DNA from: Leptolyngbya sp. SIOISBB
GTDB lineage: Bacteria; Cyanobacteriota; Cyanobacteriia; Phormidesmidales; Phormidesmidaceae
Direction: 5' to 3'
DNA: 64,000 nucleotides
Assembly: GCA_010671905.1 (NCBI GenBank)
Contig: JAAHII010000001.1
Coordinates: 4,154,001-4,218,000, forward strand
The notes under the pieces: generated by a model
Told to the model about the DNA's origin: nothing
What the model saw: the letters and a program-made list of their open reading frames with translations, nothing else
The model's database searches: none
Position numbers and translations under genes: made by a program
Shown here: positions 1-64,000 of the stretch, in pieces
Position numbering within the stretch: the stretch's first letter is position 1
How the letters are laid out: the number at the start of each line of letters is the position of its first letter

Positions 1-1055
1 ATTATTTGAATATGCCTTACCCAAATAATTTAAGCCTAAAAAGGCTAACAAGAATTGGAAACTTAAAAGAACCGTAAAGGAGCTATAAACTGAATTTGGC
101 AGTTATTTGTACCGATTCTCTTGCTTAATTTGGTCTGCTAGAAGTCTCAATCCGTTAAAATCAACCCAGAAACGTACACGTTGGTATCCATTGGCGAAGT
201 TGATTTTTGTATTGAGCTTCTCTTCGCCCCAATACAGATTTTCAGAGAGAAAAACACTCTGAAAAACACATATCAACAATAATAATGATCTCTGGCTGCT
301 CTGAAAATTTATCTTGGATGAGCGCTAAATGAGCTGATTAGACTTTTTTAATCCATGTTTTTCTTGGCATTGTGTCCTGTTTCGACAACTGTGGCTTAGT
401 CAATCACCCAAATTGCTTGACGGGCTTCTCCTCCAGCATTGATTTCTGGACGGCTTAAAAGCTGCTCTTGGAATCGACCGCGCGTCCCGTGCTCCCCTCT
501 TTGAAAACATGGGCTGGGAGAGGTTAGAAGCCTGCAAATTTTTGCAAACAGTTGCTGGGACTCATTCTGTACAGGCGATATAGCACTTGCGTAGAGTCGA
601 CAGCTAATAGTTGAGGAATAATGTCCAATAGCCATGAGATGACTGCGGGACAAGGATTTAAGCGAGTCTCTGACCAATCGATATATAGCAAGCCGCAGTT
701 TGATCAGGTTGCCCTATATGGTTGAAACCGCTGTCTGGTATGCATTTCAATTCCGCATTCCGACCTCCGCATTCCGCATTCTGCTATATCAAGCGTGAGC
801 ATCTCAAATTGCAGGCGTTCCCAGCGTCTAATAAGCACCTCTGGCTCAAATCAGCTTAGTTTTCCGCTCAAAACGACCAAGTGGAGCATTTACATCATTC
901 GCACCTTCGCGCCTGATAAGTAACAGTTATCTCAAAAATTCACCATCGAGATAAATGCGATAGTTCCGATTTCAAAGAGAGAATGATATTCTCGTCATAG
1001 AGCAAAGGCAATCCTGTCCCGAAATTGCATTTGCTTTCGTCAATGTAAAAATTAG
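1..1055. other. Non-coding region upstream of bicA
   Basis: AT-rich stretch without a convincing gene. The open frames here (396-677 and 940-1173, minus strand) show no recognisable motif, poor composition and no ribosome binding site. The only structured element I can support is a 105-bp interspersed repeat at 684-788. The bicA promoter should lie in the last 200 bases, but I see no strong consensus boxes. Confidence 0.6.
684..788 (-). repeat. 105-bp MITE-like repeat, copy 1
   Basis: The element starts with TATAGCA and ends with TGCTATA, so its outer 7 bp are a perfect inverted repeat. Relative to copies at 6483-6587 and 51454-51558 it lies in reverse orientation. All three are exactly 105 bp. 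By my count its reverse complement matches copy 3 at about 92 of 105 positions. Short GAATGCGG-type direct repeats lie inside. The terminal TA fits the TA target duplication of IS630/Tc1-mariner-type elements (inference). Confidence 0.8.
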
Positions 1056-1064
1056 GTGTTCGCG

Positions 1065-2759
1065 ATGGCGCTGACAAACCGCATAAACTTTCGAAATGCG
1101 CGCGGCGATATCTTTGGGGGGGTGACTGCGGCGGTAATCGCTCTGCCGATGGCGCTTGCCTTCGGTGTGGCATCCGGTGCAGGCCCAGCCGCTGGCCTCT
1201 ACGGCGCAGTTTTAGTTGGCTTTTTTGCTGCCCTCTTTGGTGGCACTCCCACTCTTATTTCCGAGCCCACCGGTCCGATGACGGTGGTGATGACGGCGAT
1301 TATCGCCAAGCTGATAGCAGCAGATCCTGAAAACGGTATGGCGATGGCCTTTACCGTGGTGATGATGGCTGGTGTCTTGCAAATCGTCTTTGGCCTACTG
1401 AAATTAGGTCGTTACGTCACACTGATGCCCTATACCGTTATTTCCGGCTTTATGTCCGGTATCGGTGTGATTCTGATTATTTTGCAAATTGGCCCCTTCC
1501 TTGGACAGGCCAGTCCGAAAGGGGGGGTCGTTGGTACAATCACCAGCTTGCCTGAATTGTTCAACAATGCGGTGATGCCAGAGGTCATCCTGGCAGTCTT
1601 CACCATTGCTGTACTGTTCTTGATGCCGAAGCGATTCAAGCGGATCCTGCCACCTCAGTTAGTGGTTCTAATTGCTGGAACGCTCTTGTCAGTCGCTGTC
1701 TTTGGCAATGCTGACATCCGTCGAATCGGCGCAATCCCGACCGGTCTGCCAGCGATTCAGATGCCGACGTTTACGGCTGCTCAATTCCAGATTATGTTGA
1801 TTGACGCTCTGGTATTGGCGGCTTTAGGCTGTATCGATGCGCTGTTGACTTCGATGGTGGCAGACAGCTTGACTCGAACTCAACATAAATCTGACAAAGA
1901 GTTGATCGGTCAGGGTTTAGGTAATCTGTTTTCGGGGCTGTTCGGTGGTTTGCCGGGTGCAGGGGCCACGATGGGCACCGTGGTTAACATCCAGACGGGT
2001 GGGCGGACGGCACTCTCTGGTTTGGTGCGGGCTGTTTTGTTGATGGTGGTGGTCTTAGGTGCGGCCGGTTTGATTGCCCCCATTCCCCTCGCGGTGTTGG
2101 CCGGTATCGCGATGAAGGTTGGTTTCGACATTCTGGACTGGAGCTTCTTAAAGCGGGCGCACAGCGTCTCTTGGAAAGGCACTTTGATCATGTATGGGGT
2201 GCTCTTTCTCACCGTGTTTGTGGATTTGATTGTGGCAGTGGGTGTCGGCGTCTTTATCGCGAACATTCTGACCATTGACCGGTTGACCAAGCTGCAGTCT
2301 GACGAGGTGAAGACCATTACCGACGCGGACGAAGACGAAGAGCTACAAATGACCCAAGAGGAGCAGGCTTTGCTCGATCGCGCTGCTGGTCGAGTACTCC
2401 TCTTTCACTTGAGCGGGCCCATGATCTTTGGGGTGGCTAAGGCGATCGCCCGTGAGCACAACGCGATGAAGGATCACGACATTTTGATTCTGGACTTGCA
2501 AGATGTGCCGATTTTGGGGGTTACGGCTTCTCTCTCTTTGGAAAACATGATCCAGGATGCCTGTGACAACGAGCGTCCTGTATTCATCGCAGGGGCTTCT
2601 GATCAAGCCCTAAGGCGTTTAGAGAATCTTGGTGTCCGTCGATTTGTGGCTGATGAGCACATTGTTGAAACCCGTACTCAAGCTTTGCAAGGTGCCCTAA
2701 CACTGCTAGATGAAATCGCTGACAGTGCTAAGGCATCGGTGCTGCCTTCAGTGAACTAG
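1065..2759 (+). CDS. bicA: BicA-type Na+-dependent bicarbonate transporter (SulP/SLC26)
   Basis: Plasma-membrane SulP-family transporter, about 564 residues, which in cyanobacteria takes up HCO3- with Na+ for the carbon-concentrating mechanism. The N-terminus (NFRNARGDIFGG), the block GGTPTLISEPTGPMTVVMTA, the segment GCIDALLTSMVADSLTR and the motif GAGATMGTVVNIQ agree closely with characterised BicA as I remember it. About 12-14 membrane segments fill residues 15-410. A cytoplasmic STAS domain follows (about 440-550). The ATG at 1065 is preferred over an in-frame GTG at 1056 because an AGG lies about 8 bases upstream and the family starts there. A Na+/H+ antiporter gene follows on the same strand and could recycle the co-transported sodium. 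Confidence 0.93.
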   Translation: MALTNRINFRNARGDIFGGVTAAVIALPMALAFGVASGAGPAAGLYGAVLVGFFAALFGGTPTLISEPTGPMTVVMTAIIAKLIAADPENGMAMAFTVVMMAGVLQIVFGLLKLGRYVTLMPYTVISGFMSGIGVILIILQIGPFLGQASPKGGVVGTITSLPELFNNAVMPEVILAVFTIAVLFLMPKRFKRILPPQLVVLIAGTLLSVAVFGNADIRRIGAIPTGLPAIQMPTFTAAQFQIMLIDALVLAALGCIDALLTSMVADSLTRTQHKSDKELIGQGLGNLFSGLFGGLPGAGATMGTVVNIQTGGRTALSGLVRAVLLMVVVLGAAGLIAPIPLAVLAGIAMKVGFDILDWSFLKRAHSVSWKGTLIMYGVLFLTVFVDLIVAVGVGVFIANILTIDRLTKLQSDEVKTITDADEDEELQMTQEEQALLDRAAGRVLLFHLSGPMIFGVAKAIAREHNAMKDHDILILDLQDVPILGVTASLSLENMIQDACDNERPVFIAGASDQALRRLENLGVRRFVADEHIVETRTQALQGALTLLDEIADSAKASVLPSVN

Positions 2760-2849
2760 CGGTTGGTTTCTGTGGTAGTGCTGAACCGCGATCAATGATG
2801 ACTCATAGCATCTGATTTTGGGAAAGTTTCGCAGCCTCGTTCACCTGAT

Positions 2850-2908
2850 GAGTTGGAGGTTGGAGTTCCGGCTAGCGCACTGCTCGCGAACACTCCAACA
2901 TCCAACTC
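2850..2908 (+). terminator. Large hairpin between bicA and the antiporter
   Basis: Positions 2850-2866 pair with 2892-2908 at 16 of 17 bases around a 25-base loop. No T-run follows, so this may be a factor-dependent terminator, an mRNA-processing or stability structure, or both. It lies about 90 bases after the bicA stop. Confidence 0.5.
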
Positions 2909-3056
2909 ACCTACTCAACCTTGAACGTCGTCACGAGACTGCTTCCTGCAGTTGGGCTGGTATGCCTTTCAAAATGCTGCTTAATAGTCAACTTTGAACG
3001 ATCAAACGCGCATAAAACGATTGATTTTTTTGGAACGTAGTTAGGACACAAGCGTA

Positions 3057-4439
3057 ATGCTCTCTCTCGATTTCGTACATCATTCCCTTGCCTTATCCTC
3101 CGTGTTAGCGGAGGCACCCACGCCAGAAGCTGGCCCCTTAATTTTGGCAGGGGTATTGCTCAGCCTGATGGTTGTATATCTAGCCAGTAAGTTAGGCGGC
3201 GAACTCTCGAAGCTGATCGGTTTGCCCCCAGTGCTCGGTGAATTGGTTAGCGGGGTACTCGTAGGGGTTTCGGCCTTGCACCTGCTGGTTTTTCCCGAAG
3301 CGGGGGTAGAAGCCTCTAGTTCCGTTTTGATGACGACTCTGCAAACCCTGATGGGAACTTCGGGTGAAACCTTGGAGTATGTGTTTGAAACCCAGGGCGA
3401 AGTCATTTCTATTTTGGCCGAACTGGGCGTCATCATTTTGCTGTTTGAAATCGGCCTAGAGTCTGACCTCAAGGAACTGCAAAAAGTTGGTTGGCAAGCG
3501 GCAATTGTCGCGATCGTCGGTGTGGTTGCACCCTTTGCAATGGGGACAATCGGACTGATGGCCTTTTTTCAAGTCGCGGTACTACCTGCCATTTTTGCGG
3601 GGGCAGCGCTGACAGCAACCAGTATTGGTATTACCTCAAAGGTGCTGTCTGAATTGGGTCAATTGCGATCGCGAGAAGGCCAGATCATTGTCGGTGCGGC
3701 CGTCATGGATGACGTTCTCGGCATCATCGTCTTAGCCGTGGTCGCCAGCTTGGCCAAAACGGGAGATGTTTCGATTACTAACGTTGCCATTTTGATTGCG
3801 AGTGCTAGTGGCTTCCTGCTCGGTGCGATTCTGATTGGACGTGGTTTCAACAAAGTCTTTGGTAGCATCGCTGACCGTCTACAAACTCGTGGCAACTTGG
3901 TGATTCCGGCACTGACGTTTGCTTTGGCGCTCGCCTTTGTTGCTCAAGTCGTTCACCTCGAAGCTATTCTCGGTGCCTTTGCCGCAGGTTTGGTGCTGGA
4001 TGAAACCGATCAGCGCAAGGAACTGGACCGCCAAATCATTCCCATTGCGGACGTCTTGGTGCCCATCTTCTTCGTGACTGTGGGTGCACGGGTTGACCTC
4101 AGTGTGTTGAACCCGGTGAATCCGGATAATCGCGCCGGTCTGATTATTGCGGCTTTCCTGATTGTGGTCGCCATCATTGGTAAGACCATTACAGGCTGGG
4201 CCGTCTTTGGTAAAGAACCGATCAATCGCCTCGCTGTCGGCGTGGGGATGATTCCTCGGGGGGAAGTGGGCTTGGTATTTGCAGGCATTGGCGCTGCCAG
4301 CGGCACGCTAGATCGTCCCTTGCAAGCAGCAATCATTGCGATGGTGATTATCACCACTCTTGTGGCACCGTTGCTGTTACGGGTTGCCTTCCGTGATGAC
4401 GAAGCGGTGGTGGAAACTGCGGATTTGGCTGGGTCGTAG
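3057..4439 (+). CDS. CPA2-family Na+/H+ antiporter (NhaS3/KefB-like)
   Basis: Integral membrane cation:proton antiporter of 460 residues, close to the usual CPA2 core length, with no C-terminal TrkA-N domain. About 12 hydrophobic segments are visible. Family landmarks include GAALTATSIGITSKVLSELG followed by the acidic pair in AAVMDDVLGIIVLAVVAS, and MIPRGEVGLVFAGIG near residue 400. ATG at 3057 follows a TTAGGA sequence. The gene is co-oriented with bicA, an arrangement consistent with removing the Na+ that enters with bicarbonate. Synechocystis NhaS3 is the nearest characterised protein I can name, but orthology is not proven. A hairpin with a T-run follows at 4500-4538. Confidence 0.85.
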   Translation: MLSLDFVHHSLALSSVLAEAPTPEAGPLILAGVLLSLMVVYLASKLGGELSKLIGLPPVLGELVSGVLVGVSALHLLVFPEAGVEASSSVLMTTLQTLMGTSGETLEYVFETQGEVISILAELGVIILLFEIGLESDLKELQKVGWQAAIVAIVGVVAPFAMGTIGLMAFFQVAVLPAIFAGAALTATSIGITSKVLSELGQLRSREGQIIVGAAVMDDVLGIIVLAVVASLAKTGDVSITNVAILIASASGFLLGAILIGRGFNKVFGSIADRLQTRGNLVIPALTFALALAFVAQVVHLEAILGAFAAGLVLDETDQRKELDRQIIPIADVLVPIFFVTVGARVDLSVLNPVNPDNRAGLIIAAFLIVVAIIGKTITGWAVFGKEPINRLAVGVGMIPRGEVGLVFAGIGAASGTLDRPLQAAIIAMVIITTLVAPLLLRVAFRDDEAVVETADLAGS

Positions 4440-4499
4440 ATGAAGTGAATTAGTGAGGCGATCGCCTCATTAGACTTTAAGGACGCCATTCAGTGTATT

Positions 4500-4538
4500 A
4501 GTAGGGACGCGATATACCGTGTCCCTACTGTTGTTTTT
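4500..4538 (+). terminator. Rho-independent-type terminator after the antiporter
   Basis: GTAGGGAC at 4501-4508 pairs with GTCCCTAC at 4521-4528, followed by TTGTTTTT. It sits about 60 bases after the antiporter stop. A smaller palindrome around a HIP1 site (4455-4472) precedes it. Confidence 0.6.
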
Positions 4539-4898
4539 GCCATACCTTTCTCATTAGCGATTGCGATCGCTCTAGGCACCCAGTTCTTTTTGGGTGAGGG
4601 TGATAACGATACTTGAGCAACATCGTCGGCAAATACTTCTGGGGCCCTGCATTTTGGGCACACCACTGAATGAGACTGAGCGCCTGTACAAAAGACGTTT
4701 GCCAAGCCTCTAAAGTCGATGGCAGCCAATATAAACGGCGAGTTTTTAGCCTCGATCGATCGCCAGATCTCCTTATGCAAAGAGCCATACAGCAGTTTTT
4801 GTTACAACTGTTAAGGATTATTTATCAAACGCATAATCTCGACTCAACCTGTAGCGAACGGTGCGACACTGAGAAAGACTTTATGTGCTCGAGGTTTC
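4539..4898. other. Non-coding region, possible minus-strand gene remnant
   Basis: No confident gene. Two overlapping minus-strand frames (4490-4780 and 4525-4788) have fairly protein-like stretches such as LPSTLEAWQTSF and KYRYHPHPKRTG, which could be the remains of an older gene or of a transposase. I recognise no family and see no start signal. Confidence 0.3.
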
Positions 4899-6384
4899 AT
4901 GGTCGCTACTGCTGCCCACTCCATCATGGATCGCCTGCCCGAACTCATTGACGATATGCCCCCCTCTAGCTGGGTGGAGCGATCGCATCGAAGCGCACAC
5001 TCAGGGTACTGACCCAATTTATTTAGACCGCACCAACCTACGACTGTCGGACATTTCGGCTGGGTTTGCGATCGCCCTCCATATGCACCAACCGACCATT
5101 CCCGCTGGGCATGACGGGCAGTTGATCAGCAACCTGCAGCATATGTTTGAGCATCCCTACGACGGGGATAATCATAATGCGGGACCATTTGCCTATTGCT
5201 ACGCCCGCATGGGTGACTTCATTCCAGAACTTGTGGAGCAGGGCTGCAATCCTCGGGTGATGCTCGACTACTCAGGAACACTGCTGTGGGGATTTCAGCA
5301 GATGCAGCGCCACGACATTTTAGACAAATTGCGGCGCATCACCTGCGAGGCGAAATATCAGCCCTACGTCGAATGGCTCGGCACCTTTTGGGGCCATGCG
5401 GTGGCGCCTTCCACCCCCATCCCCGATATGAAATTGCATATTCGTGCTTGGCAGCATCACTTCGCGGCGCTGTTCGGGGGGGATGCCCTGTCGCGAGTGC
5501 GGGGCTTTTCGCCGCCAGAGATGCACCTACCCAACCATCCCGATACGCTATACACCTTTGTCAAAGCACTGAAGGATTGTGGCTATCAGTGGCTGATGGT
5601 GCAAGAACACACGATTGAAACGTTGGATGGTCAAGGCATTCAACAGCCCCATTTGCCTCATCGCCTGGTGGCTAAAAACTCTCAGGGAGCAGTGGCCGAA
5701 ATTACGGTACTGATCAAAACCCAAGGATCCGATACTAAGCTGGTGGGTCAAATGCAGCCCTTTGCTGAAGCCAAGTCCCTGCAAAGGGCAACTTTGGATG
5801 GCCAGCAAATACCGCCGTTAGTGTCGCAGATCAGCGATGGCGAAAACGGTGGCGTCATGATGAATGAGTTCCCAAGCATGTTCAAGCGGTGCTGGCATGA
5901 GATGCGCCAGCATGGGAGTGGGCGCGTGGGCACAGTGGGTCTGCTCGGTACCGAATATCTAGAACTTTTGGCGGCAGCGGGCATTACTGAGGCCAGCTTC
6001 CCCACCTGTCAGGCCATTGGACAACAGCGGCTCTGGCAAACTGTCGGCGATCGCCCGACCCCCGACTCTGTACAATCGGCGATTGCCTCCATTCAAGCAA
6101 CGGATGGCAACTTCCAGATGGAAGGCTCTTCTTGGACCAGCGATCGCAGTTGGGTCGAGGGCTATGGCAATGTCATGCAGCCGATGCAGCAGTTGAGCGC
6201 CCGCTTCCACCAAGCACTACAAGCAGGCCGACTGGGGGATGAGCGATCGCCTGAATATCACCGAGCTCTGCTCCATAACCTATTATTAGAGACCAGTTGC
6301 TTTCGCTACTGGGGACAAGGAGCTTGGACAGAATATGCCCAAACCATTTACCGTCGGGGACTCGCAACCCTCACAGGTAGCTAA
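4899..6384 (+). pseudogene. Glycoside hydrolase family 57 protein, interrupted by a frameshift
   Basis: GH57-type carbohydrate-active enzyme, probably acting on alpha-glucans. The best start is ATG 4899, with GAGG four bases upstream. It encodes MVATAAHSIMDRLPELIDD and about 35 residues until a +1 shift. The rest of the protein, from TDPIYLDRTNLRLSDISAG on, lies in the next frame and is open to 6384. Removing one G from the GGG at 5004-5006 restores one reading frame of about 495 residues. Family signs are ALHMHQPTIPAG (first GH57 motif), FSPPEMHLP (candidate catalytic Glu) and conserved aromatic and acidic positions near the C-terminus. An upstream start in the downstream frame (4885) gives an unnatural N-terminus. 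The break may be a real mutation or a homopolymer error. Confidence 0.8.
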
Positions 6385-6389
6385 AGCGA

Positions 6390-6435
6390 GAACCGGATGC
6401 CTGACTGTAGATGGCTGGTATTCGGCATCCGGTTC
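6390..6435 (+). terminator. Perfect 12-bp hairpin after the GH57 gene
   Basis: GAACCGGATGCC at 6390-6401 pairs with GGCATCCGGTTC at 6424-6435, beginning just 5 bases after the stop codon. CCCTTTT follows a few bases later. It is a likely transcription terminator, though the T-run is weak. Confidence 0.6.
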
Positions 6436-6482
6436 AGAACCCTTTTACCCTAACCCTGCAACCTGGGTTGCTCCTGGACACC

Positions 6483-6587
6483 TATAGCAGAATTCGGAAT
6501 GCAGAATTCGGAAGTCGGAGTTAAAAAGTGCGGCGGATGGTGGTTGCAGTCATCTGGAATGACCTGACCAAACTGCGGTTTGCTATA
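6483..6587 (+). repeat. 105-bp MITE-like repeat, copy 2
   Basis: Begins TATAGCAGAATTCGG and ends TTTGCTATA, with perfect 7-bp terminal inverted repeats. It has the same length and orientation as copy 3 (51454-51558) but a more diverged interior. It lies between the convergent GH57 gene and a small exported-protein gene. Confidence 0.75.
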
Positions 6588-6664
6588 GAACCTGAGACCC
6601 AGTTCCTAGTCAATAGAACCGGAAACACAGGACTTCCTATCTCGTGAATTTTCTGAGCCTTTGC

Positions 6665-7039
6665 TTAGAGCGTCTCTGGCTCATTGATCGCGGTTTGGTC
6701 AGCGAGTTCTTCCAGCGCAAATTGCAAGAATTGAGTGGCTACTTCGGCACTCTCGTTATGGGCTGAAAACACCAGCACCATACTGTCATCTTCGCCACCG
6801 CCGTAACACAAGATACGGAAAACACCGTCATCAAAATAACCCGTGCGATCAATATCACCAGCCTGATTCGGTACATTCAGTTCGCTGATAAAGTCATCGG
6901 CGCGGTTTAAGCAGTCTTCTTGGCTGACTCCTTCGAGCCATTGGTCACCGCTAGCAATTTCAGGTCGGGCAGCCGCCGGTAAAGCCAAAGCCGCTAAACT
7001 TAATCCCAAAAAACTCGCCGAAAAAAGTCGTGAAACCAT
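6665..7039 (-). CDS. Small exported protein of unknown function
   Basis: The 124-residue protein begins with a clear Sec signal peptide (MVSRLFSASFLGLSLAALAL, cleavage near AAA-RP). The mature part is acidic and contains two cysteines (in EDCLN and ILCYGG) that could form one disulfide. I recognise no family. It is transcribed alone and converges with GH57. It is likely periplasmic or secreted. Confidence 0.65.
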   Translation of the reverse strand: MVSRLFSASFLGLSLAALALPAAARPEIASGDQWLEGVSQEDCLNRADDFISELNVPNQAGDIDRTGYFDDGVFRILCYGGGEDDSMVLVFSAHNESAEVATQFLQFALEELADQTAINEPETL

Positions 7040-7389
7040 TGAATTTGTGAAACAGAACTAAACAGATTAGACGAGTAAACAGGATATCGGGTTTCCTTAC
7101 CCCAAAATGGGATTCAGCCTCATACCCATTTGCTTGCCCTCAATAGCCTACCGTTACCGCTCGCCAATTGGGCTCCAATTTAGCGGTCTATTCAGTCAGC
7201 GGTTGAGTGTCACTTTCTACACGATCGCGCCTTCCCCTTCCGGACGCACTATGATTGCCATCCATAAATCACTCTGCAGTCGGTTGTCCAATCTTGAAAT
7301 AATCAGGTATTAAGAAATGGTAGGTGCCATCTAGTGACCACAGGGTTGGGTGTTGGCAATCATTGTGACCGAGATTGAGGGCATTCAGA
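7040..7389. other. Divergent intergenic region
   Basis: About 350 bases between the divergent exported-protein and hydrolase genes. It should hold both promoters. I see no hairpin, repeat or protein-like frame worth reporting. Confidence 0.5.
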
Positions 7390-8310
7390 ATGTTTATTGC
7401 ACCAGGGTTTGAACAGCGATCTGTCGTCACTGATTTAGGCGCGATCGCCTACGCCGCTCCCCAACCTGAGTTTTGGCCAGTGGCCACCCAGCCGACTGAA
7501 ACCCTGGTATTTTTCCATGGCTTTGGGGGTGGTTCTTCGTCTTATGAATGGTCAAAGGTTTATCCGGCCTTCAGCACTGATTATCGCGTGATTGCGCCTG
7601 ATCTACTCGGTTGGGGCAATTCCGATCATCCAGAACGCAATTATCAGATAGAAGATTACGAAACTACCATCGTTCAGCTACTGCAAACCCTGGCTCCTCA
7701 GGGAGCGATCGTACTGGCTTCAGCCTTAACGGCGGCCATGATGGTACGCGTTGCCGTTCATCATCCAGACCTGATCAAAGGCCTGATTTTGGTGACACCA
7801 GCCGGCCTCTCTGACTTTGGCAAGGATTTTAGTCAAGGCTTTTTACCCCAGATTTTGCGCGTGCCCTTATTAGATCAGGCGCTGTATCAAACTGTGATCG
7901 CCACCTCAGCGGGCATTAGCCGCTTCTTGACTGATCGCCAATTTGCCAATCCCGATCTGATTACGGAGGAAATGGTTGCGGCTTATCTCACCTCTGCGAC
8001 TCAGCCCAATGCGGAATATGCAGCCCTGTCGTTCGTGCGGGGCGATCTGTGTTTTGACTTGGCAGAGTGGTTACCGCAACTGACGGTACCAACGGTCGTA
8101 TTCTGGGGCAGAGACGCCCAATTCACCGAAATCGAACTGGGCGAACGACTCGTTGCGCTGAATCCTGATGCTATTCAGCATTTTGAAATTATTGAGAATG
8201 TGGGACTCACACCCCAGCTAGAGCAGCCGAGCTTAACTATCGCTCTCATTCAGCGATCGCTCCACCAATTGTCATCTAAAACAGTTGCTACCGCAGCAGA
8301 CCACAGTTAA
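7390..8310 (+). CDS. Alpha/beta-hydrolase-fold protein, probable non-canonical active site
   Basis: A 306-residue protein with the alpha/beta-hydrolase layout: FFHGFGGGSSSYEWSKVYPAF with the oxyanion HG near residue 45, PDLLGWGNSDHP, a nucleophile-elbow position reading VLASALTAAMM, and FWGRDAQFT at the usual acid position. The elbow has A-S-A-L-T rather than GxSxG, and the expected catalytic His position reads NVGLTPQLEQP, where relatives with activity have a GH. It may be a pseudo-enzyme or use another mechanism. ATG 7390 is chosen over TTG 7375 because GAGG lies 8 bases upstream. The last codons overlap the first unit of a 20-bp tandem repeat. Confidence 0.8.
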   Translation: MFIAPGFEQRSVVTDLGAIAYAAPQPEFWPVATQPTETLVFFHGFGGGSSSYEWSKVYPAFSTDYRVIAPDLLGWGNSDHPERNYQIEDYETTIVQLLQTLAPQGAIVLASALTAAMMVRVAVHHPDLIKGLILVTPAGLSDFGKDFSQGFLPQILRVPLLDQALYQTVIATSAGISRFLTDRQFANPDLITEEMVAAYLTSATQPNAEYAALSFVRGDLCFDLAEWLPQLTVPTVVFWGRDAQFTEIELGERLVALNPDAIQHFEIIENVGLTPQLEQPSLTIALIQRSLHQLSSKTVATAADHS

Positions 8311-8350
8311 CCGCAGCAGACCACAGTTAACCGCAGCAGACCACAGTTAA
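8291..8350 (+). repeat. Three exact tandem copies of a 20-bp unit
   Basis: The unit CCGCAGCAGACCACAGTTAA occurs at 8291-8310, 8311-8330 and 8331-8350 without mismatches. The first copy encodes the hydrolase C-terminus (TAADHS) and its TAA stop, and the next two lie just outside the gene. The insertion sequence starts about 46 bases downstream. Confidence 0.95.
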
Positions 8351-8396
8351 GTGGGGGACTGCGATCGCCATCAGAGTTCAAGTTAGGGATGCGCTC

Positions 8397-9688
8397 GGAA
8401 ATAAGATACCAGTTATCTCTACCAAGAGGCCGTGAGATAAACTAGCAGGCTAGTTCTATTGGGTGAACCGGCACCATGCTCGAAGCAACGGTTAGATCAA
8501 CGATTCAAGATGCGGCTCAAAAGCTGACAGGGCCGAAGAAGCGAGCCTTTATGGCCAAAGTTGCTGATGATTACTTCCACGGCTCGGCGCGTCAGGCCGA
8601 GACGCATCTGGGCTGGAACCGTAACAGTGTCCAACTCGGCCTTCATGAACGTCGCACGGGCGTCGTTTGCTTGGATCACTATCAAGGTCGAGGCCGTCGG
8701 AAAACAGAGGTGCGTCTGCCCAACTTAGCCGCGGATATCCGCGAGTTGGTGGAACCGCACACGCAAGCGGACCCTCAACTGAAGACGACCTTTGCCTACA
8801 CGAAGGTCACCGCGCAGGCTGTGCTGGATGCCCTGCAGACGACAAAAGGCTATGCGGCCAGCGACTTGCCCTGCCGTCAAACGATGGGAACCCTCCTCAA
8901 TCGGATGGGCTATCGCCTTAAAAAACTCAGAAAGTAAAGCCGCAGAAGAAGCTGCCGGAAACCGATGCCATTTTTGCCCATGTGGCCCAAGCGCATCAAG
9001 CGGCCGACCAAAATCCTGCTGTTTTGAGGCTGTCCATCGACAGTAAAGCCAAAGTCAAAATTGGGAATCTCTCCCGCAAAGGCAAAGCACGTCGCTTGAA
9101 GGCGCTGCAAGCGGATGACCACGATGACCATTGGCAGGCAGTTTTAGTGCCTTTTGGCATCCTCAATGTGGCGAGTAGTCAGCTGTCGCTCTATTTTTGG
9201 ACAGTCGGCTGAGACCAGTGATTTCATTGTCGATTGCCTCCTGGACTGGTGGCAGACTCATCAGCACCAATATCCCGACATCCGTGAATTAGCCATCGAC
9301 CTCGATGGCGGGTCAGCGGTTCGCAGCAACCGGACACAGTTCATCAAACGACTCGTCCAGTTTGTCCAAACCACTGGACTGCGGGTACGTCTGATTTACT
9401 ATCCGCCCTATCACAGCAAATACAACCCGATTGAGCGGTGTTGGGCAGCACTGGAGAATTACTGGAATGGAGCCCTTCTCAACACCATTGAGGACGCTCT
9501 GGCATGGGCTGCCAACATGACTTGGAAGGGGATTTCACCCCTTGTACAACTGGTTGAGGGGATTTACCCGAAACAGGTTTCTGTGCCGAAAGCGGAATTA
9601 GCCGAGTATCAACAATACTGGCATCGCTCGGAAACCTTGCCAAAATGGGACGTCTTGGTTACTCCCTCTTAGCCGGTACTTTATTTCT
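8397..9688 (+). mobile_element. ISAzo13-type insertion sequence, approximately 1.29 kb
   Basis: The element is bounded by imperfect inverted repeats. The left end, 8397-8415 (GGAAATAAGATACCAGTTA), matches the reverse complement of 9670-9688 at 14 of 19 positions. It carries one transposase gene with two reading-frame breaks. I could not identify a clear target-site duplication, so the outer boundaries may be off by a few bases. Confidence 0.65.
8476..9672 (+). pseudogene. ISAzo13-family transposase with two frameshifts
   Basis: DDE transposase of about 400 residues spread over three frames. Part 1 (8476-8937) has the N-terminal region ending GYRLKKLRK. Part 2 (about 8925-9200) reads KPQKKLPETDAIFAHV through FGILNVASSQLSLYF. 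Part 3 reads GQSAETSDFIVDCLLDWW through LIYYPPYHSKYNPIERCW to the stop at 9672. The PPYHSKYNPIE block and the DLDGG segment carry the family's catalytic acidic residues. The first break is at the A6 run 8920-8925: with one more A the text becomes LKKTQKVKPQKK, which fits relatives better. The second is at the T5 run 9194-9198, where one fewer T restores YFGQSAETSDF. It is either inactive or affected by homopolymer error. The first site could also be programmed slippage. Confidence 0.85.
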
Positions 9689-9699
9689 TTGCCTGTCCC

Positions 9700-9930
9700 T
9701 TATTCAAGCGATTCTAATAAACCGGCGATCGCCATTAAGCTGATTAACGAGATCATCAGCCTAAAACAGAACAGCATCACCATTTGCGCGAAAGCTTCAA
9801 CCTGCCCAAACGCGCCAAACACCGCTAAGAACAGACAAACACTGATGAAGCCCGCCACCATAAACGCCAGGAGTTTCAATCCTTCGCAAGTAGCTCGAAA
9901 CAATAAGTTGTGCCGATGAGGACGTCTCAT
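9700..9930 (-). CDS. Possible small two-helix membrane protein
   Basis: A 76-residue minus-strand frame just beyond the insertion sequence. The basic start MRRPHRHNLLFRATCEG is followed by two hydrophobic segments (LLAFMVAGFISVCLFLAVFG and MVMLFCFRLMISLISLMAIA), a positive-inside pattern typical of a small inner-membrane protein. No family is recognised, and no strong ribosome binding site precedes the ATG. The plus-strand frame over the same bases is less protein-like. Confidence 0.45.
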   Translation of the reverse strand: MRRPHRHNLLFRATCEGLKLLAFMVAGFISVCLFLAVFGAFGQVEAFAQMVMLFCFRLMISLISLMAIAGLLESLE

Positions 9931-10277
9931 AGGTCTAATTAGGTAAGTTTTGCAGAAATCTCAGATCATTAACGAGTGCCACTTGGTTTTGAGAACAAGC
10001 CAGTGTCATCAGTTATTTACCCAGCCTTTGCCCAATCGCTCGCCTATCCAGATCTAGATCGCTTGAGCGTGATGGACCAAACAAGTTGGCGGTTCATCAC
10101 AAGTGCTTCTCAGGGCTTAGGAAACTGGTGATAAAAAGTCACACAGAGCAACTGCGCAGGCAGCGAAATTTTCAGTAGTCATAGCAGGAGAGCATCACCA
10201 TGCTGCGCAGCAACAATCACGAAAGCGATCAACAGATTAGGTGATATCGTGCTTTGCCTTGTTAGACAATAGAGTCA
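9931..10277. other. Intergenic region upstream of the NUDIX gene
   Basis: About 350 bases with no protein-like frame, tRNA-like fold or repeat that I could find. Confidence 0.5.
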
Positions 10278-10736
10278 ATGAAGATGACAAACGCTCTCAT
10301 GAAAGCTGATACCCGCCTTTTGGTAAGCGTAGTAGCGCTATTTGTCTGGGATGACCAAGTCTTGTTGCTACACCAAATAACGCCCCCGGAACCTGACCTC
10401 TGGGATCTACCAGGAGGCCGATTGGAGGTTGACGAAGACTTGTTGACAGGACTGCGACGAGAAATCAATGAAGAACTTGGACTAACGATGTTTCAGGTAG
10501 AGCGGCTGTTGACTGTTGCCGAAAACTTTTATCTAGAAGAAGATCACAGCCTCCATAAGCTAGACATTATCTATCAATGTCGGGTCGCTGCTCAACCGAC
10601 CCAGTTCACGCCCATCGACCTCACTGAAATTGGGCCTCAAGGCATTCAATGGCATGCCGTAAACACACTCACGGCCGATCTCTGTACCCGGCGCACTTGG
10701 GCTGCACTGCAGGCAGCCCAGCTCGTTGAAACTTGA
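10278..10736 (+). CDS. NUDIX hydrolase
   Basis: A 152-residue single-domain NUDIX protein that should hydrolyse a nucleoside-diphosphate derivative. The Nudix box is complete in GRLEVDEDLL followed by REINEELGL (pattern G-x5-E-x7-RE-x2-EE-x-G), preceded by LWDLPGG. Substrate cannot be read from the sequence. ATG 10278 is used; ATG 10284 or 10299 is also possible. It converges with the zinc-ribbon gene only 5 bases beyond its stop. Confidence 0.85.
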   Translation: MKMTNALMKADTRLLVSVVALFVWDDQVLLLHQITPPEPDLWDLPGGRLEVDEDLLTGLRREINEELGLTMFQVERLLTVAENFYLEEDHSLHKLDIIYQCRVAAQPTQFTPIDLTEIGPQGIQWHAVNTLTADLCTRRTWAALQAAQLVET

Positions 10737-10741
10737 GTAGA

Positions 10742-10960
10742 CTACAGCATCAGGGCTGCTGTCACCAAAAAGCCACCAATGGCAAAAAACAATTCTCCGA
10801 TGCCGCCTTTTTCATGCCGCATTTCGCTTTCAGTCCCTAGGTCACGTTCAAAGTTACAGCTCAAACATTGATAGACACCATTTTGATGGCTGACAATCGT
10901 GTTCTTACCGCATTTCGGACATTCGAGTGAGGAAGACAGATTTAAGACAGGAGATGACAT
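10742..10960 (-). CDS. Small zinc-ribbon membrane-anchored protein
   Basis: From the ATG at 10960 the product is 72 residues (MSSPVLNLSSSLECPKCGKN...). CPKCGK and CLSCNF form a four-cysteine zinc ribbon, and the C-terminal segment GELFFAIGGFLVTAALML is a probable membrane helix. The open frame extends upstream to 11014, but that extension looks non-natural. Function unknown. Confidence 0.6.
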   Translation of the reverse strand: MSSPVLNLSSSLECPKCGKNTIVSHQNGVYQCLSCNFERDLGTESEMRHEKGGIGELFFAIGGFLVTAALML

Positions 10961-11546
10961 CGCTGATAGGGGGTAACGACGGTGAGTCAGTTGTCCTGAC
11001 CACAGTTTCATCATGTCTGATTTTTTTTGATGGGTCTATAGGGAAATCTTCAGTAAAATTCGGTTCAAGTTCAGGAATTGTTCAGTTTCACCTGCCTGAA
11101 ATTTGATCCGTATTAGCGGCAAACCTAATTTTCTTGGGCTTGTTGATCTGACCGCTTGATTGCCGAGAAACGATATGACCGAATCAGCAGCGACGTGGGC
11201 ATGTTTTCTACAGCCTTTAAGAGGCTAATAGAAGCTCGGGCCGACGTCAAGGGACTGATGATTTTATGTGGGAGGGAAGACTATAAAAGCTGCTGCTGCT
11301 GGATATAGGCGACATCATAGTCTTTAGTGAATTGAGTGAATCAGTCGCGATCGCCTAGAAACCCAGTCATTTTTCTATCCGCACCCTTAACCCCATCCCA
11401 AAAACTGCAGCGGCAACTAAGGTTTTCTCTAAGCCGAGATGTCCCGACCACAGCAATGCGTTCATCCGGATTAGCGACTTCTGAAGGTTGTTACTTTAAA
11501 TTGTTACTTTAGATCAAGTCTTGATGCCAAAGGTGCCGACCTCAGA
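10961..11546. other. Intergenic region upstream of the 2Fe-2S protein gene
   Basis: Nearly 590 bases between divergent genes with no convincing coding frame. I see no riboswitch or tRNA signature. Short A/T-rich promoter-like patches occur near 11490-11520 before the 2Fe-2S gene. A small RNA cannot be excluded. Confidence 0.4.
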
Positions 11547-11906
11547 ATGACCCACTCTCGTCAGCGATACCTCGTATCGGTTTGCCAACATCGCTCCTGT
11601 AGCCGTAGTGGTTCAGAAGAGGTACTCAAAGCGTTTCAACGCCATCAATCCGCGACGTTGATGGTCAGTGGATGTGAATGCCAAGGTCAGTGCGGGTCAG
11701 GGCCAACTGTGCGAGTGATGCCTGAGGACATTTGGTACTGCCGTGTTCAGCCTGAAGATGTCGACACGATTGTCGAAAATCATCTCAAAGCGAACGGTAA
11801 ACCCGTGAAATCCTTACAAAACCCTCGGATGCATCCCAGTCACTCTGCCTATGCTAACCTCGCGGCCCAATACGAGGCGTATAGTCAACCTCAGCAAGGT
11901 GAATAG
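11547..11906 (+). CDS. Thioredoxin-like [2Fe-2S] ferredoxin-domain protein
   Basis: A 119-residue protein of the thioredoxin-like 2Fe-2S group (NuoE/HoxE-like fold). CQHRSC near residue 13 and CECQGQCGSGP near residue 42 supply the cluster ligands. RVMPEDIWYCRVQPEDVDTI is the typical C-terminal part of the domain. A roughly 30-residue polar tail follows. Its electron partner is not visible, and no hydrogenase or NDH subunit gene is adjacent. Confidence 0.8.
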   Translation: MTHSRQRYLVSVCQHRSCSRSGSEEVLKAFQRHQSATLMVSGCECQGQCGSGPTVRVMPEDIWYCRVQPEDVDTIVENHLKANGKPVKSLQNPRMHPSHSAYANLAAQYEAYSQPQQGE

Positions 11907-12139
11907 CGGATTGGCTCAACGCTGCTAAGTAGGAAGACCCCATTAAATATAAGCAATAGGTTTTGGTTGAGGCACGAAACCCAGCGCCCGCCTGAGTTAC
12001 GCTATCGCTTTCGCGAAGCCATGCTGGAGTCTTTACCCATCCTACGTTTGAATTAGCCCAGCTACTTATCAGTTATTCTCAACTAACCTCAGCTCATCGT
12101 TAGCGATGAGGTCCACCCTGTAAAAAGTAATCGAGCTCG

Positions 12140-12715
12140 CTATTGGCTAGCTTGGGCCGCTTGAGTCGGCACCGCTGCCGATGGCAATGAAGGAGACGTT
12201 CCTGCAGTCATCAGGCCATGTTGATTTTCTATCGGGAGGGCCCGAATCTGCCCCATCAGGCTAGACATTTCCAACGCACTCATCGCGTAGCTCCAGCCCA
12301 AATTACTCTTAATGCCCGCGCGCTCCAGAGCTTGCTGCATCGTATCAGTAGTCAGCACCCCAAACACAATGGGCACCCCCGTTTGGAAGCTAGCCGCCGC
12401 CACGCCCTTAGCTACCTCAGAGGCCACATAATCAAAGTGAGGCGTCTGGCCTTTAATCACAGCACCGAGGCAGATGATGGCGCTATATCGTCCCGTCAGG
12501 GCTAACTGCCGTGCCACCATCGAAATTTCGAAGCTACCCGGCACCCAAGCGTAATCAACCTGTTCGCCCTGGGGGTCAATATCAACCCCGTGACGCTTCA
12601 AACAGTCTTGACAAGCTCCCAAAAGCTTTTCTGTCACTAAATCATTAAAACGACCAATTACCAGGGCGAACCGACGAGGTGCGCCCTGGTGAAAATTGCC
12701 TTCAAAAACAGCCAT
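12140..12715 (-). CDS. ribH: 6,7-dimethyl-8-ribityllumazine synthase
   Basis: Penultimate enzyme of riboflavin synthesis, condensing the ribityl-aminouracil with 3,4-dihydroxy-2-butanone 4-phosphate. Family motifs are clear: [17 protein letters not shown] at the start, [24 protein letters not shown] and [17 protein letters not shown]. The first 160 residues fit the usual domain; a 30-residue Ser/Ala/Gln-rich tail ([19 protein letters not shown]) is extra. It lies just downstream of psbZ on the same strand, a pairing that I recall from other cyanobacteria. Confidence 0.95.
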
Positions 12716-12738
12716 GAAAAATCAATGCCCAAAAATGG

Positions 12739-12927
12739 CTAAACCACAAGATAGTTTAGACTGCCGACGACGACAACCAAAATCCCCCAGACGACAGACC
12801 CCAGCAGGATCAAACGCTTGGACTGTTCCCAATTCTGAGGCGATGCGTAGGCCACAGGCACGCCCACGACCATCACAAATGACAGGAGAACCAGTGCAAA
12901 GAGTGCCAACTGGAAAACGATGACCAT
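12739..12927 (-). CDS. psbZ: Photosystem II protein PsbZ
   Basis: A 62-residue two-helix thylakoid protein (formerly Ycf9) that stabilises the photosystem II/antenna interface. [31 protein letters not shown] and the second helix [19 protein letters not shown] are characteristic. Length is exactly as expected. The gene lies 23 bases upstream of ribH and is probably co-transcribed. Confidence 0.95.
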
Positions 12928-13141
12928 TTTGATTAAATCTCTCTATCTCAACACAACAGCAACATGGGGCGCTACAGTCATTCAGCCTGCTAACTCCCGC
13001 ACTATTACTAGTAAGCTATCAGAAATGTGAGTGCGAAGGAAGTCTCAATACCAAGCAACTCAGCGGCATTGACCGCGCTCTCGACTTGGCGTTAAAGCCC
13101 TCGCAACCTGTGAATACTGCCTCTAGTGACTTGCTAAGCCA

Positions 13142-15895
13142 ATGGATTTGGTGCTGTGCCATACCACTGCTGACTTTGACACCCTGGGCGCAGCCGTCGG
13201 GATCACCCTGTTCAATCCGGCCGCCCGCATTGTCTTGGCTGGAGGTTGTCATCCCACCGTACAGACATTTTTAGCGCTTCACCGTGACGAATACCCGTTG
13301 ATCGAGCGGCGAGCCGTGAATCTCGATGCCGTGGCTGCGATCGCGGTGGTCGACACACAGTCGTTGGAGCGCTTAGGTCCAGTGGCTGACTGGGTAACCA
13401 CCGTGGCTGAGCGGGGCGGCCAAGTGTCAGTCTATGATCACCATCCTGAGGGCGATCGCACCTTTCCGGCAACGACATTCATCGTTGATGCGGTGGGTGC
13501 GGCCACAACTTTAGTTGTGGAGCAATTACAAGCTCGCGGTATCACCTTAAACACTAGTCAGGCAACGGTGATGGCCTTGGGCATTCATGTCGACACCGGC
13601 TCCCTGACCTTTACCTCATCCACGGTGCGCGATGCAGCAGCTCTCGCTTGGCTAATGGGACAAGGAGCTAGCCAGAGCGCCATCGCAGAATTTGTCGAGC
13701 CCAATTTGTCGCCGACGTTGCAAACCCTATTGGAAGCAGCGATCACCCACCTGCAGCGCGAACAACAGCCAGGTCATACTTTGGGCTGGGTATTGCTCGA
13801 AACCGATCGCCACGTACCGGGGCTATCAGGTCTGGCGGAACGCTTGCTGACTTTTCTCGATTTAGACAGTTTGCTCTTCGGAGCTTGGTTTCCTGCAAAG
13901 GAACACACTCAAAAATTAGTGTTAATTGGCCGGACCCGGGGGCGAGTGGCCGCCACCAGCGATCGCCCTGGCGTCGATTTCAATATTCTGTTGTCTCGGC
14001 TCGGGGGGGGCGGTCATCCCACAGCCGCCGCCGCGACCTGTGTCACCTCCACCCCGCAAGCGGAATTTGAGCAGATCCTAGCTGAACTCCGTCAACAAAT
14101 TCCCCCTGTCCCAACAGCGCGAGGGTTGATGTCTTCGCCCGTACGCACCATTCTGCCGAGTACACAAATCACTGAAGCCCAGCGCATTTTACTGCGTTAC
14201 GGTCATTCCGGCCTCTCTGTGGTTAACCGTACGGGGCAATTAGTCGGAGTAATTTCCCGCCGGGACATCGATTTGGCCCTGCACCATGGTTTTGGCCATG
14301 CTCCGGTGAAGGGCTACATGTCAACCCAGGTCAAAACCATCAGCCCGCAGACGGCTCTCCCCGAGATTGAGGCGCTCATGGTGACCTACGACATTGGGCG
14401 ACTACCGGTGTTGGAAGGAGAGCGCTTAGTCGGGGTCGTGACCCGCACAGATGTCTTACGCCAATTGCATCAAGCTCAGCAAACTGAAGCCCCCGCCGAA
14501 CCCGCCACTCAGAACCGGGTACGCCCACCTTTGCCATCGCAGCTTTGGCAAACGTTACAGCGCCGTCTAGAACCAGCCCTTTGGGCTATGCTTCAGACGA
14601 TGGCAACGGTAGCCCGCGATCGCGGCTGGCAGCTCTACTTAGTCGGGGGGGGAGTTCGCGACTTATTTCTCAGCGAGGCTGACACGCCACTCAGCCTGCC
14701 AGACGTCGACTTGGTTGTCGACAGTGCTTACCAAACTTTAGAAATGGGGGCGGGCATTGTCCTGGCGGAAGCCATCAAAGCCCAACATCCCGAGGCCGAT
14801 TTGCAGGTTTATGGCCGCTTTCAGACGGCGGCGCTGGTGTGGCACGAGTCTCCCACTCACGACTCCGACTCTTTAATGGTGGATATCGCCACCGCCCGCA
14901 CCGAGTTTTATCCTTACCCCGCCGCCAATCCAGAAGTGGAGGCCAGTTCCATTCGCCAAGACTTATATCGCCGAGACTTCACCATCAACGCCTTGGCCGT
15001 GGCCTTGACCCCACCTCAACCAGGACAGTTGCTGGACTTTTTTGGCGGGCTAGTCGACTTACGAGAACAGCACATTCGTGTCCTCCATGCCAACAGTTTC
15101 ATCGAAGATCCCACGCGCATTTACCGAGCGGTTCGCTTTGCCGTGCGCCTGGGCTTTACCCTAGAAACCCAAACCGAAGGATTTATTCGCCATGCGATTG
15201 AGAGTGGCGTTTACAAACGACTCCAAACGGAGATTGCTCAGCTGCCAGCCCTGCAAACTCGCCTTAAAGCAGAGCTGCAATACATTTTGGCGGCCGATTA
15301 TTGGGCCGCCGCTTTGAGCCTACTGAATGATTTGGGTGCCCTCGTGTGCTTACATTCTGAGTTAGTGTTGACCGATCGCCTCTGGCAACAAATCCGTCGG
15401 TTAAGTCGCTGGTTAACCCAGGTGGACTTGTTGGCTTCTCTGTCCCCCTGGCAAATGCGATTGGAGTTATTACTCACGGGCGTTCCAGCGGCTGACCGAG
15501 AGGCCGTAGCCGCCCATTTGCAGCTGCCTCAGGCGAGTGTGCAACGGCTCGCTAATCTCACACAGGCAGAAACCACCGTCTTAGCCGCATTACCGCACTG
15601 CGATCGCCCGAGTCAGTGCTGGCAGTTGTTCGCACCTTATGACTTAGCTTCTTTAGTCCTCATCAGTCTGTGTCATCCACATGAAACCAGTGAGCAGATC
15701 TGGCGCTATCTAACCCATTGGTCTCAAGTCAAAGCGCCTATGAACGGCCAAGATCTCAAGCGCTTGGGCTACCCCCCAGGGCCAGCCTACCGGACCATGT
15801 TGGCTCAAGTTTTAGCCGCGACGCTGGATGGTGAACTCACGAGTCGGGCCGCCGCGATCGCCTTCATTCAGCGTCACTATCCCTTATCTGACTGA
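13142..15895 (+). CDS. DHH-CBS-tRNA nucleotidyltransferase fusion (CCA end formation)
   Basis: A 917-residue multi-domain protein. Order: a DHH/DHHA1 phosphoesterase-like region (about 1-310; HTTADFDTLGA, VYDHHPEG, GGGGHPTAAAA), two CBS domains (about 325-445), then a class II nucleotidyltransferase and tRNA-binding region (about 490-900; LYLVGGGVRDLFL, PDVDLVVD with the catalytic Asp pair, RRDFTINALAVAL, EDPTRIYRAVRFAVRLGF). Cyanobacteria split CCA addition between separate CC-adding and A-adding enzymes. Long fusions of this form include A-adding enzymes in other bacteria, so A-addition is a reasonable but unproven guess. The CBS pair suggests adenine-nucleotide control. Confidence 0.9.
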   Translation: MDLVLCHTTADFDTLGAAVGITLFNPAARIVLAGGCHPTVQTFLALHRDEYPLIERRAVNLDAVAAIAVVDTQSLERLGPVADWVTTVAERGGQVSVYDHHPEGDRTFPATTFIVDAVGAATTLVVEQLQARGITLNTSQATVMALGIHVDTGSLTFTSSTVRDAAALAWLMGQGASQSAIAEFVEPNLSPTLQTLLEAAITHLQREQQPGHTLGWVLLETDRHVPGLSGLAERLLTFLDLDSLLFGAWFPAKEHTQKLVLIGRTRGRVAATSDRPGVDFNILLSRLGGGGHPTAAAATCVTSTPQAEFEQILAELRQQIPPVPTARGLMSSPVRTILPSTQITEAQRILLRYGHSGLSVVNRTGQLVGVISRRDIDLALHHGFGHAPVKGYMSTQVKTISPQTALPEIEALMVTYDIGRLPVLEGERLVGVVTRTDVLRQLHQAQQTEAPAEPATQNRVRPPLPSQLWQTLQRRLEPALWAMLQTMATVARDRGWQLYLVGGGVRDLFLSEADTPLSLPDVDLVVDSAYQTLEMGAGIVLAEAIKAQHPEADLQVYGRFQTAALVWHESPTHDSDSLMVDIATARTEFYPYPAANPEVEASSIRQDLYRRDFTINALAVALTPPQPGQLLDFFGGLVDLREQHIRVLHANSFIEDPTRIYRAVRFAVRLGFTLETQTEGFIRHAIESGVYKRLQTEIAQLPALQTRLKAELQYILAADYWAAALSLLNDLGALVCLHSELVLTDRLWQQIRRLSRWLTQVDLLASLSPWQMRLELLLTGVPAADREAVAAHLQLPQASVQRLANLTQAETTVLAALPHCDRPSQCWQLFAPYDLASLVLISLCHPHETSEQIWRYLTHWSQVKAPMNGQDLKRLGYPPGPAYRTMLAQVLAATLDGELTSRAAAIAFIQRHYPLSD

Positions 15896-16011
15896 CCTTT
15901 CGCCCCGCATACTGAGGAGACGATGTCATTCACCACCGCAATCTGCTATCAAAGACACAACAGGGTAGATTAAGAGAGTCTAAATTTCAGGTCGTTTTGT
16001 TTACGTTGCCA

Positions 16012-17466
16012 ATGCCTATGACACTTGCCCCTGGAACCGCTCTGCAAAATGGCCATTATGTCATCGATGCCCTGCTGGAAGCTGCCCCCAATGGCAATCT
16101 CTACTGGGGTACTCATGTGGTTGTCGGCATGCCTGTGTTCATTCAAGTTTTTCCCATCGGCGAGTCAGGACAAAGCGACCTCTCAAATCTCATTGCCCGC
16201 CTAGAAGGAGCTGCTTTTTCGCCTCAGTCGCCTCTGCCCAACCCATTTCAACTCTTTCAAGGCAACGACCAAACGCTTTGCCTAGCCATGGGAACCACTG
16301 TTGGCTTGCCTTGGTCTACAGCTTGTAAAAACGGTGCAACTCTGTCAACCCAACAAGCCCTCCAGACAATTCATCAGCTTGCCGACAGTCTGGCCTGGCT
16401 CAAAGACCAGGGGATTGCGAGACTTGATCTCTCCGCTAATCGGGTTTGGCTCTCCCAAGATCTGGCAACCGCTACTTTAACTGGGCTCCCCTATGCCTAT
16501 CTGCAAAACTTTAGGGCAGCAGATAGCTCTCCTGATACATCAGTGCAAGCGCTAGCCCAACTGCTATGCAGTTTCTTGACTGGGCAACCTCTACTGCCTT
16601 TAGACGAAGAAGATGGGCTGACGGCCCGCCAGCAACTCAAGCAGTATTGCCCAAATCTGAGTCCGATAATTGTCGCTGCGATTGAACAGGGACTGCAATT
16701 GTCTGATGGTGAGCCGCCCTTAACCCTACAGCAATGGCTAGAAAAACTACCGGATGCTGACGGCGGGTATCATGTGCAATCCCCCAGTTCACTACTCACG
16801 CGATCGCCCGCTACCCGAGTCAACACCGTGCCTCCAGCTGCTGCCAACTCGACATCGAATAAGAGTTCATTGCTGTTGCCGTCATTGGCAGTCACGGCGG
16901 CATTGGCAGCAATCTTTGGAGGCGCATTAGGCACCTATTGGCGTCTGAATGCCCAGAGTCTGCCAGGCGCCATTCAACTGGATCCGCAGCAATCTTTTCC
17001 GACCCAGGCAGACTGGTCAGGAGATACTCCAGAGACTGTCTTCGACGCCCCTTATGTACCCGCCAGAAACACGCCATTACGCCGGGATGAGTGGTATGAG
17101 CCCCCAGCGCCGATCACGGAAGCCGTGCTGCCGGATGAACCGATCGACGGTTCCTTAGAAACTGATAACGACTTTGATACCCCCAGTGCACCATCGCCAC
17201 TAGAAACCATCGATCCCCTCACAACGCCTTTAGATGCACCCTCTACACTGCCCTCAGCACCAGTGCCCGACGTTGCCCCTGTAGAGGATTTCGAAGCACC
17301 TAATAATGCTGTCCCTGCAGATTTAGAAGCGTTAGAAGCACCGGATACTCAACCTGTACAACCTGATGACGCTGGTTTCTCCGACCTCAACGATGTCTTG
17401 ACATCACCATCTCCGATGGCGGTGCCGACAGCTATTCCGGCCCCTGAAATGACCACTGAAAGCTAG
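16012..17466 (+). CDS. Pseudokinase-like membrane protein with acidic proline-rich tail
   Basis: About 484 residues. Residues 1-250 resemble a eukaryotic-type Ser/Thr kinase domain but lack its hallmarks. The lysine strand reads VFIQVFP (no VAIK), the catalytic loop IARLDLSANRVWL has no HRD, and the DFG position reads ATLTGLP. One membrane helix (LLLPSLAVTAALAAIFGGAL) follows near residue 290. About 170 acidic Pro/Thr/Ala-rich residues, probably on the far side of the membrane, complete it. Starts at TTG 15997, ATG 16012 or ATG 16018 are all possible. An ABC1 kinase and a PP2C phosphatase follow within 4 kb. Likely a non-catalytic sensor or scaffold. Confidence 0.65.
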   Translation: MPMTLAPGTALQNGHYVIDALLEAAPNGNLYWGTHVVVGMPVFIQVFPIGESGQSDLSNLIARLEGAAFSPQSPLPNPFQLFQGNDQTLCLAMGTTVGLPWSTACKNGATLSTQQALQTIHQLADSLAWLKDQGIARLDLSANRVWLSQDLATATLTGLPYAYLQNFRAADSSPDTSVQALAQLLCSFLTGQPLLPLDEEDGLTARQQLKQYCPNLSPIIVAAIEQGLQLSDGEPPLTLQQWLEKLPDADGGYHVQSPSSLLTRSPATRVNTVPPAAANSTSNKSSLLLPSLAVTAALAAIFGGALGTYWRLNAQSLPGAIQLDPQQSFPTQADWSGDTPETVFDAPYVPARNTPLRRDEWYEPPAPITEAVLPDEPIDGSLETDNDFDTPSAPSPLETIDPLTTPLDAPSTLPSAPVPDVAPVEDFEAPNNAVPADLEALEAPDTQPVQPDDAGFSDLNDVLTSPSPMAVPTAIPAPEMTTES

Positions 17467-17575
17467 CCGCAGAGAACTCATGTGGCGCCCTCGTTCACGT
17501 TGAGTCAGCGAAGGCAGGGGACTTTTGGGCAAGAACGTTATAATCTGAACGGAAGGTGTAACAAAGTGTGACATT

Positions 17576-17908
17576 ATGAGTAGCCCCGTCGTCCATGCTT
17601 TCTTTATGGGTCGTGCGTTAGCGGCCGCGATCGCTGACCAGGCTGAGCAAACCATGACGGAAACCCTCAGCAACCTCGGGCGCTTTGATGCTGAGCAGCG
17701 AGAAAATTTGCGCAACTTCACGGAAGATGTCATGGCACGGGTGCAGCAGCAGGAATCGGCTGTCTCTCAAGAAGGTGGCAGTGACACTGCCAATGTCACT
17801 GCCGGAACATCAGGCTCCCAAGATTTGCAGGCTACCATCGATAATTTGAGAGCCGAGATTGCTCAAGTTCGTTCCTCTTTGCAGCAATACCGGGCATCCT
17901 TAAATTAG
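17576..17908 (+). CDS. Conserved cyanobacterial protein (DUF6825-like)
   Basis: A 110-residue protein starting MSSPVVHAFFMGRALAAAIAD, then charged helices and a C-terminal coiled coil (LQATIDNLRAEIAQVRSSLQQY). From memory this N-terminus matches a family found in cyanobacteria and plastids (DUF6825), but I cannot confirm it. A Gly/Ser/Thr-rich linker separates the two halves. Function unknown. Confidence 0.65.
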   Translation: MSSPVVHAFFMGRALAAAIADQAEQTMTETLSNLGRFDAEQRENLRNFTEDVMARVQQQESAVSQEGGSDTANVTAGTSGSQDLQATIDNLRAEIAQVRSSLQQYRASLN

Positions 17909-17978
17909 TTCGGCATCACGAGTCGGTCGCGTTCGTTTTTTGTTTTTGTCCCCCTCAAAGTGTGATTTGGGAGTTTGA

Positions 17979-19920
17979 GTGTCTGCTGCTTACGATTCTG
18001 AAACCGCTCTGCCAGCCTTTCCTGAAGACACCTCAGGTAATGGTCAGGCTGCTGCTGCCATACAGTCGTCACAGGAAGAGTCGGCAGCCACACCGCACTT
18101 CGGTCACGCTGATAATGCTCATACGGCTGATGCCACTACCCCAACCAATGGCGATAAACCTGGTACAACTGCAAGTTTTGTCACCTTAGCCGAACCATCA
18201 CCGGCGAACTCGCCACTCACAGCTACGAGACGCATTCCCCCCAGTCCAGGCAACAAGGCTTATAGATGGAATCGTAAGCGTTACTCTCGCTCTAAGCGTT
18301 CGTTCGATATTTGGTCGTTTGTCTTCCGGTTTTTAGGCGCACGCTGGCTTCACAAGCGGCCTTGGAGCTATCAGGGCAGCATGACGCCAGAAAAGATGGC
18401 GGCACGGCGACGCAAACAAGCGATTTGGATTCGCGAAACTTTTTTAGAACTGGGTCCCACCTTTATCAAATTGGGCCAGCTGTTTTCTACACGGGCGGAT
18501 CTCTTCCCCACCGAATATGTTGAAGAGTTATCCAAACTTCAAGATCGGGTGCCCGCATTTAGCTACGAGCAAGTCGAAGAAATTATTCGAGCCGATTTTG
18601 GGAAGTCAGTGCCCGAATTGTTTCAGAGTTTTGATCCAATTCCGCTGGCTGCCGCCAGCTTAGGACAAGTTCATCGTGCTCAGCTCAACTCTGGTGAAGA
18701 GGTCGTCGTCAAAGTTCAGCGTCCCGGTCTCAAACGTCTTTTCACCATTGATTTATCAATTCTGCGAGGCATTGCCGGTTATTTTCAAAATCATCCCTAC
18801 TGGGGCAAAGGCCGCGACTGGATTGGCATCTATGAAGAGTGCTGCCGTATCCTCTGGGAAGAGATTGATTATCTCAACGAAGGACGCAATGCTGATACCT
18901 TTCGGCGGAATTTTCGTAGGCACGACTGGACTCGGGTACCTCGGGTTTTTTGGCGTTATGCGACGCCTCGGGTTCTGACCCTGGAATATATGCCCGGCAT
19001 CAAGATCAGCCACTATGATGCCCTAGAGGCCGCGGGATTAGATCGAAAAGAGCTGGCTCACTTAGGGGCCAAAGCCTATCTACATCAGCTCTTAGATGAT
19101 GGCTTCTTCCATGCGGATCCGCATCCTGGCAACATTGCTGTCAGCCCAGAAGGGGCATTAATTTTTTATGATTTTGGCATGATGGGCCACGTCCAACCTG
19201 TGACCCGTGAGCGTCTTATGATAACGTTCATAGGAATCGCTCAACGCGATGCGGGACTAGTTGTATCATCTTTGGTCGACTTGGGCGCACTCCAAGAGAC
19301 TGAAGACATGGGGCCAGTGCGTCGATCTGTCCAATATATTTTGGACAATCTGATGGATAAGCCCTTCGAAGAACAATCCGTTGCTGAAATCAGTGACGAT
19401 TTGTACGAGATCGCCTACGACCAACCCTTTCGATTTCCAGCCACCTTCACCTTTGTGATGCGGGCTTTTTCGACCCTAGAAGGCGTAGGTAAAGGGCTTG
19501 ATCCTGAATTTAACTTTTATGGAAGCGGCAAAACCATTTGCCAACAAGCTTATGAGTAACAACGACTTATCGAGTTCTACTGAGACGTTATTTGGCGAGA
19601 TTGGTCGTCAAGCTGCACAGGTAGGATCTACAGCATTTGGTCTACCTCGCCGCTTAGAAGATACTCTGGATAAGTTAGAGCGCGGCGATGTCCGCGTTCG
19701 GGTTCGGTCGATCGAAACTGACCGGATTTTGCGGCGAGTTAGCAGCGTTAATATGGCCACTAACTATACGCTATTGGTGGGGGCATTTGTTCTGTCAGCC
19801 ACGATTTTGCTGGTGTATGAGTTTTTGTGGTTGGCGATCGCCGCTTTTCTCGTTGCAGGAGTCGCAGGGGTGGCTTTGCTGCGCTTGATGCTGCAAATGG
19901 GACGAGCTGACCGGTTTTAG
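17979..19920 (+). pseudogene. ABC1/AarF (UbiB) family kinase, interrupted by a frameshift near the C-terminus
   Basis: ABC1K-type atypical kinase; cyanobacterial and plastid members act in prenylquinone metabolism and stress responses. The low-complexity N-terminus (GTG at 17979 is only the longest choice) leads to a kinase domain with TFIKLGQLFSTRADLFP (KxGQ), AAASLGQVHRAQL (A-rich loop), VVVKVQRPG and HADPHPGNIAV then DFGMMG. The frame reads GLDPEFNF and then leaves the family text, stopping at 19559. The next frame continues MEAAKPFANKLMSNNDL to a C-terminus with GLPRRLEDTLDKLERGDVRV and two membrane helices, stopping at 19920. Removing one T from TTTT at 19515-19518 yields FNFMEAAKPF and one protein of about 646 residues. 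Confidence 0.85.
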
Positions 19921-19937
19921 TGGGGGAAACAGGGTCG

Positions 19938-20726
19938 ATGCTCAAGCTACTCTTTTCTGGAATGACTGATCCTGGTTTAGTGCGTTCCAGTAATCAAGAT
20001 GCGTATCATGTCGACCCTCAGGGACGCTTTTTTATTGTTGCTGATGGCATGGGAGGCCATGCAGGTGGACAAGAAGCCAGCAATATTGCGACCAAAACCA
20101 TCCATCAGTACTTGGAAGAGCATTGGGAATCTGATCTCGCCACCGCCGATATTCTGCAGCGAGCTTTAGTGCTGGCCAATAGGGAAATTCTGAAAGACCA
20201 GAAGCTGCACCCTGATCGAGGCGACATGGGCACGACGATTGTTGTGCTGGCTTTTAGAACTGATCAAGACGAGCAACCTTGGTGCGCGCATGTCGGCGAC
20301 TCACGGTTATATCGTTTGCGTGGCCCTAAGATTGACGCCTTGACTGAAGACCATACGTGGATCGCTCGGGCCGTGCGTGAAGGAGAGTTGACGGTTGATC
20401 AATCCCGTAATCATCCTTGGCGTCACGTCCTCTCACAGTGTCTCGGTCGAGAAGACATGCACCGCATTGATGTCCAACCCGTGGAAGCGCAACCGGGTGA
20501 TCGCTTCCTGCTTTGTAGTGATGGACTGACGGAAGAATTACCGGACACCATCATTGCGGCTCACTTAAAGTCGATCCGAGCCGTCGAGAGTGCTGCGCAA
20601 GCATTGATTAATTCTGCTAAGAAACATGGGGGGCGCGACAACATTACGGTCGTGATTGTCACTCTGCTGCTAGACATAGCGAATCAAGATACAACGGGCG
20701 TTGAAACTGGTTTTATCGTTGATTAG
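19938..20726 (+). CDS. PP2C-type protein serine/threonine phosphatase
   Basis: Metal-dependent PPM/PP2C phosphatase of about 262 residues. Metal-ligand motifs are intact: SNQDAYHVD, VADGMGGHAGG, HVGDSRLYRLRG, SDGLTEELPD and GGRDNITVVIV. ATG 19938 follows CAGGG closely; GTG 19920 overlaps the preceding stop and is less likely. The adjacent kinase-like genes are plausible partners, but no substrate can be inferred. Confidence 0.9.
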   Translation: MLKLLFSGMTDPGLVRSSNQDAYHVDPQGRFFIVADGMGGHAGGQEASNIATKTIHQYLEEHWESDLATADILQRALVLANREILKDQKLHPDRGDMGTTIVVLAFRTDQDEQPWCAHVGDSRLYRLRGPKIDALTEDHTWIARAVREGELTVDQSRNHPWRHVLSQCLGREDMHRIDVQPVEAQPGDRFLLCSDGLTEELPDTIIAAHLKSIRAVESAAQALINSAKKHGGRDNITVVIVTLLLDIANQDTTGVETGFIVD

Positions 20727-20850
20727 TGACAACCTTCGCCGCTGAATGCCGATTCCATTTCAGACTCTCGTCATCGCTAAGGATGAATAAGGATGAATAG
20801 CGACTTAAGCATTCAGGGGCCATTTGGGTGCAATCCCTGTCATTGCACGG

Positions 20851-20950
20851 CATGATAAACGGGATAACAGCAGGATCAGGCAAGGTAATGACGCGATCAT
20901 CATGATAAACGGGATAACAGCAGGATCAGGCAAGGTAATGACGCGATCAT
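20851..20950 (+). repeat. Exact 50-bp tandem duplication across the aroE start
   Basis: Positions 20851-20900 and 20901-20950 are identical. The unit holds an AGG-type ribosome binding site and ATGACGCGATCATC. In the second copy this ATG (20938) starts aroE. In the first copy the ATG at 20888 opens a five-codon frame (MTRSS) ending in TGA. As 50 is not a multiple of 3, the first copy cannot feed into aroE. Confidence 0.97.
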
Positions 20951-21813
20951 CCTTTACCGGCGCGACTCAAGTATTGGGGATTATCGGCTATCCCATCGAG
21001 CATTCCCTATCACCTCCCATGCAGAATGCGGCTTTAGAACAGTTGGGCGTCGACGGGGTATACGTACCTTTTGCGGTTGAGCCACCCATGCTGGAAACTG
21101 CGATCGCGGGTTTGTGGTCCTTAGGCATCCAAGGATTTAATGTCACCATTCCTCACAAGCAGACCGTCATGCCGTATTTAGCTTCGGTAACGGAGATGAG
21201 TCAGGCTGTAGGAGCAGTCAATACTGTGTGGCGTACTGACCATGGTTGGGCGGGCACGAATACAGATGTGACTGGATTTATTGCGCCCCTGCAACATTGC
21301 GATCGCGATTGGTCTACAGCTCGCGTCGTGATTTTGGGCAATGGCGGAGCCGCAAGAGCGGTGGTCGCCGGTTGCGTCACCTTAGGTTGCTCTGATCTCT
21401 GGCTGGTGGGGCGTAGTGCTGATAAATTGCAAACCTTCGTCCAGAGCTGGCAAGCATCACCTTTAAAACCACCATTACACACTTGTCTCTATTCAGAGCT
21501 GACAACTTTACTGCCAGACACAACGCTCTTGGTGAATACGACCCCCATCGGGATGCATCCTCACGTTGATGCATCGCCAGTGACCGCGCAGCAAATGGAC
21601 TTGTTGCCGGTTAGCGCGATCGCTTACGACCTGATTTATACCCCGAGCCCCACTCAATTTCTACGACTGGCAGTCCAGCGCGGTTTGCAGACTTTTGATG
21701 GCACTGAGATGTTAGTCCAGCAAGGGGCGGCGGCGCTACAAATTTGGACCCACCAAAAGCCCCCGGTTGACCTGATGCGCCAGACCTTGCAGGCACAACT
21801 CGGATTGACGTAA
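20938..21813 (+). CDS. aroE: Shikimate dehydrogenase (NADP+)
   Basis: Reduces 3-dehydroshikimate to shikimate in aromatic amino-acid synthesis. The product from ATG 20938 is 291 residues, the normal length. The start is followed by LGIIGYPIEHSLSPPMQNAA; other landmarks are FNVTIPHKQTVMPYL (catalytic Lys), GTNTDVTGF, VILGNGGAARAVVAG (nucleotide binding) and YDLIYTPSPTQFL. A longer open frame from GTG 20824 is only the duplicated leader read through. Confidence 0.95.
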   Translation: MTRSSFTGATQVLGIIGYPIEHSLSPPMQNAALEQLGVDGVYVPFAVEPPMLETAIAGLWSLGIQGFNVTIPHKQTVMPYLASVTEMSQAVGAVNTVWRTDHGWAGTNTDVTGFIAPLQHCDRDWSTARVVILGNGGAARAVVAGCVTLGCSDLWLVGRSADKLQTFVQSWQASPLKPPLHTCLYSELTTLLPDTTLLVNTTPIGMHPHVDASPVTAQQMDLLPVSAIAYDLIYTPSPTQFLRLAVQRGLQTFDGTEMLVQQGAAALQIWTHQKPPVDLMRQTLQAQLGLT

Positions 21814-21885
21814 AACCTGCCGCTGACTTTAGTTTCACGATAGGCTAGGGAGTGGGGAAATCATTGTGTGAGTAAGGGAATCTCT

Positions 21886-22326
21886 ATGATCCGCACTGGA
21901 CTAAAAACGGCCTTTTGGACCGGACTGGTGACTTGCCTCTTTGCCTTGACCTTTGTGTTGACACCGCCAGCTCAGGCGATGACACCGATCGAGCTCAAAG
22001 ATATCAGCTATTCATCCTGTCCAGAAGAGATGTCTGAAGGGATCGTAGCGCCGGGTTCTTTGCAAAAAGCCAACTGTTTTCTCATCACGGGAACAGCTAT
22101 TAACCGCTCAGGCAAGCCGGTGTTGAATGCGGACATCTTTGGTCGCATCTACGACGCCAATAATAATCCTGCCATGATGAATCGGACCCGCCTTGGCGCC
22201 ATTGACGAGGTACCACCTGGAGAAAGCCCCTTTGAGCTGAGAATCTCGGTAGCCGCTAGCCAACCAGAACCCCTAAAACTAGAGCAATTCAAAGCGTCAG
22301 GGTTTACCGGTAAAGTGCGGCGCTAG
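21886..22326 (+). CDS. Conserved exported cyanobacterial protein
   Basis: From ATG 21886 about 146 residues with a signal peptide (MIRTGLKTAFWTGLVTCLFALTF, cleavage after PPAQA). The mature domain starts MTPIELKDISYSSCPEEM, contains two cysteines (SSCPEE and ANCFLI) and reads like a small beta-sandwich (ITGTAINRSGKPVLNADIFG; DEVPPGESPFELRISV) of the FxLYD-like kind. Function unknown. A GTG at 21868 would add six residues. tag follows within 11 bases, so the two may be co-transcribed. Confidence 0.7.
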   Translation: MIRTGLKTAFWTGLVTCLFALTFVLTPPAQAMTPIELKDISYSSCPEEMSEGIVAPGSLQKANCFLITGTAINRSGKPVLNADIFGRIYDANNNPAMMNRTRLGAIDEVPPGESPFELRISVAASQPEPLKLEQFKASGFTGKVRR

Positions 22327-22337
22327 GTTGGTTGATT

Positions 22338-22916
22338 ATGGCTAAACAATCTCTCTGCCGTTGTGGCTGGGTGCATGATGATCCCATTGAGATGGCATAT
22401 CACGATCGCGAATGGGGCGTCCCCCTGCACGATGATCAAAACCTGTTTGAGTTTCTCGTGCTAGAAGGTTTTCAAGCTGGTTTAAGTTGGATCACCATCC
22501 TGCGCAAGCGAGAGCATTTTCGTCAGGCATTTGACCACTTTGATCCCGTCATTGTCGCCCGTTACGACACCGACAAATATGAGACCTTGATGCAAAACCC
22601 AGGCATCGTGCGTAATCGCCTCAAGATCCAAGCCGCAACAACGAATGCTCAAGCCTTTCTAACCGTACAGGCTGAATTTGGTAGCTTTGACGCGTATCTT
22701 TGGGATTGGGTAAACGGCACACCGATTCAAAACGCTTGGCCCACGCTCGACACAGTACCGGCCCGCACCGTACTGTCAGACGCCTTCAGTAAGGATCTGA
22801 AAAAGCGAGGCTTTAAATTTGTCGGTTCAGTCATTTGTTATGCCTTTATGCAAGCGATTGGTATGGTTAATGACCACACAGTCGATTGCTTTCGTTATAG
22901 GGAACTCAGCCCCTAG
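22338..22916 (+). CDS. tag: DNA-3-methyladenine glycosylase I
   Basis: Base-excision repair enzyme that removes 3-methyladenine from alkylated DNA. The product, 192 residues from ATG 22338, is the normal length. CRCGWVHDD and YHDREWGVPLHDD carry the N-terminal zinc ligand and catalytic Glu region; FEFLVLEGFQAGLSWITILRKR, KFVGSVICYAFMQAIGMVNDH and DCFRY complete the family signature. Confidence 0.95.
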   Translation: MAKQSLCRCGWVHDDPIEMAYHDREWGVPLHDDQNLFEFLVLEGFQAGLSWITILRKREHFRQAFDHFDPVIVARYDTDKYETLMQNPGIVRNRLKIQAATTNAQAFLTVQAEFGSFDAYLWDWVNGTPIQNAWPTLDTVPARTVLSDAFSKDLKKRGFKFVGSVICYAFMQAIGMVNDHTVDCFRYRELSP

Positions 22917-23102
22917 ACGGCATTTTTATGCAGGCTTCTGCCCACCCTAGATACTGCGAGCGAAATAATTGGGAGAGCACAGGTCAGGTAAGCAGGCAGT
23001 CCCTAAAATCGTTGGCGCTGGCATGAATGACGACCATTCATCACCCGAGAAAAGCGGTGCTATGCTTTGGGTGCTGGTGACCACTTTCTCTGCGGCTATG
23101 TC

Positions 23103-23729
23103 ATGAAGCGTCCCTGGACCTTTCAAATCTTGTTACCGCTAGTGATGCTGATTTTGTTAGCAGTTAGCTGCGATCGCATTTTACGCAACCTCAACAGCAA
23201 TCCTGAAGAGAGCCCTGTACAGCCAGTGGAAGATGCGACTCCCACCAGCGAGCAAAGCTCGGAGCCAACTCATAACAGTACTGTGCTGGTCGATGACGAG
23301 ACCGATATTCAGATTACCTTGCCAGAGAGTTGGGTAGAAAATACAAGCTTGCATGACTCGGCCGAATTGCAAGCCGCAGACACAGCGAATGAGTTGTATG
23401 TGATTGTGCTTGCAGAAGATTCTCCGGCACTGATGCGACTGGGTCTGCAAGACAATGCCGCGAGATATCGAGCTCTAATACAAGATCAAATGGCCATCTA
23501 CGAAGGCGAGAATCCGACCGAGGTTGCCTTTATCGACGATGATTTTGCCTCCCAATATGAAATTCGCGGGAGTTTAGAGGGGGACATTCCCGTGGTGTAC
23601 TTGCATACGACTGTGGTGACGCAGCAGCGTTATTACCAAATCGTGGCTTGGACCAGCCCCCAGCAATATGATGCTTATCGCTCTGAGATGCAGACGATTA
23701 CGGCAACTTTTCAGGAAATTGAGTCATAG
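23103..23729 (+). CDS. Putative lipoprotein
   Basis: From ATG 23103, 208 residues. MKRPWTFQILLPLVMLILLA then VSC forms a lipobox signal, so the protein should be lipid-anchored at the cysteine. A Glu/Pro/Ser-rich linker leads to a compact domain (VDDETDIQITLPESWVEN ... YYQIVAWTSPQQYDAYRSEM) reminiscent of PsbP/DcrB-like folds, although this is only a resemblance. Function unknown. Confidence 0.65.
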   Translation: MKRPWTFQILLPLVMLILLAVSCDRILRNLNSNPEESPVQPVEDATPTSEQSSEPTHNSTVLVDDETDIQITLPESWVENTSLHDSAELQAADTANELYVIVLAEDSPALMRLGLQDNAARYRALIQDQMAIYEGENPTEVAFIDDDFASQYEIRGSLEGDIPVVYLHTTVVTQQRYYQIVAWTSPQQYDAYRSEMQTITATFQEIES

Positions 23730-23775
23730 CAGGCCTGAGCCGCCCCACAATATGGCCTAATAGAGAAAGTGAACC

Positions 23776-24366
23776 TTGGATAAAAACGAACGAATAATGA
23801 TGGCATGGCAACTTTCTCAATGGCGACGATGGTTAATCATAGGGCTCGCGATCGCCTGTTGTTGGTTGCTCAGCACGCCTAGTGCCTGGGCTGGCTTAGA
23901 AGATGATAATTACGATGGCAACATTTTTGCCCTCTATGCCGGGAATGGCTCCCTCGTCCCGCCCAAAGTTTCCTTAGCGCAATCGCTGAAATATAACAAA
24001 CCGGCTTTACTCGTCTTTTATGTCGATGACAGTACCGACTGCAAGCGGTATGCCTCTGTGGTCTCCCAGCTACAGGCTCCCTACGGTCGAGCCGCTAACT
24101 TCGTGCCGATCATGGCGGATTCGATCTCACCACAAACCGATTTTGATCAGGCTGACCCTGGTTATTACTTTGAGGGGGTTGTTCCACAAACGTTGGTATT
24201 TGATGCAGAAGGCAACGTACGCCTGAATGAAACGGGGTTTGTGAGCTATGAAAAGATTGACGACGCCATGCGCGAAGTCTTCGATCTACTGCCACGAGAA
24301 GAATCCGTCGAGTTACGCCGTCGTCCCATCAACGAAGTCAACAGCGAATTGGTCGAAGAGTCATAA
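23776..24366 (+). CDS. Thioredoxin-like thylakoid protein (photosystem I accumulation factor family)
   Basis: 196 residues. An N-terminal membrane segment (WLIIGLAIACCWLLSTPSAW) precedes the conserved EDDNYDGNIFALYAGNGSLV. A thioredoxin-like domain follows, with a single cysteine (DDSTDCKRYASVV) where thioredoxins have CxxC, and VVPQTLVFDAEGNV with the cis-Pro. The family is conserved in cyanobacteria and, as I recall, annotated as a thylakoid factor needed for photosystem I accumulation. Disulfide exchange seems unlikely without the second cysteine. ATG at 23797 or 23800 are alternative starts. Confidence 0.7.
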   Translation: MDKNERIMMAWQLSQWRRWLIIGLAIACCWLLSTPSAWAGLEDDNYDGNIFALYAGNGSLVPPKVSLAQSLKYNKPALLVFYVDDSTDCKRYASVVSQLQAPYGRAANFVPIMADSISPQTDFDQADPGYYFEGVVPQTLVFDAEGNVRLNETGFVSYEKIDDAMREVFDLLPREESVELRRRPINEVNSELVEES

Positions 24367-24707
24367 GGTCAATGGTTTGCGGCTTAGAATATCGGATTTC
24401 ACGGGCAAGACGTAGTGGCATAAAACTCCCAACGTCATTCCAACGGCGGATAAAACTAGCGCTACGCGGATTTTGACCACTCCGGAATATGCCAGCCCTG
24501 GCGCTGTGGGCAAAATGATAGGAAGAAGCCGCAACCATCCCTGCCAATACCGACCTCGTGAAGCAAGGGGACGATTTGCATGTTGAGCGCATCCCGAGCA
24601 CCAAGCACAACTCACTATTCAGCAGAGCTACGGCAGGTATAGAGAGGCTCTGACCATCTCATTCAGTGGGTGATCATCTCAGATTGAGGAAACTTGCGAT
24701 CGTCCGA
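24367..24707. other. Intergenic region between convergent genes
   Basis: About 340 bases. A minus-strand frame (24361-24615) ends with a single possible membrane helix (KIRVALVLSAVGMTLGVLCHYVLPVK). A small membrane peptide is conceivable, but there is no start signal or family match. I call nothing here. Confidence 0.35.
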
Positions 24708-25781
24708 TCAATCATCATCGGTCTTGCGTTTGCGGAATTGCTGGGCTTTTTGTTGCAGGCTCTGAAAGTAATCCGTTTCAACAATCTCTTGCACTTCTTT
24801 GGTCTTACGCGTTTGGTCAATTTCAATCTTGAGGTCGCGAATTTGTTGGCGTAACCGCTGCTGCCGAGCAATCACCTCATTCACCATTTTCTGGAAAACT
24901 CGCCCCAGTTGTCCCAGTTCATCCTGACGGTTGACCACTGTTGCAAGTTTGCGAGACTCTGCAGTATCTAGCTCTTCTACGGTTTTGATATCGTCTGTGG
25001 CTAGCTTTTCTGATAGTTTCGCCAAGCCCTGCACTGGCTGCACAACCAGCGGTTTGAGCAAAGCATTCAGACAGAAAAGGGCGATCGCAAAGATCAAAAT
25101 AAATAGCCCCATCACCCCAGAAAATGCTTGTCGCGCATCGTTGAAAACCTCTTCAGCGGGAATATAGACAATTTGCGTACCCAAAATTTCATCCAGCTGC
25201 CAGTCAAATCCGCCTTCTCGTCCATACTGTTCCAGCATTGCCGGTGGCGCAACATCGGGTGTGCTGTGGCATTCTAAGCAAGATGCATCTTGAATGCTAA
25301 TCGGCAGAGCACTGTAAAAAAACAGTCCGCGTTCTGGCATTTGGCGATAGCCAGACTGGCGAGATACGTCTGCATCTTCTAGAAATGTCTGCACCAAAGC
25401 CAGTTCGAAGTCATCAACCAGGTCATTCGGATTGGTCGGATTTAAGACTGCCTCTTTGTAGCGGTATTCGAAGTCTTGAGAGGGTTCATGCGTCTCTGAT
25501 AACAGCTCAAATGTGCGCCGTGCCGAATACGCGGGCACAACTTCTGGCCAAAATTCCGTGGCGTTTTGATAGCGCTGCAAGATTGGCAGTACTTCCTGAG
25601 ACGTGTAGCGCCGGACTGCCCGCATCGATTCCATCAGCATGACACCCTCAGCAGATACTTTGCTCTCGGCCTGATACTGCAGGGCTCTGGACAGCCCTAA
25701 GCCTCCTAATGCACTGCCCACGATAAAAATCAATAACAAAATGAGGGTGAACTTCGGTGCAAGTTTGAGTCGGTTAAGCAT
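24708..25781 (-). CDS. Tll0287-like haem domain sensor with HAMP region and coiled coil
   Basis: 357 residues. A first membrane helix (FTLILLLIFIVGSALGGLGL) precedes an extracytoplasmic Tll0287/DUF3365-type domain (about 40-210) with the c-type haem motif CLECH in SIQDASCLECHSTPDV. A second helix (GVMGLFILIFAIALFCLNALL) follows, then a HAMP-like segment (KPLVVQPVQGLAKLSEKLA) and a C-terminal coiled coil (RQQRLRQQIRDLKIEIDQ). No kinase or cyclase output is attached, so it probably signals through a separate partner. Confidence 0.85.
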   Translation of the reverse strand: MLNRLKLAPKFTLILLLIFIVGSALGGLGLSRALQYQAESKVSAEGVMLMESMRAVRRYTSQEVLPILQRYQNATEFWPEVVPAYSARRTFELLSETHEPSQDFEYRYKEAVLNPTNPNDLVDDFELALVQTFLEDADVSRQSGYRQMPERGLFFYSALPISIQDASCLECHSTPDVAPPAMLEQYGREGGFDWQLDEILGTQIVYIPAEEVFNDARQAFSGVMGLFILIFAIALFCLNALLKPLVVQPVQGLAKLSEKLATDDIKTVEELDTAESRKLATVVNRQDELGQLGRVFQKMVNEVIARQQRLRQQIRDLKIEIDQTRKTKEVQEIVETDYFQSLQQKAQQFRKRKTDDD

Positions 25782-26174
25782 GTCAATAACAGCCCGAGTG
25801 AGAATGACCTGATGGCATGGTTGAGGAATCGCGAGTGATGCGCCCTTTTGTTTGAGACAGATAAGCTGATGCGTTGCAGGACTGAGCCCTACGGTTTATA
25901 CACACCTCTAATGGTCTCGTTTTCGACTAGCTCAACTCCTTTCGTGACTTCTTTTATCAAAGAACCGAGTTATCCGCCTCATAAAGGCAACCTTGAAGGA
26001 AACCGATGCAACCGCTTTAGTATCCGAAACTTAGGTATTAAGTCGCAGACACCTGATTTGAGGGCGTAACAGCCGAGCAAATATACTCCAAATCCTACAA
26101 AACCTCAGCATGGCAGCTCTGGCTGAAAAATGCCTGAAAGATTTGTAACTGAATACTGACATGCCATTGAGAAC
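25782..26174. other. Intergenic region
   Basis: About 390 bases upstream of the sensor gene and downstream of trhO. It should include the sensor promoter. No protein-like frame or marked repeat is visible. Confidence 0.5.
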
Positions 26175-27066
26175 TTATCGAGATGCTTGCTGCTGTTGAT
26201 ACCTTTGCTGTTGACGCATCGCCTGTTTAGCCTGTTTTTCAGGCGTTATGGTGTCATGGCAATGAGGGCAGCATATACCTGGTTGATAGTGTGGGTGGGC
26301 GCGATCGCTCTCGCTGACCGGATGCCCGCAGGCATAGCACAGGGCATGGCTGCCTGATTCCAGACCATGACGGACGGCCACGCGTTCATCAAAGACAAAA
26401 CATTCGCCTTGCCATAAACTCTCAGTTTCAGGCACCTCCTCTAAATACTTGAGAATGCCTCCCTGCAAGTGATACACCTCCTGAAACCCTTGTTTCAGCA
26501 AATAGGCAGTCGCTTTTTCGCAACGAATACCGCCGGTACAGAACATGGCGACCTTCTTATGCTGTTGCGGATCTAGGTGAGTGGTCAGGTATGCCGGTAG
26601 TTCCCGAAAGGAGTCAGTCTGGGGATTCACCGCCCCCTGAAAGGTCCCAATATTCACTTCATAATCGTTGCGAGCATCTACCAACAACACCTCGGGGTCA
26701 CTGATTACCTGATTCCACTGCCTTGGTGTCACATAGGTGCCGACCTGCTCAGTGGGATTGGCGTCCGCTTGCCCCTAGCGTCACGATTTCACGCTTTACT
26801 TTGACTTTCATGCGTCCAAAGGGATGCGCATCAGCAGTCGACAATTTCGCCGTTAAGTCGGTAAAACGGGGATCAGTTCGTAACGCTTCCAGCAATCGTT
26901 CAATACTGGTCTCGGCCCCTGAGACTGTTGCATTGATACCCTCAGACGCCAGCAAAATCGTGCCTTGAAGAGCCAAGTGATCGCAGCAACTTTGGAGCGA
27001 TCGCTGCAGACTCTCGCAATCCTCAACGGTCACGAACTTGTAAAACGTGGCAACAACGACAGGCAT
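26175..27066 (-). pseudogene. trhO: tRNA uridine(34) hydroxylase TrhO (rhodanese-like), interrupted by a frameshift
   Basis: TrhO/YceA makes 5-hydroxyuridine at the tRNA wobble position. The N-terminal part (MPVVVATFYKFVTVED ... [10 protein letters not shown]) runs from 27066 and stops at 26749. The remaining part ([28 protein letters not shown], active loop CTGGIRCEK, then CYACGHPVS and CCPHCHD) lies in another frame to 26175. Removing one C from the CCCC run at 26772-26775 (a G run in the gene) gives [20 protein letters not shown], which matches the family spacing. The whole protein would be about 296 residues. Real mutation and homopolymer error are both possible. Confidence 0.88.
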
Positions 27067-27114
27067 GAGTAATTTTGGGGACGCTATCCCAGCAGCAAAA
27101 TGGGTTCCCCTATT

Positions 27115-28059
27115 TTACAAACGATATTGCCGGTAGACCTCAGCGGCCGCGCGATGTAAAAGGGAATGGCGATAGACCAAATTAGTCATCTGTTTGTCGT
27201 AGCCACCGCCGATCACACAAGCGATCGGATAGCCTGCCGCGACGCAGGTATCGAGTACGAAGCGATCGCGTTCATAGAGGCCCGTATTGGTGAGCGCTAG
27301 CTTGCCGAGGCGATCGCACTCATGCACATCAGCGCCAGCATCATAGAGCACTAAATCTGGCTTGACCTGACTTAGCAATGTGGGCAAATAAGCCTGGACT
27401 TTGGACAGATAGTCTTCATCGCTCATCCCCTCTGCTAAGGGCACGTCCAGATCGCTGCTCTGCTTTTGGCGCGGAAAGTTCACGTCGCAGTGCATGGAAA
27501 AGGTAAAGACGCGGGGCTCATCACGAAAAATCCAAGCTGTCCCATCACCTTGATGCACGTCTAGGTCAAAAATTAGGATGCGTTGAGCGTGGTTTTGGTT
27601 AAGGAGAAGTCGAGCCGCGATCGCCAAATCGTTAAAAATGCAAAACCCCGAACCATATTCCGGGAAAGCGTGATGAGTGCCTCCGGCGGTATTACAGGCA
27701 ATGCCATGACTCAGCGCTAGCTTGGCTGTGAGAATGGTGCCTCCGACCGCTGTACATGTTCGCGTCACTAAATTAGGACTCCATGGCAACCCAATGCGGC
27801 GCTGGGCTTTGGCATCTAGAGTTCCGGTGATGTAAGCCTGGGCATACTCAACCGTGTGAACCTGCTGAATCCAAGCTTGTGGGGGTGCCCCTGGTTGATA
27901 AACCTGGTCAACCGTCACCACGCCATCGTTAACTAATAAGTCGCGCAACAGACCAAACTTCGGCATCGGAAAGCGATGCTTGAGCGGCAACGGGGCAACA
28001 TAGTCAGGATGATAAACAATCGGTAGGCCAGTCAAGATTAGAATCCGCAATACCGTCAA
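27115..28059 (-). CDS. Histone deacetylase-family zinc amidohydrolase
   Basis: 314 residues of the arginase/deacetylase fold. The charge-relay pair TAGGTHHAF, zinc ligands in DLDVHQGDGT and DAGADVHECDRLG, and the loop GGGYDK are all present, so it should be catalytically competent on an acylated amine. The natural substrate in cyanobacteria is unknown to me. The frame has no ATG near its 5' end, and TTG at 28059 or a nearby alternative (for example 28047) must be used. It lies 48 bases downstream of trhO on the same strand orientation. Confidence 0.85.
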   Translation of the reverse strand: MTVLRILILTGLPIVYHPDYVAPLPLKHRFPMPKFGLLRDLLVNDGVVTVDQVYQPGAPPQAWIQQVHTVEYAQAYITGTLDAKAQRRIGLPWSPNLVTRTCTAVGGTILTAKLALSHGIACNTAGGTHHAFPEYGSGFCIFNDLAIAARLLLNQNHAQRILIFDLDVHQGDGTAWIFRDEPRVFTFSMHCDVNFPRQKQSSDLDVPLAEGMSDEDYLSKVQAYLPTLLSQVKPDLVLYDAGADVHECDRLGKLALTNTGLYERDRFVLDTCVAAGYPIACVIGGGYDKQMTNLVYRHSLLHRAAAEVYRQYRL

Positions 28060-28299
28060 TGGATTCTTTAATCTTTGCGCAAGATTAAACTTAGCGATAG
28101 GAACGATGCTGGACTAGGGCGCGTCATCAATTCATTCTAGAGACCTTTGGGCAAAGCATTTCCGCGCCCGCATGCACTCCATAGGCTAGGGACTGTCGTT
28201 CCTTTGCTGAAAGGATTTGACTGCTAAATAATGATGGCAGGATCTAGCATCGTTCAACTGCAAACTGACGCTCAATGGCGCACTGTTGGGATGGGCAGC

Positions 28300-28965
28300 C
28301 TACGTAACCGGTTGAGTTTGCACCAAATATCCACAGCGATGCTCACCTTGCACCAACCAATGGGTGCGTTGAACTGAGCAGTCAGGTAAGGCCATCTGAA
28401 ACATCTCTAGTTCGTGGCCGCAAACACTGGGAAAGTTTTCGGCGATCTGAGAAATGGCACAGTTGTACTCAGTAATGATGTAGCAGGGACCAGTGGTACA
28501 GAGCTCCCCATCCGGTTCAGCAACATGCCATTCGGCCATGTAACCCTCGGCCTTGCGTAAATGAACTAGGCGATCGACTCGTTCCTCAACCGTGCCCTCA
28601 CCCACTCGCGCTTGATATTCTTTAGCTTTGCGTTCCCACTGCTTTTGTAGAATAGTCTGCACCTGCTCCCTACCAACGGTGTCAGCCAACGTATCTAACA
28701 GAGAAATGGCGAATTCGTCGTATTGAGCCGGAAAGCGATCTCGCCCCTTACGGCTCAAGTGATACAGATAGTTCGGTCGCCCCATTCCTTCTTGTACGGT
28801 GCGGCTCTCAATGAGTTGCTCCGCAGTCAAATCCTTGAGATGACGACGAATGGCCTGAGGACTCACCCCCAGAGAGTTGGCCAACACTTGAGCATTGGCC
28901 TCGCCTTGCTTGAGCAGATACTGCAGGATATCGTCTTTGGTCGAGACTGGCTGGAGAGAAGTCAT
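28300..28965 (-). CDS. sufR: SufR, iron-sulfur-cluster transcriptional repressor of the suf operon
   Basis: 221-residue DeoR/ArsR-like winged-helix regulator. The N-terminal HTH reads DILQYLLKQGEANAQVLANSLGVSPQAIRRHLKDL. The C-terminal half holds the cysteines expected to bind an Fe-S cluster (ELCTTGPC, EYNCAIS, SVCGHE, PDCSV, EHRCGY). In Synechocystis, SufR represses sufBCDS and its own gene when holding its cluster. It is transcribed away from ftrC-sufB, with operator palindromes between. Confidence 0.95.
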   Translation of the reverse strand: MTSLQPVSTKDDILQYLLKQGEANAQVLANSLGVSPQAIRRHLKDLTAEQLIESRTVQEGMGRPNYLYHLSRKGRDRFPAQYDEFAISLLDTLADTVGREQVQTILQKQWERKAKEYQARVGEGTVEERVDRLVHLRKAEGYMAEWHVAEPDGELCTTGPCYIITEYNCAISQIAENFPSVCGHELEMFQMALPDCSVQRTHWLVQGEHRCGYLVQTQPVT

Positions 28966-29130
28966 GGGCTGGAAACCGTTTCAACACTAATAGACGGGTA
29001 ACTTAAGCAACGCTTTTTGGGGCGTGATCCACCATATCGAGACATCAGAGTGCGGAGGCGATCACCATCAGCGTTCATCCACACAAAATCAAGAATCACA
29101 CTTAACAAAGCGGCTTGCTTGCTACTTTAG

Positions 29131-29144
29131 CAACATTTTCGTTG
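29131..29144. promoter_or_regulatory. SufR-type operator 1
   Basis: Perfect CAAC-N6-GTTG palindrome (CAACATTTTCGTTG). This form matches the SufR-binding motif described for Synechocystis. It lies in the sufR/ftrC divergent region. Confidence 0.75.
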
Positions 29145-29155
29145 TTTTACTTTGA

Positions 29156-29169
29156 CAACATTCATGTTG
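29156..29169. promoter_or_regulatory. SufR-type operator 2
   Basis: Second perfect CAAC-N6-GTTG palindrome (CAACATTCATGTTG), 25 bases centre to centre from operator 1. Confidence 0.78.
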
Positions 29170-29204
29170 CTAAAGTAAGCTGAAATTAAGTTGGGCAACT
29201 TACA

Positions 29205-29218
29205 CAACTTTCAAGTTG
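29205..29218. promoter_or_regulatory. SufR-type operator 3
   Basis: Third perfect CAAC-N6-GTTG palindrome (CAACTTTCAAGTTG), about 40 bases before the ftrC start. A reversed half-site pair GTTGGGCAAC lies between operators 2 and 3 at 29190-29199. Confidence 0.75.
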
Positions 29219-29258
29219 CTTTAATTATAAGATTGAACAGTCAAGACGCCACCCATTT

Positions 29259-29627
29259 ATGCCGATGCAAGATACTAACGCCACCACTCAAGCCACAGAG
29301 AAGAATTTGGAGCTGATGCGCAACTTCGCACAGAGCTATGCCAAGCGTACAGGCACCTATTTTTGTGCTGACTTGGGCGTGACGGCTGTCGTGCTAGAGG
29401 GCTTAGCAAAGCATAAGGACGATTTGGGTGCGCCTCTCTGTCCCTGTCGTCATTATGAAGACAAAGAAGCAGAAGCCAAAGCGAGCTTTTGGAACTGCCC
29501 TTGTGTACCGATGCAGGAGCGTCATGAATGCCACTGCATGCTGTTTTTAAAGGACGACAATCCTTTTGCTGGAGATAAGCAAGATATTTCATTTGACGAA
29601 ATTCGCTCTGAAACTGACAAGTATTGA
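29259..29627 (+). CDS. ftrC: Ferredoxin-thioredoxin reductase, catalytic subunit
   Basis: 122-residue Fe-S subunit that passes electrons from ferredoxin to thioredoxin. The conserved cysteine pattern is complete: YFCADLG, CPCRHYEDKEAE, CPCVPMQERHECHCMLFL. ATG 29259 or 29265 both fit. Its place as first gene after the SufR operators suggests that this Fe-S client enzyme is co-regulated with the suf assembly operon. Confidence 0.95.
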   Translation: MPMQDTNATTQATEKNLELMRNFAQSYAKRTGTYFCADLGVTAVVLEGLAKHKDDLGAPLCPCRHYEDKEAEAKASFWNCPCVPMQERHECHCMLFLKDDNPFAGDKQDISFDEIRSETDKY

Positions 29628-29638
29628 TTCTGCTCGTC

Positions 29639-29671
29639 GCGATCGCCCTTGTGGTTAAACAGGGCGATCGC
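29639..29671 (+). terminator. Intercistronic hairpin between ftrC and sufB
   Basis: GCGATCGCCCT (29639-29649) pairs perfectly with AGGGCGATCGC (29661-29671). No T-run follows. It is built on two HIP1 sites and may act as an mRNA processing or partial termination site. Confidence 0.5.
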
Positions 29672-29709
29672 AACTCCATCCTCTTGTAGACCTCACCCCT
29701 TCTACGTTT

Positions 29710-31146
29710 ATGACTACTTCTGTCCGGTCACTGGTTAGCGAACCTTACAAGTACGGCTTCACGACTGACATTGAGGCCGACACGATTCCGCGTGGCTTGA
29801 GTGAAGACACGGTGCGTCTGATTTCCGCGAAGAAAGAAGAACCCGAGTTCATGCTGGAGTTTCGGCTCAAGGCCTATCGCAAATGGCTTACCATGGCCGA
29901 ACCCGATTGGGCTAATGTCGGTTACCCCGCCATCAACTACCAAGACATCATTTATTACTCGGCCCCCAAGCAAGAGAAGAAAAAGCTGGAGAGCCTGGAT
30001 GACGCTGATCCCGCGCTGCTAGAAACCTTTGAGAAGCTAGGTTTGCCGCTCTCTGAGCAGAAGCGTTTAGCAAATGTGGCGGTGGATGCCGTGTTCGATA
30101 GCGTCTCCATCGGGACGACCTATAAGGAAAAGCTGGCGGAAGATGGTGTAATCTTCTGCTCCATTTCTGAGGCCTTGGAAGAGCATCCGGAACTGGTCGA
30201 GAAGTATCTAGGCAGTGTTGTCCCGATTGGCGATAACTACTTCGCCGCCTTAAACTCAGCGGTCTTTAGTGACGGTTCCTTCGTCTACATTCCCAAAAAC
30301 ACGAAGTGTCCAATGGATTTGTCGACGTACTTCCGCATCAATAACGGCGACTCTGGCCAGTTTGAGCGGACGCTAATTGTGGCCGAAGAGGGCAGCTCTG
30401 TCACCTACTTAGAAGGTTGTACTGCTCCGATGTACGACAGTAACCAGCTCCATGCGGCGGTAGTCGAATTGGTGGCGTTGGACAATGCCGAAATCAAATA
30501 TTCCACGGTTCAAAATTGGTTCGCTGGCGACAAAGATGGTAAAGGTGGAATTTACAACTTCGTGACCAAACGAGGCATGTGCCACACTAACGCCAAAATC
30601 TCTTGGACACAGGTGGAAACCGGGTCGGCCATCACGTGGAAATATCCCAGCTGTGTATTGCTCGGCGACAATTCTGTAGGCGAGTTCTACTCCGTTGCCC
30701 TGACGAACAACATGCAGCAGGCTGACACTGGCACCAAGATGGTTCACGTTGGCAAAAACACTCGCAGCACCATTGTCTCCAAAGGCATTTCTGCCGGAAA
30801 TTCCAAGAACAGCTATCGCGGCTTGGTGAAAGTTGGCCCTAAAGCTGCTGGAGCGCGAAACTATTCCCAGTGCGACTCGATGCTGATTGGGGATACTTCT
30901 AACGCCAACACCTACCCTTACATCCAAGTACAGAACAATACTGCTCAGGTAGAGCATGAAGCGTCGACCTCCAAGATTGGGGAAGACCAACTGTTCTACT
31001 TCGCTCAGCGAGGCATTTCGCCGGAAGATGCGGTGTCAATGATCATCAGCGGTTTCTGTCGTCAGGTGTTTAACGAGTTGCCCATGGAGTTTGCCGCTGA
31101 GGCTGACAAGCTGATGGCGCTGAAATTGGAGAACACTGTAGGTTAG
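29710..31146 (+). CDS. sufB: Fe-S cluster assembly scaffold SufB
   Basis: 478 residues, the normal length. SufB forms the SufBCD scaffold on which clusters are assembled. Landmarks are [67 protein letters not shown] and [13 protein letters not shown] with its conserved cysteine, then [20 protein letters not shown]. First of four ordered suf genes. Confidence 0.97.
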
Positions 31147-31155
31147 ACATTTTTC

Positions 31156-31204
31156 TCAGGGAGATGAGTGAGGCTGAATTGGCAAGGCCTGCTCCTCTCC
31201 CTGA
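31156..31204 (+). terminator. Weak hairpin between sufB and sufC
   Basis: TCAGGGAGA (31156-31164) pairs with TCTCCCTGA (31196-31204). There is no downstream T-run. It could lower or process the downstream suf message. Confidence 0.35.
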
Positions 31205-31298
31205 TTGATTGGCATTTGTGAATCGTCAGTATGGGCACTTCCCATAACTGATCAATGCAGTGAATTGAACGTAGTTAGGATTGCTAGACCCGAAGGCC

Positions 31299-32084
31299 AT
31301 GATTAACGAGAACAGCGAAGTGATATTGTCCGTGCGTGACTTGCACGCCACGGTTGACGGCACCGAGATTTTGAAAGGACTGAACCTTGAAGTAAAGGCT
31401 GGCGAAGTCCATGCCATCATGGGTTTGAATGGGTCAGGTAAAAGCACCTTCTCAAAAGTGCTGACAGGTCACCCAGATTATGAAATGACCCAAGGCGAGA
31501 TTCAGTTCAAGGGAGCAGATATCTCCGAACTAGAGCCCCATGAGCGGGCCACAACAGGTATCTTTTTGGCGTTTCAGTATCCCCTAGAGATTCCGGGGGT
31601 GAGCAATCGGGACTTTTTGCGAGTCGCTTTCAACGCTCACCGCAAAGCTCAGGGCCAAGACGAAATGGACGTCTTCGATTTTGACGACCTGATTGAAGAA
31701 AAGTTGGAAATCGTGAAAATGGACGCGGCTTTCCTCGATCGCAGTGTCAATGAAGGCTTCTCTGGCGGCGAGAAAAAGCGGAACGAAATTCTGCAAATGG
31801 CACTGCTAGAGCCGACACTCTCGATCTTGGATGAAACTGATTCAGGACTAGACATTGACGCTCTGAAAACCGTAGCCTCTGGCGTCAATCAACTGACCAG
31901 CCCCGCTAATGCGGTGGTCATGATTACCCACTATCAACGGTTGCTGAACTACATCGTGCCGGATTACGTTCACGTCATGGCCGATGGTCGCATCATTACG
32001 ACGGGCGGCAAAGAGTTAGCCGAGCGCCTGGAAGCAGAAGGCTACGAAGAAATTTTGGCAGAGCACACGGCGGGAGTGGCGTAA
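31299..32084 (+). CDS. sufC: Fe-S assembly ATPase SufC
   Basis: ABC-type ATPase of the SufBCD complex. Walker [10 protein letters not shown], signature [13 protein letters not shown], Walker [13 protein letters not shown] and the His of MITHYQRLL are intact. ATG 31299 gives 261 residues; the TTG at 31281 adds six. The stop codon overlaps the sufD start by one base, indicating translational coupling. Confidence 0.96.
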
Positions 32085-33427
32085 TGTCGATTCAAGTTTC
32101 TAACTCCGATACCGTGACCCCACCAACCAAGCGCGAGCAGCGCCAGGCATATCTAAAGTCTTTGCTTGATACTGTGCAAGCGCATGTACCGGAAACGCTC
32201 GCGCTCAGGGATTTGCGAGTCAAGGCTGAGGCGATCGTCAACGAGCACACCTTTCCTTCTAACCGCGATGAAGACTGGCGCTTTACCGATCTCAGTCCAA
32301 TGCTGTCGATACCGTTTCAAGCGGCCGACAGTTCTACAGACATTGATCTAGGTATGCTGGAGCGGGTGAAGATGCCCGAAGCGATCGCCCGCATCGTCAT
32401 GGTCAATGGTCAATACAGCGAAGCCCTGTCAGATATCGACCAGCTCCCGGCTGGTATTGTGGTGGGGAACTTAGCATCGCTGGTTGAGACTGCTTTGGCT
32501 GACACCTTCACCACTCGCCTAGCAACCTCCAACGGTGGTCATGAAGTCTTTACTGCCTTGAATACTACGGGCTTTCAAGATGCGGCGGTGGTGTATGTGC
32601 CCCGCAATCAGGTCCTAGAGAAACCTATTCAGGTTGTGTATCTGTCGGTCAATCGCGGTGAAGCCACCATCACCAACTCTCGTGGTTTAGTGATTGCAGA
32701 ATCCGGCAGTGCGGTAACGGTTGTAGAAGACTTTTCCGGCGCAGAAAGTAGCGACCATTTCAATAACAGCGTCACGGAAATTTGGGCTGACGACAACGCT
32801 CAAGTCACCCATATTCGCCTGCAACGCGAAGGTAATGGCACCTTCCACATCGGTAAGACCACGATTACTCAGGGGCGCGACAGTCGTTACACCATCGTTC
32901 CTGTGACCCTGGGGGCGCAGATTTCGCGACATAATTTAGAGGTCTATCAGACGGGGCCACAAACCGACACCAACTTATATGGGCTGACAGCGATCGCTCA
33001 ATCCCAACTGGCGGATACCCATAGTCTGATCGCGATGAATCATTCCCACGGCACTGCCGAACAGCTCCACAAAGCCATTATTGATGACTCGGGTCACGCT
33101 GTTTTCAATGGTAGAGTTTGGGTGCCCCACAATGCACAACTGACTAATACCAGTCAGCTCAACCGCAATTTGCTGCTGTCGGGTAAAGCGCGAGTTGATA
33201 CCAAACCGGAACTCGACATCGTGGCTGACAATGTGAAGTGTGCCCACGGGGCAACAGTTAGCCAGCTAGATGCCAACGAAGTGTTCTATCTGCAAAGTCG
33301 CGGCATTAGTGATGAGGCGGCTCAGCGCCTCTTGATTTACGGATTTGCGATGGACATTATTGATCGCATTCCGGTGCCTTCCTTAAAGCAATCGCTGACG
33401 GAGGCCGTGACTCAGCGATCTCGCTAG
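32084..33427 (+). CDS. sufD: Fe-S assembly protein SufD
   Basis: 447 residues, homologous to SufB in its right-handed beta-helix C-terminal region. Landmarks are FPSNRDEDWRFTDLSPML, VYVPRNQVLEKPIQVVYLS, FNGRVWVPHNAQLTNTSQLN and KCAHGATVSQLDANEVFYLQ with the conserved His and Cys. ATG overlaps the sufC stop (TAATG). Confidence 0.96.
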   Translation: MSIQVSNSDTVTPPTKREQRQAYLKSLLDTVQAHVPETLALRDLRVKAEAIVNEHTFPSNRDEDWRFTDLSPMLSIPFQAADSSTDIDLGMLERVKMPEAIARIVMVNGQYSEALSDIDQLPAGIVVGNLASLVETALADTFTTRLATSNGGHEVFTALNTTGFQDAAVVYVPRNQVLEKPIQVVYLSVNRGEATITNSRGLVIAESGSAVTVVEDFSGAESSDHFNNSVTEIWADDNAQVTHIRLQREGNGTFHIGKTTITQGRDSRYTIVPVTLGAQISRHNLEVYQTGPQTDTNLYGLTAIAQSQLADTHSLIAMNHSHGTAEQLHKAIIDDSGHAVFNGRVWVPHNAQLTNTSQLNRNLLLSGKARVDTKPELDIVADNVKCAHGATVSQLDANEVFYLQSRGISDEAAQRLLIYGFAMDIIDRIPVPSLKQSLTEAVTQRSR

Positions 33428-33467
33428 TTCAGCTGCCTGTAAGGTTGCATACTCCCCTACTGTTTGA

Positions 33468-34748
33468 ATGGTTTCTATGACTCTGGCCCAAGAACTGTCT
33501 CTCGCTGCTAAGGTTCGTGATGACTTCCCGATTCTGCATCAGGAAGTCAACGGGCAGCCGTTGGTATATTTCGACAACGCTGCCACGTCCCAGAAGCCGA
33601 AACAGGTACTAGATGTCATCCGGCATTACTATGAAAGGGATAACGCTAATGTGCATCGCGGCGTCCATGCCCTGAGTGCGCGGGCAACGGATGCCTATGA
33701 AGGGGCACGGGACAAAATTGCCGCCTTCATCAACGCTGCCTCGCGTGATGAAATTGTCTTTACCCGCAACGCCAGTGAAGCTATTAATTTAGTGGCTTAT
33801 GCCTGGGGCATGAATACCTTACAGATTGGGGATGAGATTATTCTCTCAGTGATGGAGCATCACAGTAACCTGGTGCCCTGGCAGTTTGTGGCTCAGCGGA
33901 CGGGTGCAGTGCTGAAGTTTGTCGGCCTGACCGAGACCCAAGAGCTCAATATGGATGAGCTGAGATCGTATCTCTCTGACAAAACCAAGCTGATTGCCGT
34001 CAATCACGTTTCTAACACGCTGGGCTGTATTAACCCGGTCGAAGATATTGTCGCCCTGGCCAATCGCTATGGTGCGCGGGTGCTGATTGATGCTTGTCAA
34101 AGTACTCCGCACCTACTACTCGATGTCCAGGCTATGGGCTGTGATTGGTTAGTGGCATCTGGACACAAGATGTGTGGCCCGACCGGTGCAGGCTTTCTCT
34201 ATGGCAAACTTGACTTGCTCAAGGAAATGCCGCCCTTCTTAGGCGGCGGTGAGATGATTGCCGACGTGTTTTTAGATCATTCCACCTATGCCGAGCTGCC
34301 CCACAAATTTGAAGCGGGCACTCCAGCGATTTCGGAGGCGATCGCTCTGGGCGCAGCCGTGGACTATTTGAATGCGATCGGCATGGATAAAATTGCTGAT
34401 TACGAGCATGAATTGACGGCTTACCTGTATCAGCAAATTAACCAGGTACCCCACATCACGCTCTATGGCCCCCAACCGCAAGCCGATGGTTCGGGGCGAG
34501 CTGCCCTAGCGACCTTCACAGTGGAGGGCGTTCACGCTCAAGACCTATCGACCCTATTGGATCAGTCGGGCATCGCGATCCGTTCTGGGCACCACTGCAC
34601 CCAACCCCTGCACCGCATCTTAGACTTGAATTCAACAGCCCGAGCTAGTCTGTATTTCTATAACACTCGCGAAGAGATTGACGTGTTCATCGCGGCGCTG
34701 AAAGACACTATCGATTTTTTTGCTAGCGTGTTTGATGACGACTTCTAA
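33468..34748 (+). CDS. sufS: Cysteine desulfurase SufS
   Basis: 426-residue PLP enzyme supplying sulfur to SufBCD. The PLP lysine is in [18 protein letters not shown], the active-site cysteine in [12 protein letters not shown], and the N-terminal [18 protein letters not shown] is typical. ATG 33468 or 33477 are both possible. The 3' end overlaps the start of a decayed DUF29 gene. Confidence 0.96.
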
Positions 34749-35182
34749 GTTTGAGTCTCAGCACGAGCAAAACGTATTTGAGCGACTTTAGTTTGTGGAT
34801 TGACTAAACTGCTCAGCTCTTGCGGGAACATCGTTGACATGAAATTGACTTGCCCAATTTGATTGAAGAAGTTGAAGACTTCGGCAAAAGTGAACGCCGA
34901 GGACTGGTCAGTCAACTGACTCGTGTACTGCGTCACTTGCTCAAATGGCAATATCAGCCCCAACGTCGTTCTGAGAGCTGGCTCGACTCGATTACCGATG
35001 CCCGTACTCAAATTGGCCTGATTATTGAAGATAGCCCCAGCCTCAAACGCTATCCAGCAGAAAAGCTCGAGGAGAGTTATCAACGTGCTCGCTGCCAAGC
35101 GGCAAAACAGGCACATTTAACCATGTCAGTTTTGCCAGAGATCTGCCCTTATGCCATCGGGAGTGTGCTTGCGGAAGACTGA
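34735..35182 (+). pseudogene. Decayed DUF29-domain gene
   Basis: The intact 3' portion from about 34850 reads LPNLIEEVEDFGKSERRGL, LRHLLKWQYQPQRRSESW, EDSPSLKRYPAEKLEESY and LPEICPYAIGSVL, a clear DUF29 pattern. Upstream in the same frame lies the expected LWID-TAQLLREHR-HEIDLPN, but TAA at 34805-34807 and TGA at 34835-34837 replace a probable Lys and the usual Trp. A start in another frame (ATG 34735, inside the sufS 3' end) implies a further shift near 34783. Two nonsense changes outside homopolymers indicate true decay, unlike the other broken genes here. Confidence 0.8.
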
Positions 35183-35337
35183 CTCCCAGAGCATCAATCA
35201 TCCCCATAGCTCAATCATCGACACCACCATATTTGGCAAGTTGGCAACCAGCTGTTGGAAAATGTTGGAACTATAATGATTGGCAATTCTCTTCATGCCT
35301 TGAGACACTGACTTGATCAGGTGCTTGAGTCGTTGCC

Positions 35338-36315
35338 ATGAACACACTTGATACAGCGACTAAACAGGCGCTCCAAAACGCCCTTTACGCCTACATAAAC
35401 GAGTATGGTGGCAAATCCTTAGCAGATGCACGGGCGATCGCGGGTGCGCTTCTCTCTGTGCAGGAGCAGACAGGCGAACTCGCAGCTCCAGGCTGGGGCA
35501 TTGAGGAATGGGTTGACGACTTAGTCACCGACTTTGACCTTACCCAGATCCCCAGCGCAGCTAAGGAGACAGCCGCACAGCATCTCGCTACCCAAGCTCA
35601 GAACTGGCGAGAACAGTTGGAGAACAAGGTCCGCAACACCTTAGACGCCTACATTCAGAAATATGCGCCCGCGTTGGATACCCACACCATTGAGCAGTTA
35701 ATCACCACTGTCTTACCCATCGTCGAAGACGCCACCATTACCCGCGACGAAGCACGCTACCTTATACAGACCCTCAGTCATCAAGTCGACGGGCAAGCAG
35801 TCGCGACTCGAAGTATCGATCCTCAGTGGCTATTGCTAGCCGATACAGTGCAGCAAGTTCGGCAATACGAAGATCTGGAAGCATCTGCCGCTGATGTCAT
35901 GCAAGCTTATGTTTACCAATTCCAACCAGCAGCGGTTGAGATTGGCGAGGACTTGGTGGAGCGTGCGGTAGCGGCAATATCTGACCGCAAACTACAGTTG
36001 GGCCTAGATGTCGATCTCGATCCGGAAACTCGCAAGCTACTGGTTAAACAAGTCATGCTGAAAGTGAAGCTGCGGGACTCGTCACCTCCCCCAGCCAAAA
36101 CAGCGCTAGAAATTGCCCAAGACCTGCATGATGAGGTTGCCCGCTACCGCCGCGATCGCGGCCTTGATGCTGCTGATTACTTACCTCCAGTCACAAAGAT
36201 CGAGACCCCTGATGACAGTTCCTCGTTAGGGGGTGAAATCGGTGTCGGCATCAACCTGCGTCCCAGTCGCTTAGGCAAAGAGACTGACAACAGTGCTCCG
36301 CCATCAGATGCTTGA
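35338..36315 (+). CDS. Uncharacterised helical-repeat protein
   Basis: 325 residues, soluble, predicted almost wholly helical. Three similar blocks can be seen: LQNALYAYINEYGGKSLADARAIAGALL near residue 13, VRNTLDAYIQKYAPALDTHTIEQLITTVLPIV near 101, and ADVMQAYVYQFQPAAVEIGEDLVERAVAAI near 187. Each has an A-Y-(I/V)-x-x-(Y/F) core followed by a second helix. The C-terminus is polar and Gly/Ser-rich. No family recognised. It stands alone between the suf region and chlL. Confidence 0.7.
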   Translation: MNTLDTATKQALQNALYAYINEYGGKSLADARAIAGALLSVQEQTGELAAPGWGIEEWVDDLVTDFDLTQIPSAAKETAAQHLATQAQNWREQLENKVRNTLDAYIQKYAPALDTHTIEQLITTVLPIVEDATITRDEARYLIQTLSHQVDGQAVATRSIDPQWLLLADTVQQVRQYEDLEASAADVMQAYVYQFQPAAVEIGEDLVERAVAAISDRKLQLGLDVDLDPETRKLLVKQVMLKVKLRDSSPPPAKTALEIAQDLHDEVARYRRDRGLDAADYLPPVTKIETPDDSSSLGGEIGVGINLRPSRLGKETDNSAPPSDA

Positions 36316-36950
36316 ATCGGCAAAAATTGATTGAACTTAACAAAAAAATCTCAGCCTCAAGTTGATGCAAGTTCCCACTATTTTCTGGCCAGTTCAAAGG
36401 TCGGATACATGTCACTGCGCAAAGCTCGGTTGATGCCATGAGCAGTCTACACGATGTTCATCGACCTCATGCATCGACCTGCTAAGTCCCGTCCTGCCGA
36501 GAAAACGTTGACTCTAGGCGCTCCTTAAATGAGCAGCGGGTAGACCAGACTGGAAACAACTGCGCCTGTTGTATTGGAGTCCAATGGACTGGAGCGCAGC
36601 GATCGCCAATGTATTAGCGGCCAAAGATATTTTGTCTTTTGTCTTTATAAAGTATTTTTCAGGACAAAAAAACTGGTTGACAGCCAAATGATTGCTTGAG
36701 AATAGATTAGAGGTCAGGGGAAATTATTTTTAGCCTCAAAGGCATCCTGGCTCACTCTCATAGGTAAATGCAAATCAGGAACCCCTTTGCGTATCTAGTC
36801 GCCACCCCCATAATGCTAATCAAGCCGAAAACCCTCGCTGCTTTCACGCGGCGAGTTTACCTATTGATGAACGCTGCGGCTCGGGTTTACTGACTCATCA
36901 TCACCGAACGCAGCCCTATTTTTGAACAGAACGCTTTGGAGCGATCGCCT
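36316..36950. other. Long leader region upstream of chlL
   Basis: About 630 bases without a protein-like frame. A possible promoter has TTGACA at 36677-36682 and AATAGA at 36701-36706 with 18-base spacing, but this is weak evidence. It implies a 5' leader of over 200 bases before chlL, where light- or redox-dependent control could act. Confidence 0.4.
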
Positions 36951-37814
36951 GTGAAACTCTCCGTCTATGGCAAAGGTGGCATTGGCAAATCCACCACCAG
37001 TTGCAACATCTCCGTCGCCCTCGCCAAACGGGGCAAAAAAGTCCTGCAAATTGGCTGTGACCCAAAGCATGACAGCACCTTCACGTTGACCGGATTCCTC
37101 ATTCCCACCATCATCGACACGCTGAAAGACAAAAGCTTTCACTATGAAGATGTCTGGCCAGAAGATGTGATCTACAAGGGCTATGGAGGGGTTGACTGTG
37201 TTGAAGCCGGTGGTCCACCAGCTGGAGCCGGCTGTGGCGGTTATGTCGTGGGTGAAACCGTCAAACTGCTCAAAGAGCTCAACGCCTTTGATGAATACGA
37301 TGTGATTCTTTTTGATGTGCTAGGCGACGTTGTGTGCGGCGGGTTTGCCGCCCCGCTCAACTACTCTGACTACTGCATGATCGTCACCGACAATGGTTTC
37401 GACGCCTTGTTTGCCGCCAACCGGATTGCGGCCTCTGTTCGTGAAAAAGCTCGCACGCATCCCCTGCGCCTCGCCGGACTCATCGGCAACCGCACTTCTA
37501 AGCGTGATCTGATCGACAAATACATCGAATCGGTGCCCATGCCGGTGCTCGAAATCTTGCCGCTGATCGAAGATATTCGGATTTCCCGAGTTAAGGGTAA
37601 AACCATCTTTGAAATGGCCGAAACCGATCCTTCTTTAGTTCCTGTGACGCAGTATTACCTCAACATCGCGGATCAAATTCTGGCCCAGCCTGAGGGCGTT
37701 GTGCCGAGTGAGACTAAAGACCGTGATCTGTTTGCTTTACTGTCCGATTTCTATCTCAATCCACCAGCGGATGCTCCCCAGCAGGAGTCCGAACTGGATC
37801 TAATGATGGTTTGA
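36951..37814 (+). CDS. chlL: Light-independent protochlorophyllide reductase, ATP-binding Fe protein ChlL
   Basis: NifH-like electron donor of the dark-operative protochlorophyllide reductase. [18 protein letters not shown] is the P-loop; the cluster cysteines lie in [10 protein letters not shown] and GDVVCGGFA. The family begins MKLxVYGKGG, so GTG 36951 is the better start (287 residues) over TTG 36936. DUF5331 and chlN follow on the same strand. The enzyme is oxygen-sensitive and allows chlorophyll synthesis in darkness. Confidence 0.97.
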
Positions 37815-38007
37815 TCAGTTCACCCCTTTGAGGTTTTCGGATTGCGTTTTGAGTCTAGCCTTGTGTGCACAACACCCACCTGATCGCTCAAAACGCTTTT
37901 CCCACCGAATTCCCAAGTCCCTGTAACGTTGCTGTCTAATTTGCTCTCTATTTTGATGAATTTCATCTATCATGAGGCGTCTAAGAGCAACGGATTGAGG
38001 CAAAGCG

Positions 38008-38367
38008 ATGGCCTTCTTCGAAAACTTCGTATCGGTAATTCGCCAAAAGTGGTTAGATTACGTGGAATCCAACCGCGAGTGGCTGCAGCTGCAAATGCGG
38101 ATGACCTCGGTCAGAACTCCTGATGGGGGGCGTCGCCCTTCGTCATTACTCATTCTGGGTGTGGTCAACGCCCTCGAACCGAAGCTCGGTAACCTCATGG
38201 TGCCGTTTTATCAGCTCAATTCTGATGAAGATGCTTTGGTCGAAGTGCTAGGACTCAACTTTGATCCCGAAATGGCCCTGAATGACGAGAGTATGCCGAC
38301 CACACTTGATGCCGAGAATGAAGAAGCAAAACTGTTACCCGATTCAGCAGAAGCAGATGACTTCTAG
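38008..38367 (+). CDS. DUF5331-type protein between chlL and chlN
   Basis: 119 residues: MAFFENFVSVIRQKWLDYVESNREWLQLQM, then GGRRPSSLLILGVVNALEPKL and an acidic tail. As I recall, a DUF5331 gene lies between chlL and chlN in many cyanobacteria; the position here fits. A role in dark chlorophyll synthesis is inferred from context only. Confidence 0.8.
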   Translation: MAFFENFVSVIRQKWLDYVESNREWLQLQMRMTSVRTPDGGRRPSSLLILGVVNALEPKLGNLMVPFYQLNSDEDALVEVLGLNFDPEMALNDESMPTTLDAENEEAKLLPDSAEADDF

Positions 38368-38451
38368 CACCGATAGGTAACCGCCTCTATGATCGCTCGC
38401 CACGGCACTATGGACTTTGGGGATTCTCCAGCAATTGCACTTAAGGAGTAA

Positions 38452-39867
<1,416 letters not shown>

Positions 39868-39890
39868 AGACCGATTCGACCTTTAAAGCC

Positions 39891-39929
39891 AATCGCGACC
39901 AGAGTTTATGCAAATCTCTGGTCGCGATT
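39891..39929 (+). terminator. Terminator hairpin after chlN
   Basis: Perfect 14-bp stem: 39891-39904 (AATCGCGACCAGAG) pairs with 39916-39929, with an 11-base loop, 24 bases after the chlN stop. There is no strong T-run. Confidence 0.6.
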
Positions 39930-39955
39930 GTCGTCTATGTAGGCAAAGCCATCTC

Positions 39956-40447
39956 CTACAGCTGCTCTAATGTTTGTTGCACCCGCTTGAGAATCATATT
40001 GTCGGGAATAAACCGTTCTTGATAGCCCCGTTGCCAAAGTGGACTACCAGGGGTGTTTCTTAGCAAGTTAATGCGCTTGGCCGCCGCCGCTTTGTAGCTG
40101 GCCACAAATGAGGTCAACAAGCGTGGCTTACTACCGTAATTGCTATAACTCCCAGTGCTAGCAGTTTCGCGCAGACTCACAACCCCTTCCAAACGATTGG
40201 CCCAAATTGCCCACTTATCCAATTTCAAATTTGTATAAGCTTTGGCCGAGCGCTGCCACTCATCTGCCGCAATCTGACCAAGTCCGTTCAATTCAAATCG
40301 GCGGTTTTCGGTGTTATCCCCAAAGATTTCCTCATGGTTGTAGGCATAGAGCTTAACCAAGTAGTAAGTTGTGTCGATGACAGTAGGCATGGCAGACTGC
40401 GCCTTCTCAACAACTTTAGGAGAATGTGATTTCAATGGTCTACCCAA
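39956..40447 (-). CDS. Y1/REP-associated transposase relative, catalytic residues lost
   Basis: A 163-residue open frame that aligns along most of its length with cyanobacterial REP-associated Y1 transposases. The parts are EEIFGDNTENRRFELNGLGQ, IAADEWQRSAKA, LLTSFVASYKAAAAKRINLLRNTP and SPLWQRGYQERFI. The HUH block, normally MPNHLHG, reads ANRLEGV, losing both histidines. The usual NYYEHII with the nucleophilic Tyr reads GYQERFI. It is therefore probably inactive, yet it has no stop or frameshift. It could be a recent decay product or a retained DNA-binding protein. Confidence 0.65.
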   Translation of the reverse strand: MGRPLKSHSPKVVEKAQSAMPTVIDTTYYLVKLYAYNHEEIFGDNTENRRFELNGLGQIAADEWQRSAKAYTNLKLDKWAIWANRLEGVVSLRETASTGSYSNYGSKPRLLTSFVASYKAAAAKRINLLRNTPGSPLWQRGYQERFIPDNMILKRVQQTLEQL

Positions 40448-41361
40448 AAGAGGTTTATGTTATCTTCTGCTGGTGTTAGATTTCCCCAAACAAATGGGAT
40501 TAACTCAGCCGTACATGAAATCTTGTTGCCAATGCTCTACCCAGTCCCAGTAAAGAATCATGATCGTTGCATTAATGGCAATGGATTGCATGTAATCAGA
40601 ACTCTATATGGTTAGCATTTTCTCCTGATTACCAGGGAAGTGCTTGCGTGAAATCCTTGAAAATCATCTGGGGTCAGCACAAACTTTACATTTTATTTAG
40701 AAAGGCATTTGCCGTGCGTAGACGTATAAAACCGATCTAACACCTTGAATTAACTCAAGCCTTAAGCACACATTGGGCCAAAAACTTCTTTGTCTTATCG
40801 GCGTCATATGGCATATGTAGTGACCACTAACTCGCATTCGTGACGTTCTTCATCTTCGCCGATACTGATAGTTGAAATCAACAGAATCGTTACTATGCTT
40901 ACTCCATCAAGCAACACAAGCATCAATGACAGCCAATCATCAGAGAGAAGTTTGGGGACTTAAAGTATGACCTGTGATGACGCCCTTCTTAAATAATTAA
41001 GCAAGATAAGTTGATGGAAAAGGCGAACCCTACACTCAAACAAGCCACTCATTTCAGAGACTAATTACAGCCCTGGGAAACTAATCATCAGAGGACAAAA
41101 TCTATCAGTCCACTACCATTAGACTGATGAGTCAGCTCGCCTGATCAGAGAAGACATTTCCGTAAGCCAAGATAAAAATTCAGATAGATCTAGTAAAAAC
41201 ACGTAGATCAGGTTCACTGTAGAAATACGGATTCTCAATTTTGAGTAAGCGGTTATCGATGGAATTCCCCAATTAGGAAAAAACTTTTTATTGGCTGAAC
41301 CATTAGGCAATTAAGTTCATGAAGCTTTCCTGGATAACTATTTCTCCACTAAGTTTGATAA
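40448..41361. other. Long non-coding stretch
   Basis: About 900 AT-rich bases. Open frames are short and unlike protein (for example 41119-41310, minus). I see no tRNA, no repeat shared with the rest of the window and no clear hairpin until the terminator at 41377. It may contain degraded sequence linked to the neighbouring transposase relic. Confidence 0.5.
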
Positions 41362-41550
41362 TTATCTTTCCACTAAAAAAGAGAGGTCAATGACCTCTCT
41401 TTTTCCGCTGTCTTGAATATCAGATGATTTGAGCCTTTGGCGTAGCTGTTGATGACGTTTGCGCAGTTGCCGTTGTCGTGCAGTACCTTTACGGCCCTTA
41501 TCATTTCGTCCTTTTCGACGGGGCGATTCCCATCGCTTCAGAGTGGCCAT
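41362..41550 (-). CDS. Possible small basic protein
   Basis: 62-residue frame rich in Arg, Lys and Gln (MATLKRWESPRRKGRNDKGRKG, RQRQLRKRHQQLRQRLKSSD), resembling a nucleic-acid-binding small protein. It lies 25 bases downstream of tRNA-Leu on the same strand. However, a strong terminator hairpin (41377-41403) falls inside the last codons, so the transcript may end before the stop. Low confidence. Confidence 0.35.
   Translation of the reverse strand: MATLKRWESPRRKGRNDKGRKGTARQRQLRKRHQQLRQRLKSSDIQDSGKREVIDLSFLVER
41377..41403 (-). terminator. Bidirectional terminator downstream of tRNA-Leu
   Basis: AAAAGAGAGGTCA (41377-41389) pairs with TGACCTCTCTTTT (41391-41403), flanked by an A-run on one side and a T-run on the other, so it can work on both strands. 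On the minus strand it would end the M48 protease/tRNA-Leu transcript. Confidence 0.75.
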
Positions 41551-41575
41551 GACTATAACCAGTTATGAAAAACAT

Positions 41576-41656
41576 GGGCGGAGAGAGACTCGAACTCTCA
41601 CGACCGAAGCCGCCACATTTTGAGTGTGGTGCGTCTACCAATTCCGCCATCCGCCC
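41576..41656 (-). tRNA. tRNA-Leu (anticodon CAA)
   Basis: Read on the minus strand, GGGCGGA pairs with the 3' TCCGCCC to form the acceptor stem. The D-arm has TTGGTAGACGC, the anticodon loop ACTCAAAAT gives CAA, a class II variable arm follows (GGCGGCTTCGGTCGT), and the T-arm holds GTTCGAGTC. Length is 81 bases and CCA is not encoded. Its first 22 bases overlap the end of the upstream M48 gene. Confidence 0.95.
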
Positions 41657-42516
41657 TGAGATGACACTTGATGAGTATACTGCGAAACGTCACGGTTTAG
41701 CAAAGTTTGATAAGCCGGACTGTTGAACCAACGGTCAATTTCCCGAGCGCGTAAGACGGGGAGAGGATGGGTCAAATCTTGAGTGCGGAGCTGTTTGATA
41801 ATTTCGCCAGTCTCTGAAGCGACGGCAGCATCATAGGCCCGAGCTTGTTCTAGAAAAGCGTCGACATTGAGTTGAGCGGATAGGCTGGGTGAGCCTCCTG
41901 ACAATTTCATCAACAAAGAAGCAATGGTTTTGGCGTCTTGTACTACCAGTAGAGCGGCGCGATCGCACGTAAACTCGGCACAACGTACCCATTCCATAAT
42001 CTGCGTTTGTAATGTCGGTAGCAGTACATCGGCAAACGGAAACTGACTCGCCGCCAAGGCAAGCAGATTCGCTAAGGTCAAATAAACGCTGTGATCGCAC
42101 TTGAGGTGCCCAAGCTCATGGCCAATAACCGCCTGAATTTCGGTAGGATTGAGCAAATCGATCAAGGCTGTATGAATGACGATAAACGGTTGCTTACCGC
42201 GCATTGCAAAAGTATAGGCATTCGGAACCGGATGCTGGCGGATATAAAGCTGCGGCGGCTCTAAATCGAGAATTTTGCAGGCTTCCAGTAACAGCTCTTG
42301 TAGGTGAGGCAGTTGGCGATCTCCGACCAGCACACTCGACGAAATGTTATCTAAGTAAAAAACTTGCTCAGCGACGGGACCTAGAGCCGTCCGTATGACG
42401 ACATCTAACCCTGGCAACTGCCGCAGTGTTGCCGTAGCATTCAGATCTAAGGGATGTCGAAAGTGATCTGCCTTGAGACCCGTCAAGACAGTTTTTTGAG
42501 CAGGGATTTCCATCAC
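41635..42516 (-). CDS. M48-family zinc metalloprotease
   Basis: 293 residues. The zinc motif HELGH lies in EIQAVIGHELGHLKCDH, with a further Glu-containing segment CAEFTCDRAALLV typical of M48 enzymes. Only weak hydrophobic stretches (LTLANLLALAASQFPFADVLL) are seen, so it may be a peripheral or soluble member. The final codons and TAG stop lie inside tRNA-Leu on the same strand. Confidence 0.85.
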   Translation of the reverse strand: MMEIPAQKTVLTGLKADHFRHPLDLNATATLRQLPGLDVVIRTALGPVAEQVFYLDNISSSVLVGDRQLPHLQELLLEACKILDLEPPQLYIRQHPVPNAYTFAMRGKQPFIVIHTALIDLLNPTEIQAVIGHELGHLKCDHSVYLTLANLLALAASQFPFADVLLPTLQTQIMEWVRCAEFTCDRAALLVVQDAKTIASLLMKLSGGSPSLSAQLNVDAFLEQARAYDAAVASETGEIIKQLRTQDLTHPLPVLRAREIDRWFNSPAYQTLLNRDVSQYTHQVSSQGGWRNW

Positions 42517-42593
42517 TGTGGCCTTGCTTAGAGAGCGTTGCTACTAATGTAACGAACTTCTTCAAACGCCATCGCGTGACGAGTGCAGGGCAA

Positions 42594-43709
42594 TCAGTTC
42601 GACTGAAAGTATCGACGGACAATATCCACAATGCGCTGAGAGGCTTTGCCATCGCCAAAGGGATTGACCGCTTTCGCCATCGCATCGTACGCCGTGCTTG
42701 AGGTCAGGAGTTCAATCGCGGCAGTCGCGATCGCTTCCGGCTGAGTGCCCACTAATTTGGCTGTACCAGCGGCGATCGCTTCGGGTCTTTCGGTTGTCTC
42801 GCGCAGCACCAAGACGGGTTTGCCGAGACCAGGTGCTTCCTCCTGCAAACCACCAGAGTCCGTGAGCAGCAATGTGCAACGCTGCATGGCCCCCACCAGT
42901 TGGGCATAGTCTAAGGGTTCCGTCAAAAAGACACGGGGGTGTTCTCCCAAGGCGATGGTCAAAGGCTCCCGTACCGTGGGGTTACGATGCAAAGGTAATA
43001 ACAGTGCCGTATCGGGACACTGGTCAAGGATCTGCAAAAACCCCTGGGCGATATCTTGCAGCGGAGCGCCCCAGTTTTCTCGTCGATGCACGGTAGAGAG
43101 CAGGACCCGATACTCTTGCCAGTCCAGTCCAGAAATAGAGCAAGGTGGGTGCTGCGCGGCCACCGTCAACAAAGCATCAATCACAGTATTGCCGGTGTGA
43201 TGAACTTCGCCGATCACCCCAGACTTGGCTAAATGTCCCACAGCGGTTTCGGTCGGGGCGAAATGGAGACGCGTAATCTGGGAAATAAGCCGACGGTTAG
43301 CTTCCTCAGGAAACGGATTCAATAAATCGTCTGTGCGGAGCCCAGCTTCCACATGCCCGACGGGAATTTTTTGGTAAAACGCCGCTAAGGCAGCTGAAAA
43401 TGCCGTTGTCGTATCGCCCTGCACAATGACGAGTTGGGGCTGCGATCGCTGAAAACATGCTTCCAAGCCTTGCAGACTGCGACATGTAATGTCAGTCAAG
43501 CTTTGCTGCGGCTGCATAATATCCAAATCTTCATCTGCACTGAGCTGAAACAGTTGCATCACCTGTGCCACCATTTCCCGATGCTGTCCCGTGAGAATGA
43601 CCTGCGTTGCGAAATCCGCCGATTGACGAAAGGCTCGAATTACCGGCGCTAATTTAATCGCTTCGGGGCGGGTACCCAACGTAATACAAACTCGAATAGG
43701 GGCAGACAT
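42594..43709 (-). CDS. wecB: UDP-N-acetylglucosamine 2-epimerase (non-hydrolysing)
   Basis: 371 residues. Interconverts UDP-GlcNAc and UDP-ManNAc for cell-surface polysaccharide synthesis. Family landmarks are VCITLGTRPEAIKLAPVI, VILTGQHREMV, VIVQGDTTTAFSAALAAFY, HVEAGLRTDDLLNPFPEE, STVHRRENWG and LLTDSGGLQEEAPGLGKPVLVLRETTERPE. It stands next to, but apart from, the glycosyltransferase/flippase genes at 52-55 kb. Confidence 0.95.
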   Translation of the reverse strand: MSAPIRVCITLGTRPEAIKLAPVIRAFRQSADFATQVILTGQHREMVAQVMQLFQLSADEDLDIMQPQQSLTDITCRSLQGLEACFQRSQPQLVIVQGDTTTAFSAALAAFYQKIPVGHVEAGLRTDDLLNPFPEEANRRLISQITRLHFAPTETAVGHLAKSGVIGEVHHTGNTVIDALLTVAAQHPPCSISGLDWQEYRVLLSTVHRRENWGAPLQDIAQGFLQILDQCPDTALLLPLHRNPTVREPLTIALGEHPRVFLTEPLDYAQLVGAMQRCTLLLTDSGGLQEEAPGLGKPVLVLRETTERPEAIAAGTAKLVGTQPEAIATAAIELLTSSTAYDAMAKAVNPFGDGKASQRIVDIVRRYFQSN

Positions 43710-43927
43710 GGATCAAGCAACTCTAAAGGATGATTTAGACGACTAAGGCAGCCGCCGCAAACCTTACCATGATCGCATGTCATACCTGACTGCACAGGGA
43801 ACCTGGCAGAATATAAAACAAGGCAGCCACAATCAAGCGTCAACCGTCCTGATTGCAGCGCCTTTCAAGGCTTCGGCCTCATCCATGCACAGTTCATTAA
43901 TCAATTGGAAAAGAGTCGCGATCGCCC

Positions 43928-44413
43928 ATGGCCCATACGCTGCACCTCAATGCCGATACATTGCACTCCCTTGACCTCTCGCAGGCAAAAGCCTATATCG
44001 AACCGCTGATTACCAAAGGGGATTTGCTTGATCCGAGCATCCGCATCCAGTTTGACATCGACTTTCCGAGAGAACCTGCAGATCCTCGAGAACTCTCTGA
44101 AATTCCCGAGGTGCGCCTGTGGTTTATTCGCCTTGATGCCCTCTACCCTTGGTTGCCCTATTTATTGGATTGGGAAGCCGGAGAGCTAGGACGCTATGCG
44201 GCCATGTTGGTCCCCCATCAGTTCAGCCCGAAAGACGGTATTCGCTACAACCCAGAAGCCTTAGAAATCTTTGTGATGACCAAGATTTTCGTCGTGGCAC
44301 ACTGGCTGCAATCTCAGGGCACGACCCAGACCACCCGATTGAAATTTATGACCCAGATGTTGGGCTACGAAATTGAGGATGGTCTGTTTGATCTGCTCAT
44401 GACGTCAAATTGA
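43928..44413 (+). CDS. CRR6-family NdhI maturation factor
   Basis: 161 residues. DLSQAKAYIEPLITKGDLLDPSI, FDIDFPREPADPRELSEIPEVRLWFIRLDALYPWLPYLLDWEAGEL and MLVPHQFSPKDGIRYNPEALEIFVMTKIF correspond to CRR6, which assists NdhI insertion during NDH-1 assembly in chloroplasts and cyanobacteria. ATG 43928 follows a HIP1 site and has no strong Shine-Dalgarno. Confidence 0.9.
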   Translation: MAHTLHLNADTLHSLDLSQAKAYIEPLITKGDLLDPSIRIQFDIDFPREPADPRELSEIPEVRLWFIRLDALYPWLPYLLDWEAGELGRYAAMLVPHQFSPKDGIRYNPEALEIFVMTKIFVVAHWLQSQGTTQTTRLKFMTQMLGYEIEDGLFDLLMTSN

Positions 44414-44708
44414 CTTGGGTGATCTAAATCCTTAGGTGATGTTAAGACCCACAAGAGGTTGATCTTCCTTGCTCTCCTTGGATTCATTGATTGTCGGCCC
44501 TAATGTCCTGAGATCAGTCCATCACAGATTGCCTGCAGCTGCAGCTCTGCGTGATCGCGCAACAGTGGTCGCACAAGAGGGCATACCGACATTCCAAGGA
44601 AATCGAACATACTGGCGATCCTCTGATCCGGCATGATTTGCCGAATATGACGACCTGACCTCCCTTACAATGAATGAGAACTGATTTGGAAACTGAAAGG
44701 AGACACTT

Positions 44709-45551
44709 TTGAAATCTCAATCTCTCGGGTGGCAACCCATTGCCCTAGGATTCCTGGCTTTGGTGGTGTTCACGGTTGCATCTAGCAGTTTTGTGATCAT
44801 CAATCCCGGCCAAGCTGGCGTTCTCAGCATTTTGGGTAAAGCTCAAGATGGTGCACTTTTGGAAGGTGTGCACTTTAAGCCTCCTGTGGTGTCCGCTGTA
44901 GATATCTATGACGTCACTGTACAAAAGTTTGAAGTCCCAGCCCAGAGTTCGACCAAAGACTTACAGGATCTGTCGGCTCGGTTTGCCATTAACTTCCGCC
45001 TTGACCCAAGCGAAGTCGTTACCGTTCGACGAACACAGGGGACATTGGCAAATGTGGTGGCAAAAATCATCGCGCCTCAAACCCAAGAATCTTTCAAAAT
45101 TGCGGCCGCCCGGCGCACCGTCGAAGAAGCCATTACCAAGCGTCAAGAGTTGAAGAATGACTTCGACGAAGCGCTAGGGGAACGGCTCGATAAGTACGGC
45201 ATCCTCGTTCTCGATACCAGCGTTGTGGATTTGCAGTTTTCACCGGAGTTTGCCAAAGCGGTCGAAGAAAAGCAAATTGCCGAGCAACGGGCTCGCCGAG
45301 CAGTCTATGTTGCTCAAGAAGCGGAGCAACAAGCCCAAGCAGAAGTCAACCGAGCCAAAGGTCGCGCCGAGGCCCAGCGACTCTTGGCTGAGACTTTGAA
45401 GGCACAGGGTGGTGAGTTAGTGCTACAAAAAGAAGCGATCGAAGCCTGGAAGGCTGGCGGTGCCCAGATGCCTCGCGTTCTAGTTAATGGCGGTGGTAGT
45501 GGCTCAAGCGTGCCCTTTATCTTCAATACGGCCGACCTGATGGCTGAATAG
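44709..45551 (+). CDS. Prohibitin/SPFH-domain membrane protein
   Basis: 280 residues. A single N-terminal membrane helix (PIALGFLALVVFTVASSSFVI) precedes a prohibitin domain (INPGQAGVLSILGKAQDGALLEGVHF ... FAINFRLDPSEV) and a long coiled coil rich in Glu, Ala and Gln (EEKQIAEQRARRAVYVAQEAEQ). TTG 44709 is the start: AAAGGAG precedes it at a suitable 7-8 bases and no in-frame ATG lies before the membrane helix. Such proteins form ring-shaped membrane assemblies. Confidence 0.92.
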   Translation: MKSQSLGWQPIALGFLALVVFTVASSSFVIINPGQAGVLSILGKAQDGALLEGVHFKPPVVSAVDIYDVTVQKFEVPAQSSTKDLQDLSARFAINFRLDPSEVVTVRRTQGTLANVVAKIIAPQTQESFKIAAARRTVEEAITKRQELKNDFDEALGERLDKYGILVLDTSVVDLQFSPEFAKAVEEKQIAEQRARRAVYVAQEAEQQAQAEVNRAKGRAEAQRLLAETLKAQGGELVLQKEAIEAWKAGGAQMPRVLVNGGGSGSSVPFIFNTADLMAE

Positions 45552-45576
45552 TCGAGTTATCTTCAGGCCATACGCA

Positions 45577-45631
45577 GTTGAATCCGATTTTGGTCCCTTG
45601 AATCCCCAACGATAGGGAAATCGGATTCAAC
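45577..45631 (+). terminator. Hairpin after the prohibitin gene
   Basis: Perfect 14-bp stem: 45577-45590 (GTTGAATCCGATTT) with 45618-45631, 27-base loop, beginning 25 bases after the stop and followed by CTTTCTTT. It lies between convergent genes. Confidence 0.6.
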
Positions 45632-45679
45632 ATACTTTCTTTAAATATTTGGGAGATTTGGGGGCCTTTTGCGTAAGTC

Positions 45680-47824
45680 CTAATCTTCTTCCGCTCTCAA
45701 CAGTTGCTGTAGCTGATCGAGGGAATCTAAGGTTTGTTGTTTGATGACTTCAGCGTCTGTCTTATTGACAGGCGCTTTTGTTTGTTGATTAGCAGAGAAC
45801 GAATGAAGATTGTCTGGACTCTGGATTGTCGGTTCACTTAGCGGAGCATTAGTGGGGGCAAAGGTGAGCGAGGTCGGTGCCGCGATGCCTCGCCCGGTTG
45901 CACCTCCAGCCTCTAAAGATGCTAAGGAACTGACGACGACTGCCTCGGCATTGGTCTGATCTCCCGCCGATACTTGGGCTTCTTGCTCAAGGTTTTCCCT
46001 TTGGGCGATCGCGTCAACTACTTCATCAGTCTGGCTTGCGGCGCTGTCAATCGACTGCGATGCTGTGTCCGAAGCCAATTGCTTAGCCAGTTGGGGGAGG
46101 ATCTCAGCCCCGTTATCGCCTTCAAGCTCCACGGTTCTAGGGGGCAAAACACGAGGTTCGGCAAAGACTCTATCAGATGGAGTCTCTAGCGCTGGAACGG
46201 GGGTACTGATAGTTACTGGAGTCGAGGCGACCGAGGACGGCAGTTCTTGTGCAGACTCTCGGGCTAAGGCGACTACCGGCTCCATCGAAGCTTCAGAGAC
46301 TGCCGCAGCAGTCGAAGACATTGGCTCAGAGCTAGTCAACAGTCTCGTCAAAGTTTGACCTAGACGTCTTAGTCCTGACTTTTGCGGGTTCTGAGTAACA
46401 TCTGCTGGATGAGACTGACCCTGACCAAACGCTTCTATCAGATGGGCCGTTCCCACCGGCTTAGGCAGAGATAGGGTCGTCAGTTCAGGTTCATCATCTG
46501 CTGTCCTTGAAGGGGTTTCTAACCCGTCATCAGTGACGGGTTCAGGAGTCTGGGCGATGGTCTGAGCAACGTCATCGTCAACATCTGAGGTTGTGAAATC
46601 GGCAAATGTTAACGCGTATGAGTCTGGCAGTTGCTCGGCAGGCGTCGGGGCGGCGATGACATCCAGCATGATTGACTCAGGGTTGGGAATGGCAGCAGGC
46701 GCGATCGCTATTTGGGTCTGCGCATTGAAGGCGGCGATCGCCCGGGCAATCGCCTTGGCTCGCCGCTCTTGATCATGGCTAATGGAATACACGTTATTGC
46801 CTAATCCAGGGGCATTCCATCGCTGCGTGTCTGGGTCAATAAAGGAACGCGTACGGGCCCACACAATGGCTTCAGCCCCTTGCATACCTAAGGTCCGGGA
46901 TTCTTTCAGCCAATCGATGTAGCCGCCGCGATCAAGCGCGGCTAAAGGCGCTTGATTCGCCAAATCAATGCCGTTTAAGAGCTCTTCTTGAGAAAGTTGT
47001 AAACCTTGATGCAGAGCGATTTGACGCAGCTTCTCAGTCTGAGTTTGCAGTCGCCGCAATTGCTTGTCATCAGCCTCTTCAGGCGAGGCAGCTCCATGCT
47101 GATAGGAAAACGTTCCGAGGTTCCATACCCCGTTACCCGGATCAGTATGGCCGTAATAAGCCGGATTTCTATGGCCTTCAGGGGTGCGAGTGCCTTCAGC
47201 GCTGCCGACTGCTCGGGCCACTAAAGAATCGGTACCGCCTTCAAACAGGCTATAAAAGTTGTCAAAAGAGTATTCAAATGTGGTTACTTCAACTGTGGGA
47301 GAGACCTCCGCAACCATCTCTACTTCTGGTGCCAGGACTTTTTCCGGAATGCCAATAAACAGGGCGATTGACTCGTAATTCTTGTCTGCAGAGATGTCTG
47401 TAACGACTAACTCGGACGTTTCTGGTGGTGGGGCAGGCGCGATCTCGGTCACCACCGCTTGCAGGTAGTCAGGCACTGGGGGCGGCGATGGTAGCAACGA
47501 CTGCACAGAGTTGACAGAGCCAATAGCGATCGCGTCGAGTCCTCCATACACTCCAGCCGGACGAGCATGATCGCCAGCCATCGGAGGATTTTCAGCCCCT
47601 TGTGGAATCGGTAGTGGGGCGTCGGCATCGACTAACGTCTGTGGTTGAGCAACCGGTGCCGCCGGCGCGCTCGCCGCCGCAACCTCTGCCGCCGCCGCTT
47701 TTGCTTGAGGAGAGGGCGGTAGCTCAAACGTCAAGGCCAGATCACTACTCGCCTTAGCTGCACTGCTTACCCCGAGGGACATCGCCAGGGTGCCCAGGGT
47801 CAATAAAGCTTTAGAAGAGGACAT
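45680..47824 (-). CDS. Large exported protein with a conserved central domain and low-complexity flanks
   Basis: 714 residues. A signal peptide (MSSSKALLTLGTLAMSLGVS, cleavage near AKA-SS) leads to Ala/Pro-rich sequence. A compact domain occupies about 190-365, with FYSLFEGGTDSLVARAVGSA, NPAYYGHTDPGNGVWNLGTF, QEELLNGIDLANQAPLAALD and AEAIVWARTRSFIDP. About 330 residues of acidic, Ser/Ala-rich low-complexity sequence follow. The central block recurs in cyanobacterial exported proteins as I remember it and looks enzymatic or lysozyme-like, but I know no proven function. It is probably periplasmic, wall-associated or extracellular. Confidence 0.7.
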   Translation of the reverse strand: MSSSKALLTLGTLAMSLGVSSAAKASSDLALTFELPPSPQAKAAAAEVAAASAPAAPVAQPQTLVDADAPLPIPQGAENPPMAGDHARPAGVYGGLDAIAIGSVNSVQSLLPSPPPVPDYLQAVVTEIAPAPPPETSELVVTDISADKNYESIALFIGIPEKVLAPEVEMVAEVSPTVEVTTFEYSFDNFYSLFEGGTDSLVARAVGSAEGTRTPEGHRNPAYYGHTDPGNGVWNLGTFSYQHGAASPEEADDKQLRRLQTQTEKLRQIALHQGLQLSQEELLNGIDLANQAPLAALDRGGYIDWLKESRTLGMQGAEAIVWARTRSFIDPDTQRWNAPGLGNNVYSISHDQERRAKAIARAIAAFNAQTQIAIAPAAIPNPESIMLDVIAAPTPAEQLPDSYALTFADFTTSDVDDDVAQTIAQTPEPVTDDGLETPSRTADDEPELTTLSLPKPVGTAHLIEAFGQGQSHPADVTQNPQKSGLRRLGQTLTRLLTSSEPMSSTAAAVSEASMEPVVALARESAQELPSSVASTPVTISTPVPALETPSDRVFAEPRVLPPRTVELEGDNGAEILPQLAKQLASDTASQSIDSAASQTDEVVDAIAQRENLEQEAQVSAGDQTNAEAVVVSSLASLEAGGATGRGIAAPTSLTFAPTNAPLSEPTIQSPDNLHSFSANQQTKAPVNKTDAEVIKQQTLDSLDQLQQLLRAEED

Positions 47825-47982
47825 AGTCGGTGACTCTCAGACAAACTCAAGGACAACAGTGGATTGAAAAGACCCAACCACTCAAGGGGATGCGGTCAAA
47901 GCTCTACCAGAGCAGCGGGAAAAACTCAGTCAGCGGTAACGACAGTAGCTAGAGGAAACCTTAGAGGGAATCACGGGAATGG

Positions 47983-48453
47983 CTAGAAACGTTGCAGCGA
48001 TCGCTCCAGCACATGGGTTGAAGGTTCGACAATAGCCCATGTGCCTTCGGGCTGCCGCCGCATGGTCGTGAAATGCAAGTATTGGGCACGCCCCATAGAA
48101 TCGCCCGCCTTAACGACACCGGCGCGGGGATTGGCCAACCCGCAAAAGCGAAACAAATATGCCGGTACCTCCGGAGACGCAAAAAAGATGCAATCAGGCC
48201 CATCGGCTGATAATTGCACGTCTCCATCGAAAGGTGCTCGTACCCGCGCCCCTCGTAGATACATGGTCACATCACCCAGTCCAGCAACCACTCGAAACCC
48301 TTCAACCATGTTGCCTAGAGTCAACTCCCAGGTCTGATCAATCGCGACACTGCGAGGAGCTGCCATCGCCTCCTCACGACAACTGCTCAATGTCGGACCT
48401 AATGCAAGGCTTAATAAAACCAATCCCCATAAACGCCCTCGGTGTATCTGCAT
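47983..48453 (-). CDS. Putative lipoprotein
   Basis: From ATG 48453, 156 residues. MQIHRGRLWGLVLLSLALGP then TLSSC is a lipobox. The mature domain has VAIDQTWELTLGNMVEGFRVVAG, CIFFASPEV and RFCGLANP, with two further cysteines. The open frame reaches 48573, but the extension overlaps the neighbouring gene. No family recognised. It belongs to a run of three minus-strand hypothetical genes. Confidence 0.6.
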   Translation of the reverse strand: MQIHRGRLWGLVLLSLALGPTLSSCREEAMAAPRSVAIDQTWELTLGNMVEGFRVVAGLGDVTMYLRGARVRAPFDGDVQLSADGPDCIFFASPEVPAYLFRFCGLANPRAGVVKAGDSMGRAQYLHFTTMRRQPEGTWAIVEPSTHVLERSLQRF

Positions 48454-48499
48454 TAACCCAGATACCCAAGGTCGCCAGTTGCTCCGCAACCTAAAGCAC

Positions 48500-48910
48500 C
48501 TATTCAAAATTAAAGCGATACCCAGCATATTCATCGTTTTCGTACAGAATGACCAATTGCGTTTTGGGGTCAAACTCTAGCGGGTAGGCTTCCCGCTCAG
48601 CTTGGACATCGGCCCGCAAGTTCAAATTTGCCAGCCGACAGTAGGGTTCAGAGACCACCTCGCGGACGCGCTCCTTAGAATCTCGTTCAGGAATTGTCAG
48701 CAGTGCAGCGAGCTGTTCGCGTGAAAGCTTGGCCTCTGTTTGGACAAACTCATGGCAGGATTTCTCATTCACCTGGGGTTGCGATCGCGAGAACAAAGCC
48801 CCCATATCACGGACATCAAATAAGACAATGGCGGCGGCAATGACCACACCACCCGCTATCAAAGACTTCACAGGAGATGTTTGGGGAAATTGAGAAGGTT
48901 GACTCACCAT
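48500..48910 (-). CDS. Single-pass membrane protein of unknown function
   Basis: From ATG 48910 (AAGGAG 9 bases upstream), 136 residues. One membrane helix (SLIAGGVVIAAAIVLFDV) near residue 18 is followed by a soluble domain with two cysteines (NEKSCHEFV, SEPYCRLAN) and the C-terminus DPKTQLVILYENDEYAGYRF. It lies 46 bases upstream of the lipoprotein gene and is probably in one operon with it. Confidence 0.7.
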   Translation of the reverse strand: MVSQPSQFPQTSPVKSLIAGGVVIAAAIVLFDVRDMGALFSRSQPQVNEKSCHEFVQTEAKLSREQLAALLTIPERDSKERVREVVSEPYCRLANLNLRADVQAEREAYPLEFDPKTQLVILYENDEYAGYRFNFE

Positions 48911-48991
48911 AATTAGTAACTCCTTATCCAACAACAGCTGACAAAGCACACTGCACTTTGCAGCACCGTGCCAAGAGTGAAGCGCTCGCGG

Positions 48992-49906
48992 CTAGATCTG
49001 GCCGCCAATTCCTAATCCCAATAGCACCAAAAATAATCGCGTGATGAACGCAGCATCAGGCTTGGGAGCAAACAACAACCGATAGAGTCCCAACGCGACT
49101 GCCCCAATCGTGACTCCAATAACCCAGGGCCATAGCCCCGGAAATGTAGCCAATGCCAGATCTAGCGCCAACCGACCAATGATGCCGCCGCCACACCACA
49201 CCAAAATATCGAACGGCTTAATTTGAGATTGATTTTCCAGCATCGTCGTCAGAGCCCGCCAGAGGTCATGGAATTTGGCGAGCGGCGCGGAGCCCTTGAC
49301 TTGAGAAGCGCCGTTTTGCTGGCGATCCGAAGTTCCTAAACGAGCTCGTAAACTTGCCGCAGTCTCAGAAGCCGCTTGTTCATCCAGCATCAAATCCAAG
49401 TCAACCGCGGTCAGAATGTAACGATTGTGCTCGTCCTGGATCACCGTTGTCAGAGCGGCCTCTCGAATCTCACAAAACTGTTCAGCCCGCAGCATAGAGG
49501 CGTTTGGCTGCTTCATCAAAATCAGAGACAAGCCATGAACCGAGCTTTGGAACTTCCGAATCGCCGCTTCTTGCTGGTGATAAAGCTCATTAATCGTTTC
49601 TGCTTCGCTATGCAAACGTTGCAGATAACGATGGATATTGGCCGACTCCGATGCCATTTCCTCAGAGGCGGCCTGAGTCGCCATCTCTTCTGGACTGGGC
49701 AATCGAGTCGACTGCATAGCCGAACGCTGCCTCAGAACTTGAGCCATATTTGCCTGTTGAGGAGTGTGACGATTCCCGTTTGCAGGCCCTAACCAAGGCA
49801 AGTTCGGGGAGCTAGTCCCTGGCTGCATAGATAAGTCAGATTCGGATTTAGATTGGTGATGAACAGCCAACAACTGCTCGCGAATCGCGCTGATATCGGA
49901 ATTCAT
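48992..49906 (-). CDS. C-terminally membrane-anchored protein of unknown function
   Basis: From ATG 49906, 304 residues. A polar, Gln/Ser-rich N-terminus leads to a helical segment (SANIHRYLQRLHSEAETINELYHQQEAAIRKF). About three hydrophobic segments close the protein (FDILVWCGGGIIGRLALDLA, LWPWVIGVTIGAVALGLYRL, FITRLFLVLLGLGIGGQI). No family recognised. A 9-bp inverted repeat lies about 30 bases upstream of the start. Confidence 0.6.
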   Translation of the reverse strand: MNSDISAIREQLLAVHHQSKSESDLSMQPGTSSPNLPWLGPANGNRHTPQQANMAQVLRQRSAMQSTRLPSPEEMATQAASEEMASESANIHRYLQRLHSEAETINELYHQQEAAIRKFQSSVHGLSLILMKQPNASMLRAEQFCEIREAALTTVIQDEHNRYILTAVDLDLMLDEQAASETAASLRARLGTSDRQQNGASQVKGSAPLAKFHDLWRALTTMLENQSQIKPFDILVWCGGGIIGRLALDLALATFPGLWPWVIGVTIGAVALGLYRLLFAPKPDAAFITRLFLVLLGLGIGGQI

Positions 49907-49935
49907 GGGGCACACCAAGGCTTCAGATGAATGTC

Positions 49936-49963
49936 CATGAATAGTTGTCTTGTACTATTCATG
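49936..49963. promoter_or_regulatory. Palindrome upstream of the 49906 gene
   Basis: CATGAATAG (49936-49944) and CTATTCATG (49955-49963) form a perfect 9-bp inverted repeat with a 10-base spacer. Its position 30-57 bases upstream of a start codon suits an operator or a 5' hairpin. Confidence 0.4.
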
Positions 49964-50428
49964 CCTTTAGATACAAATGTACTATATATCCTTGACTTTG
50001 CAACCCTTGGTGAAAATTTTTTGGTCTACATCTGCGCCCTACAGCGATCGCCTCGCCAGCATCTAGCTGCGTTAATGCAATGAGACACCCCCAAGTGCAA
50101 AAGCTTCCCAATGTTCTACGTTGCTGCCCCGCAACTTTCGTCGTTCCAGCAAATGTACTAACGCAAGTGCCTAAATATTGAATGTTGATGATATTTAGCC
50201 ATGCTGTGACCTGATTCCAGGCACCATAAATCGATAGGTCTATAGTTGACTGACAACAGTAATTCTATGACCGGCGTTACGCTTGTAGTCCTTGCTTTAG
50301 GCTGCAGTCATGTCTGAATATCTACAGAATCAAAGATTCGTTATGCATTTCTTACCGGCACTCTAACTCTCACAGCGGTGCATTTATGTTGAATCCTCTT
50401 CGCCCGAATTCCCCTTCCTTAACTACGG
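49964..50428. other. Divergent intergenic region
   Basis: About 460 bases between the membrane-protein gene and mlaE. Promoters for both are expected. A possible alternative N-terminus of mlaE in another frame starts at 50386. Otherwise nothing was found. Confidence 0.45.
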
Positions 50429-51238
50429 TTGACAATCGCCGCCGGACTGAGCGATCGCTGCCCCCTTACGAACAAACCAAAGCGCGATCGTGTCCATACC
50501 ACATCATGCTGGGCATTATTTTTGGGCGGGCAGGTTTTAATGCGAATTCTGCGAGGGCGAGTGCAGCGCCACCGGGTGATGGAGCATATGGTGTCGGCTG
50601 GCCCAGGCTCTCTAACGCCCGTGTTGATGACGAACTTGTTCGCGGGCATGATTTTCTCCATCCAGACCGCCCGAGAAATGGCGCGATTTGGGGCGACTCA
50701 TGCTTTGGGGGGCGCATTTGCACTGGGTTTCTGCCGAGAGTTAGCGCCAATTTTGACTGCTGCTATATTGGCTGGGCAAGTAGGATCAGCCTTCGCAGCA
50801 GAAATTGGCAGCATGAAGATTACCGAGCAAATTGATGCGCTGAAGGTCCTGCGTACGGATCCGATCGAATATTTGGTGGTTCCACGGGTAGTTGCCTGCT
50901 GTGTGATGTTACCTGTCCTGACCATGATGGGGCTGGTACTCGGTGTCGGCGGTGGCCTATTTGCGGCCCATTTGTTCTATAACGTTCAAAGCAGCATTTT
51001 TCTGGATTCCGTTCAAGGCCTTTTGGAGCCGATTGATCTGATTGCCGTTTTGCTTAAGGCAGTTATTTTTGGCGCCATGATTGCTCTAGCCGGTTGTACC
51101 TGGGGATTAACCACCACCTGTAGCAAAGGATTAGGGCGATCAGCAACATCAGCGGTGGTCACGACTTGGGTCGGCCTATTTGTGGTGGACTTTTTCATTA
51201 CCGTGCTGCTATTTCATGGCGTCACGGTGATGTATTAG
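50429..51238 (+). CDS. mlaE: MlaE-family lipid ABC transporter permease
   Basis: 269 residues with about six membrane segments. MTNLFAGMIFSIQTAREMARFGA, ALGFCRELAPILTAAILAGQVGSAFAAEIGSMKITEQIDALKVL and ITVLLFHGV are typical of MlaE/TGD1 permeases, which move phospholipids between inner and outer membranes. The start is uncertain. TTG 50429 has no Shine-Dalgarno, while another frame has ATG 50386 and would join through the TTTTT run at about 50519-50523 if one T were removed. Partner ATPase and MCE genes are not in the window. Confidence 0.88.
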   Translation: MTIAAGLSDRCPLTNKPKRDRVHTTSCWALFLGGQVLMRILRGRVQRHRVMEHMVSAGPGSLTPVLMTNLFAGMIFSIQTAREMARFGATHALGGAFALGFCRELAPILTAAILAGQVGSAFAAEIGSMKITEQIDALKVLRTDPIEYLVVPRVVACCVMLPVLTMMGLVLGVGGGLFAAHLFYNVQSSIFLDSVQGLLEPIDLIAVLLKAVIFGAMIALAGCTWGLTTTCSKGLGRSATSAVVTTWVGLFVVDFFITVLLFHGVTVMY

Positions 51239-51945
51239 CCGACTTTACCGAGCCAACATAGGCCTGTGAGTTGCATTAAAAGCCAGTCATCATTGAGCTG
51301 AATCCAGCGATCGTGCTCAAACCATTCTTCAAATTAAGCGATGCTTTCTGGAGCAGTGAAAATAATTGATTAAAGCCTTAAATATGTCAACCTAGCTATT
51401 AATTCGGAGAGAGAAGCTTGGAATTTTTTATCTATAAATCGGTTGAGAGTTTATATAGCAGAATGCGGAATGTGGAGGTCGGAATTCTGAATTGAAATGC
51501 ATGCCAGAAAGTGGTTTCAACAATCCAGGGCGACCTGATCAAACTGCAGCTTGCCATGGCTGTTGGTTGCGTGCTGCGATCGCTTGTAGTCGACAGTTCA
51601 TCCTAATAAATGCATACATTGAAACGACAGAATGCCTTGAGGTTGGACAAATTCCCAAGTGATAGTCTTTGAAAATTCCGACAATGCTCGGTCATGAAAC
51701 CAGGCTTACTCGCCCGAAAATCTTGGAGAATATCGGATGACTCTAACGTCGGCTACAGACTGCCAATGTGCGAGGATACACAGTGCTCTTGAGCCATGCA
51801 TCCTGATTATTGAGGGCTAAGTTCAACTTTAAGATCCAGAACCAATTTTGTCCTCTTTGTCATCACCGATGAGTCTTGTTCACTATCAGCGCGATGAAAC
51901 AACTTCAAGTGAACGAGACTACATCAATTAAGGGACGTCAAGGCG
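51239..51945. other. Intergenic region holding repeat copy 3
   Basis: About 700 bases between convergent mlaE and glycosyltransferase genes. It contains the 105-bp repeat at 51454-51558. No protein-like frame otherwise. Confidence 0.6.
51454..51558 (+). repeat. 105-bp MITE-like repeat, copy 3
   Basis: Begins TATAGCAGAATGCGGAATG. Its right end reads TGCCATG instead of TGCTATA, so the terminal repeat has decayed. Length is 105 bp like the others, and it matches the reverse complement of copy 1 at about 92 of 105 positions by my count. Confidence 0.78.
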
Positions 51946-53013
51946 TCAAGCAAGACCTTCTTCATAGGGAATGCTTGGTTTTTGCGGGTTTTGTCCAACC
52001 TCAACAGAATTGTTGACTGTATCTGTTGCCATTGGAGCTGTTGTATCGCCAGTTTTCCACTGCAAAAAAAACAAAACTGGAGGAATCAATAACCGGAGGT
52101 CAAAAGCACCCGCCTTGGCCAAAAATTTAATCACGGCTCCTGGCTGCTTAGACACATGCCAACGCCAATATGCTCCCTTCCAAACATCGCGCCGAAACAC
52201 TCTAAAGGCCGCGCGATGCAGAGCTCTAGTCTGCTTCTTAGACAAGTCGGTTGAAGATAGCAGATGCTCAACACGAATGCGGTAATGACACCAACCAAAC
52301 CAAACTGCTGGCAAATACGCTGTTTCGCCAGGTTGATTAGGAATTTCAAAAGGTTCCAGTAAACCCGTGTTCACCATCTCAGCATCAGTGAATGTTTCCG
52401 TGACTAGGGCTTCGGGCATGGTTGCGATCGCCCCTAAACTTGAAAGCCTCAGCACAAAAGCATTGTCGTCAAGCGGTTCATCTCGCTGTTCAATTTTGAG
52501 ATGGTCCATGACCCACCGACGCATCAAGACTTGTGGCAGTCCTCCCGGTGCTTTCAAAAAAGTATTGCGGAGATATTCACCCCGGTGTTCGATCGTGAAA
52601 CCGGGTCGGACGAGAACTCCCGGCGTCATAGTACCGTCAAAATCTCGCTTAGCAACCGATGACGTGACTGCGACTACCTCCGGATGTTCATCCAGTACCC
52701 TTCCTTTCGACAGTAAATTGTCTGCCAGCATCTCTTCATCGTCATACAAGATCGCCAAATATTCACCTGTAGCGGCCTTCAAAGCCGTCATAAAATTGTG
52801 AATACGAGGTACCCGTGCAGGTTGCCGAATAACTCTCACATTTGAGTATTGGGGTTCTGCCAACACTTGCTGCGTATCGTCTTCGCTCAGATTATCAATG
52901 ACAACAACTTCAAGTTCGCCATCGATAGGTTGCCTGAGCACGCTATCCAACGCTCGACGCAATTTTTCAGAACGATTAAGGGTTGGAATCACAACCGAAT
53001 ATTTGGGAGCCAT
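51946..53013 (-). CDS. Family 2 glycosyltransferase
   Basis: 355 residues with a GT-A fold. YSVVIPTLNRSEKLRRALDS and VVVIDNLSEDD start the nucleotide-sugar binding domain; ILYDDEEML carries the metal-binding acidic motif. It should add a sugar to a surface glycan or lipid carrier. The C-terminus has a proline/threonine tail. A flippase gene lies 1 kb upstream on the same strand, so both may serve one polysaccharide pathway. Confidence 0.9.
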   Translation of the reverse strand: MAPKYSVVIPTLNRSEKLRRALDSVLRQPIDGELEVVVIDNLSEDDTQQVLAEPQYSNVRVIRQPARVPRIHNFMTALKAATGEYLAILYDDEEMLADNLLSKGRVLDEHPEVVAVTSSVAKRDFDGTMTPGVLVRPGFTIEHRGEYLRNTFLKAPGGLPQVLMRRWVMDHLKIEQRDEPLDDNAFVLRLSSLGAIATMPEALVTETFTDAEMVNTGLLEPFEIPNQPGETAYLPAVWFGWCHYRIRVEHLLSSTDLSKKQTRALHRAAFRVFRRDVWKGAYWRWHVSKQPGAVIKFLAKAGAFDLRLLIPPVLFFLQWKTGDTTAPMATDTVNNSVEVGQNPQKPSIPYEEGLA

Positions 53014-53979
53014 GCGACCTCTGAATTTTATACGCCAAAATTATTTAGACACTGGGATCAAATATTTTTTGCCAATAAAATTTCGATTACGGAGATGAAA
53101 GTAAACAACCGTATTCAGAGCTGCAGTATTGCATAACTAATCTAGGATGATGCTCGTTTCCATCAGAGCCATAAGATTTAGGCACTTGATGGTTTTCACT
53201 AATCTCAGCAATGCTGCAGCTGCGGTCAACCTTCATTTACGCTCATTGAAATATAGGCAAAATACTGATAGAAGCTAATATCTTTCAATCATATTCAAAT
53301 CCATCCATACTCATCAGCAACTTGCAATCAAGTTCTATTTACCGCTTTTTTCAACCGTAATTTCCACTAGTTCATCGCTGTCTACATCATTCCTTCACAT
53401 AGAAATTAAATTTGATAAGAGACTGTAAGGGGATCCTCGGAATGTAAACCTGAAGGACACACTCCGAAAATGCCCAAGGCCTCTCTAGGACTCGGTAGAT
53501 TGGTGCAATGCTTCTAAAGTGAGCTGAATCGATCGCTGTCCTATCCAAATTTGCTAAAAGCACTTTTCTGACGGTTTGCTTACATCAGCCATTTGCCACA
53601 AACAACCCACAGCTCATCAGCGAATTTTTCAAGCTCCTCTGATTCAATCAAGAGAGCTATGGCGCCGTCATTCCATGAGCTGACTGTTTCATGCGACTAC
53701 AGTGAAAAATCGACTGAACAACTCGACGCTGAGTCATTACACGTTCAGATCACTTTCACAGATATTGGTGCTGAACTGGTAGTTCTGGCAACTTACCCAC
53801 TCCCACGCCTGACTTTTGGGAGCAATTTGTACCCCTGACGAAAGCGTACATAGATGTGATCGTGTGGAAGACCTTGCCAGGCACACCCGACGCTGTACTC
53901 GGATCATGTCGGCACATAGAGCTACTCAGCTTTCCAGAGTACCTTTAGGCAAATTTGCAACACTATATGAGACTTATCG
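53014..53979. other. AT-rich region with possible ORF remnant
   Basis: Nearly 1 kb between flippase and glycosyltransferase genes. At 53593-53838 (plus) a frame runs to LVVLATYPLPRLTFGSNLYP. From 53775 another frame reads PDFWEQFVPLTKAYIDVIVW up to a TAG at 53946-53948. Together these may be a frameshifted relic of a small gene, but no family is recognisable. Confidence 0.35.
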
Positions 53980-55263
53980 TTAGTTAGAGTGTTTTTTGGA
54001 GAGATAGAAAATACATCCCCAAAAACCCACTGATTTAGCTGTCTCTGAAGCCATGGTGGCCCAGGCAGCACCATGCCAAGAGTAAAGAGGAATCAGCCAA
54101 ATGTTGAGGATGATGTTTAGTACAGCAGCAAAGACTTGAATACCGGTTCGATAGCTCTGATAGTTGGCTCCCGTCAGGGTATCTCCTCCCAAAACCTGAA
54201 TAGCTGTAATTAAGGGGATTAGAGAAACGATTGCCAGCAACTCGACAATGTCTTCATAGCCGGCACCCAGGGCGCTTTGCACAAAAGGTGCAATCGCGAA
54301 AATAATCGCAGTGACGACTACACCGTAGCCAATGGCCATCGGTGTCAACTTTCTCGCAAAGCCTAAACTGCCTTTAATACCCTGCGTCCCATGTTGGAAG
54401 AAGCGAGGAAACGTTGCCCCTGCAACCGATAAAATGGGAATTTGGAAGACTGAGATAATCCTAAAGCCAGCACCGTAAAGACCCGTTGCCTGTAAAGATG
54501 CAACACTGGCAAGCATAATTCGGTCAATGTTCTCATTGACGAAATCGGAAGATCGACTGACCGAAAAATAGAATCCTTGGACCAGCTCACTCTTCAGTCG
54601 AGGAATTGAAATCTGAGGCTTATCTAACCAAGCGTTGACCATCCAGATTGAGAGGATGGCTGGCAGTGTCGTCGAAAAGCAGTATAGGTAAGCCCATTGA
54701 ATTGCAGTGGTGTTCTCAAGGATGAGGGCTAACGCGATCGCTGCTAACAGCTTCATAAAGCCAACCAGAATTGACTTAAATGCGGCCACTCTCGCTTGAC
54801 CGGAGGCGATAAAGGCAACGTTCGAGATATCGCTAATATTGAACCCAATGAGATCCCCAATAAAAATCAAAGCGATGACGAGCGGTGGAAAGTTCCCCCT
54901 GGATAACGCTGGACCCAGAATCGTAAAGATCACTGTCAAGAGTGATCCCATGACACCAACGGTTAACAGGGCATTGCCCCAGTAATACTTCAGCAGCGAT
55001 CGCTCTACCGCAACATGCTTAACGAGGATTTGAGCACTGCCCCAACTGGCAAATGCGTTAACCATAGACGCAAGCGCTGAGATCCCAACAAACAGTCCAT
55101 ATTCGGCAGGACCTAAAGTTCGAGCCAGAATTACAAAATAAGCTGCCTGAATAAAAATATTGAGGCCCCTAGACCCCAGTAGCCAAAATGAATCCTTGGC
55201 TAAAGAGCTAGTACGCAAACGTGAAACCTGATCTTTAAGCTGAGCCAAGCCTTTAGCAAACAT
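53980..55263 (-). CDS. Polysaccharide flippase (Wzx/MATE-like, oligosaccharide flippase family)
   Basis: 427 residues with about 12 membrane segments. FWLLGSRGLNIFIQAAYFVILARTLGPAEYGLFVGISAL is the usual N-terminal pattern, and FLIPLYSWHGAAWATMASETAK type sequence closes it. It should flip lipid-linked oligosaccharide across the inner membrane. With the glycosyltransferase at 51946-53013 it suggests a small exopolysaccharide locus. Confidence 0.88.
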   Translation of the reverse strand: MFAKGLAQLKDQVSRLRTSSLAKDSFWLLGSRGLNIFIQAAYFVILARTLGPAEYGLFVGISALASMVNAFASWGSAQILVKHVAVERSLLKYYWGNALLTVGVMGSLLTVIFTILGPALSRGNFPPLVIALIFIGDLIGFNISDISNVAFIASGQARVAAFKSILVGFMKLLAAIALALILENTTAIQWAYLYCFSTTLPAILSIWMVNAWLDKPQISIPRLKSELVQGFYFSVSRSSDFVNENIDRIMLASVASLQATGLYGAGFRIISVFQIPILSVAGATFPRFFQHGTQGIKGSLGFARKLTPMAIGYGVVVTAIIFAIAPFVQSALGAGYEDIVELLAIVSLIPLITAIQVLGGDTLTGANYQSYRTGIQVFAAVLNIILNIWLIPLYSWHGAAWATMASETAKSVGFWGCIFYLSKKHSN

Positions 55264-56386
55264 ATAGTTAAAAATTAGGTTTATACACCCGACAAAAAAG
55301 CTTGAACAACAAGAACATCACAAGCAAGCCTAGGGCAAAAGCCTCAACCAGAATAACGCCTTAGCCAACTTGCCAGTAGTCGTCCAAGGATTTAAGTGGT
55401 TTCTCAAACTCTTAACCTCCACAAAACTAGTGGCATCAGCCCTTAAGCAGAACAGCTATGCAAAATCTTAGCTGATGAGATCTTGACATGAGGGACATCC
55501 TGAAAGTCAGGCTGATTGTTGAAGCGAACACATGTTCCTGATGCCCAGAGGGCTCTCAAGTTGAGCTGACAAAAGTATTTCATCTATAGTTCCATACGGT
55601 TCAAGGCAGCAGCGTCAAGATGACTTTTGCCCATCTCAATCATTTAGGCAGTCGTTTATATGTGTGCTATCGACAGGAAATCAGGGAATATCTTCTATAT
55701 TTCACTTGTGACTCTACATAAATCATTCACCTTTAGAAAGAACCGGAATCCTTAGAATTCAGGCAATACTTGTCATGAATCATTGGATATCCGTACTTCC
55801 ACCCATTCATAACACCCAGTCTCAGGCATTTATATTAGGATTTCATGAACCCTGAGGTCTTCAGATGAAGACTTGATTTGCTTTTGCTACAACCTCCGGG
55901 CATTGGCTGGCAGCGCTTAGGATAAGCGGGCTATCAGCGATAACGAGGATTGGTGGCGGTCATGGCATCTGGATAATACGCAAGTAAAGGCATCTGGTTA
56001 AGAATGAGCGATCGTGGATGGTGAACCACCTTTGTTTGGGGTAGAACAATCGATTACCTTCTCTGACAGGGATAAATCTTCTCTTCTGGATGTGGGTGAC
56101 TGTTTCCCGGGTTCTGCCATATCTAGATAATCATTAGCAAGACGTTGTCAGCCCTGAGCAGGGTCGGTTTCCAGCCCCCTGTTGTATCTAGGCGTATGAC
56201 ATAAAATAGATGAGAGTGAAAAAATAACTGCTAGGCTGCCTTATCAGGGGTTTCGCATACAGATGACACGCATTAACATCGCCCCCATCATGGGCAATGG
56301 CTGGCAAAGAGATAGCTGGTGGGCGAGATGACTGTGTGGCTTCGAAAATAACAGAGATTTAGCGTTAGACGGAGTTAATTGCAGTC
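55264..56386. other. Long non-coding stretch between divergent genes
   Basis: About 1.1 kb, AT-rich at the left. I see no coding frame, tRNA or shared repeat. Its right end must contain the rhomboid promoter. A structured RNA cannot be excluded by eye. Confidence 0.45.
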
Positions 56387-57085
56387 GTGACCTCAAAGAA
56401 AAGCGATCGCGAACTACAGGCAGATATGCAGCGCCTCATGGCTGAGATGGAAGCTGGTGCATCGCCTGAAACGAGTGATTCATCGACCCAAGCTGGTACC
56501 CCCTCTCCGGCAGCGCCGCCGCAAGGGCTGCTAGCGCAAGTCAAAGCAAACTTTGTTTTGCCGCTGTGCATTTTAGCGATTCCTTGGACTCAGGAAATCA
56601 TTGACCAGCTGTTTTTGGGTGGACAGTGGAACTGGGTTCTGCATCCTCGCAGCTTGGCAGGCATCCCAGGCATCTTCTTATCGGCTTTTTCCCATAGCGG
56701 CTTTATTCATCTCATTAGCAATACGATCGGATTCGCCATCTTTAGCTGGCTGATTTTAGCGAAAAGTCGACGTGATTACTGGACCGTTTTACTCATTGGC
56801 TGGATTGGCGGTGGCGCGATCTCCTGGCTCGTCGGACCGACGAGCGTGCATGGGTTGAGCGGTGTTGTTTATACACTTTTTGGCTACTTGCTGGTGATTG
56901 GATGGTTAGAACGACGAGTCATACCTTTAATGCTCTCGATTTTTGTCTTGCTGAACTACAGCGCCACTTTGTGGGGGGTGCTTCCCACCAATCCTTTGGT
57001 TGCTTGGTGGGGGCATCTGATCGGGTTTCTACTAGGTATATTTGCGGCTTATGGTGTTTATCGAGAACCTCGAAAACGACATTAG
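56387..57085 (+). CDS. Rhomboid-family intramembrane serine protease
   Basis: 232 residues. A polar N-terminal region (KSDRELQADMQRLMAEMEAG) leads to six membrane segments. The catalytic Ser lies in VHGLSGVVYTLFGYLL and the His in WWGHLIGFLLGIF; the segment HSGFIHLISNTIGF is also typical. GTG 56387 is the start. It cleaves membrane proteins within the bilayer; the substrate is unknown. Confidence 0.92.
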   Translation: MTSKKSDRELQADMQRLMAEMEAGASPETSDSSTQAGTPSPAAPPQGLLAQVKANFVLPLCILAIPWTQEIIDQLFLGGQWNWVLHPRSLAGIPGIFLSAFSHSGFIHLISNTIGFAIFSWLILAKSRRDYWTVLLIGWIGGGAISWLVGPTSVHGLSGVVYTLFGYLLVIGWLERRVIPLMLSIFVLLNYSATLWGVLPTNPLVAWWGHLIGFLLGIFAAYGVYREPRKRH

Positions 57086-57256
57086 AATTCCTATAAAGTG
57101 GATGGTTGATAGCTATTGTGTAACTGCGATTACTATAGTTTTTAGGAGTCATATCTAATTGACAGAGCTGCTTCAATTCGTCTTTAACCATTCATAAACT
57201 TTTAATAATCCTAAGCTTGTATCACTGAGAAGTAGATTTTATCAATTGAGTGACAA

Positions 57257-58801
57257 TTGATACTACTAAGGCAGCTAGGAGACATCAGGGAGTCTGCATC
57301 ATTGGCTAACCTTTTCGCTTGTCAAGGCATGGACGACTTCCAAATTTATTCAACGCTACAAGACTTGCAGCTTCATCACTTTGGGGTGAGGCCAGAAACC
57401 CTCGGCAGTGAAATTTATCAGGCATTCGAGCAAAATCCAGTATTGCCTGGTGTGATTCTTCTAACACAGGACGGTAGTCTGCAGGGAATTGTCTCTCGTC
57501 GGCATTTTCTTGAAATTATGAGTCGACAGTATGGCCGCGAACTCTTTTTGCGTCGGTCAATTACTGTTTTATATCGGTTTATGGCTCATGATTTTCTCAA
57601 ACTGTCGGGCGCAGCCAAGATTACAGAGGCCGCACAACAGGCCATCTCTCGGTCTTCAGAATTGCTCTATGAACCCATTGTGGTGGAATGTCAAACTCCA
57701 CAAGACCAGCCTTTTTATTTATTAGATGTGCATGATTTATTGCAAGCGCAATCGATCGTGCATCAACTCACTGCAGATCTACTCATAGAAAAAACCCAAG
57801 CTGAACGTCTACACACTGAGAAGATGGCGAGCCTGGGCAAGATGATGGCAGGGGTTGCGCACGAAATTCGCAATCCAGTCAACTTTATCTGGGGAAATCT
57901 CAACTATTTAGAGGAATATACCGAAGACCTAACTGATTTAGTCAGGGCCTATGAGGGTGAGATTATCCACCCTAGCAAGTCATTGATACAACTCAAACAG
58001 CGCATTGATCCCAATTTTGTTTTAGATGATCTGCCGCAAATGCTGCAAAGTATGAAAACCGGGGCAGATCGATTGCGGCATTTAGTTACTAGCTTGCGGA
58101 CATTCTCGCGTATGGATGAGACTCAACGTGACTTGATAGATATTCACCAGAGCTTGGACAGCACACTGCAAATTTTGAATAATCGCATCAAAGAGGGTGT
58201 GACTATCGACAAGCAATACGCGGATGATCTACCCGAGATTTCCTGCTTTTGCGGTCAGATTGGTCAGGTTTTTATGAATATCATTAGTAATGCTCTTGAT
58301 GCACTATTGACCCACCAAGCCGCCTTAGCAGAGCTTGAAAAAACTAAAACTAATTTTGGCTTAACACCTCAAGCCAGTGATATTCCCCTGTGGGAACCCC
58401 GCATTACGCTAATGACGAGTCCCCGCGATCGCCTGCCGGTTGATGTGCCCCACCCATCGACCACGCTGGATGCCTCAACCGCAAGCTGGCTGTCGATCCG
58501 CATCCGCGATAATGGGCCAGGCATTCCTCAAGAAATTCAAGAACAGGTGTTTCAAGACTTTTTTACCACTAAGCCATCAGGAGACGGTACGGGCTTAGGA
58601 TTGCCCATCACTCGACAAATTGTGACTGAAAAACATGGCGGCTATCTGATTTTGCGTTCTCCTATTCCGGAGGTCGCAGAATCTCAGCCAACGTCGGGAA
58701 CAGAGTTTGAAATCTTGCTCCCGATGAGGGTGTCGCCCACAATCAACCCACGAGCCCAATTCTCAGCGCCGGCAACCAGACCAGCTTTGTTTTCCCCATG
58801 A
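57257..58801 (+). CDS. Soluble sensor histidine kinase with CBS-like N-terminal region
   Basis: Up to 514 residues. An N-terminal sensory region (about 25-180) contains LPGVILLTQDGSLQGIVSRRHFLEIMSRQYGRELFLRR, which resembles a CBS-like or receiver-associated module. A coiled stretch and HisKA domain (MAGVAHEIRNPVNFIWGNLNYLEEY with the phospho-His) follow, then an HATPase domain (NIISNALDALL, RIRDNGPGIP, TTKPSGDGTGLGLPI). No membrane helix, so it is cytoplasmic. The start is TTG 57257 or ATG 57329. No response regulator gene is adjacent. Confidence 0.85.
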   Translation: MILLRQLGDIRESASLANLFACQGMDDFQIYSTLQDLQLHHFGVRPETLGSEIYQAFEQNPVLPGVILLTQDGSLQGIVSRRHFLEIMSRQYGRELFLRRSITVLYRFMAHDFLKLSGAAKITEAAQQAISRSSELLYEPIVVECQTPQDQPFYLLDVHDLLQAQSIVHQLTADLLIEKTQAERLHTEKMASLGKMMAGVAHEIRNPVNFIWGNLNYLEEYTEDLTDLVRAYEGEIIHPSKSLIQLKQRIDPNFVLDDLPQMLQSMKTGADRLRHLVTSLRTFSRMDETQRDLIDIHQSLDSTLQILNNRIKEGVTIDKQYADDLPEISCFCGQIGQVFMNIISNALDALLTHQAALAELEKTKTNFGLTPQASDIPLWEPRITLMTSPRDRLPVDVPHPSTTLDASTASWLSIRIRDNGPGIPQEIQEQVFQDFFTTKPSGDGTGLGLPITRQIVTEKHGGYLILRSPIPEVAESQPTSGTEFEILLPMRVSPTINPRAQFSAPATRPALFSP

Positions 58802-58845
58802 CCGTGTCCAGTGTCGCCAGAGTTCTCAATGAATATCTGGAATGA

Positions 58846-60249
58846 TTAGGGTGCCCCAATCACTTTTTTGAAAAAGCCAAGTTTGCCTGCATAGGGAGCA
58901 TAGCGCCAGGCTAAATCAAACCAAAAAGGCTTTTTAAGCACACTTTTTAGATGTGAGAAGGTTTCAAAACTCGCTTTGCCATGATAAGCGCCGATACCGC
59001 TGTCGCCGACGCCGCCAAAGGGTAAGCCCCAAATTGCTGCTTGCAGAAAGACGTCGTTGAGACAAGCGCCACCAGAAGAGGTTGAGCCTAAGACTTGTTG
59101 CTGTAAGGATTGATTGTTAGTGAAGAGATACAGCGCCAGTGGTTTAGGGCGGGCGTTAATGTGGGCGATCGCCTCCTCAATATGGCGATACGTAATGACG
59201 GGCAAAATCGGGCCAAAGATTTCCTCCTGCATGATCGGGCTATCCCAAGTCACCTCATCCAAGATAGTCGGTGCAATATAGCGCTCATCACGGTTGGTGA
59301 GGCCACCGATCACAGGAGATTCGTCGGCCATTAGTGCCGCGAGGCGATCAAACTGGCGATCGTTCACAATTCTGGCGAAATCCGGACTCTGAGCAGGATC
59401 GTCGCCAAAAAACGCTGGCACCGTCTGCTTGAGCACTGCCAAAAATTCTGATTTGATCGATTCGTGAACCAGTAGGTAGTCAGGTGCGATACAAGTTTGA
59501 CCGGCATTGACAAATTTGCCCCAGACAATGCGCTTGGCCACAACCTCAAGATTAATGTCTTGATCGATGATGCAGGGACTCTTGCCACCCAGTTCTAAAG
59601 TCACTGGGGTAAGGTGTTTAGCCGCTGCTGTCATGACGATTTGGCCAATGCGAGTCCCCCCCGTAAAGAAAATGTGGTCAAACTTTTGAGCCAGTAGCAC
59701 CTGAGCGGCTGCGACATCTCCTTCTATGACGGCAACGTATTCTGGCGAGAAGGTATCGCGCACTAAGTCAGCCACAACTTTAGACGTTGCTGGGGCAAGT
59801 TCTGAGGGTTTCATCAGGGCACAATTACCGGCAGCGATTGCCCCAATCAAGGGGGAAATCACCAGTTGAAACGGATAATTCCAAGGGCCGATGATTAAGA
59901 CAACACCTAATGGATCCGGTTGCACCCAAGCAGCGCCGGGGAGTTGGACCAGCGGTAGGCCGACGCGACGTGGTTTGGCCCATTTCCTCAACCGCTTGAG
60001 CACATACCTCAGTTCATCTAAGACACCGATTTCAAAATATCCTTCAAACTCAGGTCGCCCTAAATCAGTTTGAACGGCTTTCACGATCGCGGCTTGACGC
60101 TCAATAATCGTGGCTTGGAGCCGCTTAAGTTGGGTTAACCGAAACTCAATGGGCCGCGTTTGACCCGTGGCGAAATAGTCTCTCTGAGCTTGGATGAGTG
60201 ATTTCGCCTGGGAGTGGACTGACTGTTCAGGGAATGAGATCGCGGTCAT
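58846..60249 (-). CDS. NAD(P)-dependent aldehyde dehydrogenase
   Basis: 467 residues, class 3-like. GPWNYPFQLVISPLIGAIAAGNCALMKPSE binds the nucleotide, VTLELGGKSPCIID carries the catalytic Glu, and GKFVNAGQTCIAPDYLLV the catalytic Cys. The short C-terminus (PFWFDLAWRYAPYAGKLGFFKKVIGAP) is like fatty-aldehyde dehydrogenases of cyanobacteria, so oxidation of lipid-derived aldehydes is plausible. Confidence 0.93.
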   Translation of the reverse strand: MTAISFPEQSVHSQAKSLIQAQRDYFATGQTRPIEFRLTQLKRLQATIIERQAAIVKAVQTDLGRPEFEGYFEIGVLDELRYVLKRLRKWAKPRRVGLPLVQLPGAAWVQPDPLGVVLIIGPWNYPFQLVISPLIGAIAAGNCALMKPSELAPATSKVVADLVRDTFSPEYVAVIEGDVAAAQVLLAQKFDHIFFTGGTRIGQIVMTAAAKHLTPVTLELGGKSPCIIDQDINLEVVAKRIVWGKFVNAGQTCIAPDYLLVHESIKSEFLAVLKQTVPAFFGDDPAQSPDFARIVNDRQFDRLAALMADESPVIGGLTNRDERYIAPTILDEVTWDSPIMQEEIFGPILPVITYRHIEEAIAHINARPKPLALYLFTNNQSLQQQVLGSTSSGGACLNDVFLQAAIWGLPFGGVGDSGIGAYHGKASFETFSHLKSVLKKPFWFDLAWRYAPYAGKLGFFKKVIGAP

Positions 60250-60348
60250 GAAGCTTACCGATAGTGTCTTTCACAATCATAAAGAAACGTGGAATGCTCT
60301 GTAGCCTCCGTGTCCTTTTGCCAGAGGTGCTGCCATGCGACTTGTCAT

Positions 60349-60954
60349 TTACAGAAGCTGGGGTGAGAATTGCGTCATCATGACCGGCCCTAAAAGATAC
60401 GCATGGCGATCGCAACGTAAACCCGCCTGGGCACCGAGGGTAGTTCTCGCGGCCGCGCTGTAGAAGGTCACGCCGGCTGGCGAAATGCCTCGGTGCGCAA
60501 TATCTTGGCCGGACCAAGGCGGTGGCGTGAAGTCAACCAGATAGAAGTGACCACTCGGTTTGAGTACTGGTGCGATCGCCTGCAATGCCGCCAACGGCTC
60601 AGGATAATGTAAAAAACTGATGCAGCAAAAGACCGCATCAAACGTTTGAAACGCAAATTGGGCATCGGTCACATTGCCCTCAACAAATTGCAGGCGATCG
60701 GCATAGGGTGTCCGCTGACGCGCCTGCGTCACCATCGCTGGAGAAAAATCCAGACCCGTACCCGTCACCATCGGCCAATGCTGTACTACACGATTGAGTA
60801 GCTTGCCCGTCCCGCAACCTATATCAAGCACATGGGCATGGAGCGGTAGGGTGACAAACTCAAGCAGACGTATATGTACGGCCTGATAAAACACCGATGG
60901 CAGCAAGGCATCGTAAATCGGCGCCCAAAGATCAAAGAAGTCACGTTTGTCCAT
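60349..60954 (-). CDS. Class I SAM-dependent methyltransferase
   Basis: 201 residues. Motif I reads VLDIGCGTGKLL, with TGLDFSPAMVTQARQR and the post-I acidic residue, AVFCCISFLHYPEP and KPSGHFYLVDF following. A UbiE/methyltransferase-11-type fold is clear; the substrate is unknown. The C-terminal part is short (TLGAQAGLRCDRHAYLLGPV). Confidence 0.88.
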   Translation of the reverse strand: MDKRDFFDLWAPIYDALLPSVFYQAVHIRLLEFVTLPLHAHVLDIGCGTGKLLNRVVQHWPMVTGTGLDFSPAMVTQARQRTPYADRLQFVEGNVTDAQFAFQTFDAVFCCISFLHYPEPLAALQAIAPVLKPSGHFYLVDFTPPPWSGQDIAHRGISPAGVTFYSAAARTTLGAQAGLRCDRHAYLLGPVMMTQFSPQLL

Positions 60955-60985
60955 GGTTCATTGCCACAGTTTGAGAAATCACCCG

Positions 60986-61978
60986 TTAAGCATGGATGCT
61001 GCCATCAGGCATGGTGGTGCCCGTCAGAATGGCATCTAATAAGGAAGCACTACTGATTTCGGCTCGGGTGAGGATGGCGTCTGTGAGGTCAGCATTTTTC
61101 AAGTTAGTGCGGCCCAAGTAGGTTTCTACCAACGTCGCAGATTGGAGCTGGGCACGGCTCAAATCCGCCCGACTCAGATCCGCCAGGTTGAGATTGCTAC
61201 GGGTTAAAACCGCATCCTGCAGAGTGGCTTGCTGCAAAATTGCATCCGCCAACCGAATACCATACAGAATGGCGCGGTTGAGCTTTGCCTCAGATAAATC
61301 GACGCGATTAGCCAAAACATTGGTCAAATCAGCTTCTTCCAGATTAGCAACGGCCAGTTGAGCGTCACTGAGATTAGCCCCCTTGAGATAGGCCTTAGAT
61401 AAATTAGCGCCGTGCAAATCAGCTGCCTGAAAAGTCACATTAGCTAGGTTGGCCTCGCTCAAATTGACATAAGCGAGATCGGCACCGCGCAAATTAGCAC
61501 CTTCAAGATCCGCCTGTCGGAGATTCGCCCCGCGCAAATTAGCGACATATTTACGATCTTCTTGCCGAAGATTGGCACCGCGCAGACAAGCCCCGGTTAA
61601 ATTCGCTCCACTTAAATCCGCATTGCGTAAATCAGCTTCGATCAGGTTAGCGTCCATGAGGTCCGCTAAGGTGAGTTGGGCACTCCGGAGATCGGCCCCC
61701 TGCAGACTAGCACCGTGCAAGTTGGCATCACTGAGTTTGGCTTTAACTAACGTTGCCTGATTGAGATTGGCGCCAGCCAATTGAGCGCGAGAGAGGTTGG
61801 TCTGTTGAAAGTTAGCTCGGGTTAGAAACGCAAACGTTAGATTGGCATTTTCTAAATCTGCCAGCTGTAGGTTGGCCCCAATCAAATCGGCTTTTGCGAG
61901 ATCAATACCATTCAGAGAAAATCCTTTGAAGTTGGTTTTGCCGGCGGCATAGCGTTTGAGAAGTTCTTGTGGGTTCAT
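60986..61978 (-). CDS. Pentapeptide-repeat protein
   Basis: 330 residues made almost wholly of A(D/N)LxX repeats, starting near residue 20 (FSLNGIDLAKADLIGANLQL) and ending near 320. The repeats form a right-handed quadrilateral beta-helix. About 55-60 units by length. One irregular spot, RQEDRKYVANLRG near 150, interrupts the pattern. Cyanobacteria have many such proteins, mostly of unknown role. The gene lies 31 bases downstream-to-upstream from the methyltransferase and 87 bases from the cyclase, all on one strand. Confidence 0.9.
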   Translation of the reverse strand: MNPQELLKRYAAGKTNFKGFSLNGIDLAKADLIGANLQLADLENANLTFAFLTRANFQQTNLSRAQLAGANLNQATLVKAKLSDANLHGASLQGADLRSAQLTLADLMDANLIEADLRNADLSGANLTGACLRGANLRQEDRKYVANLRGANLRQADLEGANLRGADLAYVNLSEANLANVTFQAADLHGANLSKAYLKGANLSDAQLAVANLEEADLTNVLANRVDLSEAKLNRAILYGIRLADAILQQATLQDAVLTRSNLNLADLSRADLSRAQLQSATLVETYLGRTNLKNADLTDAILTRAEISSASLLDAILTGTTMPDGSIHA

Positions 61979-62065
61979 GGTTTGAAAGCACTATGGCAGC
62001 AAATGCTGAAGAGCTGAAAGACTGGGCTGCGCAGCCCTCAGAATGTGAACACAGTCAAGATTGTC

Positions 62066-63808
62066 TTAAGGATAAAAGGGTTTCATTGCTTGTAAGATTG
62101 CCCCTGCTGTTTGGACATTTTCACCGACGTTTTCGACACAATGGCACATGATGGTGAGTTTACTTTCCAAGTCTGAGAAAGTCTGACAGTATTCAAACGT
62201 AGCGTGTAGTAGGTCATCCAAAGATTGCGATTTCAGGGTGAGCCAATCTTGCCGGTTCGCGGTAAACGGACTTCGCACTGTTGATAGCAGCAGGATTTTT
62301 GCGCGCAGCGGATTTGTATACCGCATGATGTCTAAGCGGAGATGATAAATGTTGGCGCGATCGCGCAGCCGCACTGATTCCTGCTCGCTATTGTCAGTAG
62401 CCATTTCAGGAACCGATGTGATGCGGTTGACATGGGCACAGGTTTGTTCTCCTGAGGCTTCTAGACTGACCCAGTTAGTGAGTGAAGTCATGCCATCTTC
62501 GCCTAAGGCAGCTGTGGCATCAGGATGCATCTCGGTGAAGTCGTCATCACGCCTCTGAGTATCGATCGTCCCAGCCGATTCAGGCACGATTTCTTGGGTC
62601 GCTACGTATAACGGGTGCAAAGCTTCTGAGATTACTAAAGCCAGTTGAGTATATCGAGCCTTACGATTGAGACATTTGACAATGCGCTCTAGGTGATAAC
62701 TCAAATCGCCCTCAGTAGGGGCAAGCTGATGCACCTCAGCGATCAACTCAGCAATCGTATTGAGCGCTAGAGCAGCAGGATCATTCTCCCAAGTCGAATG
62801 CAAAATCGCGTAAAGGAGCTTCTTGATGCGTTGGCGATCGTCATGTTGCATCAGGCTTTGAGCGGCTTGCTGGTAATGCTCTTGAATGCTCTTCGACAGG
62901 AGCGGGGTAGCGGCACCGGTCACTTCGGGTTGGTCATAGACGGGCTCTAACACCGTGAGAATGATGTTGGCGATCGCCAGGTAGCTCTCCTGATGATTGA
63001 GCTGTGACGCCATCGTTTGGAGCGCCTTTTCCAGAGAAATGAGGGTGTGGTGACGCTGTTGGAGTTGCGCCAACATCATTTCCAAATTAAATTGCGCCAA
63101 GACTTTAGGATCGTTTTCCCAAACGCCTTGATAAGTACCAAAAATGAGTTTCTTGATCCGACGATATTGGGGGTCTTGTTCCAGCACAGAGACGGCATTC
63201 GCTAAAGCCGATTGGGAACTCACTGCAGCGGCCCCCATTGGGCTAGCCACCACCATCGTTGCCGATTGGCCACACGGAGGAATTTGGTAGGCAGTGACCG
63301 GCTCTTGAATGTTTTTCAGCTTTAAGGGGCCCAAAAAGCTGGCATTGACCTTAATACGGGCTTTCACTACGTCGTAAACGGTTTGCGAAATGCAAATACC
63401 GCCAGGAGTCGATTTCGTCTGCAATCGAGCAGCAATATTGACACCATTACCCAAAACATCGCCATGGCTCAGTAAGACATCCCCTAAGTGGATCCCAATT
63501 CGATGCTGCAGATAATCTTCAGGGGGGACGCCTTCGACCAATTTGGCCAGTTGATGTTGGATCTCTTGGCTACACAACACTGCCTGTACAGCACTGTAAA
63601 ACGACATGAGCAAGCCATCACCGGTGGATTTAAGGACCTTGCCACCAAAGCATTCACACTGCTCAGCAATCAGGTCGAGGTCTCTCTGAATCAGGGTTAG
63701 AGTACCCTCTTCATCAACTGACATTCGGGCACTATAACTGACCGCATCGGTTAACACGATGGCGGCCAAGGCTCTCTCAGCTGGGGAATAGATATGGCTC
63801 GGCTGCAT
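62066..63808 (-). CDS. Class III adenylate/guanylate cyclase with three C-terminal repeats
   Basis: From ATG 63808, 580 residues (the frame extends to 63856). The cyclase domain (about 10-180) has the metal Asp in IVLTDAVSYSARM, the second Asp in KSTGDGLLMSFYSA, and the transition-state residues in LGNGVNIAARLQ. Three similar helical units follow. Unit 1 starts RRIKKLIFGTYQGVWENDP and ends LTVLEPVY. Unit 2 starts QRIKKLLYAILHSTWENDP and ends EALHPLY. Unit 3 starts LRAKILLLSTVRSPFTANR and ends LQAMKPFY at the C-terminus. I know of no named domain for the unit. Confidence 0.85.
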   Translation of the reverse strand: MQPSHIYSPAERALAAIVLTDAVSYSARMSVDEEGTLTLIQRDLDLIAEQCECFGGKVLKSTGDGLLMSFYSAVQAVLCSQEIQHQLAKLVEGVPPEDYLQHRIGIHLGDVLLSHGDVLGNGVNIAARLQTKSTPGGICISQTVYDVVKARIKVNASFLGPLKLKNIQEPVTAYQIPPCGQSATMVVASPMGAAAVSSQSALANAVSVLEQDPQYRRIKKLIFGTYQGVWENDPKVLAQFNLEMMLAQLQQRHHTLISLEKALQTMASQLNHQESYLAIANIILTVLEPVYDQPEVTGAATPLLSKSIQEHYQQAAQSLMQHDDRQRIKKLLYAILHSTWENDPAALALNTIAELIAEVHQLAPTEGDLSYHLERIVKCLNRKARYTQLALVISEALHPLYVATQEIVPESAGTIDTQRRDDDFTEMHPDATAALGEDGMTSLTNWVSLEASGEQTCAHVNRITSVPEMATDNSEQESVRLRDRANIYHLRLDIMRYTNPLRAKILLLSTVRSPFTANRQDWLTLKSQSLDDLLHATFEYCQTFSDLESKLTIMCHCVENVGENVQTAGAILQAMKPFYP

Positions 63809-63856
63809 ATTGATTGGCAAATGCTGTGATCGCAAGCATGGACAGAAACCAATCAT

Positions 63857-64000
63857 AGGTTTCCCGAGTTATGAAGCTGATTCAGCAACTTGCTCACAAG
63901 TCTGTGAAGAAACTGTCTAGGGCCGACAACAGACGATCTCCAGTGCAGGGGATAGCAACCACATTGCTGATAACAACATAGTGGCCGAGAAGTTGAAGCT
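63857..64000. other. Window edge upstream of the cyclase gene
   Basis: 144 bases, no gene visible. It likely includes the cyclase promoter. Confidence 0.4.

Follow-up and report, generated by a model that had tools for sequence, protein, structure and literature searches.

Tandem helical units fused to a class III cyclase and their pentapeptide-repeat companion in Cyanobacteriia

Introduction

Cyanobacteria have far more pentapeptide-repeat proteins (PRPs) than other organisms, and the job of almost none of them is known (PMC8145042). Cyclases are not mentioned in that review. HetL, a cyanobacterial PRP, regulates by binding HetR directly (PMC7476756). Another described group, the ComFB proteins, binds c-di-AMP and c-di-GMP (PMC12313861). 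Effector-associated domains (EADs) of bacterial conflict systems are small, mostly helical domains joined to outputs of the kind met with here (PMC7159879).

The locus described here lies in a window of 64,000 nucleotides, meaning the whole stretch of DNA that was analysed, from Leptolyngbya sp. SIOISBB. It encodes a class III nucleotide cyclase followed by three copies of a helical unit, and a PRP gene lies next to it. In the open papers searched, neither the domain nor the unit/PRP gene pair is described.

Gene layout

The features of the locus are listed in Table 1. An earlier sequence-only reading placed the three-unit gene at 62066-63808. The end of this span holds, and its start, 63808, corresponds to the in-frame Met17, which is as possible a start as the first ATG at 63856. 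By profile, the units span residues 225-307, 333-417, and 509-595, with a unit length of about 86 residues.

Table 1. Features of the cyclase/unit locus, in window coordinates
Feature	Position	Strand	Details
Cyclase + three-unit protein gene	62066..63856	(-)	596 aa from first ATG
Class III nucleotide cyclase domain	63281..63778	(-)	residues 27-192; PF00211, 3mr7 match
Unit 1 (type 1)	62930..63196	(-)	residues 221-309
Unit 2 (type 2)	62600..62872	(-)	residues 329-419
Linker, predicted disordered	62375..62584	(-)	residues 425-494; pLDDT under 50
Unit 3 (type 3)	62069..62344	(-)	residues 505-596
Pentapeptide-repeat protein (PRP), 330 aa	60986..61978	(-)	PF00805; neighbour conservation; co-occurrence

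A gene read from its sequence as chlD (magnesium chelatase subunit D) lies upstream of the unit gene on the same strand at L090:9014-11062 (-), a position just upstream of the end of the window, and also in L050, L057, L088, L091-L099, and L102. This synteny is conserved in the family to which the window belongs (f1) and absent elsewhere. In the window, a methyltransferase-like gene (60349-60954, minus strand) begins 31 bp past the PRP gene and is kept in close relatives; it is a possible further member of the operon.

Cyclase domain

PF00211 matches residues 54-192 (4.5e-08, 33.3 bits against a cutoff of 21.9). The closest solved relative is 3mr7 (8e-32), and LipJ and Ma1120 are also among the nearest. 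The catalytic set comprises D37, K76, D80, D133, N140, and R144, and none of the six varies among 35 aligned orthologues. We take them to be the two metal-binding Asp, the substrate Lys and Asp, and the transition-state Asn and Arg. The Pfam match and the six catalytic residues bear out the earlier description of a complete class III cyclase domain, and most of its fold region has a pLDDT of 90 or more in the full-length model. The Asp at the substrate position presumably means that ATP is the substrate, and this substrate-specifying residue suggests that the window enzyme may be an adenylyl cyclase.

Cyclases of the same subfamily in these cyanobacteria, including one in the genome of the window, have a C-terminal protein kinase, NACHT, or TIR-AAA instead of units. 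The units thus occupy a slot that is usual for regulatory or partner modules. Examples of such fusions, to a protein kinase, to NACHT, or to TIR plus AAA_35, are L141:571-2748 (-), L144, L145, and L147. A cyclase combined with TIR or NACHT resembles, by its domains, the architecture of conflict systems. A match to the anti-phage cyclase PycC of Pycsar (6.9e-06) was set aside, as it covers the common cyclase domain only.

Homology and types of the units

Units 1 and 2 had been called strikingly similar, and their local score of 112 compares with 29 +/- 5.5 for shuffled sequences (n=500, z = 15). The KKL and WENDP motifs are identical in both, as was read at first. Units 2 and 3 score 52 against 25 +/- 4.6 (z = 5.9), a value reached by 0/500 shuffles. 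The pair of units 1 and 3 is weak (z = 2.9, 5/500 shuffles). A profile built from type-3 units alone picks up type-1/2 units in proteins without type 3, with domain E-values mostly from about 1e-6 to 1e-10; the third copy is therefore a true homologue. Shuffles, type-3 profile, and the common helix pattern of the full-length model agree on three tandem copies.

A total of 211 units were collected from related loci, and a tree was built on 170 of them. All 56 type-3 units (56/56) fall in one clade with a support of 1.0. Unit 3 had been taken as a diverged copy with TANR in place of WENDP. The sequence difference is real and consists of a 3-residue insertion (FTANRQDW) at the WENDP site, which is typical of the entire type-3 class. 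Mere divergence does not describe it, since the tree places type 3 as an ancient and separately kept type. An origin of the three units as recent duplicates is rejected, since type 3 is a separate clade throughout.

Fold and search for known relatives

Unit 2 alone is predicted by AlphaFold2, from a 96-row alignment, as a six-helix bundle with a pLDDT of 95.3 and a pTM of 0.86. Structure prediction, which the sequence-only reading had proposed as a check, thus gives a confident fold. In the full-length model, one helix pattern is seen in all three units, and these are joined by low-confidence linkers, the longest at residues 425-494. The overall pTM is low (0.39), as in beads on a string.

The units had been described as unrecognised, and a profile search placing them in a characterised family had been named as what would refute this. 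Searches of Pfam, NCBIfam, PHROGs, and PDB placed them in none. No Pfam or NCBIfam family exceeds its curated cut-off for the window units, for unit 2 alone, or for unit consensus sequences. The 96 unit members give scattered weak matches to curated families, and any one family is hit by two members at most. PHROGs and PDB sequences contain no convincing relative. DUF6899 (0.0094), Prp19-like (0.0021), HAUS4, and Hhe were rejected, being matches of single members or under curated cut-offs, as was phrog_1903 (6.5e-5), which is matched by one of 96 members. PDB profile matches are designed coiled coils and were judged compositional. Foldseek with the unit model finds no PDB chain at an E-value below 3. 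The best VIA-align scores (Z 3.3) belong to unrelated helical proteins, and one pyrin-type protein has a Z of 2.2. These structural negatives do not show the fold to be new.

Distribution and fusion partners

By profile search, the unit is present in 92/386 Cyanobacteriota genomes and 51/142 genera. The listed positive genomes all belong to Cyanobacteriia, the class of the window. The unit is found in 0/200 Pseudomonadota genomes, and a plasmid collection gives no match. The family is confined to Cyanobacteriia, as far as tested.

Unit proteins have one to four copies. Many of them lack a cyclase and are made of units only. Rare fusions join the unit to a Ser/Thr kinase (L105, L106, L110), to ComFB (L119), or to WD40 repeats (L104). 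Parsimony places seven changes of the cyclase label on a tree of type-3 plus PRP sequences. A domain specific to cyclases is ruled out by the many cyclase-free proteins and the other fusions. The sequence-only reading of a domain attached to a second-messenger enzyme is right for this protein; across cyanobacteria the cyclase is an optional attachment and not the defining context.

The fusions vary in layout. In L105, L106, and L110, a Ser/Thr protein kinase ends in two or three C-terminal units. In most genomes of genus g36, a frame of about 780 residues resembling the kinase fusion lies beside a separate two-unit protein. L119:3463-4521 (-) has a single unit and a ComFB domain (PF10719, 2.3e-19), and frames of 365-378 residues in four other genomes of its genus resemble this fusion by length only. 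L104 has an N-terminal unit followed by WD40 repeats, with a weak, sub-threshold CHAT match. In L062:5071-6342 (-), two type-1 units precede a low-complexity repeat, a stretch judged by eye to be a likely membrane segment, and one more domain; this gene has no type 3 and no adjoining PRP, and its genome has a PRP elsewhere.

A small, all-helical six-helix bundle that occurs with outputs as different as a cyclase, a Ser/Thr kinase, ComFB, and WD40 with the sub-threshold CHAT match would also fit homotypic adaptors of the EAD or Death-like kind, in which copies on separate proteins self-associate and gather enzymes. EADs come paired on two proteins of a genome, however, with one copy on a core component and the other on a separate effector, and the genome of the window has a single unit protein, with one further stretch at an E-value of 0.06. 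Most other listed genomes likewise have one unit protein, which usually leaves the unit without another protein to pair with. No Pfam EAD model is among the matches, and the constant companion is a PRP rather than a second unit protein. Homotypic adaptors are thus an improbable explanation.

The pentapeptide-repeat companion

The PRP gene of the window matches PF00805 at 2.5e-74 in nine stretches and encodes tandem A(D/N)LXX pentapeptide repeats throughout. It lies 87 bp downstream of the unit gene. Neighbour clustering shows that the gene after a unit gene nearly always encodes a PRP of about 330 aa. The counts of adjacency refer to distinct unit-bearing genes with sufficient flanking sequence. 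The PRP is immediately downstream on the same strand in 72/78 testable type-3-bearing genes, the 72 including many closely related genomes; it is just upstream in 2 and adjoins the gene in none of the remaining 4. In proteins without type 3, no PRP adjoins in 9/10 testable cases. The exception is L087, a gene with a frameshift, in which the type-3 unit falls in the next ORF. At L111, paralogous PRP genes of about 330 aa (2394-3392 and 4807-5808, plus strand) lie on either side of the unit gene.

Among the 386 genomes, 89 have both unit and PRP, 3 the unit only, 1 the PRP only, and 293 neither (Fisher p about 1e-82, without correction for shared ancestry). The unit-only genomes G113, G241, and G312 contain broken unit fragments with stops or truncation, and in G312 a PRP remnant adjoins the unit remnant. 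At least four genomes (G143, G162, G177, and G225) have retained both genes far apart.

The two genes overlap in some cases and are up to a few hundred bp apart in others; most gaps are below 100 bp, and the genes often overlap or lie within 20 bp of each other. Such spacing is operon-like, and two genes of one broad pathway could share a conserved neighbourhood with no direct contact between their products. Some neighbours may indeed be passengers, because chlD too is syntenic upstream in f1. Near-perfect co-occurrence, joint loss, and co-retention at a distance exceed what operon inertia predicts, and we regard shared neighbourhood by itself as a poor prospect.

Which unit goes with the PRP

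The six genomes of genus g13 have the cyclase with units 1 and 2, no unit 3, and no PRP orthologue anywhere. Their best PRP matches are about 85-127 bits, which is background, as nearly all orthologues score 205 or more. In two f22 genomes, a type-3-only protein adjoins the PRP. The PRP is therefore tied to unit 3 rather than to units 1 and 2. The f22 genomes also have a type-1 plus type-3 protein, with no PRP within the stretch read. A split of one f22 gene into a U1-U2 half and a U3 half was rejected, since classification gave type-1 plus type-3 and type-3-only paralogues. G006-type paralogues have degenerate type-3 units and no adjoining PRP. Two kinase fusions bearing type 3 have no adjacent PRP. 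In a mirror-tree test, the correlation of PRP distances is 0.89 for type 1 and 0.82 for type 3, so that type 1 does at least as well. This fails to separate the two types, and the link of unit 3 to the PRP is thus drawn from presence and absence.

Alternatively, the conserved R-I-K-K and W-E-N-D residues could recognise a small ligand or a nucleic acid, which would make the units a sensor of the cyclase, with the PRP as a downstream effector that makes no contact. Even between highly divergent unit sequences, the R, L, W/E, and Y positions hardly vary, and one fusion joins the unit to ComFB, a family that binds c-di-AMP/c-di-GMP (PMC12313861). The conserved positions may however be fold determinants, and no ligand-binding relative is found by sequence (PDB) or fold (Foldseek). 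A sensor would also not account for the joint absence of type 3 and PRP beside a retained cyclase with units 1 and 2. A ligand sensor is accordingly an unlikely reading, if a slightly better one than homotypic adaptors or a shared neighbourhood.

Proposed docking module

The preferred reading is that unit 3 docks the PRP and that the tandem couples this complex to an output, here cAMP; its chances are about even. The three units would then be small helical docking domains set in tandem. The conserved core would be a two-gene module of a type-3 unit and a dedicated PRP beta-helix of about 330 aa, probably bound by type 3. For the type-1/2 units upstream of it, a second ligand or partner is the probable target. 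Assembly with the PRP would be expected to position cAMP synthesis by the fused cyclase, whose active site is intact, or to switch it. From sequence comparison we infer that the two proteins bind physically, that type 3 provides the surface for this, and that the cyclase is under control. Direct binding by a PRP has a precedent, because HetL binds HetR (PMC7476756).

Since ComFB binds c-di-AMP and c-di-GMP, its fusion to the unit may point to a broader connection with cyclic-nucleotide signalling. Somewhat less probable than docking itself, and put forward tentatively, is an unnamed cyanobacterial signalling system in which a dedicated PRP would be recognised by new tandem helical docking domains to which lineage-specific outputs (cAMP, phosphorylation, ComFB) are fused.

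Pfam has no entry for this domain family, which occurs in roughly a third of the genera sampled. For one of the more conserved cyanobacterial PRPs, the uniquely co-inherited unit protein is a testable candidate for a binding partner. The pair offers a route to learning how a beta-helix rod is read out as cAMP or phosphorylation.

Comparison with known systems

The units resemble EADs and bacterial Death-like domains in being small helical bundles on signalling enzymes. They differ in having no sequence match to these, no paired copies in the genome of the window, and a PRP companion.

The cyclases 3mr7, Mycobacterium LipJ (1ybt), and Ma1120 (class III, IIIc-like) share the catalytic Asp/Asp/Lys/Asp/Asn/Arg set with the window cyclase, and in none of them are the Gly-Asp and Asp-Val-x-Gly motifs separated by a long arm. 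The C-terminal three-unit tandem sets the window cyclase apart from them.

The window PRP matches HetL (3du1) at 4.9e-35. In contrast to HetL and other cyanobacterial PRPs, the companion keeps to a nearly fixed length of about 330 aa and is a regular associate of unit proteins.
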